Assembly (NCBI GenBank): GCA_026874595.1 | Contig: CM049308.1 | Span: 95,590,624-95,654,623 of the forward strand | Direction: 5' to 3' | DNA length: 64,000 nt | Origin: Sipunculus nudus | Lineage: Eukaryota; Annelida; Sipuncula; Golfingiida; Sipunculidae | In this document: in pieces, positions 1 to 64,000 of the stretch | Position numbering within the stretch: the stretch's first letter is position 1 | How the letters are laid out: every line of letters begins with the position of its first letter | Notes under the pieces: generated by a model | Databases searched by the model: none | Seen by the model: the letters and a program-made list of their open reading frames with translations, nothing else | Told to the model about the DNA's origin: nothing | Made by a program: the position numbers and the translations under genes

Positions 1-2004
1 TCAACTGGCACGTCTCCCATGGCAACGAACTATGCCGGCCTAACAGACACATGCAAGACTCTAGCGCACAACAAACCCGGGCCTGCCTAACACGAATCAG
101 AATGTCAACAGCGCACAATAAAAAAAAGACAACTATAACAATATATAAACGTATAAATATTCACCCCAATGCCTCTGTTGTCACAAGTAAGATGTGACAG
201 TTTGTCTTCTTTATGATAGCTATTACAGAATTAATTATGGTTATTGGAATATATTAAAAGTTATGTTCGTTTTGGCCTTTTGCTGATACGTTGCGAGGTA
301 AGGGATCATGTCTGTTTTAGACTTCTCTGCACCTGTCGTATGATCTACATTCGGAGACACCGGTATTTGCTTCATAGCAACGCCAGCACGTCATAGACTG
401 TCAGGTCTTATCTATAGGTTTTCACAATTTACACAGCTACTCATTTAGTGACGTGGTGACTGACGGTTGACTGTCAGATTCTGAACACATCGTGATTACT
501 CATCTGTAGAGACTTTGAAAGTCTTGCTTGACATTTAGGGATGCACGTATTAAACTTTCCAATTTAACAACATATGTTTAATAAAACATTCCTCTCGTTG
601 ATCAGAATCTTACGCAGTTTGTCAGTCAAGGATGGGTTGATTTTACTTATTAGTAATGCTTGCTTTCTGACATGTTGTATGGACCCGTCAGGAGTTTCCT
701 CACCTTTGGCAGCTCTTATAGTTAAACTAAATCAGGAACTTCAGTTCAATAGAACATAGAAATAGACATTGTTACATAATATTAACGTACAATTGATGTA
801 AGACTGAATGTCAAAGCCGTAGTAGACACGACAGATCACGGAAAACTGTCAGATCTGGAAAGAATGTTAAAAAGGACTCCGTGAACTGACATTTCTGTGT
901 GACACCATGTGATCTCATTGACCTTGAGTTCATATATTCATACATAGGTTAGGTACTGCTCTTACTTATGTACCTATAACATGCTAACTCCAAAGTATGT
1001 AATATAGTAAGTAGGATAGATATATTAAATTATAATTTTGAAGGCTAGGGTGGGATGGCGGTTTGAGAAGATCGGGACTACCTGTCCCTTCTCTTTGAAT
1101 CAGATCATTTAAATTCATTTATATATCATGCTTCACGGGAACCACTATTGTATTAACCTGCCCATCTTTATTTACAAAACTCTAACTATACAATTTGAGT
1201 GATTTTTTTTTGTTAAGCTAACCATCTACCATTTTAAACGGAAGCTTAACTAAATATCTAAATTGGCAGAATTCCACGTTTCCTAGCTTTTTAAAGGGCG
1301 CAGCACAAATTGGTGAATATATAAGGTGAGAAGCAAAGATATATCACATTTATGCTAAAAATAAGTTTAATTATGTCCTTATATATTTTATATCAAAAGA
1401 ACACTTTAGAGACAATTTTAAATCCATACTCCTTTACGTGTAAACAAACCACTCATTTACTGGAATAATGTAATGGATAAATAAAAAGAAAATACCACCG
1501 GATTTTCCATTTTTTTGAGTAAAGAAAAACTATTTCTGCAGTTTAGCAGAATATATCATTAAAGAATAGAAGGAACCTATTTTCAGATTTATGACGTTTT
1601 CCAGTAACGAGAAACAAATACCCATTGTTGCTCACATTGTTGCTGCTGACCGTCAAACTGATACAGATAAATAAATCTTTCGTATTTGATGATACAGCTG
1701 CCTATGCAATGTCTCTTTTGAGAATTTCCAATTTAACATTTACTAAAATTTAACTTTCGCTCGAACCATAGTGAAGTAAGGGTAGCGCAAAATTGATGCT
1801 CGGTTTTTTCCCAGTATGCTTATTGTTCTCAAGTGTGATCTGTTAAAAAGGAGTATAATTACTGCGACTGATTAAAGTATATATTTTTCAGTTTACGTTT
1901 TTCAGGATAATGTGTTGAAATTCAACAATTTCCTGCATGTTGTGGTTTTGAGATAAAGTCTAAGAAAGGACCACAGAAAAACAAACGACTTAGGTCCACC
2001 AGAA
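1..2004. other. AT-rich intergenic sequence, no gene recognised
   Basis: No reading frame here has recognisable domains, and no exon bounded by convincing splice signals was found on either strand. The longest frame from an ATG, at 574 to 759 (61 codons), has no recognisable motif. The block lies downstream of the minus-strand deaminase-like gene and may hold part of its 3' flank. Confidence 0.5.
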
Positions 2005-2011
2005 CGGTTAT

Positions 2012-2017
2012 TTTATT
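2012..2017 (-). terminator. Possible polyadenylation signal AATAAA of the deaminase-like gene
   Basis: On the minus strand an AATAAA hexamer lies about 190 bp past the stop codon at 2205 to 2207. It is the first convincing polyadenylation hexamer met downstream of that gene. The AT-rich background makes chance occurrence possible. Confidence 0.45.
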
Positions 2018-2204
2018 CAGACGGGCTACATCAGATGGACACAAGACTACAGTAACTATATATTGTGTGTGCTGTCAACTGGTTTAAATTTTGTTCTTAC
2101 AGCTGCCGCCTACATTGTGCACTGTTTATATGTGTAAACAGTTGAAGACTCTAATAGTCATGTGTACATAACACGTGACATATCACGTGACTGTGTATGC
2201 CATT

Positions 2205-4520
2205 CTACCACTTTGGAGATATAATAGGAACCCCTTCCTCTCCGAACACGTGGAGACAGTCATCTTTGTAACTGATATAAACAGGGCCTTGCTGCGTCAT
2301 GCTATTCACCTCGCACCTGGTTTGTTGTTGCCGCCATTCTTTGATCTTTGCTTTGAACTGCCACTGTGAAAACCACTCATCCGTGAACCGACACACGTAA
2401 GTAGTAAAACCAACCTCGCGTAGAAGCTGGTATGATCTATAGGCTGTTTGGACGGTGTTACCCATTCCATCCATTTCGAGACAGTTTTTAAGACACCTGT
2501 ACTTGATCTGAGGATAAAACCCCGCCCAGGCAATCCTCGACACCATCTCAGAGATCTGGGTTTTCATCCATGTCTGGACAGCTCTCAGATGGCGATTGCT
2601 GCAGTCCTCACAGGGTTCCTTGTTGATGACCGTCCACATCTCACACTGCCGACCCTCCACCTGTCTCCTGATCTGGTCAACGTCTCCTTGCTGTAGCTCG
2701 CTGCTCAAGTAGTTGTACAGATTGGCCTCGGCGTGGTAAATCTCCCCAGATGAACCTTTACAGCTTCTGCAAATGATTCCGAACACCTGACTCCAGCCAC
2801 ACATGATGGCCGTCTTCAGATAGACGGACTGCTTCCTCTCCAGAAACGGACTGCGGAAGGCACAACTCTTCAAGAGACTCTGGATCACTGAGGTTAAACG
2901 TAACGAGCGAATTAGCTGTCAAACATCACATACAGACATACACAGAGACTGGGCAAGTAGTGGAATTCAGTTATATTGTATGCTAATTTTTTGACAGTAT
3001 AAAGTTTTAGTGTTAGAATCAGGGAACATGGACAGATATGAGGCCGTTAACTCACCTCACGAGACGGCAGAAAAACACAAATTTTGAAGTTCATATAAGG
3101 TACGCAGACGCAACTAATTACACGTGACTGTCACTGACTGAATTAATGACTTTGTTAAGGTTACTGTTTTGACCTTTTTGGTTAGCACTCTTCAAACAGA
3201 AAATGTTATTTCTACTACATATGATAAATAGAAAGACAGTTCAGGTGGTTGTGATATTAATTATATAATAAATGATTAAGAAATAATAAGTAAAGCTGTG
3301 TTTCATTTGTGGTACTTACTATTTGGCGATGTTGTGCAGCCAGAGGGTTTGAGTTCGTCCGGCATGTCTTAAAGTACAAGTGAACGAAAACAGTAAATGT
3401 GAATGTATATAGACATATCTTTTCAAAGTTCTTTCTTTATATTGACAAATTATTCAGAACGCCTGATTTGTGAAATACCTGCGTTAAGTTTCAAATATTT
3501 AATTACATCAATTATTCCTATAATATTAAATCCATGTAACCTTATATTATGCACAATTTCACTTACATTGGTCATTGCACCTCTGGCCATCTGAAATTAA
3601 ATGATTTTATCATTGAAGAAATATGTTTAGCAGCGTGGAATATATACATAGGGCATATGTCTCATTGGCGAACATAGAGCGTCCTTCAGATTTAGACATA
3701 ACACACACACACACACTGTCTTAATAATTATATCAATTAAATATCTTTAAACATCTGCAAATTTCCTTTTTGTGCCAATTTAAAGTCTATATTATAGTTT
3801 TATATTAGTCTATATTAAAGCACTATTTTAATTTCAAAGACGAGGTTCATATCATAAAATAAGAAAAATCAATTAGATTTTATGAAGTCTTAGCTAATTT
3901 ATCCTCAGGACGTTAAATCTTGAATTATCCAAAAACAAGAAACCAAGTAACATTATGTTTATATAGTTCAGAAACTGGAAAAAAACTAAAAATGTCCAGA
4001 GTCGAAAAATGATTTTTCTGAATTAAAATTAGCTTATATTTGTTAAAACATAACTGAAGTTATACTTACAAACAGGCAGAATTCCTGCAACGAGAAAACA
4101 AGATTTAATTAATAGGCGATTCCTTGAAAGAATCACGAAAAAAGTAACATCACTGCTTTTCTGTTTTTAGACTATCATGAAGTTTATACTATTATACTGA
4201 CACATGATTGAAGTGGTTTAGACCACAGGTTTACTTGGAGTTTATTTCATTATAATATCGCCCGATACAAAAGGCATAATTTGGAGAACGTAATAGGATT
4301 TCCTTTGCGGTGCGGTTTATAAATGTTACTTACATTGACTTCCTGACATTACCCATATTCATAAAACAAGGACTTAAAAATCAGGAAATAGAACTAAAAT
4401 CCATCTCTCAAACAGCAGGGCGGTGTCCTCAGCTGGTACATGTTACCGTGATATATCACATAACAACGTGTACTTACCTGTGATCAGCGTGACGGCCAGC
4501 AGCACGGCCGGACACTCCAT
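2205..4520 (-). CDS. Secreted deaminase-like protein (HAE / EPCxxC), five exons
   Basis: Exons on the minus strand are 4478-4520, 4070-4084 (15 nt), 3567-3590 (24 nt), 3320-3367 (48 nt) and 2205-2887. They total 813 nt, or 270 residues plus a stop. All four donors read GTAAGT, all acceptors are AG, and every junction is phase 1; this regularity is the main evidence for the model. The first exon starts MECPAVLLAVTLITG, a hydrophobic signal peptide with likely cleavage near residue 21. After it come a cysteine-containing segment (RCNDQYMPDELKPSGC) and the large last exon. That exon shows H95-A96-E97 (YHAEANLYNYL) and, 38 residues on, E134-P-C136-E-D-C139 (INKEPCEDC). This is the spacing and residue set of the zinc-binding, proton-shuttling site of the cytidine/adenosine deaminase superfamily. 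Many further cysteines suggest disulfides outside the cell. The substrate cannot be read from sequence. Secreted AID/APOBEC-like deaminases and toxin-type deaminases are the known secreted relatives to consider. The gene model is strong; the enzymatic call rests on two motifs. Confidence 0.75.
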
Positions 4521-4850
4521 ATTGTGTGCTTCTTATAGTGACGCTGCAGTTCTACGTGAAAAATTGAAAATGTAACATTCCTATATACGCATTATTTTAA
4601 AATTAATTTTCAATGAAGTTGATATTTAGAATGTGAACATTTAGAAGTCTGATCCGGAATAAAATATGATTGTAACATGAATTGTATTTCTTGTGTAGTA
4701 AATTAATTGCATCCCTGATAGTTGGAGACTAATCTAAAAAGAAATTGTCTTATATATAATATATAAAATATACATTATATATGATAAAATATACATTATA
4801 TATGAAATATTTGAAGGTTATAAAATATAAACGTTATCTAACAAACAAAA

Positions 4851-4948
4851 CCTACCAGTTTTAAAATAAACAAAACCCGCCAGTTTTAAAATAGCAAACA
4901 ATACCTGCCAGTTTAAAAATATCAAATAAAACCTGCCAGTTTAAAAAA
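4851..4948. repeat. Short tandem repeat, four copies of a CCTGCCAGTTTTAAAA-type unit
   Basis: Four copies of a unit of about 25 to 30 bp, each with CC(T/C)(A/G)CCAGTTT followed by an A run, lie just upstream of the deaminase-like gene start. Copies differ by point changes and small indels. Confidence 0.8.
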
Positions 4949-6479
4949 GTTTTTAGAAATGTTTTTTTTCAGACGATACCTGTGCTGGGTGCACAACTTG
5001 GTGACGAGTCAGGCAGAATTACAGTGTACGGGGCCAGGATAAATCTTCTACTGTATATATAAATATATCCTCCCCACGTTCACAAAGCTGTTAATGCGAA
5101 CAGAAGAAGGCACTACTGTTTTTAAGTTTTTTTTAACAATAAACCTAGATAATATCCTTCATTAACAATCAGATTTAACAGATATTGATCAGCGAAATCA
5201 AGCTACAATATATTGCTATAAGCGAGAACTTGCTGATACCATTGTAAATGAACAGAGAGAACTCTGATTGCACACACCACTGCATGTGTAAACTGGTAAC
5301 TGGTTATGGATTACAATCACCAAGTCATTAATGTATCTGATAAACCCTTTACAATGTACTGTCCTATAAGGTGTAAGCTATAACGAACAGTGGTTTACTG
5401 TAAACAGCCGTCCACAGGCGAGAGAAAGGACCCCTCCCCATCCCGTTGATCTCTGCATTGTCCATACCACTGGTACTGTTTGTTATAAATTTGTCAAAGA
5501 ATTTATTTTTTTTTTTAACGTATCAGTACATGGCGACTTTTAGTTAATAAATAAGCCGTAAGTCTAACAAGGGCCCCAAGGACTTCATGCTCACTTGTGA
5601 ATTGTTCCCACATGATAATCCTGTAAAAACTAGAATTATTTCATCTCATACCGGACATTATTGATATCTAGTATTTTATCACCACTGGAAAAACCTTCAG
5701 AGAATGGTAACAGAAAATAAATCTTCAGTAATACTGAACAATGTGCCAATTTGAGATGTGTATATCAGGCATACATCTCCAGTAAAAGTAAAAACTGGGC
5801 ATGATATATTATTGAGCATACATGATGAATACACTTTTACTTCTCGAGTGGTATGTACAATGCCTGTACAGAGGCTGATCACACTTTGATGACTGCTAAG
5901 AGTTGAAAATAAAAAAAAAAAGTCATATTTAATGCAGTTTGTCACAAAACTGACCATGCAACCTACTTTTACAAAGAAATGAATATATATGGGAAAATTC
6001 GGTGAAAAATTGGTGCAAACCCAACTTAAAGAGCAAAACTAACTGCATCATAAAAGGACTTGTTTAAGGGTCCCAGGATTGTCTCAAGAACGTGCATAAA
6101 TATGTTCCAGCATTTCTCAAAAGATGCAGAAGACCTCTGGACATTTTTAATTAATAAAATAACCCATACTGGTATTTTTTAATTTGGGATTAAGGAAAAA
6201 CAAACAACCTGGTGATCAGCAAACAATAACTCAAAGTGGAGTAAGAATAAAGACGTGATGATTCTGGGGAACTGGTTTATCCAGTTAAGAATTCATACAG
6301 CTTTTGCTGAGAAAAAGCCATCAGTTAGGTCAGTTTTAAGGAAAAGGGCACGAACCAGGTCAAAAGTACAGGTCTGTGTGTCTGATATGGTTCTAATAAC
6401 TGGTTTGGCAAATTTTCTTCAAACTTTGCTTGATGACAAGGATATATGCCTGGCTGATGCACGTACTTTCATTTTTTTT
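4949..6479. other. Upstream flank of the deaminase-like gene, no gene recognised
   Basis: AT-rich sequence with no supported exon. The upstream side of the first coding exon shows TTCACGTAGAACTGCAG on the minus strand (about 4535 to 4551), which could be the acceptor of a 5' untranslated intron, so the promoter may lie further up in this block. A plus-strand frame at 6255 to 6515 has no recognisable domain. Confidence 0.4.
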
Positions 6480-6790
6480 GTCCCCCGCTTCCTTGAACGG
6501 AACGGGGAACATTGATTTGGGTTTGTCTCTCTGTCCCTCTGTCTGTCTGTCCATCCGTCAGGTCTTCGTTTCCGTGCGATAACTTTCCTAAATTTTATCC
6601 GATTTCATTCAAATTTGGGTCAGTGATTACTCTCATCCACATTGGTTTGGATTGGTTTTGGAGTGTCTGTCTCACAAGATAATGATAAAATATGATATTC
6701 CATTTTTACATGATGAATCACCACATTTAGTTTCACTAATCACCAAAAGGTGTCGCTAGCGGTGGACATAAAATACAATGTACTTTATTT
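6480..6790. repeat. Remnant of an interspersed repeat (CTGTCTGTCTGTCCATCCGTC type)
   Basis: A run of TCTGTCTGTC pyrimidine repeats leads into GGTCTTCGTTTCCGTGCGATAACTTT and then a sentence-like stretch with no coding potential. Such a layout is common in dispersed invertebrate repeats, but no family can be named and ends are not defined. Confidence 0.4.
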
Positions 6791-7678
6791 TTTTCCCCAG
6801 TAACTGCCAGGTGCTGCCATCTTTTGAGCGCGGTTAAAACTGTTTCTACTTTGTCACCAAAAACTTTAAAATCATCCCGGACTTGAAGGCGGAAGCGGAG
6901 GACATAAATTCTTTTTTGTTTATGCTTGTTTTTAAATTAGCTACATCATGACTGCATAATAGGCCACAAGTTTCACAAGAGTACATTTTTTATGGGCTCA
7001 TTCTAAACAAAATCTAATGCACTACTGAGAAAAGCTATTATCGTTAACACACGGACGTCAGACGACAGACGGACGTCTCACCATGGCTATAACTCACAAA
7101 TAACTAATAAACAAAACGGGTGTCAGTCTCACAAACATCAGGAGTACCATGAAGGTAGCGCTGCCACCAGAGAAAACTTATCTCAGGTTTAATCCTTTCT
7201 AATTATTATCTCTCATGATTACCCCTTTATCAACTCAAGAGCCCCCAACAATTTATCTCATAATCTCAGTGACGGAAACGTCGAGTTACCCCTTGGTCAA
7301 TGCATTGTCAGGCGCAATTCACATCCTTTCCTCATAATAAATAATGTTAAAGTTTGTATTAATAATTGATGATTTTCCTTATGTATGAATGTTTGTGACA
7401 AAATTTAACATTTAAAGTTTCTCTCTCAGTGACACCTTATAGATTGAATTTTTCCCTTGTGAGCATGTAAGTGCCCAACTTCTCCAAGGACACTAATGCA
7501 TGTACATTAATGTCTACATAGTTGAAATAACTAACATCTGTCTGTGATAACATAATTCACTTGCATACACACTAAAGATTACCGTTGTGCTCCCATCTCG
7601 ACTTTTGATTTGCATCTGTTCCTCCAGTTTACCACCAGATGGCGGCACTTCCTACAGACCACAATCCGCCATGTACTC

Positions 7679-7777
7679 TATATCATGTACTTTGTATCAT
7701 GTGCTTTATATCATGTACTTTGTATCGTGTACTTTGTTTCGTGTACTTGTATCATGCACTTTATATCGTGCACTCAG
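7679..7777. repeat. Minisatellite, 14 bp unit, about 7 copies
   Basis: Tandem copies of TATCATGTACTTTG with variants in the third to ninth positions (TATCGTGTACTTTG, TATCATGCACTTTA). They read through several frames as tyrosine- and cysteine-rich peptides, which is an artefact of the repeat. Confidence 0.85.
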
Positions 7778-7866
7778 AATCACTCTAGAATTCCAAAATT
7801 CCAAATCATAACTGGTGCACCTTAATACACATGCTTATTGGGTTCTTCCAGTTTTAGTTGATATAT

Positions 7867-7869
7867 ATA

Positions 7870-7936
<67 letters not shown>
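7867..7936. repeat. Compound microsatellite (TG)n(AG)n
   Basis: About 10 TG dinucleotides are followed directly by about 24 AG dinucleotides. Frames open on both strands here only because neither dinucleotide makes a stop. Confidence 0.95.
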
Positions 7937-7939
<3 letters not shown>

Positions 7940-8619
7940 GCCAATCTCCTGATTTCACACACAGGCCACACAGGCACAGTACATAGTAATTTCTTTATTT
8001 GCGAAGATAAACCATCACTAACCAGTAACCTCGTCCCCTCCACCCATGATTTCTTTATTTCACCAGTCACGAAAATAATATTTCCATATTGCATTTCCTG
8101 CTGCATTTTGAATACAATGAAGATTTGAATGTTAAAAGCAGCGGTGAAGCCTTCTTATAAGTCAGCCTGTATAAGCTGATGGGCTATTGTCGTCATCCAT
8201 GCCGTCCGCCGTTCTGGTGTACGTTAACTTTAATCTTTTGAGCGGGATATATAGAAAGAATTTAACATGTAGGTGCTTCATTTCTTAAGGGTAGATGCAC
8301 ATTTACGAAATCTCGGTCGAGTTCGAAGATGAGTCACCTTGACCCACATTTCAAGGTCACAGAGTTATTTATAGAAAAAAATGTTGAGGTTATTTCTCTG
8401 GAATGATAATATATTATAAAATGCCCTCCTCATTGAGTTAAACATTTAAAAGAACTTTTAATTATTCACAATGTATGTATATAAATAATGTTTATAAGCA
8501 GCATATATATATAGATAATGGTAAAAAATCAAATTCTATTTTAAAGAAACCTTGTCCAATGCAGCTTTACAGCAGAGAAATGTACAAACCCACGGCCTCT
8601 GGTGGTAGAAATAATTAAT

Positions 8620-8790
8620 ACCTCTGCCAAGGAAGTTATGTTTTCATTCGAATCTGTGTGTCAGTTGGTTTCAGATTGTCTGTTACCGGAATTACGCAAA
8701 CACAACCGATTTAGGTTCCATTAAGCTTTGTGGACGAGTACGTGACAGGACAGGTCCCATTAAATATTAAATATTGGATCCTGATGAAAG
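8620..8790. repeat. Probable interspersed repeat remnant (CCAAGGAAGTTATGTTTTCAT)
   Basis: The block CTCTGCCAAGGAAGTTATGTTTT, then TCTGTGTGTCAG, then GGAATTACGCAAACACAAC, then GGTCCCATTAAATATT resembles a widely dispersed animal repeat in my recollection of the pattern. There is no coding content and no clear ends, so this is a resemblance rather than a family assignment. Confidence 0.4.
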
Positions 8791-10800
8791 GAAGTTCCAG
8801 GATAGGCCTACTAGTTCTTTTCCAGTGGTATCAGGTTTAAATTGAAATAGCTGGTAACGAGCTGGTTGTTTGAGAATAGGTCCACATTCAAAACTCCCCG
8901 AGAATCCCGTCCAAAATGGCTGCCACTTTCTAAAAATTGTTATAAGTTTGCTTTGAAAAAGTTATAAATACAAGTGTCTAAACATATCTTTTAAGGTACG
9001 AGAAATCTGGTAAAATGCTTATCTAGAGGTTTATAGGTATCCGAATAAAGTAGATGCAGCAGTGAGTATCGCCAGAATATTGTACCGGCATTAGATGCCA
9101 CCGATGATGATGAGATTGAATCTACATCGGTCAATATATGTGTAGACATAGGACCACTTGAGGAGGGGAAGACTGGTGGCTGTCACTTTAAGTGATTATC
9201 TGGTTTCTGAGAATTTAATTCACGAATAATTATTCTTATGTCTTAAAACCCATAGGGGCATTTTATCTTTTTCTAATGCCTATTTTCTAATGCCAGAGAA
9301 TATAATAAAAAAAAAATAAAATAAAAAAGTCGGCCATATTGTGGGCCACCTCCTTAATAGATGTATGGCTTATTTGGGCTTATTTGAAAGGAGAGATGTA
9401 TGTTGCTACATGTTTAGTAGACCTGCAACAGGTCGAGAAATAATATTTTTTTTATTTTTGTTTTCACGTTTCTTAATGTTCAGTGATCATTTTATAATTC
9501 ATGTATTGTCTCCTTCTTTGGGGTGCAAATAGTTTACTTTCTTTCTCCAGGGGGCCACACTATCACTAAGGGGTAAGGATTACATGAGAATCCTCTTATT
9601 GAGCACACAGATGCCTCCTATAGGGATAATTGTAAATTTCGAAACTGGCCATGGCAGCAATAGGGCAGCTGGACATAGGGTCATCAGAGTAACAGTATAG
9701 GGGTTGCTTTTACTTGGGGTATGTTTATGTAAGATCAGAATCTGACAAACCTATTTGGACCTACGCAGGTCTAGATGTTTACTAGAGACTTGGAGGATAG
9801 AGCGACATTGCTTAAGGGAACTCTACGTAAATATGCTAAACACTTTTCCTTTTCTACACATAGCTTAATTGTCTAATAAATTACGTAAACCATGGATTAA
9901 GGAGAGCCATATGGATAACTCACCTACTAAGTATATGATGTAAACGAGCCAGCTACATGATATTAAACCATCAGTCAACGGAGGAATCAAGGTTAGAAGT
10001 TACTCGAGCATACTGTATCTCGGACTGAATAGAACTCGTATGTAGTTCCTCTCTTGACGGGCCTATCTCTTGTCAAAGTTAACTCGAACGTATACGAAAT
10101 ACAACCAAGTTCACATAAAGACTATAGATGGTTGTTACAGCTTTATTTGTCCAAACATCTGAAGAAAAACTACTGTATAAAAATGTACAACACAAGCAGG
10201 AATACACTAGCGTTATTTGAAACAGCACACATTAATATATTTCACAGATTCATATTAGTTAAACAATTGCACAAAGGTTATCACATAGCATTGTTATTGA
10301 AGTAGTGTATGTAATGATTGGATGTCGGGTAGATACCTCAGATGATGATCCGCACCACACACAGTTACATATACAGTCATACATAATCATATATAAGTAT
10401 ATACCACACCTGTAAGTTACTGACCATCATTTTTGTTGTCCTGATTATTCTAGAATCAGTTTTTTTTTGTTCTGAGAAAAGTTCATGCCTTATGCAAACC
10501 TCTGATGCAATATGCACGGAAATAGTCTTATCAGTGATACAAATAATAAACACAGTTTCAGAATGAGCAGTCAATGAGTGTGTTTAAATAAATAGATATA
10601 CCAGGATGTTAAAGTCATTCTTGAGTAGTACTCGTAGTTCCCGGTAGATGACGCTGCAATAGCCCCTTAGATAAAGGTCTTATTTCTCGAGATTTATGTG
10701 AAAATTCGGAAAATGATCCCCCTCGGGACACATTTTGCATAATTCCCGACAGTTTAAGACCAATAATGGGTATTCCCAGGCGTGGTCAAATGTATGTATG
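8791..10800. other. Intergenic sequence, no gene recognised
   Basis: No supported exon or repeat with defined ends. Frames of 60 to 83 codons occur but have no recognisable composition or motif. Confidence 0.45.
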
Positions 10801-10830
10801 TGTATATATATATGTCGCATAGAATTGAGA

Positions 10831-10948
10831 TATCTATAGAATGTGTACATTCTATGGATTATATACTTAATGGATACATTCTATGGTCCAAACCATGGAA
10901 TGTGTGCATTCCATATCCAGGTTCATGGAATATGGATAATTCCACTGA
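10831..10948. repeat. Cluster of short inverted repeats (ATAGAATGT / ACATTCTAT)
   Basis: ATAGAATGT-GT-ACATTCTAT forms a 9 bp arm hairpin. It is followed by a second set ATGGAATG-TGTG-CATTCCAT and further half copies, with more half copies near 11500 to 11545. The pattern is a small palindrome family of unknown origin. Confidence 0.6.
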
Positions 10949-11360
10949 AAGTACTCAAATATCTGTATCCGTACTCTTGTTGACAAGAAGACATGTTGAA
11001 ACAGGCTTGTTTAACAGACATATTTTCATCGCATAACAAGTTAGACAAACTAGTTTAACAAATTATTTGAACGATATTCCCATAAATTATATACAGTTTG
11101 TTGATTCGATGTAGTTAAATACCATAGCTTATATTAATACTCATGTGGAGAAAAAAAATATTGAGATTTACAGGCTTAAATATATATATATATTTAAATA
11201 ACAAATTTACAGTTATTTTATTATTTCAGGGTCTGAAATTAACACTATTATGAAAACACCGTGGTGCCGAGTGGACTTGTTTTTTAACTTGTCTCTGTCT
11301 TTCATTCATTTTTAAATTGCTTAAAATTATTCAGGGCAGGATCAAAAGTCAACTGCATGT

Positions 11361-11414
11361 TTAATCAGAGTGTTCATGTTTAATCAGAGCGGTCATGTTT
11401 AATCAGAGTGGTCA
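11361..11414. repeat. Tandem repeat, 20 bp unit, three copies
   Basis: Three near-identical copies of TGTTTAATCAGAGTGGTCA in a row lie in the 3' flank of the Ly6-like gene. Confidence 0.85.
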
Positions 11415-11854
11415 TGCATTTAATTATTACCATAATGCACTATACAGAGAATAACAGACAGATAGAACTGTATCCTGGCTGTAACAGCGGACTATAGAAT
11501 GTAAACATTGTATGGTTTGGCCAAAGAATAAATACATTCTATAACGTCCAGTATTACAGGTACATGTGGTAGGGAAAGTTTTGTGACGACACCATGATAT
11601 CCATCCCCGAATTAAAAACACACAAAGCATATATTAACATTTACAATATTTAAAAGTCATTGTTTAAATTAACTGTGAGAGATTCTTTCAAAGGTTGAAG
11701 TCATAAGAAACATATTTTCAAACGCATTAGAATTAAAACTGAACATTATATAATTTTAAACAAAAGAGTCTGTGGTATTGAAGAAATGAGTGATTGACGA
11801 GGCCAGAACAAAATATCTAGGTGAACGTGCTGAGGACGTTACCACATTAACCAC

Positions 11855-14800
11855 TTAAATAACTTCATTCTTTCCAGTTGGTGTCGCCGTCACCGGCCCT
11901 GACACGCTGTAAGCTGGTGCCCATGCTCCTGCCTCTAGCGCTCCCTGGTGGCTGGCATTGCCAGTCGGGTTTGACGGTGCCGGGTTTGCGAACACCACAG
12001 TTGTAACATGGGGCTCTGTGAATATACAAGTCAGTAAAAATGTCAATGAATAGACTCTGATAAGGTTGCATTTTGAAAAAAAAAGAATTTCCTGTATACT
12101 TTACATCTACCTTTTATACACCTTTCATTTTTCACACACCTTTCAGCCGGCAATTAACCTTTTAGAACATATCATTCTTGCAATCTTTTCAACCGTTAAA
12201 ACGTGACATGTTACACCGACACTTTGGTCTACATGACCATATCATATCTACATATTGGTCTACACGATCATTTCACCTACAGATTGGTCTAGACGATCAT
12301 GTCACACCTACAGATTGGTCTACACGATCATATCACACCTACAGACTGGTTTACACGATCATATCACACCTACAGATTGGTCTTCACGATCATATCACAC
12401 CTACAGACTGGTTTACACGATCATATCACACCTACAGACTGGTTTACACGATCATGTCACACCTACAGACTGGTTTACACGATCATATCACACCTACAGA
12501 TTGGTCTACACGATCATATCACACCTACAGATTGGTCTACACGATCATATCACACCTACAGATTGGTCTACACGATCACATCACACCTACAGACTGGTTT
12601 ACACGATCATATCACACCTACAGATTGGTCTACACGATCATATCACACCTACAGATTGGTCTACACGATCATATCACACCTACAGACTGGTTTACACGAT
12701 CATATCACACCTACAGACTGGTCTTCACGATCATATCACACCTACAGACTGGTCTTCACGATCATATCACACCTACAGACTGGTTTACACGATCATATCA
12801 CACCTACAGATTGGTCTTCACGATCATATCACACCTACAGACTGGTTTACACGATCATATCACACCTACAGACTGGTTTACACGATCATGTCACACCTAC
12901 AGACTGGTTTACACGATCATATCACACCTACAGATTGGTCTACACGATCATATCACACCTACAGATTGGTCTACACGATCATATCACACCTACAGATTGG
13001 TCTACACGATCATATCACACCTACAGACTGGTGTACACGATCATATCACACCTACAGATTGGTCTACACGATCATATCACACCTACAGATTGGTCTACAC
13101 GATCATATCACACCTACAGACTGGTTTACACGATCATATCACACCTACAGACTAGTCTTCACGATCATATCACACCTACAGACTGGTTTACACGATCATA
13201 TCACACCTACAGACTGGTTTACACGATCATGTCACACCTACAGACTGGTTAACACGATCATATCACACCTACAGATTGGTCTACACGATCATATCACACC
13301 TACAGATTGGTCTACACGATCATATCACACCTACAGATTGGTCTACACGATCATATCACACCTACAGACTGGTTTACACGATCATATCACACCTACAGAT
13401 TGGTCTACACGATCATATCACACCTACAGATTGGTCTACACGATCATATCACACCTACAGACTGGTTTACACGATCATATCACACCTACAGACTGGTTTA
13501 CACGATCATATCACACCTAAAAACTGGTCTTCACGATCATATCACACCTACAGATTGGTCTACACGATCATATCACACCTACAGACTGGTCTTCACGATC
13601 ATATCACACCTACAGATTGGTCTTCACGATCATATCAGACCTACAGATTGGTCTACACGATCATATCACACCTACAGACTGGTTTACACGATCATATCAC
13701 ACCTACAGATTGGTCTACACGATCATATCACACCTACAGATTGGTCTACACGATCATATCACACCTACAGATTGGTCTACTCGATCATGTCACACCTACA
13801 GACTGGTCTTCATACAGACTGGTCTACACGATCATATCACACCTACAGACTGGTTTACACGATCATGTCACACCTACAGACTGGTTTACACGATCATATC
13901 ACACCTACAGTTTGGTCTTCACAATCATGTCACACCTACAGATTGGTTTACACGATCATGTCACACCTACAGATTGGTCTACACGATCATGTCATACCTA
14001 CAGATTGGTCTACACGATCATATCACACCTACAGATTGTTCTACACGATCATGTCACACCTACAGATTGGTCTTCACAATCATATCACACCTACAGATTG
14101 GTCTTCACGATCATATCACACCTACAGAGTGGTCTTCACGATCATATCACACCTACAGAGTGGTCTACACGATCATATCACACCTACAGACTGGTTTACA
14201 CGATCATGTCACACCTACAGACTGGTTTACACGATCATATCACACCTACAGATTGGTCTACACGATCATATCACACCTACAGATTGGTCTACACGATCAT
14301 ATCACACCTACAGATTAGTCTACACGATCATATCACACCTACAGACTGGTTTACACGATCATATCACACCTACAGATTGGTCTACACGATCATATCACAC
14401 CTACAGATTGGTCTACACGATCATATCACACCTACAGACTGGTTTACACGATCAATTACACACCTACAGACTGGTCTTCACGATCATATCACACCTACAG
14501 ACTGGTTTACACGATCATATCACACCTACAGACTGGTTTACACGATCATGTCACACCTACAGACTGGTTTACACGATCATATCACACCTACATATTGGTC
14601 TACACGATCATATCACACCTACAGATTGATCTACACGATCATATCACACCTACAGATTGGTCTACACGATAATATCACACCTACAGACTGGTTTACACGA
14701 TCATATCACACCTACAGATTGGTCTACACGATCATATCACACCTACAGATTGGTCTACACGATCATATCACACCTACAGACTGGTTTACACGATCATATC

Positions 14801-17800
14801 ACACCTACAGACTGGTTTACACGATCATATCACACCTACAAACCGGTCTTCACGATCATATCACACCTACAGATTGGTCTACACGATCATATCACACCTA
14901 CAGACTGGTCTTCACGATCATATCACACCTACGGATTGGTCTTCACGATCATATCAGACCTACAGATTGGTCTACACGATCATATCACACCTACAGACTG
15001 GTTTACACGATCATATCACACCTACAGATTGGTCTACACGATCATATCACACCTACAGATTGGTCTACACGATCATATCACACCTACAGATTGGTCTACA
15101 CGATCATGTCACACCTACAGACTGGTCTTCATACAGACTGGTCTACACGATCATATCACACCTACAGACTGGTTTACACGATCATGTCATACCTACAGAC
15201 TGGTTTACACGATCATATCACACCTACAGATTGGTCTACACAATCATGTCACACCTACAGATTGGTTTACACGATCATGTCACACCTACAGATTGGTCTA
15301 CACGATCATGTCACACCTACAGATTGGTCTACACGATCATATCACACCTACAGATTGTTCTACACGATCATGTCACACCTACAGATTGGTCATCACGATC
15401 ATATCACACCTACAGATTGGTCTTCCCGATCATATCACACCTACAGAGTGGTCTTCACGATCATATCACACCTACAGAGTGGTCTACACGATCATATCAC
15501 ACCTACAGACTGGTCTACACGATCATATCACACCTATAGACTGGGTTACAACGATCATATCACACCTACAGACTGGTTTACACGATCATGTCACACCTAC
15601 AGATTGGTCTACACGATCATGTCACACCTACAGACTGGTCTACACGATCATATCACACCTACAGATTGGTCTACACGATCATATCACACCTACAGACTGG
15701 TCTTCACGATCATATCACATCTACAGATTGGTCTTAACGATCATATCACACCTACAGATTGGTCTACACGATCATATCACACCTACAGATTGGTCTACAC
15801 GATCATATCACACCTACAGACTGGTTTACACGATCATATCACACCTACAGACTGGTCTTCACGATCATATCACACCTACAGATTGGTCTTCACGATCATA
15901 TCACACCTACAGATTGGTCTTCACGATCATATCACACCTACAGATTGGTCTACACGATCATATCACACCTACAGATTGGTCTACACGATCATTTCACACC
16001 TACAGATTGGTCTACACGATAATTTCACACCTACAGATTGGTCTACACGATCATTTCACACCTACAGATTGGTCTACACGATCATATCACACCTACAGAT
16101 TGGTCTACACGATCATATCACACCTACAGATTGGTCTACACGATCATATCACACCTACAGATTGGTCTACACGATCATATCACACCTACAGATTGGTCTA
16201 CACGATCATATCACACCTACAGATTGGTCTACACGATCATATCACACCTACAGATTGGTCTACACGATCATATCTCACCTACAGATTGGTCTACATAATC
16301 ATTTCATCTACCGATTGGTCTACACAATCATGTCACACCTACAGACTGGTCTACACAATCATATCACACCTACAGACTGGTCTACACGATCATATCACAC
16401 CTACGGATTGGTCTACACGATAATGTCTGACCTACAGATCATTGCTCAGTGAGATCAGGACACACACAGTGTCTATTTTCCGTGACAGCTGGACATCTTA
16501 CCTTCAACCATTCTGCGGTAGGGTTTCTTTCTACAACAGCAGTAACAGCAACAGCAACCACAGACGCTGATCAGCAGCAGCAGCCCTCCCCCAGCAGCTC
16601 CCAGGTGCCACCACTTGACACTGAGGATACAATTAATGATGTTACATAAACAAACATATAGCCAGTACATGCAAATTACTTCATTGATTTCGGGGCGTGT
16701 TTGTAGCCGAGACCAATTGCTCTAAAGGGTCGTTCATAACTATTAGGGGCGTCAATATAGGGGGATAGGGGTATTAACCTCCCCCCCCCCCCCCCCGCTA
16801 TTAAGCAAGGGGTGGGGGGGGGGGGGCTGTTTAATGTAATCACCCACCCCACTATTTAGAGAATAGTATTTTCATATTGCAAATGAAATATATTAATAAA
16901 TAGAATTATAGACTTTGTTTCCATTTATGATTTTACCAGTCTTTATACATTTTAATAACTTATTTTATAAATGTAATATATATGAAATGTGTCATACAGA
17001 TGATAAACATATATATAAATATATGTGTGTGTGTGTGTGCGCGTGCGACCCATCCCCCTATCCACCCTGGAAGATAAATTGTCGCCACTGACACTTATCC
17101 GTTTTTCCATTCCACACCCACACCCGCTTCTGTCAACCGTCATCCGTAAAATTGAAGTCAATAAACATACATGGTACACTCACACCTACCCGCTTCCGCA
17201 CCCGCTCTCACATCACCGTCCGCACAAATCAGTTTGAGACTGATTCACGACGGAAGCGAACGACGGGTGCGGAAGGGAAACTCATACAATCGGGGATATT
17301 CTGGAATGTGTCTTCCCTTTGGTAGGGAATGCCATAATCGGTTGAATGCCGATAAGTTTCTCTGTAAACTTGCAAGTGTATGTTTTATAACATTTATTTT
17401 CAATTTATATAGGCCAGAACAACTAAGATTCCTCACATTAAACATCAAAGTGCAATGCCCACAAACACCGAACACTATAGTCAGCTCACAAACACCGCAC
17501 ACTATAGTCAGCTCACAAACACCGCACACGAAGGTCTGCTCACAAACACCGCACACGAAGGTCTGCTCACAAACACCGCACACGAAGGTCTGCTCACAAA
17601 CACCGCACACGAAGGTCTGCTCACAAACACCGCATACTGTACTTTGCTCACAAACAACGCACACTATATCTGCTCACAAACACCGCACACTATAGTCTGC
17701 TCGGAAACACTGCACACTATAGCCTGTTCAAAAACACCGCACACTATAGTCTGTTCACAAACACCGCACACTATAGTCTGTTCATAAACACTACACACTA

Positions 17801-20560
17801 TAGTGTGTTCTTAAAACACCGCACACTATAGTCTGTTCCACTGTAGGGCGCCCATTAAAATTGGTTAATATTTTATTTAACTAAAATCCAGAAAGTAAGC
17901 TGAATGGGGGCACGAGGCATCGGCCTATTCAACCAGAACGAAACCAAATAAATACCTGGAAAAATATTTGAGTGATTCATTTAACTCAATCTCTGTAAAA
18001 ACAGTCTTTTACAAAAACTTAACATATTGATGAAGGCCAAGGTCACTGGTTACATGCTCAAACAACTAAATTTAGAAGTTGGTGATCGGTTGTTGAGTGT
18101 CATAAATATTCTACAAAATGTAATTGTCACGGTCTCAGTGAGGCTGCCAATCCATGACAGAGGCCATGTCAATTTGCCAACAGATTCAGAAGAAACAAAA
18201 GGTTGCAAAATATAAATTTAAGTTTTTGATATGCACCATGTGGCCCTTATTAACTCCTGGTACTTGCCAATATAGCTTCAGATATTCTTGAATTTATTCT
18301 TTAGTATTAAATTTTATATGATTTCAGAATCCCTATAACAACAGACGCACCAAAAATTGGCGATCCTGAAACCTGCTTCACAGAGATTGGCGTTGCAATA
18401 GTCGTTATTACAAGCGCATGCTCGGGCGTCCATCTTGTCCACTCCACCCTCACTCAGGATCTTGGCCAGGAATGAGGCGGCTTTCAAAACCCCTCTAGTG
18501 GTGCGGTCGTTGGTTGTGCAGCCATCAGCAGACTTGGGGAAGCAGTCACGGAATAAAAGCCGGGTCGTCACCTTGCCAGCCACTGAGGACGGAGAGCGAA
18601 AACGTGAATTCAAATCAGTGTCAATAACGTTATAGACTAAATGTATCTGGTACCAGACAACTCTTCAATAGAGAAAAAAAAGAAAAGTCAATGGTTTGGT
18701 TGGTTCTATAACCATTATGCCAGATGGCATTAAAAACCATTTTCTGCATGTTAAGCATAATCTAAAACATATCTCACGGTATTGGTCAAATATTTTAACA
18801 TGTGGCTAATCATAGACATGGTATCCAAATGCTTGTTTGGGACTGCTTGGAGGGGTAAATTTTATTCTTTCGGAAAAGGATTATGGGAAAATGAGATACT
18901 AAATTCCACAATTTTCTTGGCCTTGTTTGGTTGTAGAAAGGACAGTCTTTCAAGTAAAAAAATCTCAAAATTTATATTTAAAGCAGTGCGAAAGAGGGCC
19001 AGACTAGGACATTTATAGATGTTACACAAGAAAAGTAAATACAGTCAAGTGACCTAAAGTTCCAAGTCAGGAATATTTTGTTTACTTAACGTTTCTTATA
19101 CAACCACAATCTACAATCAGTTTCACAACGTTATTGTAAGCTCATATCACTAATTTGTAAGCCTCTGTTTATCCTGTATGTTAAAATATTAACAGTTGGC
19201 TGCTTACGTGGAACATTGAAGGTGACAGACCCAGCATAATAGCCACATGACTCGTTCTCGCTGCACTCCTTTGTCTCCGACGGATTAAACTCACAAGTTC
19301 CGTCTCTCTTTCCTTCGAAGAGGTTTTTGATGAAAGAATTGTCCGAGTTGATCTCGGCGTCAGCGCAGGTGTAACACTCAAGGGCGTCCCCTATAAATAG
19401 ACACTCGTAATAATATACACATCGCCTAACAAATAAGCAAACAGAATTAAAACCTTTTATTAAAAAGATCCCCTGAAACTTAGACAGTTTAGGAGGCGTA
19501 TTTTATTTTGTTTCAAAGTGGGTGGCCATTGAAATTTCTCAGTCTTTTCATAAACTGGCAGATATCGAGTCATCTACATAGTGAAAGGAAGGTATTGGAG
19601 CCCTCCCCAGAAGATGTGTTTAACTAGGCGGGAAAGGTTATGATTACCACTTCTGGACTTCTCTGAAACTAAACTACATTAACTGTGATGATAGACCATG
19701 GGCCAGGAAATAAAAACCTCCACCCCCCCCCCCCCCCTTGTGAATTTTTGCGACCATCTAATTTTCTTCCTGTATACATGTATTTTTCCTTTTTCAGGTG
19801 TTTAAAACATATAAAAGTGACAAACACCCTAAAATCAAATTTTACAGCGTACTAATTTTTTAAATATTATTCTGGGGCGAATTTACTACAAGATACTTAC
19901 TATATCGTTGAACTTGCATCATTTTGTCATCAATGGAATTGGAAGAATATTAACTGCATAATGATTTACAATTTTATCAGAAAAAGTAATTCTATTTCCT
20001 TTTTGTGCCCCTGCCTCTTTTTTTCTAAAAGGAAAGACATTTTTGCAGACGTTCTTTGTTCCACACGCACATTTGTAAGATTTAGGCACATCATTTGATC
20101 AGAACTTGTTTAATACCTTCATTTTACATGCCTGCCCTCTGAATTTAATATGCAGACATGTTTTTGTCTCACCCATTACGTTCCCACACGTGTCCTACCC
20201 GTAACGTGTCCCACACGTAAACTCTAAGAAAAAATGTTCTTGATGGTACTTTTAAGAACCGACCTGGTTATAACATGTATCACCCGTGGCATGACAAAGA
20301 ATATTGCTTTCTTAATATTTAATAAGAATTAACAACTCATTTCATATTAACTTTAATGGCATTTTCTTTCACAACTTTCAAAGCTAAAACATTTCTCTTA
20401 TAATGTGTTTTTAGGCCTTTTGAAGTTTTGATGACAGATGTCTTAATAAATCGGCTGATAAAGCCATATGACACTGAAGGTTACACCCAAGGCAGGAATG
20501 TTCATAATGGTTACAATAACGTTGTGGATGCCAAAAAGAAAATATTAAATGGAGAGAAAT

Positions 20561-20608
<48 letters not shown>

Positions 20609-23600
20609 CATAAAAAAGCCTTGACATGTGCACGATCAAAAAAGCATCCCTCAAATAGGCACTGGATGAACTGCCCAATAGTGATCACAGAAAAATAAAC
20701 ACCGATAAAGCTTCTGTAGCAAAGTACCAGACTATTAGATGGAAGACTAATAAATGGGAGAATGGCTACGGTAAAGATACACAGAAACTCCATTATAAAC
20801 TAGATATTTCTTGGCACCGCAGGTGCCATAGTATCCCCAGACAATTAATCCCCCCCCCCCCCTTTAAGAATAGGCCCCCCCCATCTTCAGCAACAATTAA
20901 TATCAGACCACACTCATAGAAAAGGTCACTGTCATAGAAAAGGTCATGACCAGAATTTCAATATTCATCATCCCATAACCCATGTCTATGTATATGCATA
21001 ATATAAAAGAAATCTGTCCATTAGTTTTTTACTTATAATGCTCACAGTACTGTTAAGTGGCAATGATTGGGTATTAAACGGCACGAAAACAAGTAAAAGA
21101 ATAACAGGTGGCGCTATCAGTTTCTGGTACTTGACAACACTATCCAAGATATTCGGTCAAGTAGATTTTTGGACCAATTCATGCATCCCTTATTGAGACA
21201 TTAATGATTTTGTGTGATTTTCACCATATATGGCAATATTCAAGGTCACGGCCACTCTCATAGGAAAGGTCATGACCCCAATTTAAATAAACATCATCCC
21301 ATAACCCATATCTATGTACATGCATAATATGAAAGAAATCTGTCTATTAGTTTTTGACTTATAATGCTCACAGTACTGTTAAGTGGCAATGATGGGGGTA
21401 TTAAACGGCACGATAACAAGTAAAAGAATAACAGGTGGTGCCACCTGTTTCCGGTACATGACAATACTATCCAAGATCTTCGGTCAAATTGATTTTTGGA
21501 CCAATCCATGCATCCCTTATTGAGACATTAATGATTTTGTGTGATTTTCACCATATATGGCAATATTCAAGGTCACGGCCACTCTCATAAGAAAAGTCAT
21601 GACCCCAATTTAAATAAACATCATCCCATAACCCATATCTATGTATATGCATAATATGAAAGAAATCTGTCTATTAGTTTTTGACTTATAATGCTCACAG
21701 TACTGTTAAGTGGCAATGATGGGGGTATTAAACGGCACGATAACAAGTAAAAGAATAACAGGTGGCGCCACCAGTTTCTGGAACAGGACAACCCGATCCA
21801 TGATCTTCCATCAACTTAATTTTGGGATCAATCCATGCAAGATTTCTTGAGATATTAAAAAAATTGTGTGATTTTCCCCAAAATTGGACCTATTCAAGGT
21901 CAAGGACACTCTCCTAGTCAAGGTCATGACCTCATTTTAAATAGGCGTCGTCCTGTCACCCATATCTATACATATACCAAGTTTGGTAATGATCCGTGAA
22001 ATATTTTTTGAGTTATCGCGCCAGCAAGATTAATATTCGGCGATGGCGGTGGCGGCGGCGGGACCGGTATGAAAACATAGTATCCCCCGACTTTGTCTGG
22101 GGATACAATGAATTAAAGGAAATGTTGTGGAATATATTTACTTGTTTATCACTAATTAACCTCAAATTGTATGTTCTAAACTTCGAAATACTTAAAATGA
22201 GGTATGTAGTATTGAGGTATTAATATACACTGTATACCTGTTAACCGTAATAAACAGTCAATGGTATCTATATATTAATAGCGTAAGGCGATTTTTGTAA
22301 TTTTCCGTATCTTCTCTGATACCACCGTACGGATTGCCGTGATTTTCGACATACACATGCTCCGGGTTTGTCCGAAGAGATTCCACCCACTTTATTTGCA
22401 ATATTTGCGTATTACTTGCATAATTAATAATTTTAATATTTGCTCCCCCGCGGGCGCCTATTTTCTTTGTGTCTCCGGGCCCGGTAACACAATTGCCATA
22501 GAGTGTATAATGCCGGGACAGAGTTTTACTCCGGGGGCCCTATCTAGGGTTTTCGTACAATTTGCGGTTACCGGCCCGAAATAATCGCCACCGGCAATCC
22601 CTTCTCAAAAGGGGGATCTTTGAAAGAATTGTTTTGCAGGCCTTCCTGCGACGGGGGGTCGCACGAGGACTCCTACCTGCGACCCCCCACACATGACCTG
22701 ATATGCTTGAGTGCACATCAACCGGGTCGCGGAATCCGTGATGGTTAAACAGCGCACACGCGGTCGCACGAAGTCCAGGGCTTTGCATGCGATTGAGATG
22801 CTTGACAAATATTCACAAACATATGCATATGTAGACCTACTATGTAACAGATGAAAAGAAAATGTTAACCAAATTCACGTCGTGGTTGGTACAGTGTGAT
22901 GTGTACACGTGTGGATTTGTAAAAGTTGTAAACATTATGACTTAAAATGTTTTGATTATCGAGATTTTTTCTCATTACTACATTTACGAATGTATAATTC
23001 CCGTAAAAAATGTAGATTTAATACGATTATACTGTTATTTGTCTCTTTTATATCCATATGACATCTCATTCAATAATGTTTATGTAATACTCTTTATTTT
23101 TAAAGACTTATATTCTTTCATTCAGTATGTATGCTTATTGCGTATAAGCCATGGCCATAATTGTTATTATTTTCACAAATAAAACTGGTATTTTTGCATT
23201 CTTTTCTTAGTTATATTCCATGGGCGGTTTCTTTTGTGTGTAATTGTGATATTGTTGATCAGTTTCTCATGTCTCATGGTACATGTGTTGGTACTATTTG
23301 TTAAAGACCCCGACCACATGTTAGGCACTTGCTTTGGGCGAAGGTGTGCGACTGTACGCTGTTCCGAAATATGTTCCGAACGCTGTTCCAAAAGATTTTT
23401 ATCCACAACACCATACATATAATGGATATATATATTAAAAGCGTAACGCGATTTTTGTGATTTTCCGTATCTCCGGTGGATTTCCGATACCACCGTATGG
23501 ATTGTTGTGTTCGCCCCAAACCGTGCGTATAGCACGGGTGGTTGCTAGTATATATGAGATGGTCTACTGAATTTCATAATTAATTGCACAATTTAAATTA

Positions 23601-24052
23601 AATGGTGAATACTTTAAATTGCTTCATAGACTGTATAAATAAGCGTATTTTTAGCAGTTCATTCAAAGAGATACAATGATGTAGCCATACAATGTTATTT
23701 TTAATTAACTGCTGCAACTTATCAGGTTAAAGAATGACTGTGCAAATTCCATTTTTAGAGCATATTTTACCCATTTGCCTTTGTCCGAACCGTAACGGGA
23801 CCTCCATAAATTTTCTATTGCAAAATTTGCCAAATTCCTTATATTATTATGCATTTATGAAGAAAAGAACTGTGCTTTGATGATTTTTAATAGTCCATGG
23901 TATAATTTTTGTCACTTATTTTATTGTCTTATTAATGTATACCATTGGCGGCGAAACAAAATTTTCGTTGTGGGGCCCAATAGTAGATATATATATATAT
24001 ATATATACACATATTTATAAAATATATATTATTCATATATATATATTTATAC

Positions 24053-24092
<40 letters not shown>

Positions 24093-24423
24093 GTATGTAT
24101 ATCAGGGCCAAAGGCAACCCAAATGGCAGGGAGCCTGAAGCGGATACGAGGGGGAAATCCACGAGGGGGGAGGGTGTGGGAGGGGGTGTCCTCCCTCGGT
24201 GTGGAAAATTTTGAAAAAAAAACTGTATGTATACTACTGCATTCTTGTGCATTTTTGCTGTCATTTATTGGTCAATGCTTACATAGTAAAACAGTACCTC
24301 CTTGTTAAGAGATTGTTATTTGTCTGGCAATAGATGCATTTTGACACAGAATATCAACTTTGGCTGCGGCCATGTATTTATGGTACTCCAAGTACTGGGG
24401 GCGCAAAGCGCCCGAGCGGAGGA

Positions 24424-24479
<56 letters not shown>

Positions 24480-26057
24480 GTGAAAGTGCAAATATTCAAT
24501 TATAAAATTAGTGGATGTTTTTATACCCATGAATTTGTTGGGGGGGCTCAGCCCCCCTAACAATTTCATTGGGGGGGGGGGGGGGCCCGGCCCCTGCGGG
24601 CCCCCCGGTTTCGCCGCCTTTGTATACATGCAAGATGAAAGAAAGTTCCCACCAAGTAAAGCCTGGGGCTAGCAAGCTGCAAGATGGACCACTGTGTGTG
24701 TAATGGGGGGGGGACAGATTATGATGACTTTGTACTATTGGTTGACCATTATATGTAGCTATAGAGGAACATGGCAGCACGGAGCTTTCTGAAATAGACA
24801 TATGACAGTATGAACATGTATGAAAGATACATAATTCCGATTTCTTTTAGAACAATATTTTGTGTTAAGGTGGGAGATAAATGTACAAAAATATCGCAGC
24901 TGGATTTATTGGATTTAAATATAGGATATTAGAAAGTAACAAATAGAATGGGCCACATGGAGTCTATTTGAAATCTCTATGCTGAATCAAAATGGCAAAA
25001 AATGTATCACTTCTGATACTCGGTCATATCCAGTATCATGCATGGTAACAGCAAAAGTCAATCTAAATTATTAATTTAATAGTGACAAGTAGGCAAGTGA
25101 AGCATGCGTAAGCAATTGATGGGCCACTTTAAAAAAACATATGTGTATGCGACTGTTCCGAGGCCGGGGTCCACTGGAGATTTGATAAAACAACATATTA
25201 TGGTACTGGATTTCTTTAAGGATTTTCTTGAAAGTGCTGATTTGGCAATTTCAATTGTAAAGTGCCAGCATATACTATTAAGGTAATCTTGGTACAAACA
25301 CTTTGTGTTTTAAGTTTGTGGTGTCTAAAGTAAAGTGGTGTTTGTGGGATCCTCTTCCGGGTTGTCGGGGAAGCGCTCGGAAAGTTAAAGGAACCCCCCC
25401 CCCCCCCCGCCCCGGTGAAAAATATATGTAGGCCCCTAGGCCTATTCATCGTACCTTTTAGAGCACCCAGTTCCATTTCTGAAAATAACAGAGGCAAGAC
25501 AAATATTTATATGTATCGATTACATAAATTTTCCATGACTGACCACTTCATCTCCCTTCAGACCTTCCCTCCTCCAAATACGCCACTCTTTTTAATACAA
25601 CAATGGAGCTTCGGTTCTAGATCTCCGGACAGAAGTTCTCATTCACTGTGTATTTACTGCCTACACAACAACTCGAAGGCCCAACAAAGAATAACTGACG
25701 TAAACAAGTGTCCCACATGGATTTTCTCCTGTCCCTGTCTGGCCGCTTGGGCAAAGCCAAAGCCAACAGCCACAAGCCATTTATTATTCCTGTGTAGTAA
25801 TCCTATATATGGTGATATGTTGAACTGGTATGAAGGATCCATTATTACATCAAATTATGTCTTATAAGACAGATCGAGGTTGTTACGATTCCGCCAATCA
25901 GACTGACGCTGTGTGACAACCTGACCGACTAGGGGCAATGAGTATACACACGTAATGAAAAGAAAATACTTCATAGCAGCATTTATAAATAACAATACTT
26001 GCCGGGCCCGTAGAGAGTCACAACCACGACAAGAAGGTTCAAATACCACGCTGCCAT
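11855..26057 (-). CDS. Ly6/uPAR-like type I membrane protein with cytoplasmic cysteine cluster, five exons
   Basis: Exons on the minus strand are 26003-26057, 19208-19390, 18351-18582, 16502-16620 and 11855-12015. They sum to 750 nt, a 249-residue protein, and phases agree at every junction. Exon 1 gives a signal peptide (MAAWYLNLLVVVVTLYGPG). Exons 2 and 3 give the ectodomain: it opens DALECYTC (LxCxxC start of the Ly6/uPAR three-finger fold) and closes ACACNNDYCN, the CxCxxDxCN end of that fold, at about residues 134-143. The domain is long for the family. Exon 4 encodes a membrane span (about 163-176, GGGLLLLISV) running into a CGCCCCYCCCRKK cluster, likely palmitoylated, which replaces the usual GPI signal. 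The tail ends NEVI, possibly a PDZ ligand. Donor 1 is GC (CCCG|GCAAGT) and donor 3 is GTGCGT. The exon 3 to 4 junction is the least certain and could hide another small exon. Ligand and function are unknown; surface receptor or adaptor roles are typical for the family. Confidence 0.75.
12219..16437. repeat. Large minisatellite, 31 bp unit, about 136 copies, in the last intron of the Ly6-like gene
   Basis: The unit is TGGTCTACACGATCATATCA plus CACCTACAGAT, with variants at a few fixed positions (GGTTTACACG, GGTCTTCACG, CATGTCAC, ATTTCAC). No spacer sequence separates units, so this is not a CRISPR array. Because 31 is one more than a multiple of three and no phase of the unit contains a stop on the plus strand, all three forward frames stay open for kilobases; the giant frames are not genes. 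A shortened unit (GGTCTTCATACAGACTGG) occurs at about 13807 and again 1319 bp later, which shows that a block of about 42 units was duplicated. Confidence 0.98.
16438..16501. other. Intron flank between the 31 bp array and the membrane-span exon
   Basis: A short intron segment directly after the donor of the membrane-span exon (GAAG|GTAAGATG on the minus strand). The array therefore comes to within about 65 bp of an exon. Confidence 0.6.
16781..16826. repeat. Poly-C then poly-G tract (possible foldback)
   Basis: About 17 C are followed within 20 bp by a run of about 14 G, which could pair as a hairpin. It lies in intron 3 of the Ly6-like gene. Assembly and sequencing errors are likely at such tracts. 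Confidence 0.85.
17018..17043. repeat. Short (TG)n/(CG) microsatellite next to an ATATAT run
   Basis: ATATATAAATATATG leads into about 9 TG and a GCGCGTGCG end. It is intronic and makes spurious open frames on both strands. Confidence 0.9.
17457..17845. repeat. Minisatellite, 27 bp unit, about 14 copies, in intron 3 of the Ly6-like gene
   Basis: The unit is ACAAACACCGCACACTATAG followed by TCTGCTC, with a variant block ACACGAAGGTCTGCTC in copies three to six. It is 27 bp, so frames stay open as nine-residue repeats on both strands, which is an artefact. The unit is unrelated in sequence to the 31 bp array about 1 kb away. Confidence 0.95.
17846..18350. other. Intron 3 remainder, nothing recognised
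   Basis: No repeat or exon is supported. A plus-strand frame at 18027 to 18215 has no recognisable motif. Confidence 0.4.
19391..20799. other. Intron 1 sequence of the Ly6-like gene with mononucleotide and GA tracts
   Basis: Intronic sequence, assuming the 26057 first exon is used. It contains a C run at about 19722 to 19737 and (GA)n followed by G11 at about 20563 to 20608. No exon is seen. Confidence 0.5.
20800..22106 (-). mobile_element. Helentron/Helitron-like non-autonomous element with three internal tandem units
   Basis: Read on the minus strand the element begins GTATCCCCAGACAAAGTC-GGGGGATAC, a hairpin that doubles as a subterminal inverted repeat. It ends with GTCTGGGGATAC, then a hairpin GGCACC/GGTGCC (CTGCGGTGCC arm with one change), then nine bases, then CTAG followed by T. 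Hairpin plus CTRR before a T is the known 3' end of rolling-circle transposons; paired subterminal repeats and internal tandem repeats are typical of the Helentron-associated class. Inside are three units of about 325 bp, each with a GGTGGCGCCACC-type palindrome, GGTCATGACC and TGACCTTGA. A poly-C run of 14 lies near the 3' end. No Rep/helicase coding is present. A much longer relative lies at 54493 to 60768 in opposite orientation. Confidence 0.75.
22267..23548 (+). mobile_element. Non-autonomous Helitron with 5' TC end and 3' hairpin-CTAG end
   Basis: The left end reads A|TCTATATATTAATAGCG, matching the Helitron rule of a 5' TC after a host A. The right end is CCGTGC-GTATA-GCACGG, a perfect 6 bp stem at 23521 to 23537, then seven bases and CTAG before T. 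The first roughly 80 bp recur at about 23425 to 23505 (ATATATTAAAAGCGTAACGCGA). There are therefore two readings: one 1.28 kb element with an internal copy of its 5' end, or a 5' fragment followed by a complete element of only about 124 bp. No Rep/helicase frame was seen. The interior from 22440 to 22800 is GC-rich and unlike the surroundings. Confidence 0.7.
22653..22688. other. Perfect GC-rich hairpin inside the Helitron
   Basis: GGGGGGTCGCA at 22653 to 22663 pairs without mismatch with TGCGACCCCCC at 22678 to 22688 across a 14-base loop. It is within the GC-rich insert and could be a structured transcript or captured sequence. No RNA family was recognised. Confidence 0.7.
23948..24618. mobile_element. 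Small TIR element ending GGCGGCGAAAC ... GTTTCGCCGCC
   Basis: Perfect 11 bp inverted ends lie about 670 bp apart, followed inward by GC-rich sequence (TGTGGGGCCC at the left, GGGCCCGGCCCC at the right) and two (AT)n microsatellites at about 23980-24085 and 24426-24474. Near the right end is the palindrome GGGGGGCTCAGCCCCCC. No transposase coding is present, so it would be a MITE-like passenger. A target-site duplication was not confirmed. Confidence 0.6.
24623..26002. other. Sequence between the TIR element and the first exon, nothing recognised
   Basis: Non-coding by inspection. A frame at 25415 to 25867 (150 codons, plus) has mixed composition and no recognisable domain. There is a C run of about 14 at 25396. 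Confidence 0.4.
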
Positions 26058-26092
26058 TTTGTGCTTTGTGCGGTAAGATGGAATAAGGACAC

Positions 26093-26101
26093 TTCCCGGA
26101 A
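26093..26101. promoter_or_regulatory. TTCCCGGAA box upstream of first exon A
   Basis: A TTCN3GAA palindrome, the known form of a STAT/GAS-type site, lies 36 bp upstream of the ATG at 26057. It sits in a conserved block (CACTTCCCGGAAAA, then AGAGCA(C/T)GG(C/T)(G/A)GCACAGAT) that is repeated upstream of first exon B. Binding is inferred only; an ETS-type factor is an alternative. Confidence 0.4.
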
Positions 26102-26644
26102 AAAAGAGCACGGCGGCACAGATAACCTCACACACCTACACGCGGTTTGCAGCTAAAGCTGGCTGGCCCAGAGAGAGCTGGCAAAAAACTCTATCAATTG
26201 ACAAAGTTGTTGTTGGCCTAAATACACAGGACATTGATGATTCAACTCACAATGTCGGCGGTATCAAACCTATAAGGCCATACAGGCCGCAGGTGGTGAA
26301 CGAGCATGGATCAGTCAGATTGGGCATTATTATGTGTAATTAAGCCTACTAAATGATCAATCAGTAAATGATTACAGATATCGGAACCCTGGTCATTCCA
26401 ATAAAATTAATTTTTCGTGTGAAGAAATATGTCACAAATATACATTTTTACAGGTTTTAAAACTAGCTTCTTCTTGCTGGCGTTCTGTTTAGGAATCAAT
26501 CAAACACCCGCTGACGTCACTGAAAAAATGTATCAGAGGTATCTACGTGCGAAGGTTAATAAGAAAATAATAACCACTCTCAGGCATGTAGGCACTAATG
26601 CCAATGTATTACATGTATATCAGGGTTAAGGTCAATTTCACATA

Positions 26645-26755
26645 CAGTGGCGGATCCATGGGGGGGGGGGGGGGTCCATTGGGTCCGGGCTGTATAGCTG
26701 TGTACGACACATAGCTGTATATATGCGTCAGATAGCCTATAGCTGTATACGTCAC
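26645..26755. repeat. CAGTGGCGGATCC end with G run and CTGTATA tandem repeats
   Basis: ACAGTGGCGGATCCATGG is followed by a G run of about 13 and then about three copies of a roughly 27 bp CTGTATA...CGTC unit. The GGCGGATCC motif reappears inverted at 44537 (GGATCCGCCACTGCAC), suggesting both are ends of a common dispersed element. Only one end is visible here. Confidence 0.5.
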
Positions 26756-26759
26756 AATG

Positions 26760-28560
26760 AAGGGATCGCCTTTCAACATCTATTCTTATATATGTTATCC
26801 TAACCCTAAACAAATTTCAACATCTTTCCAGATTCCTCACAAAGGATAACCATAATATCTCTCGCCAGCTGGCGGAGGTATAAAGTTCTAAACATCAAAT
26901 TTACTGATGGTGATTTCTTCTGTAGCTGATACAAATATATAAATATAGAAATTGTTTTTCTTTGTTTTATCAAACGAAAACATGAGAGGTATCTGTTATT
27001 AAATCTGACTCTCGTGAATACAAAATATATGCGATCAAACAACTCTAAACTTAAACTTAACGTGGTTACAGAAAACGGTGTAAGATAGAACTAAAAAAAC
27101 TCTAATTGTTCCATTTTCGAATCCGCTTCAAATCAGCCAAAAACATGTGTATTAATTTAAGTTATTTTACTTTTCATTATACTTTAACTTGATGTTGTTC
27201 CGGATAATAAATTGCAGAAAATATGTGCTTATTTTGATATTGATGTTAATTACATACTTACATTAATTAATTCCATTACCCAGTCATTTTGTATTTTCAA
27301 TCTCCTCACTTAAATTCGAAAATACAAGACTCATGCACACCTCTACATGATATAATTATATATTGCAGGATACAGACGCACAGGTTTGCTGCAATTTATA
27401 ACTGAAAGTTGAGGATTTACTCTGAAAATAATCTTTAAATAAATCTTTGCAATTTTCTAGAAGTGAATTAATAAATATTTATTAATTCAGTAAATTAGTT
27501 ACATTCTCTCATGCAAAGGAGTTTAATCAAAATTTTCTTGAGATCAAGTCAGTTACTAGTATTTAAAATGCAATAGGACTGTACAGATCACCGGGGCTGT
27601 ATGACCATGGCGTGTTTTGAAAACTTTTAATGGAGTAATTATTCAAAGAGTCTTCTTGAGATCTTCGAGTGTAATGACGACTGTGTTACTGATAGGTACA
27701 TAGTACCCACATACTCAATGGGGTTTAAAATAACAAATATGTAGAATGATACCATATAAAACTATAAACACTATTTAAATCAATCAACATTACTGACAAA
27801 GCTGCACGTGCTTACTCATATCTAGCTTGTTTTGATCCAGCATGATGTTAGAGCCCCTTGTCTGGAAAAATATTTAGTTGTCCATAAATTCCTCAGCTAA
27901 TACATTTATTAACATCGTTTTCTTTTTCATTAAAGATTTTTTATTACAAATAAGATTTATTTGAATGTACGTTATACACTGATAATCTTCATAATGCATG
28001 TATAAAAAAAAATCTACACATATGTCAATGAACATCAATAAGTCGCACTGTTTTGAAAATATGCTCTGGTGCCAACCACATTTAATTTGCATTTCCTTAA
28101 GTGCATTCTCAATACGTGTTATATTTAAATCTTCAGTAACCAGAGACGAAGACTGTCAAACTTAATTGGTAGTTAAATCCTTTAAATATTGCAACAAAAT
28201 TTTGAACATGGAGATTTTTAAAAAATTTCTATCATCATTTCATTGACGTTCCTGAACGAATAAACGCTACATCTTGTAGATAATGAAAACTTCACCAGTT
28301 ATTCAGTATTGGACCAAATTAATTGTTCAGGCTGTTACACATGCACCTGAAAAGATTTGTATTAATGCCAATCTAGCATTCTTTTATAAAAAAAAAACTA
28401 TTGTATAGATCTAATACTTGATCATGGTTGCCATGAAGGTTGCCATGATGGTCATGGTTACATACCTGTGGGTAATACAATATACACGAAAGGTTAAATG
28501 TAAACTACATATATACAAATGACCCTTCGACAGACTTATACAGTCATTTTAGAAGATAAA
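26760..28560. other. AT-rich sequence between the two first exons, no gene recognised
   Basis: No exon could be supported. At about 27812-27857 (minus) a 46 nt block is flanked by TTTTTCCAG and GTAAGC, but in the phase set by the neighbouring first exon it meets a stop, so it is not called. Confidence 0.45.
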
Positions 28561-28573
28561 AAGAAATACTAGC

Positions 28574-28625
28574 CTGGTCGGTAAAGTACAACAAAGAAGA
28601 TCACCAAACACGTATACCACGCCAT
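28574..28625 (-). CDS. Second signal-peptide exon, alternative or duplicate first exon of the Ly6-like gene
   Basis: Minus-strand ATG at 28625 encodes MAWYTCLVIFFVVLYRPG, similar to the first exon at 26057 (MAAWYLNLLVVVVTLYGPG). It ends in the same phase (1) at a matching GC donor (CCAG|GCTAGTATT against CCCG|GCAAGTATT). Upstream sequence is also conserved between the two (CACTTCCCGGAAAA block). No second set of Ly6 exons lies between 26057 and 28574, so it could splice to the shared exon at 19390 as an alternative first exon. Otherwise it is what remains of a tandem duplicate. In either case it would supply the signal peptide. Confidence 0.55.
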
Positions 28626-28666
28626 TTTACGCTTCCTTGTATAAAGACGTAAAAGAGCTAGGTCAC

Positions 28667-28675
28667 TTCCCGGAA
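28667..28675. promoter_or_regulatory. TTCCCGGAA box upstream of first exon B
   Basis: The same nine bases as at 26093, 42 bp upstream of the ATG at 28625, inside the block conserved between the two first exons. Conservation may reflect recent duplication rather than selection. Confidence 0.4.
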
Positions 28676-28699
28676 AATAGAGCATGGTAGCACAGATCC

Positions 28700-29353
28700 C
28701 CGCCCGGAACTACAGACCACAGAAAGGTTAGAACAAGGGCCTTTTTTAGGCGGTACAGACTCATTTGTCCGTATGCTCAAAAGCTGACTTAGTAAACCTA
28801 ACATAGTCCACGTATTTGCTTAATCTTGGACTGGCTAAAACCGGATTATTGGTGTATTGTTAACGGCATGCACAAAGAAAGACCACAGAAAGTTTAGCCA
28901 AACCAAGTACTAACTCCTTAAACCTGGTACTAAACTCAATATATGAATATTAATGAAGCAGGTCAACAGGGTCATGGTGGGGATTCCCAAAAGAAAACAA
29001 CAGTTAGGAGCCGTTTTTAATGTTGTCTTCAGCTCTTCAGTGTATGTTAGGGCTGGTGTCTGTGTAATATTTGTGGAACCAAAATTATAAAACCTCCTAC
29101 AACAGATTGGTTGGTTAAAACATGTAAAATATAAGTTAAATGAGCCTGTATAGCTGGGTCGTGCTGAGCTATCGTGACGGGTCCTGGGTCATTACAGGCT
29201 AGGATTCAGAATATTTTCCAAAGGGACATGTCAGAATATGTCAAGGCACAGACTATATATATAATAAGTAAATTATATAACAAATATATATATAATAAAT
29301 ATTTGACCAGGAACTGATGGGGAGGGCCTAGGGGTCTCCCCCAGAAAAAAAAA
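28700..29353. other. Intergenic sequence, nothing recognised
   Basis: No supported coding sequence or structured repeat on either strand. Confidence 0.4.
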
Positions 29354-29596
29354 TTAAAAATAAAAGGCAAAAACTTTATCTCCGAGCTTCCCAGGATCAA
29401 ACTGAAGAACTTTGCCGGTTCATGGGGACGTTTGAGTCAAAATAAAAAAAATGTAACTGGATATACAGTTACAATTAAAAATAAAAGGCAAAAACTTTAT
29501 CTCCGGGCTTCCAAGGTTACAAACTGAAGAACTTTGCTGGTTCATGGCGACGTATGAGTCAAAATAAAAAAAAAATGTAACAGGATATACAGGTAC
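29354..29596. repeat. Tandem duplication, about 120 bp unit, two copies
   Basis: The stretch from AATTAAAAATAAAAGGCAAA to GGATATACAG is repeated at once with about 10 differences, including AAAATAAAAAAAA length changes. It is non-coding. Confidence 0.9.
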
Positions 29597-29599
29597 ATA

Positions 29600-30128
29600 A
29601 TTTTAATAAAGAAATAGATACATGGTAACACATGGAATCCGTAATCTGTTTTTATTCTGGATGCTTTGGTCAAGCTAACAAGAATTGTTACCTCTGATTT
29701 TCATTGTTATCCAGTCATTACATTATAAGATAATAGAATGAGGAGATAACACATTTTACAATGACGGGTAGCTGAGGGAGGGCCAGTGAATCACGGGAAG
29801 GCAATGTAATGAGCCACTATCAGCTATTCTAGTATTTTAATAACCTAGAATCTTATGGCGTTCAAGTGAATTCAGGGAACTATATAATTATATATACAAT
29901 ATTTTGCACAGTTCACAAGTCGGCTGAAAAATTGTTCAGGATGGGAGCAGGAAGGGGGTGTCGACCTTGAACCCCCCTTTTGATCCGACCTTATAGTTCA
30001 TTATAAAAAAATGATTTTACAAAGTTCCAGTTTCTCACTAAAATTGAAGCATGGATTGACTCGGAATTAATTTACTGTGCTTATTTATCATTCACAGCTT
30101 TATCTTTTGTGTAGGAATATTTGCGCAA

Positions 30129-30219
<91 letters not shown>

Positions 30220-30713
30220 TCTTTTTATTATGTGACACGGGCGTAGCTCCTGTGTTGGCCCTCGTGTCTGGCCGCTTGTTACATTCTATGTTTAAAAAGT
30301 AATGGTTGAACTCTCGATGTCATGTGAGCCTTGGGTTTTCACGCCTGGTCGTAGGTCACGTGTAAATAAACTATGAATAGTAATAACGTAATGAAAAAGG
30401 AGAGAAAAAAGTGAAAAAATATTAAATAAATAAATAAAAAAAAATAAAGGAAAAAAGAATACAAATAAGCAAAAACAAAAACAAAAAGACTCAATAATTC
30501 GAAAATAATACAGATACTTGTATGCCTAGAAATTCATACAATAAACTCATATATGGTATTCTTGTGGCTGAAATATTAAGTTAAAGCAGTGTTACAAACA
30601 TTATAAGATACATAATACAAAAAAATGCAAATTGATCAGTTTCCTTTTGTTGATTTCCTTAAGCTGAAAGCATGATATACATAAGCAGCTAGTTTGGTTA
30701 TTTCACATGTATT
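29600..30713. other. AT-rich sequence with a long (TA)n microsatellite
   Basis: A (TA)n run of about 44 repeats with one AAATA interruption is at 30131 to 30217. The rest, including A-rich sequence at 30380 to 30490, shows no coding content. Confidence 0.6.
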
Positions 30714-31945
30714 TTATGATTTCAATATCTTTTTAAAATTATATTCTGTTGACTCTTGGATATCTTTTTCAAAATATTTTAACCGTAATTCCTTATATAA
30801 AGGACATTCCATCAGGAAGTGACTCTCATCTTCAATAATGTTATAACCATACCTTATACAATATTTACAGACACTTTCTTCTCTATCCAAGCCATAATGT
30901 CGTCCTGTTTCTATTTGTAACTTATGATCTGAACATCTAAATTTAGCTAATGGGGTTTTGTGATATTTATTACATACACAACTGATATATTTTTCAAAAT
31001 TCAACATGGATTTGAAAAGACCATAATACTGTAACTTATTCTTGACTTTACATCACTACTCCAGTTCTGTTGTGCCATATCTATCAATCTTTCTTTAAAA
31101 CATCTTATAAACCAGTTACAATCACCGACTTCTTGAGCCATCCATATAAAACCAAAACCAGTCTGAAAAGTAAAGATTTCACTCCTGTTACCCATGTTGA
31201 TTTACCATTTTCATCAAGTTTCCTTTATAAAATATATAAACGTCTTGGATATCTTGCCTCTTCCATATGCAGCAACCTTAACCGGTATTTAATGCACTGA
31301 ACTGAATATGTCACAAATAAAGGAAAACGGCCACAATCTCCTAAGACAGCTGCATTTGGAGTAGTGCTTCCAACATTTAATATATATTTGCAAAATTTAT
31401 AATAAACCCTTCCTAGTATTTCTGTCCCCATAACTCACTCCCATACATTAATATTGGTGCTACCATGCTATAAAATAGCTTAAAAACTTGCTTCACTGGT
31501 AAATTATTATGTTGATTAAGTTCTTGATTACTTGCACTGCCTTTGCTGTTGTTGTGTCCTATGCCATGACAGTTTAGAAGTAAAGGTAATGCCTAAATAT
31601 TTATACTGAGAAACAAGATTTATTTGTTTACCTTTAAAATACCATTTTTCTGTTTTCTAAGTAATACCTCCTCCCCTAAAAACCATGATTTGAGTTTTGT
31701 CTAAATTAATTTTCATACCATATCTGCAGCAAAATATTTGTAAATGATTAATCTGTTTTTGTTGTCTTCCTACTGATCTCCAAAATTAACAATGTTATCT
31801 GTAAATAACAATGTCATAACATCAGGTAGAATGTGGTAAATGTAAATTCCTTCTTGATTTGATATTTATAACATACTTTAAAATTCATTAATAAAAAGAG
31901 AAAATAACAATGGAGTGAGTACACCCCTTTGTCTGGTACCAACTG
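30714..31945 (-). pseudogene. Non-LTR retrotransposon (LINE) reverse transcriptase, 3' part, broken
   Basis: Read on the minus strand from 31945, the first recognisable part is GTRQ-G-VL-PLLFSLFINE, the conserved block before the catalytic motif in LINE reverse transcriptases. A decayed form of the YADD region follows (FTDN at about 31800). Downstream pieces match the usual C-terminal layout: VGSTTPNAAVLGDCGRFPLF, then RYPRRLY, then FKERLIDMAQQNW, then the end domain AKFRCSDHKLQIETGRHYG with a C-x2-C and H-x4-C zinc-finger-like set (CKYC ... ESHFLMEC). Stops and frame changes separate these pieces. The copy is 5' truncated; its upstream edge abuts the GC-rich 27 bp array. The clade is not assigned. 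Confidence 0.85.
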
Positions 31946-31962
31946 CACAATTAAAGTACCCC

Positions 31963-33691
31963 TAGCTACACAGGAGCCTGGGGGAGACATCGCTACACAG
32001 GAGCCTGGGGGAGACCTCGCTACACAGGAGCCCGGGGGAGACCTGGCTACACAGAAGCCCGGGGAGACCTCGCTACACAGGAGCCTGGGGAAGACCTCGC
32101 TACACAGAAGCCCGGGGAGACCTGGCTACACTGGAGCCTGGGGGAGACCTCGCTACACAGGAGCCCGGGGAAGACCTGGCTACACAAGAGCCCGGGGAAG
32201 ACCTGGCTACACAAGAGCCCGGGGGAGACCTGGCTACACAGGAGCCCGGGGAAGACCTAGCTACACAGGAGCCCGGGGGAGACCTGGCTACACAGGAGCA
32301 CGGGGAAGACCTAGCTACACAGGAGCCCGGGGGAGACCTGGCTACACAGGAGCCCGGGGAAGACCTGGCTACACAGGAGCCCGGGGAAGACCTCGCTACA
32401 CAGGAGCCCGGGGGAGACCTCGCTACACAGGAGCCCGGGGGAGACCTAGCTACACAGGAGCCCGGGGGAGACCTCGCTACACAGGAGCACGGGGAAGACC
32501 TAGCTACACAGGAGCCCGGGGGAGACCTCGCTACACACGAGCCTGGGGGAGACCTCGCTACACAGGAGCCCAGGGAAGACCTGGCTACACAGGAGCCCGG
32601 GGAAGACCTGGCTACACAAGAGCCCGGGGGAGACCTGGCTACACAGGAGCCTGGGGAAGACCTCGCTACACAGGAGCCCGGGGAAGACCTCGCTACACAA
32701 GTGCATGGGGAAGACCTAGTTACACAGGAGCCCGGGGGAGACCTCGCTACACAGGAGCCTGGGGGAGACCTCGCTACACAGGAGCACTGGGAAGACCTAG
32801 CTACACAGGAGCACTGGGAAGACCTGGCTACATAAGAGCCCGGGGAAGACCTGGCTACACAGGAGCCCGGGGGAGACCTGGCTACACAGGAGCCCGGGGA
32901 AGACCTCGCTACACAGGAGCCTGGGGCAGACCTCGCTACACAGAAGCTCGGGGAGACCTGGCTACACAGGAGCCTGGGGGAGACCTCGCTACACAGGAGC
33001 CCGGGGTAGACCTGGCTACACAAGAGCCCGGGGAAGACCTGGCTAAACAAGAGCCTGGGGGAGACCTGGCTACACAGGAGCCTGGGAAAGACCTCGCTAC
33101 ACAGGAGCCCGGGGAAGACCTGGCTACACAAGAGCACGGGGAAGACCTAGCTACACAGGAGCCCGGGGGAGACCTCGCTACACAGGAGCCCGGGGAAGAC
33201 TTGGCTACACAACAGCCCGGGGCAGACCTGGCTACACAGGAGCCCGGGGAAGACCTGGCTACACAGGAGCCCGGGGAAGACCAGGCTACACAAGAGCACG
33301 GGGAAGACCTAGCTACACAAGAGCCCGGGGAAGACCTCGCTACACAGGAGCCCGGGGGAGACCTCGCTACACAGGAGCCCGGGGAAGACCTCGCTACACA
33401 GGAGCCCGGGGAAGACCTCGCTACACAGGAGCCCGGGGAAGACCTCGCTACACAGAAGCCCGGGGAAGACCTCGCTACACAGGAGCCCGGGGGAGACCTC
33501 GCTACACAGGAGCCCAGGGAAGACCTCGCTACACATGTGCCCGGGGAAGACCTGGCTACACAAGAGCACGGGGAAGACCTAGCTACACAGGAGCCCGGGG
33601 GAGACCTCGCTACAGAGGAGCCTGGGGGAGACCTCGCTACACAGGAGCCCGGGGAAGACCTGGCTACACAAGAGCCCGGGGGAGACCTCGA
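31963..33691. repeat. GC-rich minisatellite, 27 bp unit, about 64 copies
   Basis: The unit is GAAGACCTGGCTACACAGGA plus GCCCGGG, with alternates GGGAGACCTCGC and CTAGC. It is strongly GC-rich inside AT-rich sequence. The 27 bp period keeps frames open on both strands. On the plus strand it reads DLATQEPGE in one phase and GRPGYTGAR in another, and the two phases change over inside the array through small indels. The frame runs without a stop into the gypsy gag end at 33692. It has no ATG of its own near 31929, where the frame opens on a non-ATG codon, so translation is doubtful. Confidence 0.97.
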
Positions 33692-36600
33692 TTCGTCTTA
33701 CTCTAGACCGAAACACCTAGCAGCCAGCTGTGTGTTTACCAATGTAGATGCTAAAATTAAGTCACAGATAATTCAGATGGATCTTACTTTGTCAGCTTTG
33801 TTGAAATATGGCCGCATTATCGAGGTCTTTAAAGTCCGTTTCAAAGCTATGGAGGAAAAGATTGACCCCAAACCAGTAGTGAATAAAGTTACATGTAAAC
33901 CTCAGAAATCAGCTCCCACTCTAAGACACAATAAACAGTCTTCAAATGTTTCATCACAAGGCGCAAATAAAACCTGTTACAATTCGTGTCCTCATCCGCG
34001 TGAATCTCGCTGTCCAGCCTATGGTAAGACATGTCGTATATATAGGAAGCACAGTCATTTTGACATTGTTTGTCGCGCACGGGGTTCAACGCAAGCACCA
34101 AAAGGGCCTCAGGCCAAACAAAATACAAAAGCAGTGCGCTCATTAACCGCTGAGGAATATGAGGCTGACGACAGGTATCATATCAGCGGATCAGACCCAA
34201 AGAGTGCTTAAAACTTTGTTATATTCATAAATGATGTGGAGACCAACACTGAGGTTGACACGGGTGCTGAAGTTTCGATCATGTCAGAAAGTGCATACAG
34301 AGAGCTATGTCACCCTAAAGCCAAACCAGTTTTACAGAACTCTACCACCAAGTTTCATACACTGGTGAACTAATTCAACCTAAGGGGGTAGCACAGGTGA
34401 CTGTAAATGATGGTAACCAGCAGTAAGCGCTGCTGCTCATTCCTGTTCCAGGTTCAGGTCCCTTTGTGTTTGGTCGAGACTGGCTACAGAAAATCAGGCT
34501 AAATTGGTCCCAAATAGTGAATGCACTTAAATCTGACAGTTCCTTGCTAGACAGCATTTTACAGCCATTTGAGCAAGTTTTCCGTGATGAACTTGGCTGT
34601 TTACACACGACTACAGTATCGCTGCATGTACCAGAAGGCACACCACCCATGTTTTACAAGTCAAGACCCATTCCTTTCTCGCTCAAACAGAAGGTGTTAG
34701 CAGAGATTGAGCGTCTGGAAGCAGCTGGTGTTTTACGTCCTATGAATGGGTGACATCTTTATCACAAAAGTCGCAAAAGGAGACCATGCATACCAGCAAC
34801 TTGTGTTAGATGAGAAATCTCGTTGTTTTACAACCATCAATACTCCGAAAGGCCTGTACGAGTGCACACGTCTCCCATATGGCGTAAGGGCAGCGCCAGG
34901 ATTTTTCCAGAGTCGCTTCTTCAGGGCATTCCAAGTACAGCTATATATTTGGATGATATTCTTGTTGGTGGAGCCACCTGGGAGGACTATGTTACTAATT
35001 TCAAAGCAGTGTTGAAAAGTTTACAATACCATGGTCTTCGTTTGAAGCAGGAGAAATGTGCTTTTCTACAACAGAGTGTGATCTACCTGGGTCATGAAAT
35101 TGATGTTGCAGGCATTCATCCCTCACCAGACAAGTGTCAGGAAATTACAAAGGCTCCAACTCCAGGGAATTTAACAGAGTTGAGGAGTTTTCTCGGCATG
35201 CTGATTTACTATAACAAGTTCTTGCACAGGGCAAGTGCAGTTTTGAAACCATTATATGATTTGTTACACCAGGACAGCACCTGGCAGTGGGATAAAGAGC
35301 AAGAAGACGCGTTTCAACAGAGTAAGAAACTGTTAGAGTTCTGCATTATTGATGTATTATGATCCTAGGCTACCATTAGTATTCGAATGTGACGCTTTGC
35401 CTTATGGGTTAGGTGAAGTCTTGTCCCATGAGGTATAGCGTGTGCGTCCTGCACGCTAGCAGCAGCTGAAAAGAAGTATGCTCAACTATAGAAAGAGGGA
35501 CTGGGCATCATTTTTGGATTTAAAAGGTTCCATAAATACCTGTTTGGACGATGTTTTACATTCATAACTGAACACAAGCCCCTACTTGGATTGTTTAAAG
35601 GAAATAGACAAACCTCTAAGATGGCGTCAGCTCGAGGTGGGGATTGACCCTTGGCAGTTATAACTATAAGCTTATCTGCAGATGCATCGAGCCGACTGCC
35701 GAGTACACAGACTCCTACTGAGATTGCAGACACACCACAAGTGGTTCTGGCAATGGACTTTGTTGATTAGACTCCTGTGACCTCAATTGAAATCGCAAAG
35801 GAAACAGCGCGTGACCCACTGCTCAGCAGTGTTTCTGATTATGAACTGCGTCTGTGGTCACCTGAATCTCAAGATTCTTCATTAAGGTGTTTCTTTGATA
35901 AGACACAAGACACATAATCTCATGTCTGCAACCTCCTTGGTCGAAGCAAATTGCCTGTAATGGGGTTCAAGAATTGTAATTCCTTCCAGGAACAGAAAAA
36001 CTATGCTTGAGGAATTACACTCCACGCATCCAGGAATTGTTAAAATGAAACTACTTAGTCGTTCCTACTTCTGGTCGCCTCACCTGGACGCTGACGTTGA
36101 AACAACAGTACATCATTGCCAGGCATGTCAAGAGCAGGGGGCATAACCTGCGGCCGCGCTTTTGCATCTATGGATATGCAAAAAAAAACCGTGGGAAAGA
36201 ATTCGTGTGGATTACGCTGCACCCGCGGAAGGCAAGATGATTTTGGTGATAATCGACGCTGGTACCAAATTCATTGATGCACACGTGCTGATAAAACGTC
36301 AACTTAAAGTGCCACGATCAAGAAGCTTCGGCACACATTTTCCGTTCAAGAAATTCCTTTATTTCTGACAATGGTACACCGTTTACATCTGCCAAATTGG
36401 AAGACTTATGTACCTAAAATGGCATTAAACATAGACTTGTTCCGCCTTACCATCATGCCAGTAACGGCATGGCAGAACGGGCAGTCCACACTATTAAAAA
36501 CGGAATTCGCAAGTCAAAGGATGGTTCTTTGGAAACAAGGTTGTACAGGTTTCTTTTGTCCTACCACATTACACGACAGTCAACAACCGGTATGGCTCCT

Positions 36601-37152
36601 TCCTTCTAACCAAACGTGCTTTCCAAACGTGCTTTACGTACACGCTAAGACTCGATTAAGCCAAATGTGTCTTCTCATGTTGAACAAAAGCAGGGGGAGA
36701 TGAAGGACAGACATGATGTTTATGCCAAGAAACGTGAGTTTTCGATTGGTGATGCAGTTTACGCTTTGATTTTCTTGGCCGACCACGATGGCTCGCTGGA
36801 TCAATTGAACAACAAGGCCCAGTGTCATTTACTATTCACACACAGGATGGTCGTCTTTGGAGGCCCCATGTGGATCATCTGCGCTACAGATAATTAGGTG
36901 ATATTTTTTTCTGGTGATTCTGGTGACAATATGTGTATTGATGATATTTTTGTGCCTAATTTACGTCCAGTGATGCAACCTGAATCATCTAAGCCTACTA
37001 AGCCTGTTGCAGTCTGCACGGGCAAGGAGTCTGACAGGCGTCGAGCTTCTGTAGAGGTAACTGGGATTATATCATCTGCAGATGTGGCTCATGCTTTACC
37101 AAATGACGCACAATCTGGCAAGTCATTCTCTTTAAAATTCACGCATATTTAA
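33692..37152 (+). pseudogene. Ty3/gypsy retrotransposon gag-pol, decayed
   Basis: Pieces occur in the normal gag-pol order. First is a gag end with a zinc-knuckle-like region at about 33979 to 34078 (CYNSC, then CPAYGKTC, then HFDIVC). Next is a retroviral-type aspartic protease with DTGAEVSIMS at 34257. The reverse transcriptase follows, starting at about 34466, with a missing internal stretch at 34750, a frame change and YLDD at 34946 to 34957. RNase H traces lie near 35380 to 35600. Last is an integrase with an HHC-x2-C zinc end at about 36108 and core blocks VDYAAP and SDNGTPF, with stops between them. Several stops and frameshifts make it inactive. The 5' part of gag, the primer binding site and the left LTR are absent, replaced by the 27 bp array. 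No right LTR could be proved downstream. The element is described only as it stands. Confidence 0.9.
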
Positions 37153-38240
37153 TGAGGTCAGAGGTCACTAGATACACGACGGGTGTATTATGCACGTTTG
37201 CGGTGCTCTTGTTACTTAACTCGCAGTATAATTCAGATTTGTTAAAACCTAAAATAGATTTTTAAAGGAAGGTTCGATAAAGACTTCGTTAAAATAATAG
37301 TTAGCGCGATGTTTCGAGGAGTGAGCGTTTTTATATTCACCATTACACAGTGGCGTTAATTTTAGCGGTAAAGCCAAACTCAGCTTAAATGTTTAGTGCA
37401 TAGTTTTAGACGGGGTTGTCGGTCACTCCATATGCAAGTTATAATTGAGGATAATAAGGGGTTTTCCCATAATGTCAATATGTATCGATGTATCGCGAGG
37501 ATAATTAAAAATGCCACCCACTGTTAAGGCACCACAGGCAACACTACCAATGTTATTTCGTTTGGCACGTGCAGCACTGGTAATACGTAACTTAAATGTT
37601 CGACTTTAAGCGTGTGTAACGGGTATAAGCCCAGGGGTATTATGTAACGTTCCTGGTATAGGAACCTTTCTAGGCAGTAGACCGTCATGGCATGCGTGTC
37701 GTGGTATTTGAAATCGCCATAGGAGCTATGGAGTATTTATGTATTTATCCTGGTAGCTTTTTAGGCCTACCCCTGATGGAGGTCACTTCGGGAAGGCCGT
37801 TAGTGCAGGGGTGCAGAAAGTGTACTACATGGTGTACTTCATGCCCAGCTGGGAGATAAAAAGATTGGTGAGACGCACACCAGCACTGCAAAAACCGCAC
37901 GGTCATGTTTCGTACACGAGGCCGGGAGAGGGCGCTCAAGTGTGGCCGGCGGTAGATTGAGGTTCGTCAGAGACGAGAGGCGTAGGCCTAGTAGCGTCAT
38001 ATTTGACCATATCGTTACAGACCGGATAAAAGCACCAAAGTTTGTATATGGATAGAGTACACCAAAACGGATGATTTCAGAGGGGGTGCCCTCATGGAGT
38101 ACCTACGAGATAAGTTTTAGAGCCTGAAAACCATCTGCGCCTTGCGTATCACAGTACCCTTTTTCGCATGAAAGTGAAGAGGGTTAGGGAAGGAAAAATA
38201 ACCTTAGATCCACTGCGGTTTAATGAAATATAGTTAATTA
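37153..38240. other. Sequence after the gypsy remnant, possible LTR or host flank
   Basis: Composition is less AT-rich than the flanks to about 38220 and then changes. That would fit a degenerate right LTR plus flank, but with no left LTR in the window to compare, its limits cannot be set. No coding sequence was recognised. Confidence 0.3.
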
Positions 38241-40408
38241 TATACCAAAAGAAAGCCAAAGAAGTGTTATTTCTATCATTACCATTTACATTGTTATATT
38301 ATATACCTGCAGCCCAAAAAATGTAGAATGGTCACGTGACAATACAGTTTCTCAAATTAGGGACTTGGGAAGCTACATGCAAACATTAAACGAAGATATT
38401 AAGTGTATAAACGAAAAAAATGTGCAAATATTTTTCTTGTTTACTATTGTTGAGTTTGTGAGTCAGTTTTTGGGAGAGTTGCCTTAGCAACTCCTGGTGT
38501 TTGAACTAAATATGACCGATAAACCATATTTCTGATAAAAATCAACCTTCTGTTTGTTCTTGTAATTCATGGCAACGGCTCTCTGTAAATCGTTGCCAAT
38601 TCAAAATGTAAACTTCTGGGCCAGCAAAATTGATTTTTATAAAAATTATTGTATTAACTATCATAACCGCCATGTTACAAGATTGCGAGCACATTCCGAA
38701 TAATATGTTGACAAATTACCACTTATACATCATCTATTTCCAAATTCAATACAAATTAAAATATTACATAGAAAAAAAATCCTTCAGACTGCATTATAAA
38801 ATAAACCGACAATATTATTAAAGCCAAAAGGTTACAATGCGAATCTGTTTATGACAGATCTCAAAATGGCGGTCATCAACCATGATTTGAATATGTGACA
38901 CAAAATGTTTTAGTGAAGAGGAACAATTATTAACATAGTTTTTGTTTAATAATTCCTTATATTTTTTGCCCGAGTTGGAGAGTATTGTCTATTACGAAAT
39001 ATATTGATGATTGTCTTTGCGGTCATTGTAGTTCACAATTTGGGATCAAGACTTCGCATATAGTCATTATACGCTTAAATGCCATAGCAAAATATCAACG
39101 TTATCAGTCTACACTTATCCTGTCATGTTCTTTATGAGCCGGAAATTATGCGTTCTAACTTTCGATTATTTAATTGCATATGAATAAATATATCCCGTCT
39201 TTTAGTCTTCTTGGTATATTGTAGTACTTTTTACAATAAATCTTGCATTTTTGTTATGCAGCAAACTACTGTCTTGTTTATAGTGGTTTTTTACGATGGC
39301 TTAATTTATATGGTGTTACTTAGTTGTTCATTATTTCATCTAGAGACCATGTCCTGTAGAATATTAACCTACATTTCTTATTCCTTTCTTATTCCTGCAT
39401 CTCATAACCAGCTATTTAACTTCATATATGTTTTCTTTTTTATTTTGGGAATATAAAAATAAATACCATAATTACATGATTCATTTTTTCTATATTATAT
39501 GCAAGCATGCCGTTTTATCAATCTCATAGGCCATTCTATTTCCCGTATGATGTAACAAATACCCTTATGAAATGATTTTATCGCAAACAAGGTGTCTAGT
39601 TTTAACTAGACAACAAGTTTGAAAGTATATGTCTGAATAACAAAATCGATCAATTATATTCCAAATCAAATATATGTGTTATCTGTATCTCCAAACACTC
39701 TCTGAAATTCACCCTAAAGGTTCTTAGGTTTAGGAATCCACCAATAACAAACATCTCTGAACAACAATTTGTGTAGGGAAACTTAAGACAAAGCCCCCTT
39801 TTCCGGATAGATATATCGTGTTTGCTTCTATACAGAACTTTAGACTTTCACTAAAATGGCGGTCTCAACATTACAATACATCTCAAGCATATTCATATTT
39901 TATACTTTATTCATATTCAATAATTAATAATCATTATCATAAAGTTAACTCTGTCGGACATTTCCTCCAATGTCTATACAATTTCGAATGTAAAACTTGG
40001 TCTAAACAACGCTAATCGATAATATTCTGACATTTTTTTATATAGAGACATCTTTATTCTAAACGAATTAAACACCCAGCTGATCTTCATTTATCCTCAT
40101 TGACTTGTACTCTAAAGGTATCCACAGTCTCACAGTGCATAGATCTGAACAAAGCCACAAGCCAAATTTGTCATTTCAGTTTAATATTATTTAGGATAAG
40201 TGTAAACAAATGCTGCTTTATGTTTCAATTCTGAGAACTGGCTCACTTGCCTCTGTATCATTTATCGTGACTGAGATGCGTTAATGCGCAGTGCAAAAAT
40301 ATTGGTCCAATCCATGTAGAATGCCAATGTAAACACCAATCTTGCACTGAGCTGCCCAGATCGCGCCTATACTAGTATGATCTTTATCACCAAAACAATT
40401 ATGCAAAC

Positions 40409-40450
<42 letters not shown>

Positions 40451-41776
40451 TAAAAGCTGAGCTCCAATATTTTAACTACACTCTCGACCCATAAAAATTA
40501 CAACAGCAGATGACTAAATGCCATGCAAGCTCCGTCGTATGGAACCTTGATCTAAATTGCTACTTTCAATAATTATACTGCAATTTTTATTAATTTCATT
40601 GAAATGTTATTATTCCAAATAGATAAAATATCCAACGGGTGTTCAAGAACCGCTCATTAGCGTATTATATAAGTCCATATATAAGACTCGCTAAGTCAAT
40701 GGGTTTGCTTGTAGCCCTTTTCTCTGCAGATGGTAATTATTTTTGATGAGTGTAAACAAATATTGCTTCATGGCACATATCATTAAAGCATTTGCCATAT
40801 TTTATAATCGATATGTATTTGAGCCTTGATTATTAATGATCACAGGTGTGGAAATTAAATAAAATGTTTCAATCACCTGGGTTTTTCGTCAATACGACTT
40901 AGATATAGATTTCGAAAGGGTTGGTTTCACTGGAAAAGTGTATATATATTAGTATTTTCCCTATATGTTTCAATTATATGGGTGTGAATCTTTATAATTC
41001 TAATATTTATGCAATAGTAATTGTTATTGAAATGATATATATCTTAACTTTTTCAATATTTTCTTCAGAACATGAGAGCATTTTAACACGCTCACAGGAT
41101 TCTATTTCACATCAATGGATGACGTGACCTTTTGACCTCTTGCGACCTACAATTATACTTTAACATGATTTTCGTCACAATATCTACGACAACTGTTCAT
41201 GATATTTCTAAATGGTGTTCTTATTATGTATAATGATAAATTTAAAATGAGTTTTAGAGTCAATTGAGTATACAACATTCCGTTTATTGTTATAAACTTG
41301 TGAATTTTTACGTAAAATCCTGTTATTTTGGACTCGGGCCTGCTGAAAGAAACAGAAACCGAGTTCGGGTGGGCACCCGCTCCAGAATGATCAGGATCGT
41401 CCTGTAGATACTTCATACCAAATTTGGTGCTTTTATCCGGCGTGTAACGATAATTCCGTTAAGCCACCTGACTATAGAGGTTGAGGACCAGGGCGCACGA
41501 GTCGAGCATAGAAGACTTGGTCTGGGTCATGACATCAGAATGCAGCGGATCGTGTGGGCGTCCGGGGATTTCCAAAAGATCTCGTATTTTTGTTTTAAAG
41601 TAGATACCTGTAAACGCAGTAAATTAAGATTCATCTTATATGCTGGTCTCTGTTACTATTGTGAGCCGTTAGTGTTTCTGTGTACACAGACAGTGGTTCA
41701 GACAGACAGACAACGACGTCACAATCAGCATATGGATTAAAGTTAGTACGCCATCCAGCCACGGACTATAGTCTTG
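38241..41776. other. AT-rich intergenic sequence, no gene recognised
   Basis: No supported exon. A (TA)n microsatellite of about 18 repeats lies at 40412 to 40448. A short block at 41405 to 41440 (CATACCAAATTTGGTGCTT) recurs at 44731 (GATGCCAAATTTGGTGCTT), suggesting pieces of one dispersed repeat. Confidence 0.5.
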
Positions 41777-41932
41777 GTGCCTCAAAAGGAGAATAGTGAA
41801 ATGTAAACAGAGTCTAGGTGCCTCAAAAGGAGAATAGTGAAATCTAAACAGAGTCTAGGTGGAACAAAAGGTGAATAGTTAAATGTAAACAGTCTAGGTG
41901 CCTCAAAAGGAGAATAATGAAGTGTAAATGTA
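41777..41932. repeat. Tandem repeat, about 41 bp unit, four copies
   Basis: Four copies of CTAGGTGCCTCAAAAGGAGA plus ATAGTGAAATGTAAACAGAGT, with small differences and one 2 bp shorter copy. Confidence 0.9.
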
Positions 41933-42025
41933 AGGCCTGCTCATGTACTTGGTCAATAGCCATTCCAGAAAACTCCCGATTTAACTTGTTTACAACAACC
42001 TTTCCACTCTCAAATTCCTGGGTCA

Positions 42026-43860
42026 GCTGGGGATGTTTCTCTTTGAGGGTTACTATGTCTCTGAGATGGATGGGGAGCCAACGTGCATAGTTAATGTTGC
42101 TGATGGCAAAGAAGTATGGGAGGAGCTCAGCAGTTACCTGTCAGTAAAGGTTGAAGCTGGCTTCCCGAATGCTCGGATAAGTAGTAGGATCACCAGTTCC
42201 ATGGCAGCACCAAATTCCAGAACTGAAACTGAGGACTTTGCAGCTTGCGGCTATCACACCAAACATCAAAGCTCAACACTTCCTCATGGTTGTCAGCTGT
42301 CTCAATGCAGTAGTCACTGTAGGCTGCCTTCAAAATTTGGTAGAGATTGCATGCTGTTACCTGATGGGCCTGGCGTGTTTATGTGATGATTGCTGCTGAT
42401 AGGAAAGATTCTGCACTCCCAGAGGAAGCCACCCCTGCCTCCACCAGGGCCCCTGTCCAGCCACTCCCCTGCAGAAGCGTTCCAATTGATTTCAGTGCAG
42501 CCAAGTCAATGTGTAGGCCTCCAAACATCATGACGAACTTATCCCCACCATACTGCTCAGGTCATTGCCACTAGATTTGCTTTGCTAATGCATAAATAGG
42601 CTGGTTAGCAGTCATGACAGGTATCTGGTCTGGATTCAGGAAAGACACTGTTTTCATGACTTTGTCCATGACATGTCTGATCTAAGTGGGCTGGTTCTCG
42701 AAAGAGAGGTAACATTGATGTTATATTAACCTCAGATTCAGGGCTTCTCTTCTTGGAGGCATGGTGGGCTGACCAGGTCACATTCACTGCCCCATCTGTT
42801 TCTTTAGTCACACTTACTTTCTCCAGCCACTCATACTCCAGTGCAAGCTGTGGTCCTAACAGAGTGGTGCCTGGAATGCCTCTGAGTTGATGCTCCCTCC
42901 TTATATCTTGCATAGAAGTTGTACTGCAGAAGCTGTAAAATTGCAAGGTCTGACTTGGAGGCATCAAATCTTAGTTGTGATTTGATGTCAGTTCCCTGTT
43001 CAATCATGCCCACAAACTGAAGAAGGGTGGGGGAATGGCCTCTTCAATACAGGTCTCATTGAAGATTCCATCAAAGGAAACTTGTGGTCCAGCATGTGTC
43101 TCCTCAAGATCTTGGCTGCTTTGGCAAGTGTCATGGCATCACTGTAATCAGAGGCTTGTGACAGGGCAAAGCCTATATCTCTTTGAAAAGCCAGCAGGAC
43201 ATCTTTTCCCTTCTTGTGAGCTTCCAGCTCAGGTATTTCGGCCAACAGCTTATCCCTTAGTCTGATTGAGTTAACATCAGGTGTCTCCATCCCCAGCTGT
43301 TCAAGACGCTGTCTGTACAGGTTGACCATATCTCCAAGCCTAAATATTGCATATCCCTCAGAGCTTGATTTGGTCTCCACCATGTAGGTTACTAGCTCTG
43401 ATAATGACAGTGGGTAAATATCCTGGCTATGGCTCTGCTTCCTCTTTTCAACATTTCTCAGGTAAGCTCTCTCTCTATTATACAGGGCTTGCAAACATGC
43501 AGAGTGTGCAGCCCCTGTGCTATAACATCCCCACCACTCAGGACTTTCAGGAGTCTTTTTTGCACAGTCATTGAGTCTTTTGTTAAGCTTCATGGTCATG
43601 GCATGCTCAATTCTGATGCCTGTTCTTCTTGTTCACAAAGAAAGCACTCAGTCTTCCGACCTTCACGGTTGGTTCTTCGTAGTTTGGTTCGTCCTCTGAC
43701 TGAGTACCTTGAGGCCCAACCCTTCTGATGGTACTTAGCCTTGTTCCTCCAAAGTGTTTCTTCTATTCCACCACCCTCATCCAGTCTAGCTGGATCCAGA
43801 AATATGGGCATCTCATTGAGGGCATGGAACAGAGGGACATTGGTCGCAATCATGGTGTAG
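42026..43860 (-). pseudogene. Broken member of an expanded uncharacterised protein family (CIICQ type)
   Basis: Minus-strand frames at 43596-43853 and 43000-43599 form most of a protein. They include a YHQKGWASRYSVR block, ECFLCEQ (a CxxC pair), ACLQALYNRERAYLR, and a region with LEQLGMETPDVNSIRLRDKL and KGKDVLLAFQRDIG, followed by LAKAAKILRRHML. I recall this order of blocks from large families of uncharacterised predicted proteins in molluscs and cnidarians, related to the copy at 62025 to 64000. Stops and frameshifts break it at about 43597, 42990 and throughout 42030 to 42830, where traces continue (VWCDSRKLQSPQFQFWN at about 42220 to 42270). Function is unknown; copy number and dispersal suggest mobility, but no transposase motif was recognised. 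Confidence 0.6.
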
Positions 43861-44029
43861 CCATCTTGTTCAGATGAATAGCGTGTAGGTGGAGATTTCA
43901 GATCCTCATTGTCTTTGACGTTTTGGCAAATACAACATTTGCTCCAGTCAATTTTCCATTTAGAAAAATTAGACTCTGGAGTTGAACTTTCCAGCTAGTA
44001 GTACTAAATTGGTTATAGGTTAAAAATAT

Positions 44030-44555
44030 GGGCTTTCGGCTTATTTCGTCTTGAAGATCAATATCAAGGGCACAATTTTCGAACTCATTCAAGAGCTTGC
44101 AAAATAACTGTGTCCAAATATATAAAAAAAGTTAACTCACATAAGTTTGGCTTATTTGATCTTGAATATTAAGGTCAGGGTCACATGTTTTCAACCTCAC
44201 CCAGGTTTGTCATAAGAATTCTAGGGTTCTGGTTATTTGACCTTGAAGAGAAAGATCAAGGTCACAAATTGTCGACGTCGTCCGAACTATTGATGAAAAC
44301 AATTTGTGTGTCAAATATGAGAACGAAATAAGCTATATTCAATAAATTATGTGGTTCACAAGAATTCTTGATTTTTGCTTGTCTGACCTTGAAGATTAAG
44401 GTCAAGGTCACAAGTTCTCAACATCGTCCGGGATCTCGGTATAAACAATTTGTGTGTCAAATGTAAGAACAAAATATGCATTATTAAATCAATTGTAACC
44501 GCTAATCCAGTATTAGCGCCCCCTTGTTCACGAATTTCTGGATCCGCCACTGCAC
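44030..44555. repeat. Diverged tandem repeat rich in TGACCTTGA / TCAAGGTCA, ending GGATCCGCCACTGC
   Basis: About three diverged units of roughly 120 to 180 bp share T(G/C)ACCTTGAAGA, AAGGTCA(A/G)GGTCACA and AACAATTTGTGTGTCAAAT. The right edge ends in GGATCCGCCACTGCAC, the inverted form of the end at 26645. It is probably one side of a non-autonomous DNA element. Confidence 0.6.
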
Positions 44556-46060
44556 ATGGTAAAAAATATAAACTGTTATACCAGAATCATTTATATTTGG
44601 CCAGTCTGTGCATTTTTATTGCAAAACGTAATATTTGTGTATCCGGCCGATATGGCGGCTATCTGGAAAATCGGCAGCCATCTTGAATTTCAAGTTGCCC
44701 GCGTACTTTTTCATAAGAGTAATGTCTAAGGAGTACCGATGCCAAATTTGGTGCTTGTATCATCATTTGAAAGATTCCTTTGAAATATTATATTATCTGC
44801 TGCACTACCTAAGGCCAACCGTTAATAACGATCAAAGATCTTTTATAATGAAATAGCCGTGACAGTCGAGCAAAACCCTTTGAGTTAAACATTTTTATGG
44901 TAATCTGAATTACCTCCATCATTTATGGGACTCTTCCTTGTTTATTTTCCCAAATTTTCTACAAAATCTGTAAAAAAAATCTGTAACATCTGCGTAAATT
45001 TGCTGACAGACAACCGAGGATATCGCATTTATACCTCTCGCCATTTGGAAGGAGAAGTATCAGTTGAACAAAGATAAGTTGAAGTTAAGGTCTTTTGCAC
45101 CACCATGAATATTCATATGCATATATTTATGACCTTTGAAAGCAAAACCCTCGCCTAGCTTTGACATGCTGAGAAATCCACTACAGAGGATTCCGCTCAC
45201 AAACGGCAAGGCTGCACACTTGGACTGTAACTCCCAGTAACACTCAATAGAAAATGGTACAATTAGATCTTTCGTCGCCGCAGCTACCGAATAACACAAG
45301 CTGTGCTAGCCATAACGTCTATAGAAGTTTCCTTTTTAAAATGATATCCTCAGGAGTTTACATGTCCAAGTATTAGCAGCACGCTCTGTGTCATTTTTCT
45401 GTCAATTGTATTCTGCTTGTCTCCCATGTACAAAGCCCCAGTTACTCGCCCAGATTTGGATGGTGACTTCAGTGAGCAACGTCACAATTACGACAACCTT
45501 AATTGTGGATTGACCAAAGTGGCTGTAATTTTGGGGCGGTCGTATTTGTGAAAATCTAAGTTACTTGGATCATATAAATATATTCGGGAACAAGAAAATG
45601 GCCGTAATTGATGGATGATGGCAATTGTGGGGTGGTCGCAAGGCGATGCATGTAAGCTGTAGACTTCAATATTAAATTAATTCACAAATAGATTTTGTTA
45701 CAAGATAATAATGTAACTTATGAAGGTGCCTCAAACAACATCAGTTGATCAGATTTAAAGAGATCTTTTGGGGATTTCATTGCTGGGCAGCTGGACTACT
45801 TAAACTAACATTTTAACCCATCCGCATAATCAAAGACCTTCATACAGTATGTAGAATTGACAAAATGCTGGGAATTTTAACTAATGTCATAGCAGTAACA
45901 ACTATTTACAGGATTCTTACAGTAGGCCTAACTAACAAGTAAAATTATTAATAGGTCTACACATAATAGTCAAATAGCTTAATTAAGATAACCTGTTTAA
46001 TATTAGTGCTATATAAATTAATTGACCATTTTAGGAGTACATGTAATTTTGTTTGTAACT
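44556..46060. other. Intergenic sequence with a GGCGGCTATCT / CAGCCATCTTGAA repeat piece
   Basis: GATATGGCGGCTATCTGGAAAA and TCGGCAGCCATCTTGAATTT at 44647 to 44690 look like part of a dispersed element. No gene was recognised in the rest; the frame at 45060 to 45299 (minus) has no recognisable features. Confidence 0.4.
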
Positions 46061-46068
46061 TTTACTAG

Positions 46069-46282
46069 TTGTCAGAGGAATACAATGCTGGTTTGAGTAT
46101 AAAGAAAAAGCCTTTATGTGTGAAACAATATGAACAAATATATCAAATAGGGTCAAAATGTACTGAAAGCGATAAATTCAAATTCTGGAGTCAGAAGCGC
46201 AAAGTACAGAACATTGAAGCTGAGAAGAGTATCTGCTATCAAAAGACCAGCCCAGCTTTAAATTGTAATGACATAATTGTTG
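46069..46282 (+). CDS. Possible single exon of an unidentified protein
   Basis: A 214 nt open stretch follows TTTGTAACTTTTACTAG (acceptor-like) and ends at ATTGTTG|GTAAATT (donor-like). It encodes a lysine-rich peptide, LSEEYNAGLSIKKKPLCVKQ onward, including YEQIYQIGSKCTESDKFKFW, a composition more like a real protein than the nearby frames. No family was recognised and no partner exon was found. It may be an isolated fragment of a mobile-element gene. Confidence 0.3.
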
Positions 46283-46293
46283 GTAAATTAAAA

Positions 46294-46325
<32 letters not shown>

Positions 46326-46589
46326 TATTTAATAATTGTTTTGCTCCTAAACATAAAATAATTTTCTCATCAGAGGACCTCAGATTCACTTGTAGGACTA
46401 AACACTGTCTTGGTAGGATTTCAATTTCCCTTAACAGAAAATTCCCTGAGCAGAGATCTCTTATGTAAGCGACAGCTGCCCTTAAATCCTGCAGTTTAGT
46501 GATTAAGTTGTGTAACGCCACCGTGTGTCCATGTTAGAAACTTAAATTGTCATTCCGATTGTAAGGGCAGGGAACCAGTTTACGTAAAC

Positions 46590-47215
46590 CCTAGACTGGT
46601 TCCCCGCTCTAATATGGCGCCTCTGCTCCAGGCCAATCTTAGACTGGTACCCTGCTCTATTATGGCCCTCAGCCAAGCATAGAGACAGGCGTACAACGCC
46701 ATCTTAAGTACTCCCAGTTGCAACTCCTGACTAACCTGTAGACTGGTTCCTACTCCAGTATACACGCTCATACCGGTTGCCATGGACGTTAGCGCGATCA
46801 TGGTTGATTATCCGTGAAGATTTCTTATAAAATAACTTTCTTTAGTTATTTCTAGTTTTCAAATATTGAAGAATGAGTTGTTGCACAAAAATTGAATAAT
46901 AGATGTATAGATAATACGATATACTGAATCTTTTATATTCCACTGTGTGTAGCAGTGATTTATTATTAATACCTATTAATCTTATCATTATGTACAGCCA
47001 ACCTTTGGTTACTTCTCTGAGCAAAAGAAATGCTAATTTTTAACATATATAATACATACTGGAGTTGGAACCAGCCTGCCCGGAGTACAAAAGATGGCGT
47101 TGTACGCCCGTCTCTATGATTGGCCTAGAGCAGCGTTGCCATAATAGAGCGGGGTACCAGTCTAGGCCAATCTATGCATGGCTGAGGGCAATAATAGAGC
47201 AGGGTTCCAGTCTAA
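46590..47215. mobile_element. Foldback element with long imperfect inverted arms
   Basis: The left arm (46590 to about 46765) and right arm (about 47055 to 47215) are inverted copies of each other. Matching parts include AGACTGGT(A/T)CCC(T/C)GCTCTA, GAGAC(A/G)GGCGTACAACGCCATCTT, and GGTTCC..ACTCCAGTA at the inner edge. The 290 bp centre is AT-rich with no coding. A long-arm element without transposase fits a foldback or MITE class. Confidence 0.75.
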
Positions 47216-47727
47216 AGAAAACCAAACCTTGATGTACCGCAAAGATTTTAAAGGAAACAGCTCAGCCGAATATGTCCTGAACGTGTGAACAGAGACCGTA
47301 ACAAAACCAGGAAAAATGGTTCCAGCAAATATAAATCTGTGTCGCCAGGCAACCAGATGCCACAGGTTACTCTCGTCCTACGCTAATCACCGTCTTAAGG
47401 TAGGGACCCGCGTAGCTACGTTTGTACTTAGCCCTCGTTGCCTAATCTCCCCCCCCCAACAAACACACACATCTACTGGCTTCTGAATATTTTTATCTAC
47501 CATGATATGCCAAGAAACTTTTGATAATGATTATTAGATATCACCTGTAATGTACATTACTAACATTCTTTCATTATTTCACAGATAAAAAAAATAGGAC
47601 AAGTTTAAGAAGAAAAATCTATAATATATTCTGTTTCACCACTTGCTGCAGTCTTGCAGCGCTGACATATATGGTAAACAATGATCAAGCGCTGCAGCCT
47701 CTGGCGGGGAGAGTCTATACTATGCAA
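47216..47727. other. Sequence between two mobile elements, nothing recognised
   Basis: No gene or repeat with defined ends. A C run sits at about 47450. Confidence 0.4.
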
Positions 47728-49776
47728 GGTTGTACGGATCCGTACAACCCCGGGCTCGACTTTTTCAGGAACTGACCGGAATATACCAGAACTGACAGAA
47801 ACTGACTCGGAATTACCCGAACTGACCAAAACTAACAGGATTATATCATAATTTCACTAAAATTAAGAACATTTTCAACATTTTTAATATATATATCATG
47901 ATAATATAAAATGTAAGGCATAATAATTATTAAATTTATATGAATACCAAAATCTTGCACGTTTTTGTGAAAAATGGTAGTGGAACTTGATTATTAACTT
48001 CACCACTGAAGGTTCCCATTCTTCTCCTTTGGATACCATTAACCTCTGCCCTTTCCTTGCTCAGTCATATAAATAAATATGATAAACAACAGAAAAATTG
48101 AATATCACCTTTATTTCAATTTTTGAATGAAATAAATTTGAATAAAAAAACTAAGTGTAAACTATGAAAATAGACAAATGTAGACATATATATATATTGT
48201 ATATATTATAGATATTATATATATAATATATATATGTATGTATTATTATTTTGAATACTTGTACAACTTTCTTGGAGAATAACTATCTATGTACAAACTA
48301 CACAACAGAACTATAAGCACATCAGACGATTTGCCTAGGGAAAACAAACATACATATGTTATTGGCATGATATCAAGAGAGAATATTATTATTAATATAT
48401 TTTTAATCATATAAAAAAAACTACAGAAAAATTGAAAGCTAGAACTAAGCACAACAGAACTGTAAGCAGGAATAAGGATAACACAGGAATAAATTGGTAG
48501 CATTTTTGCAGAACTGATCAAATATAAATTTATTTGATACTTAATAAGTCATAATAACTAGACAAACATTCTTATTCTAGTTGAAACTTGTGTATTTGGC
48601 CAATACCTTGATATTTCAGCATGATGTACATGATGTATCTTTATGGATATGTAAAGGCTACAGAAAAAAAATGATAGAAATAAGCACAACAGAACTGTAG
48701 GCAGAAATATAAGCACAACCCAGGATTAATTCAATTAATTGAACAATAAATGTGGAACACAATTGTCCCACAAAATATACAAATACATTCCAGCAATATG
48801 TATTTTATACAACAAACCCATTAACTCAAGCTTAATCCAGCTAATTAAACAGACTAAATTCACACATGATCATATCACTTTGTACCTGAGGAGTGGGCCG
48901 GCTGGTTAGCTGAATTTATGAAGAGTGCTGTAGTACATTTATAATCAAGCTAACTGTACACATAGTATAATATATTAAAAGCTCCCCTGTGCTATAGAGC
49001 ACTTTCACAGTAAACAATATGAGCATATCAAGGAGTGCTTTATTAGATTTTCAACTGTAGGTTTGCCTTTCTATATATATTCTGCCATTCATTAAATTTA
49101 TCATAGTTTATATATATATATATTTATGTATGTTAATATACATATATATATATATAGATATATATATATAGATATATATATATATATTTGTAAATGCAAT
49201 ATATATACAATTAAGTTGTATCTAAATATCATCATGAGTATTTAATACAATGCATTTTTAATAAATGATAGCAACAGAAACATTTTAACATTGTAGTAAA
49301 ATACTTTCTTTTAAAATTAAATAATATATGGGAAATAATAATTAATACTCAGTTTTATAATTAAAATAATGTCAAAAATGTAATATATATAATAGGTGCT
49401 GATAGACCCATCTATGTTCTACTTTCTAATGATATTTTGGTGGTAAATAAAATATGAAATTGCATAAAATAAAACAATATTTGTGGCGGCATCTGACATC
49501 TTTGCGTGAAACTAACATTGAGGTACGACAGGCAGACATTTCAACCTACTTACCAGTACCTCATGGAGTAAAAAATTGGTTCTCAGGTATTCACTCTCAA
49601 AATTAAGTGAAGTATTTGGGTCATTTAATTGGCAGATGTAAATGGAATGGTGGGAGTGGGTCAGTTCCAGTAATTCCAAGTCAGTTTTGGTCAGTTCCGG
49701 TAATTCCAAGTCCATTTCAGTCAGTTCCGGTAATATAGGGTCAGTTCCTGTAAAAAGTCGAGCTGTACAACCCCTA
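47728..49776. mobile_element. About 2 kb non-autonomous element with GGAACTGAC-rich terminal inverted repeats
   Basis: The left end starts with a perfect 22 bp palindrome centred on GGATCC (47728 to 47749), then GGGCTCGACTTTTT-CAGGAACTGACC and several further (G/C)GAACTGAC repeats to about 47835. The right end (49660 to 49776) is the inverse: CCAAGTCAG...TCAGTTCCGG repeats, then GTCAGTTCCTG and AAAAAGTCGAGC. The interior is very AT-rich, holds several AT microsatellites, and has three scattered copies of AGCACAACAGAACTGTA(A/G)GCAG. No transposase is present. Confidence 0.7.
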
Positions 49777-52033
49777 AGATATGTATATGCCTTGTGTAAC
49801 GTGAGGACACCAGTCAGACCCCACATATTATTATTGTTACAGATGCTTGGACTCCGTTGGGACCAAAACATTTGCTGAATGATCAGTATGTAATAAAGTA
49901 TGGGCACTTACTCTGAATGAAGTCAGGTATTACTTCATCTCAGTTGGGCCGGTGGAGCCTTCAATTTGGAACAGCCAATAGGAAATTAGCATCATTGCTT
50001 ATGAAAATATGGTCTATCCTAGTGCATGGCACTGGCATTCCTTGGAAAAGCCCCCTGAATTCCTCTTTTGCATAGATTGCCCACCTTATTTGCATGGGAT
50101 TCCTTTTTCGGCGGTGTCCTGTCGCGCATGCAACAACTGAACCCTGGCAGTTAAAAAAAAAAACATTTACAGGCCCACATTATTTAGGTGTTGTATCAAT
50201 TTAATTTTATACATAATAAATTTATTTCTATATATAAATACAAGATTGCTTCTCTATCGCAAGCAGTGGTATTTCATGTTTCAGGTCCCTCCATGTACCG
50301 CAGGGTGAACTTTAACCGCCAGATGGTTGGACTCCATATCACAGATAAATGGAGTCCGCACGTGGCGGACTATTTCACCACCTGCTGTCCACCTGTCTTT
50401 TGTAGATAATTTTCTTTAAAGTTTATATTTTCCAATAATTTCTTAGATAAATACTTGCAGAAGTGACAACCTAATATGGCAATTAAGAACAATCCCCAGT
50501 TTATGTTTCAAAGCTTTTTAATCTCTTCACAATGATCTGTCCTTTAGATATGATGTGTAGAAAATGATGCTGTTCTAGACCAAAGCAATCCTGTTGCCAC
50601 ACCAGGTTATGAATATAGCATTCTGGTTGAGCTGTCATGACTTAATGAGAAGAAGAAACATGCACTTGACCGGTACAGCAGATCTTTGTACAATTAGAGA
50701 ATGCTTCTTTAATTAAACTATAGAACAGGTTCTTGAGAATGAACCATATCCACTGTTGTCATTGACAAGGCCTGGTGTTACATAAATAATGGATACTTAT
50801 GTATATCTCTTATTTTTTCTCACTTGGTAAATTCCCCCATGTGAGTTTAGAACAATAAATTCAGTAATCAACTGCATTTTTAGCAAACCTGTGAGCTTAT
50901 GCGATAGTGGGGCGTCGTCTGTACGTTAACCCATAATATCTTGAAAATGGCAGGAGTTTGCATCACCAAATTTTATGCAAAAAAATTGTCATCTAAAAAA
51001 CTCTATCAGATTTTGCTTATTTTTAGGCTAACTGCATTTTCTTAGATTTTATAGGGAAAAAGCTAAAAAAAAATGTTCGAATGGTTCCAGTTAAAGGTTT
51101 TTGGCCGAGTTACAGGAGGTTGAAGTTAGTCATCTGTCCAAAAAAGCACACTAAAATTTTAGTATCAGAAATGGCTAGAGCTAACATCACCAAATTTTAT
51201 GCCAATGTTTGTCACATATGTCATACCCGAAATTGAGGTATTGGTGGCGCCACCTACATTGATCTGTTTTTTACAAGCGAAAATGTAATTTTAGACTCTT
51301 CTAGCTTATACACTGTTTTATGATGAAACTGTTAAGCTGATTGGTTTAAACTTAACAAGAATTATTCTATGGTAGGGTTCTGCCAGTTTTATAAGAATAG
51401 ATTGGGTAAATGCAGCTTTAAAAAAAGAAGTGTAGCCAATTGAAAAAGGTTTTATGTGTTTGAAAACATATTTGACAACATGCTGAGTGTCAGCAGCCAA
51501 GTCAAGAGGTTACTCAGTACAACCAGCTTGGGTCCAGACATCACCATGGCAACTGACCTGGCTCTGTCTGGTGTCTAGACAATGTGTTCTAGATTAGAAC
51601 TAATGGACTTTATATTTTAACTGTTTGAAAAAACTTGGTTTGCATTTTTAGCGAATCTGTAAGCTTATGCAATGGTGTGGCATTGTCCGCCGTGCGTTGT
51701 GCATCATAGCTATCTCAAAAAGGGCAGGAGCTAGCATGATATTTCTGCATTGGTTTGACTTATCCACCTGAAATTTTGCATGTGTATACATCCTGGAAAG
51801 CTTTCTTGAATTTATGACAGGTGATGCCACCTATACTCACTTTAATGCTGCAGACATCCAAGCTCATATATCAGGAACCGTCTAACCAATTGGGCCAATA
51901 TTTTGCATGTGTATAGATCTCACATAGCTCTTTATCATACACAAAACTGGTGGTGCCACCTGCAACCATGTTTCACGGAAGTACATATGTGCGCACACAA
52001 ATACTGTGCCTGCGGCACGCGAAATGAGCCACG
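49777..52033. other. Non-coding sequence with a diverged duplicated block
   Basis: A block at about 50880 to 51000 (AGCAAACCTGTGAGCTTATG, then GGCAGGAG) recurs in diverged form at about 51650 to 51740 (AGCGAATCTGTAAGCTTATG, then GGGCAGGAG). Both are followed by GGTGGCGCCACCT- or GGTGGTGCCACCT-like pieces. These look like old copies of one dispersed repeat. No gene was recognised. Confidence 0.45.
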
Positions 52034-52270
52034 GTGTCTTCCAAACCTTTTGACAGTAATAAAAGGATGGCAGATACAACAGACTCTGCATTGTGCAATT
52101 TTAACCTTGGGACATCAGATGAATTAATATACAAAGCATTACAGCTTTTGGCGGATCCATCTAAAACAGAAAGGAGGTTTGTGCTCCCCACTGATCCAAT
52201 AATAGAAAGTCTTGCTAGAGACAAGGACACTATAATAAAATTATCAAATAAGGATGATGATATGATGTGA
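52034..52270 (+). CDS. Short open frame, possible protein fragment, unidentified
   Basis: A frame of up to 78 codons contains LGTSDELIYKALQLLADPSK and FVLPTDPIIESLARDKDT, with balanced composition and acidic/lysine end (KLSNKDDDMM). The start is uncertain and an ATG at 52067 (MADTTDSAL) is the likelier one. No family was recognised. It may be a fragment of a repeated gene. It sits 250 bp before the 26 bp array. Confidence 0.25.
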   Translation: MSSKPFDSNKRMADTTDSALCNFNLGTSDELIYKALQLLADPSKTERRFVLPTDPIIESLARDKDTIIKLSNKDDDMM

Positions 52271-52520
52271 CTGGAATTTATATGTGACTTGCAAAGGATG
52301 TGGAAATAACATTGATGGTAATATGAACAAGATCTTGATTGAAATTTTATGTATAAAAAATAAACACATAGTGCGAAGCACAGTATTTGCATGATAGCCT
52401 ATATATCTGACAATTATAAAAGGCTGAATAAACAGTTAACTGGTGCATTTCAAAGTTCAGTACCAAGCGAGTTATTCAGTGCACATTTTTATAATATTTA
52501 CGTATTGAGTCATATATTCT

Positions 52521-53300
52521 GAATGCAAGATCTTACAATTCTCTCTGAATGCAAGATCCTACAATTCTCTCTGAATGCAAGATCCTACAATTCTTGCTGA
52601 ATGCAAGAACAAACAATTCTTGCTATATGTAAGATCATACAATTCTCTCTGAATGCAAGATCATACAATTCTCTCTGAATGCAAGATCAAACAATTCTCT
52701 CTGAATGCAAGATCCTACAATTCTTGCTGAATGCAAGAACAAACGATTCTTGCTAAATGTAAGATCCTACAATTCTCTCTGAATGCAAGATCAAACAATT
52801 CTCTCTGAATGAAAGATCCTACAATTCTTGCTGAATGCAAGAACAAACAATTCTTGCTAAATGTAAGATCATACAATTCTCTCTGAATGCAAGATCAAAC
52901 AATTCTTGCTGGATGCAAGATCATACAATTCTCTCTGAATGCAAGATCATACAATTCTCTCTGAATGCAAGATCCTACAATTCTTGCTGAATGCAAGATC
53001 AAACAATTCTCTCTGAATGCAAGATCCTACAATTCTTGCTGAATGCAAGATCAAACAATTCTCTCTGAATGCAAGATCCTACAATTCTTGCTGAATGCAA
53101 GAACAAACAATTATTGCTAAATGAAAGATCCTACAGTTCTCTCTGAACGCAAGATCAAACAATTCTTGCTGAATGCAAGATCAAACAATTCTTGCTGAAT
53201 GCAAGATCATACAATTCTCTCTGAATGTAAGATCATACAATTCTCTCTGAACGCAAGATAAAACAATTCTTGCTGGATGCAAGAACAAACAATTCTCTCT
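52521..53300. repeat. Minisatellite, 26 bp unit, 30 copies
   Basis: The unit is GAATGCAAGATCCTACAATT plus CTCTCT or CTTGCT. The two ending types alternate irregularly, and variants AAGAACAAAC and AAATGTAAG recur at intervals, hinting at local block duplications. The period is strict: 780 bp for 30 copies. Confidence 0.98.
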
Positions 53301-53333
53301 GCAAGTTGAATATTTTACTGATATGATCTCATA

Positions 53334-54480
53334 TTAGTAACTGAGGGCTCACTTATTTGTATTTGTGAGATTTCTTATGTTGGTAACTGAGGGCTCACTT
53401 ATTTGTATTTGTGAGATTTCTTATGTTGGTAACTGAGGGCTCACTTATTTGTATTTGTGAGATTTCTTTGGTTGGTAACTGAGGGCTCACTTATTTGTAT
53501 TTGTGAGATTTCTTATGTTGGTAACTGAGGGCTCACTTATTTGTATTTGTGAGATTGCTTATGTTGGTAACTGAGGGCTCACTTATTTGTATTTGTGAGA
53601 TTTCTTATGTTGGTAACTGAGGGCTCACTTATTTGTATTTGTGAGATTTCTTATGTTGGTAACTGAGGGCTCACTTATTTGTATTTGTGAGATTTCTTAT
53701 GTTGGTAACTGAGGGCTCACTTATTTGTATTTGTGAGATTTCTTATGTTGGTAACTGAGGGCTCACTTATTTGTATTTGTGAGATTTCTTATGTTGGTGA
53801 CTGAGGGCTCACTTATTTGTATTTGTGAGATTGCTTATGTTGGTGACTGAGGGCTCACTTATTTGTATTTGTGAGATTTCTTATGTTGGTAACTGAGGGC
53901 TCACTTATTTGTATTTGTGAGATTTCTTATGTTGGTAACTGAGGGCTCACTTATTTGTATTTGTGAGATTTCTTATGTTGGTAACTGAGGGCTCACTTAT
54001 TTGTATTTGTGAGATTGCTTATGTTGGTGACTGAGGGCTCACTTATTTGTATTTGTGAGATTTCTTATGTTGGTGACTGAGGGCTCACTTATTTGTATTT
54101 GTGAGATTTCTTATGTTGGTAACTGAGGGCTCACTTATTTGTATTTGTGAGATTTCTTATGTTGGTAACTGAGGGCTCACTTATTTGTATTTGTGAGATT
54201 TCTTATGTTGGTAACTGAGGGCTCACTTATTTGTATTTGTGAGATTTCTTATGTTGGTAACTGAGGGCTCACTTATTTGTATTTGTGAGATTTCTTATGT
54301 TGGTAACTGAGGGCTCACTTATTTGTATTTGTGAGATTTCTTATGTTGGTAACTGAGGGCTCACTTATTTGTATTTGTGAGATTTCTTATGTTGGTAACT
54401 GAAGGCTCACTTTTTTGTCTTTGTGAAATTTCTCATGTTTGTAAATGAGGGCATATGTATTTGTGAGATTTGTAAATTGT
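53334..54480. repeat. Minisatellite, 46 bp unit, about 24 copies
   Basis: The unit begins GTTGGTAACTGAGGGCTCAC and continues TTATTTGTATTTGTGAGATT then TCTTAT. Copies are almost identical except for GGTGACTG and GATTGCTT variants, and the last one to two copies are degraded (GAAGGCTCAC, then partial to 54480). It starts 34 bp after the 26 bp array and ends 12 bp before the Helentron-like element. The near identity indicates recent expansion. Confidence 0.98.
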
Positions 54481-54492
54481 TGCTCATTTATT

Positions 54493-57400
54493 GTATCCCC
54501 GGACAAAGTCGGGGGATACTATGTTTTCATACTGGTCCCGCCGCTGCCGCATATAAATCTTGTTGGCGCGATAACTCAAAAAATATTTCAAGGATCTTTA
54601 CTAAACTTGCTATATGTATAGATATGGGTTAGAGGACGATGCCTATTTAAAATGAGGTCATGACCTTGACTAGAAGAGTGTCCTTGACCTTGAATAGGTC
54701 CAATTTTGGGGAAAATCACACAAATTCTTAAATATCTCAAGAAATCTTGCATGGATTGATCCCAAAATCAAGTTGATGGAAGATCATGGATAGGGTTGTC
54801 ATGTTCCAGAAACAGGTGGCGCCACCTATTATTCTTTACTTGTTTTCGTGCCGTTTAATACCCCCGAAATTGCTACTTGACAGTACTGTGAGCATTTTAA
54901 GTAAAAAAATAATGGACAGATTTCTTTTATATTATGCATATACATAGATATGGGTTACGGGATGATGTTTATTTAAATTAGGGTCATGACCTTTAGTATG
55001 AGAGTGTCCTTGACCTTGAATAGGTCCAATTTTGGGGAAAATCACACAAATTCTTAAATATCTCAAGAAATCTTGCATGGATTGATCCCAAAATCAAGTT
55101 GATGGAAGATCATGGATAGGGTTGTCATGTTCCCGAAACAGGTGGCGCCACCTATTATTCTTTACTTGTTTTCGTGCCGTTTAATACCCCCGAAATTGCT
55201 ACTTGACAGTACTGTGAGCATTTTAAGTCAAAAACTAATGGACAGATTTCTTTCATATTATGCATATACATAGATATGGGTTATGGGATGATGTTTTTTT
55301 AAATTGGGGACATGACCTTTTCTATTAGAGTGGCCTTGACCTTGAAAATTGCCATATATGGTGAAAATTACACAAAATCATAAATATCTCAATAAGGGAT
55401 GCATGGATTGGTCCAAAAATCAACTTGATCGAAGATCTTGAATAGTATTGTCATGTACCAGAAACAGGTGGTGCCACCTGTTATTCTTTCACATGTTTTC
55501 GTGCCGTTTAATACCCCATCATTGCCACTTAACAGTTCTGTGAGCATTATAAGTCAAAAACTAATGGACAGATTTCTTTCATATTATGCATATACATAGA
55601 TATGGGTTATGGGATGATGTTTATTTAAATTGGGGTCATGACCTTTCCTATTAGAGTGGTCTTGACCTTGAATATTGCCATATATGGTGAAAATTACACA
55701 AAATCATTAATATCTCAATAAGGGATGCATAGATTGGTTCAAAAATCAACTAGACCGAAGATCTTGGATAGTAATGTCATGAACCACAAACTGGTGGCAC
55801 CACCTGTTATTCTTTTACTTGTTTTCTTGCCATTTAATACCCCCATCATTGCCACTTAAACAGTACTGTGAGCATTATAAGTCAAAAACTATCAGACAGA
55901 TTTCTTTCATTGTAAGCATATACATAGACATGGGTTATGGGATGATGTATATATAAATTGGGGTCATGACCTTTCCTATTAGAGTGGCCTTGACCTTAAA
56001 TATTGCCATATATGGTGAAAATTACACAAAATCATTAATATGTCAATAAGGGATGCATGGATTGGTCCAAAAATCAACTTGATCGAAGATCTTGAATAGT
56101 ATTGTCATGTACCAGAAACAGGTGGTGCCACCTGTTATTCTTTCACATGTTTTCGTGCCGTTTAATACCCCATCATTGCCACTTAACAGTTCTGTGAGCA
56201 TTATAAGTCAAAAACTAATGGACAGATTTCTTTCATATTATGCATATACATAGATATGGGTTATGGGATGATGTTTATTTAAATTGGGGTCATGACCTTT
56301 CCTATTAGAGTGGTCTTGACCTTGAATATTGCCATATATGGTGAAAATTACACAAAATCATTAATATCTCAATAAGGGATGCATAGATTGGTTCAAAAAT
56401 CAACTAGACCGAAGATCTTGGATAGTAATGTCATGAACCACAAACTGGTGGCACCACCTGTTATTCTTTTACTTGTTTTCTTGCCATTTAATACCCCCAT
56501 CATTGCCACTTAAACAGTACTGTGAGCATTATAAGTCAAAAACTATCAGACAGATTTCTTTCATTGTAAGCATATACATAGACATGGGTTATGGGATGAT
56601 GTATATATAAATTGGGGTCATGACCTTTCCTATTAGAGTGGCCTTGACCTTAAATATTGCCATATATGGTGAAAATTACACAAAATCATTAATATGTCAA
56701 TAAGGGATGCATGGATTGGTCCAAAAATCAACTTGATCGAAGATCTTGGATAGTATTGTCATGTACCGGAAACAGGTGGTGCCACCTGTTATTCTTTTAC
56801 ATGTTTTCATGCCGTTTAATACCCAATCATTGCCACCTAACAGTTCTGTGAGCATTATAAGTCAAAAACTAATGGACAGATTTCTTTCATATTATGCATA
56901 TACATAGATATGGGTTATGGGATGATGTTTATTTAAATTGGGGACATGACCTTTTCTATTAGAGTGGCCTTGACCTTGAAAATTGTCATATATGGTGAAA
57001 ATTACACAAAATCATAAATATCTCAATAAGGGATGCATGGATTGGTCCAAAAATCAACTTGATCGAAGATCTTGAATAGTATTGTCATGTACCAGAAACA
57101 GGTGGTGCCACCTGTTATTCTTTCACATGTTTTCGTGCCGTTTAATACCCAATCATTGCCACTTAACAGTTCTGTGAGCATTATAAGTCAAAAACTAACG
57201 GACAGATTTCTTTCATATTATGCATATACATAGATATGGGTTATAGGATGATGTTTATTTAAATTGGGGTCATGACCTTTCCTATTAGAGTGGTCTTGAC
57301 CTTGAATATTGCCATATATGGTGAAAATTACACAAAATCATTAATATCTCAATAAGGGATGCATAGATTGGTTCAAAAATCAACTAGACCGAAGATCTTG

Positions 57401-60400
57401 GATAGTAATGTCATGAACCATAAACAGGTGGCACCACCTGTTATTCTTTTACTTGTTTTCTTGCCATTTAATACCCCCATCATTGCCACTTAAACAGTAC
57501 TGTGAGCATTATAAGTCAAAAACTATCAGACAGATTTCTTTCATTGTAAGCATATACATAGACATGGGTTATGGGATGATGTATATATAAATTGGGGTCA
57601 TGACCTTTCCTATAAGAGTGGCCTTGACCTTAAATATTGCCATATATGGTGAAAATTACACAAAATCATTAATATCTCAATAAGGGATGCATGGATTGGT
57701 CCAAAAATCAACTTGATCGAAGATCTTGGATAGTATTGTCATGTACCGGAAACAGGTGGTGCCACCTGTTATTCTTTTACATGTTTTCATGCCGTTTAAT
57801 ACCCAATCATTGCCACCTAACAGTTCTGTGAGCATTATAAGTCAAAAACTAATGGACAGATTTCTTTCATATTATGCATATACATAGATATGGGTTATGG
57901 GATGATGTTTATTTAAATTGGGGACATGACCTTTCCTATTAGAGTGGCCTTGACCTTGAAAATTGCCATATATGGTGAAAATTACACAAAATCATGAATA
58001 TCTCAATAAGGGATGCATGGATTGGTCCAAAAATCAACTTGATCGAAGATCTTGAATAGTATTGTCATGTACCAGAAACAGGTGGTGCCACCTGTTATTC
58101 TTTCACATGTTTTCGTGCCGTTTAATACCCAATCATTGCCACTTAACAGTTCTGTGAGCATTATAAGTCAAAAACTAACGGACAGATTTCTTTCATATTA
58201 TGCATATACATAGATATGGGTTATGGGATGATGTTTATTTAAATTGGGGTCATGACCTTTCCTATTAGAGTGGTCTTGACCTTGAATATTGCCATATATG
58301 GTGAAAATTACACAAAATCATTAATATCTCAATAAGGGATGCATAGATTGGTTCAAAAATCAACTAGACCGAAGATCTTAGATAGTAATGTCATGAACCA
58401 TAAACAGGTGGCACCACCTGTTATTCTTTTACTTGTTTTCTTGCCATTTAATACCCCCATCATTGCCATGAAGAAGAAGGTGTTACCAATGCTGAATCAT
58501 ACAGGACAGACAGACTCAGCAAGAGGTTGCTTGACCATTTTGGATCCTCTATCCAGATTTTACCACAGAGGGGAAAGGCGAGTCTGGTTTGTTCTTCTGA
58601 AATCAAAGTGGGTGAAATGTGTGCACTTGTTACAAGTTTGCAGCAACAGTTAGCTGAATCAGAGTTAAAGATTGAATCTGACTGTAGTCCGAGCCAAAAG
58701 TGGTATACCCTCATTGAGCAGCTACAGGTTGCTGCGGTCAAGACCTCAGCCCTCTGCGCTCCTTAAGCATGTTCTCTGAGCCAACAGTCTCAGTGCCACG
58801 CCAAGCCAAGCAAGGAGCCACAGAGGCCACCCCCATCCATCCCGAGCTGGTGACTTTTCAGAAAGCTACAGACCACACTTAAACAGTACTGTGAGCATTA
58901 TAAGTCAAAAACTATCAGACAGATTTCTTTCATTGTAAGCATATACATAGACATGGGTTATGGGATGATGTATATATAAATTGGGGTCATGACCTTTCCT
59001 ATAAGAGTGGCCTTGACCTTAAATATTGCCATATATGGTGAAAATTACACAAAATCATTAATATCTCAATAAGGGATGCATGGATTGGTCCAAAAATCAA
59101 CTTGATCGAAGATCTTGGATAGTATTGTCATGTACCGGAAACAGGTGGTGCCACCTGTTATTCTTTTACATGTTTTCATGCCGTTTAATACCCAATCATT
59201 GCCACCTAACAGTTCTGTGAGCATTATAAGTCAAAAACTAATGGACAGATTTCTTTCATATTATGCATATACATAGATATGGGTTATGGGATGATGTTTA
59301 TTTAAATTGGGGACATGACCTTTCCTATTAGAGTGGCCTTGACCTTGAAAATTGCCATATATGGTGAAAATTACACAAAATCATGAATATCTCAATAAGG
59401 GATGCATGGATTGGTCCAAAAATCAACTTGATCGAAGATCTTGAATAGTATTGTCATGTACCAGAAACAGGTGGTGCCACCTGTTATTCTTTCACATGTT
59501 TTCGTGCCGTTTAATACCCAATCATTGCCACTTAACAGTTCTGTGAGCATTATAAGTCAAAAACTAATGGACAGATTTCTTTCATATTATGCATATACAT
59601 AGATATGGGTTATGGGATGATGTTTATTTAAATTGGGGTCATGACCTTTCCTATTAGAGTGGTCTTGACCTTGAATATTGCCATATATGGTGAAAATTAC
59701 ACAAAATCATTAATATCTCAATAAGGGATGCATAGATTGGTTCAAAAATCAACTAGACCGAAGATCTTGGATAGTAATGTCATGAACCATAAACAGGTGG
59801 CACCACCTGTTATTCTTTTACTTGTTTTCTTGCCATTTAATACCCCCATCATTGCCACTTAAACAGTACTGTGAGCATTATAAGTCAAAAACTATCAGAC
59901 AGATTTCTTTCATTGTAAGCATATACATAGACATGGGTTATGGGATGATGTATATATAAATTGGGGTCATGACCTTTCCTATAAGAGTGGCCTTGACCTT
60001 AAATATTGCCATATATGGTGAAAATTACACAAAATCATTAATATCTCAATAAGGGATGCATGGATTGGTCCAAAAATCAACTTGATCGAAGATCTTGGAT
60101 AGTATTGTCATGTACCGGAAACAGGTGGTGCCACCTGTTATTCTTTTACATGTTTTCATGCCGTTTAATACCCAATCATTGCCACCTAACAGTTCTGTGA
60201 GCATTATAAGTCAAAAACTAATGGACAGATTTCTTTCATATTATGCATATACATAGATATGGGTTATGGGATGATGTTTATTTAAATTGGGGACATGACC
60301 TTTCCTATTAGAGTGGCCTTGACCTTGAAAATTGCCATATATGGTGAAAATTACACAAAATCATGAATATCTCAATAAGGGATGCATGGATTGGTCCAAA

Positions 60401-60768
60401 AATCAACTTGATCGAAGATCTTGAATAGTATTGTCATGTACCAGAAACAGGTGGTGCCACCTGTTATTCTTTCACATGTTTTCGTGCCGTTTAATACCCC
60501 ATCATTGCCACTTAACAGTTCTGTGAGCATTATAAGTCAAAAACTAATGGACAGATTTCTTTCAAATTATGCATATACATAGATATGGGTTATGGGATGA
60601 TGTTTATTTAAATTGGGGTCATGACCTTTTCTATGAGAGTGACCTTTTCTATGAGTGTGGTCTGATATTAATTGTTGCTGAAGATTGGGGGCCTATTCTT
60701 AAGGGGGGGGGGGGGGGGTTTAATTGTCTGGGGATACTATGGCACCTGTGGTGCCAAGAAATGTCTAG
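54493..60768 (+). mobile_element. Long Helentron/Helitron-like element with a 17-unit internal tandem array
   Basis: The left end is GTATCCCCGGAC-AAA-GTCGGGGGATAC, a hairpin with one mismatch. The right end is GTCTGGGGATAC, then hairpin GGCACC-TGT-GGTGCC (60741 to 60755), nine bases, and CTAG at 60765 to 60768 followed by T. These are the same ends as the element at 20800 to 22106, inverted. Between them lie 17 units of about 328 bp plus a partial one. Two D-type units come first, then A and B, then repeated A-B-C triplets of about 985 bp, so the array has a higher-order period. Each unit carries GGTGG(C/T)(G/A)CCACC, GGTCATGACC and TGACCTTGA. A G run of about 17 is near the right end. No replicase is encoded. 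The copy has grown roughly five-fold against its 3-unit relative. Confidence 0.8.
58469..58875 (+). pseudogene. 400 bp gene fragment inserted into one tandem unit
   Basis: Bases 58472 to 58871 match 62497 to 62896 without gaps and with about three substitutions by eye. The fragment carries the part of the CIICQ-family protein that reads RLSKRLLDHFGSSIQI to ESDCSPSQKWYTLIEQL, plus sequence past its stop. It interrupts a B-type unit between ATTGCCA and CTTAAACAG, with only a few unmatched bases at the joins and no duplication seen. No other unit has it, so it arrived after the array formed or was not spread with it. It has no promoter or start of its own and is taken as non-functional. Confidence 0.9.
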
Positions 60769-62024
60769 TTTATATTTGTTAGATCTGTTTATGACAGTCC
60801 CCATATAAGAGATGAGGTATTCAGCAAGAGATGAAGGCTTATAATGTATCATGTCAGCAACTTAATAGTCATGGGGCCAAACTGTGTACTGTGCATAATT
60901 AGGGTTGTACCTTACAGCCTCAGATATAAAATTTTACACCCCTTACATGTTTAGAAGATCTCCCCTAGAGTATTGGAAGTGATGTTGGCAGTCTCAGTAC
61001 TCTTGCAAAAGTAGTTTTAGCATTGCTTTTGTTTCAGAAGGTTTAGTAATTTTATGAGTTTTCTTTCCAACCTACTTCTGGTCCGTTTTTAATTCACAGC
61101 TGCTACTTGCTTGTATATATTTACACAAATATGGAACCATTGATTGGCTAAGAACTATGGCTTTGTCAGCTGAAATAAATTTTACGACAAGGCTCATATT
61201 TTAGCAATTGTGAGCCCTATAACTTGCCCCCCCTAAAATTTTCCAAAATTCTAGAAAAATTGTCTATATACGTACATTTATTTCAGCCTAGAATTAATTT
61301 TAGATTATTATGCAATGACCATGGGGTTTTCTATCAAATGCATGAATATTCTTTCTGAAATCTTCATGTTATCTTCCATTTTGACTCAAATAACAAAAAT
61401 TGTTAATCAGATTGTAATTTTCAGCACTTCAGCTTCTTTGCTGGTTATATTCAAGGTAACCTCTACAAAAGCACAGATACAAAATGCACAGATACAGACA
61501 TTTAATTTTTGTCTAGGTTAGGCACAATGAAGTTAATATATCTATGTAAATGTTAGGTTTAGGAATGAAATTGCAAAATGTAGGGACAATACCTTATCTT
61601 TGAATATGTGCGGAACCATAGTAAAATAGCCTCTTTTTAGGGATTATGAACACTTGAACCTAATCAACACAATGCAGTATTCTTCTGTCTATCTTGTTCA
61701 TTTTCAGTTGAAGATACTGGCACCAGATGTCTAGAAAATGTGAAGAAAGTAGAAATGGGGGTAGGGGGGGTCATTTTGAGGGGATTTGTTTGGGTTCTGG
61801 ATGAGTCACTATCTTTCCTGTGCATGGTTGTTATATGTGTAGATACCAGTGCCTAGGGTTCTGTATAAAATCCACAGGGAAGCTGGGGGCTTGATTTTGG
61901 TTACTAACATGCTTTAGTAAACATACTCTATTTTTTGTAGGTGCATAATACTACTAACCGGTGGTGGTCAATAGAAAAGATTAAGTGACAGTACTTAGAA
62001 GGAATACTTAGAAGTAAAATAGTC
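60769..62024. other. Sequence between the Helentron-like element and the CIICQ-family copy, nothing recognised
   Basis: No supported exon or repeat. It would include the upstream region of the gene copy beginning at 62025, but no promoter element could be identified. Confidence 0.4.
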
Positions 62025-64000
62025 ATGGATCCAGCTTTTACTTCATCTAAGAGGAGATTTTCTCTTGATACTGACTTCTCCTTGTGCATCATATGTCAGA
62101 CTTCTTCTTCTGATGAAATTAATACTCTAACATGGAGGGGATTTCCCACCTTCAAGAATGCTTAATAAAAAAGACAAGATGATGTATTTGAAAGACTGTG
62201 GACATTGGTGCAGGACACCGACCAATTTCTAGCTAAGAAACCTAAGTGCCACAGGACATGCAGAAGTAACTATACTCATAAACGTTATATACTCGTAAAC
62301 TTTTTCATTACCATAAATCATGTATGGACACATTCATGAAAAGAAGAGAAACAAAGTGTCCCATGCCAGTTAACCAAGGTGACCCCTATGAAAATGCTTT
62401 TGGCAAACTCCTATCAGAAATAACAGACACATTATTGAAAGACCAGTCAGCATTCTACATTACCCAGTTACAGGACAAATACAGAGAAATGTTAACAGAA
62501 GAAGGTGTTACCAATGCTGAATCATACAGGACAGACAGACTCAGCAAGAGGTTGCTTGACCATTTTGGATCCTCTATCCAGATTTTACCACAGAGGGGAA
62601 AGGCGAGTCTGGTTATTTCTTCTGAAATCAAAGTGGGTGAAATGTGTGCACTTGTTACAAGTTTGCAGCAACAGTTAGCTGAATCAGAGTTAAAGATTGA
62701 ATCTGACTGTAGTCCGAGCCAAAAGTGGTATACCCTCATTGAGCAGCTACAGGTTGCTGCGGTCAAGACCTCAGCCCTCTGCGCTCCTTAAGCATGTTCT
62801 CTGAGCCAACAGTCTCAGTGCCACGCCAAGCCAAGCAAGGAGCCACAGAGGCCACCCCCGTCCATCCCGAGCTGGTGACTTTTCAGAAAGCTACAGCATC
62901 CACAGCCACAAAGCCAGAAGCAACCTACATTCCCTGTACCGATCCCAGCAGCAGAGACCCAGCCATGCCATTGGAGAGCTGAACTCGATTTTGTGAATGA
63001 CACTGCTTCGAGACTCATAGCCCTTGTACTTGCGGTTTCGGCCATTTGGACCGTATTAACAGGGTTTCCCAGTTTACAAGTTTAGCAAGTTTTTTTGTCA
63101 TCAGCAAACTGTAGTGAAGATGAGGAGTCTGGAAATGTCAGAATGTTAAAGTCAGAAGGAAGACCATACAAGAGCCAGAGAAGTTAACAATTGCTGAAAG
63201 TCATGTGAAGCTTAAGGACAGAAGCGAAGCTTGGTCACTGCATGATACTCCTCTGACAGTACAAGAAGGTCAAACCTCTGCTTTTATAGATGATGAGTAT
63301 TTCATATGGTGCTTGTTACGCTTGCCAGCCAACAGAGCTGAAGATTGCACTGAATCAGATATATCACAAGCAGAACCTGAGCGCACAGAACCTACTTGGA
63401 ATGGATTTTATGAGTCTATCTGTGAACTGAGTAAGTGGTCCACCACCATTTGCTATGGATCACTGTTTCCCAAGTCCCCCACCGATCCAGATGTGGTTCA
63501 AGCTTCACTGGACTACTTGATCTTCCTCACAAACCACCTTGGACAACATATGATAAAATATGATATTGTGAAAGGTATTTTAACAAACATGGGCCATATT
63601 TAGAACAAACAATATTGATCAAATAATAAATGATTGTGGTAACTCAGTTGCATTTTGCACAATAGTTTTGATAAAGTCCATAAGAATAAAAGGGTACTTA
63701 GCTTTGTTGTATTAATGAAAGAATACTGAAATATTAAACCTTGCACTTTGCTACATTAATAATTACAAACATAGTGTACACATAATATTTTTGCTGTCTT
63801 CCCTTTGGGATAAAAAAAAGTATCAAGAGAAGTACTCAAAGTTAGTGGAAAGACTAGGTGGATTCCATATTGCAGAAAATTTTATTGGAAGTATTGGCTT
63901 CTACATGAAAAATTTAGGCATTGAGAAAATCCTGGCTGAAAGTGAAGTCTGAAAAAGAGATACAGCAAATAAAGTCATTGATGGGAAAGACTATTACAAA
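62025..64000 (+). pseudogene. CIICQ-family protein gene, frame-broken, runs off the window
   Basis: Starting at the ATG at 62025, the first 46 codons carry SLCIICQTSS, the CxxC opening that gives the family its nickname here. A stop at about 62163 and frame changes follow. Later blocks appear in order: CRSNYTHKRYI (another frame), KSCMDTFMKRRE at 62315-62355, then a long open stretch to 62791 (LSEITDTLLKDQ, SKRLLDHFGSSIQ, ESDCSPSQKWYTL). Next is 63205-63603 (KLKDRSEAWSLHDTPLTVQE, WNGFYESI) and finally ERLGGFHIAENFIGSIG with ILAESEV at 63846-63951. The paired cysteines and histidines at the start suggest zinc binding. The GGFHIA block is typical of these large uncharacterised families in molluscs and cnidarians, from memory. 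Introns could remove some breaks but not the stop at 62163 in an apparent exon. Function is unknown. Confidence 0.6.

Follow-up and report, generated by a model that had tools for sequence, protein, structure and literature searches.

SNADs, the secreted AID/APOBEC-like deaminases, are described in the available text of one account as occurring in poikilothermic vertebrates (SNAD1), in ray-finned fish (SNAD2-3) and, in the case of SNAD4, only in sponges (PMC11004436), and SNADs in protochordates are also mentioned in the accessible parts of another paper, which contains the proposal that these proteins are delivered to infected cells or extracellular parasites (PMC8201067). According to the former account, nothing is known about the biochemistry of secreted AID/APOBEC-like enzymes, and in its available text, which names SNADs in vertebrates and sponges, the words "invertebrate" and "mollus" are absent (PMC11004436). 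For Aplysia, three APOBEC3-like genes are listed in the part of a further source at hand (PMC9334734).

The locus considered here lies in a stretch of 64,000 nucleotides from the sipunculan worm Sipunculus nudus, referred to below as the window. The abstract of the founding paper (Krishnan et al. 2018) is said to mention lophotrochozoan AID/APOBEC-like genes, and for that reason secreted forms outside vertebrates, sponges and protochordates may already be in print. As judged from sequence and profile comparison, the product of the gene in the window (Table 1) is most probably a secreted AID/APOBEC-superfamily deaminase, rich in cysteine and dependent on zinc, a divergent SNAD-like protein that nevertheless represents a distinct branch.

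Table 1. The window gene, the sites of its product and related copies elsewhere in the genome; positions without a prefix are those of the window.
Feature	Position	Strand	Remarks
Exon 1, start codon and signal-peptide core (MECPAVLLAVTLITG)	4478-4520	minus	phase-1 donor GTAAGT
Exon 2, 15 bp, closes the signal peptide; least certain of the five	4070-4084	minus	no homologue found
Exon 3, 24 bp (GQRCNDQ)	3567-3590	minus	homologue ATQRCEDM in neighbouring copy, by eye
Exon 4, 48 bp (MPDELKPSGCTTSPN)	3320-3367	minus	homologue in neighbouring copy, splice sites kept
Exon 5, whole putative deaminase domain and stop codon (2205-2207)	2205-2887	minus	relatives in same genome, best E 1.1e-35
HAE, residues 95-97; putative zinc histidine and proton-shuttle glutamate	2727-2735	minus	kept in 10/10 open members
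PCEDC with C136 and C139; putative zinc cysteines	2601-2615	minus	PCx2-3C in 10/10 open members
CRFTDEWF, aligned with AID TFKDYFYCW; predicted last core strand and helix	2370-2393	minus	HHalign alignments
Span of C209, C235 and C254, C-terminal cysteines common to group A	2256-2393	minus	alignments
Single copy of array unit (exon 1, donor and intron start)	4414-4541	minus	repeated about 28 times at C3:95580456-95583073
Frame-broken gene copy	C3:95588374-95589086	opposite strand	about 1.5 kb outside window
Tandem array, 28.1 units of 93 bp (L011)	C3:95580456-95583073	same strand as C3 copy	outside window, about 5 kb upstream of that copy
Three tandem relatives on C4	C4:39949017-39957286, 40001642-40007361, 40016707-40024989	same-strand exon sets	leader, trypsin-like domain, middle piece, deaminase exon

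A gene family in the same genome

Searches of the worm's own 1.43-Gb assembly identified at least ten open last exons, the window gene included, a count that is a lower bound, and these fall into two groups. The window gene, three C4 members and a C16 member make up group A; group B has four C2 members and one on C16. The other matches to the window exon in its own genome have E values from 1e-35 to 2.5e-6, and onward links from them reach group B. In a profile alignment with HHalign the two groups match with a score of 167.6 (E 4.4e-25) against a maximum of 19.9 in 60 shuffles, and by this comparison they are homologous. A tree of the ten members likewise splits A from B (support 100/99); the program cautioned about several long branches and possibly false joins. 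The three C4 duplicates were shown to be under purifying selection, with dN/dS values of 0.32-0.33 for their three pairs; the remaining 17 of the 20 pairs are saturated and give no ratio.

The family also includes broken copies, two or three on C3 and one on C16. A segmental duplication of 99% identity (C16:46803048-46814808 and 46830000-46841732), the ends of which are limited by the stretch compared, surrounds the C16 copy; the broken copy is the second duplicate, in which about 270 bp of the deaminase core are deleted. No candidate emerged when the sequence upstream of the C16 copy was scanned for a leader.

The HAE motif and a PCx2-3C motif are present in all ten open last exons, which bears out the zinc-site reading of the first-pass annotation, made from the letters of the window; H95, C136 and C139 of the window protein lie where that annotation had placed them. 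That annotation had also remarked on the many cysteines of the product, which number 15 in total. At the C-terminal end, C209, C235 and C254 are invariant in the five rows of group A, and C209 and C254 also in an alignment of eight rows. The predicted signal peptide, the cysteine content of the presumed mature chain (14 residues) and the calculated pI of 8.35 are all compatible with an extracellular enzyme. A single-sequence AlphaFold2 model of the window protein reached a pLDDT of 42.6, which is too low to interpret.

Placement among the deaminases

Taken alone, the window protein matches no deaminase in Pfam (two rows, E 0.13 and 0.16). Sequence searches of the PDB gave none either (best E 0.2), and rows there for influenza HA2 and PadR (E 0.44 or more) were taken as chance. 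A set of 5.8 billion proteins, searched with one sequence and two alignments, returned 156, 456 and 2007 candidates, none of them at E<=1. When all ten members were scanned against Pfam, no deaminase model was matched above its curated cut-off and six of the ten matched none. L006 of group A matches dCMP_cyt_deam_1 (E 0.0033) over a stretch containing HAE and PCIFC. In group B, L040 matches SNAD4 (E 9.4e-4, 19.7 bits, cut-off 27) and APOBEC_N (1.8e-3, 18.8 bits, cut-off 25), L042 matches SNAD4 (2.2e-3, 18.5 bits, cut-off 27), NAD1 (2.6e-3), APOBEC_N (7.2e-3) and SNAD1 (0.039), and L039 matches SNAD1 (E 0.014) and five weaker AID/APOBEC families, with SNAD4 at 14.8 bits (cut-off 27). Hence every Pfam row of these three of the five group B members is an AID/APOBEC family, below cut-off, and for the other two, L041 and L043, no AID/APOBEC model was matched. 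The SNAD4 model (PF18750) put no member over its cut-off of 27 bits, and the SNAD1 model (PF18744) gave no match in the genome at E<=1. No family thus reaches a curated cut-off, and the new branch suggested in the first-pass annotation appears likely.

Aligned with AID and two A3G domains in HHalign, the ten-member profile scored 31.0 (E 8e-4), the best of 60 shuffles reaching 19.3. In its alignment with AID both parts of the zinc site (H-x-E and PC..C) and, further downstream, the F-x-D-x-W strand-helix are in register. Group B alone scored 30.7 (shuffle maximum 20.6), and group A alone 16.5, under its best shuffle of 22.0. A profile search had been named in the earlier annotation as a check on the deaminase reading, and this reading is supported by the match of the ten-member profile to AID, within limits: the window protein and group A alone are not significant against AID/APOBEC. 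The window protein is therefore placed through its strong link to group B, since group A alone does not decide.

Comparison with single sequences bears on a different possibility, namely that the product is a secreted deaminase-fold protein of another branch, kin to toxin-type or nucleoside/tRNA deaminases, rather than specifically an AID/APOBEC protein. The ten-member profile scored 31.7 with AID, 26.1 and 23.7 with the A3G domains, 14.6 with TadA and 11.6 with CDA; for group B the corresponding values were 21.3 (AID), 22.7 and 17.4 (A3G), 12.5 (TadA) and 12.5 (CDA), and for group A 19.1, 14.9 and 18.8, 21.1 and 12.6. The higher score of group A with TadA than with AID would suit such an origin, as would the fact that the sole deaminase match in group A is the general dCMP_cyt_deam_1 model and that every AID/APOBEC match stays below cut-off. 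However, the alignment of group A with TadA is out of register, the PCVMC of TadA being set on the stretch before HAE, and the TadA and CDA scores of the ten-member profile fall inside the AID/A3G shuffle range, far from its AID score. The alignment of group A with AID is in register, over only 21 columns and the last strand only. Pfam contains toxin-deaminase models, none of which appeared among the rows for the ten members scanned. On balance we regard membership of another deaminase branch as unlikely and favour the AID/APOBEC superfamily.

Relatives on C4 and a probable trypsin-like fusion

Upstream of each C4 deaminase exon, on the same strand, lies an exon with a leader peptide and then a trypsin-like domain, and two further conserved exons stand between this exon and the deaminase exon. 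A hydrophobic leader, recognised by eye, opens all three of these relatives. The Pfam Trypsin model scores 23.8 bits in copy a (cut-off 20.6) and 19.5 bits, below the cut-off, in copy b, and the trypsin-like exon has weak matches in the PDB (coagulation factor XI and complement C2, E 0.18 or more). The usual trypsin motif with the catalytic histidine is TAAHC; all three C4 copies carry TALDC in its place, and by this motif the catalytic histidine is replaced in their trypsin-like domains. Neither in the window nor in the examined regions of C3 and C16 did the trypsin-like sequence match anything at E<=1.

The C4 junctions can be reconciled by hand, with one GC donor needed in copy a; copies b and c use an acceptor different from that of copy a, by which they join the deaminase exon in phase 2. 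We infer that the leader, trypsin-like, middle and deaminase exons form one transcript, and in the C4 relatives a leader and a trypsin-like domain devoid of the catalytic histidine seem to precede the deaminase. The middle piece looks thioredoxin-like by eye only, with CRYC in two copies; Pfam returned rows at chance level for it (DUF5772 0.083, DUF7114 0.22, SNAD2 0.17) and the PDB a clostripain-family protein (E 0.024). A weak match of the middle piece was also seen on C16 (E 0.014).

That the trypsin-like domains have themselves lost the catalytic histidine raises the question whether the deaminase domains have gone the same way, so that the window gene would encode a secreted protein with the deaminase fold kept and catalysis lost, in a binding or structural role. 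The strong divergence of the family and its several broken copies agree with such a loss. Against it, the H, the E and both C are retained in all ten open members, despite the fact that the seven aligned relatives share 19-33% identity with the window protein, and the chance that catalysis has been lost is, in our estimate, distinctly small.

Exon structure and the neighbouring copy

Joined together, the five exons of the window gene give a product of 270 residues with GT-AG introns and all junctions in phase (phase 1), the last exon being open across 227 codons. All four donors used by the gene model are GTAAGT, and the middle exons of 15, 24 and 48 bp are each a multiple of three. On the minus strand GTAAGT occurs ten times in the 64 kb, and all five occurrences below 8 kb sit within 3319-4477, the one at 4333 being left unused by the model. 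As a chance control, the 5' region was put through 500 dinucleotide shuffles, which contained 0.67 such donors on average and 4 at most, compared with five in the real sequence. Some exon chain could be built in 62 of the 500; 8 gave a chain that includes a signal peptide, and no shuffle gave one that also has four or more introns. The signal-peptide exon chain of the window gene is beyond chance. Alternative N-termini of the gene are possible, because the real 5' region permits 17 chains, 12 of them with a signal peptide. Among its 9-mers the product is most hydrophobic at AVLLAVTLI, which starts at residue 5 and has a mean Kyte-Doolittle value of 3.0; past residue 40 no 9-mer exceeds 1.7. 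With the exon chain and this hydrophobic 9-mer near the N-terminus, the signal peptide proposed from the window alone is borne out, as is the proposed 270-residue gene of five exons in matching phase, which the shuffle control and homologous exons support as well.

These homologous exons come from the neighbouring copy on C3, which is 40-48% identical and has its frame broken after HAE. Exon 4 has a homologue there whose two splice sites are intact (MPPELDNSGCTISIN compared with MPDELKPSGCTTSPN); exon 3 also has one, and the beginning of exon 5 is retained in phase 1, the assignment of exon 3 and of the phases having been made by eye. The units of the tandem array are homologous to exon 1 and its donor, and most have a start codon, a hydrophobic core and a donor in a largely open frame; the donor is exactly GTAAGT in 20 units, and in a few the start codon is missing or the donor altered. 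From its place and strand we infer that the array belongs to the neighbouring copy, and sequence homology to this copy supports exons 1, 3, 4 and 5 of the window gene; no homologue of exon 2 was found in the copy or the array. That the window gene is a decaying pseudogene with N-terminal exons assembled by chance is highly improbable, since the frame-broken state of the other C3 copies, the unsupported 15-bp exon 2 and a locus rich in satellites are outweighed by a long open last exon, by the phase agreement at each junction and by the homologues of exons 1, 3 and 4, with splice sites, in a copy about 40-48% identical.

Other features of the window

Elsewhere the window carries a 31-bp satellite of 136 copies (12213-16439) with long ORFs in several frames, a 27-bp satellite of 64 copies (31961-33690) that is open in several frames on both strands, and tandem arrays of 326-327-bp units (20927-21969, 54618-58468 and 58876-60646), the consensus units of which look by eye like a single family that occurs on both strands. 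A fragment of a retroelement reverse transcriptase lies at 34814-35362 (Pfam RVT_1, E 1.6e-8). Two cysteine-rich ORFs on the minus strand (18314-18664 and 19131-19502) resemble, by eye, pieces of Ly6/uPAR-type secreted proteins and gave no Pfam match at E<=0.01. The window contains no tRNAs.

Proposed role and comparison with known systems

As a secreted deaminase of the AID/APOBEC superfamily, the window protein would enter the secretory pathway, where C209, C235, C254 and other cysteines would form disulfides. H95, C136 and C139 would bind zinc and E97 would shuttle protons, and the putative enzyme may act on single-stranded nucleic acid, deaminating its cytosines in the extracellular space or in vesicles. 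Its most likely role would lie in humoral or mucosal defence, as a factor directed at viruses or microbes, because relatives are placed in defence in the available parts of the literature (PMC5956068, PMC8201067). In some relatives, the trypsin-like domain without its catalytic histidine might serve as a targeting or binding module.

A wider proposal, which we put forward tentatively and hold to be rather doubtful, is that the family constitutes an undescribed, two-branched, multi-gene clade of secreted AID/APOBEC-like enzymes, one branch of which is fused to a secreted pseudo-trypsin and possibly to a thioredoxin-like piece, so that an extracellular nucleic-acid mutator would be delivered by a protease-derived binding module in humoral immunity. 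No secreted deaminase-protease fusion appears in the titles and abstract openings among the matches listed. A multi-gene family that keeps its zinc site intact and matches no SNAD model over cut-off would help to test whether mutators act outside cells and to date the split of the secreted and classical branches. Should transcripts confirm the C4 fusion, it would hint at how the enzyme is delivered or at what it targets.

Among the described systems, TadA/ADAT and CDA deaminases have the zinc-site motif in common with the window protein but differ in profile, the ten-member scores of 14.6 and 11.6 lying in the shuffle range and the group A score of 21.1 with TadA stemming from an alignment out of register. 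The AIDL genes of sea urchin and brachiopod (Liu et al. 2018, PMC5956068) are, like the genes described here, invertebrate and AID/APOBEC-like, and they have an immune setting; in contrast, neither "secret" nor "signal peptide" occurs in the available text of that paper, and the likeness is one of description. With NAD1 and APOBEC_N, the classical AID/APOBEC proteins, the family has the profile of the core in common, from HAE through PC..C to the F-x-D-x-W stretch, whereas identity in the HHalign alignments is about 20% and the classical proteins are intracellular according to the text at hand (PMC11004436). From the SNADs the family is set apart by the lack of a match over cut-off, by the probable trypsin-like fusion in the C4 copies and by a five-exon layout with tiny phase-1 exons, and from SNAD1 in particular by the PCEDC of the window protein in place of the CVxxC described in the available part of the same source (PMC11004436). 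Yet it is the SNADs that the window gene resembles in its predicted signal peptide, in its H-x-E and C-x-x-C zinc site, in its occurrence as a gene family, in the weak profile matches of group B to SNAD4 and SNAD1, and perhaps in a C-terminal cysteine cluster, since the three cysteines present in all five group A rows, two of them invariant in eight rows, would correspond in number to the three-cysteine cluster of SNADs.
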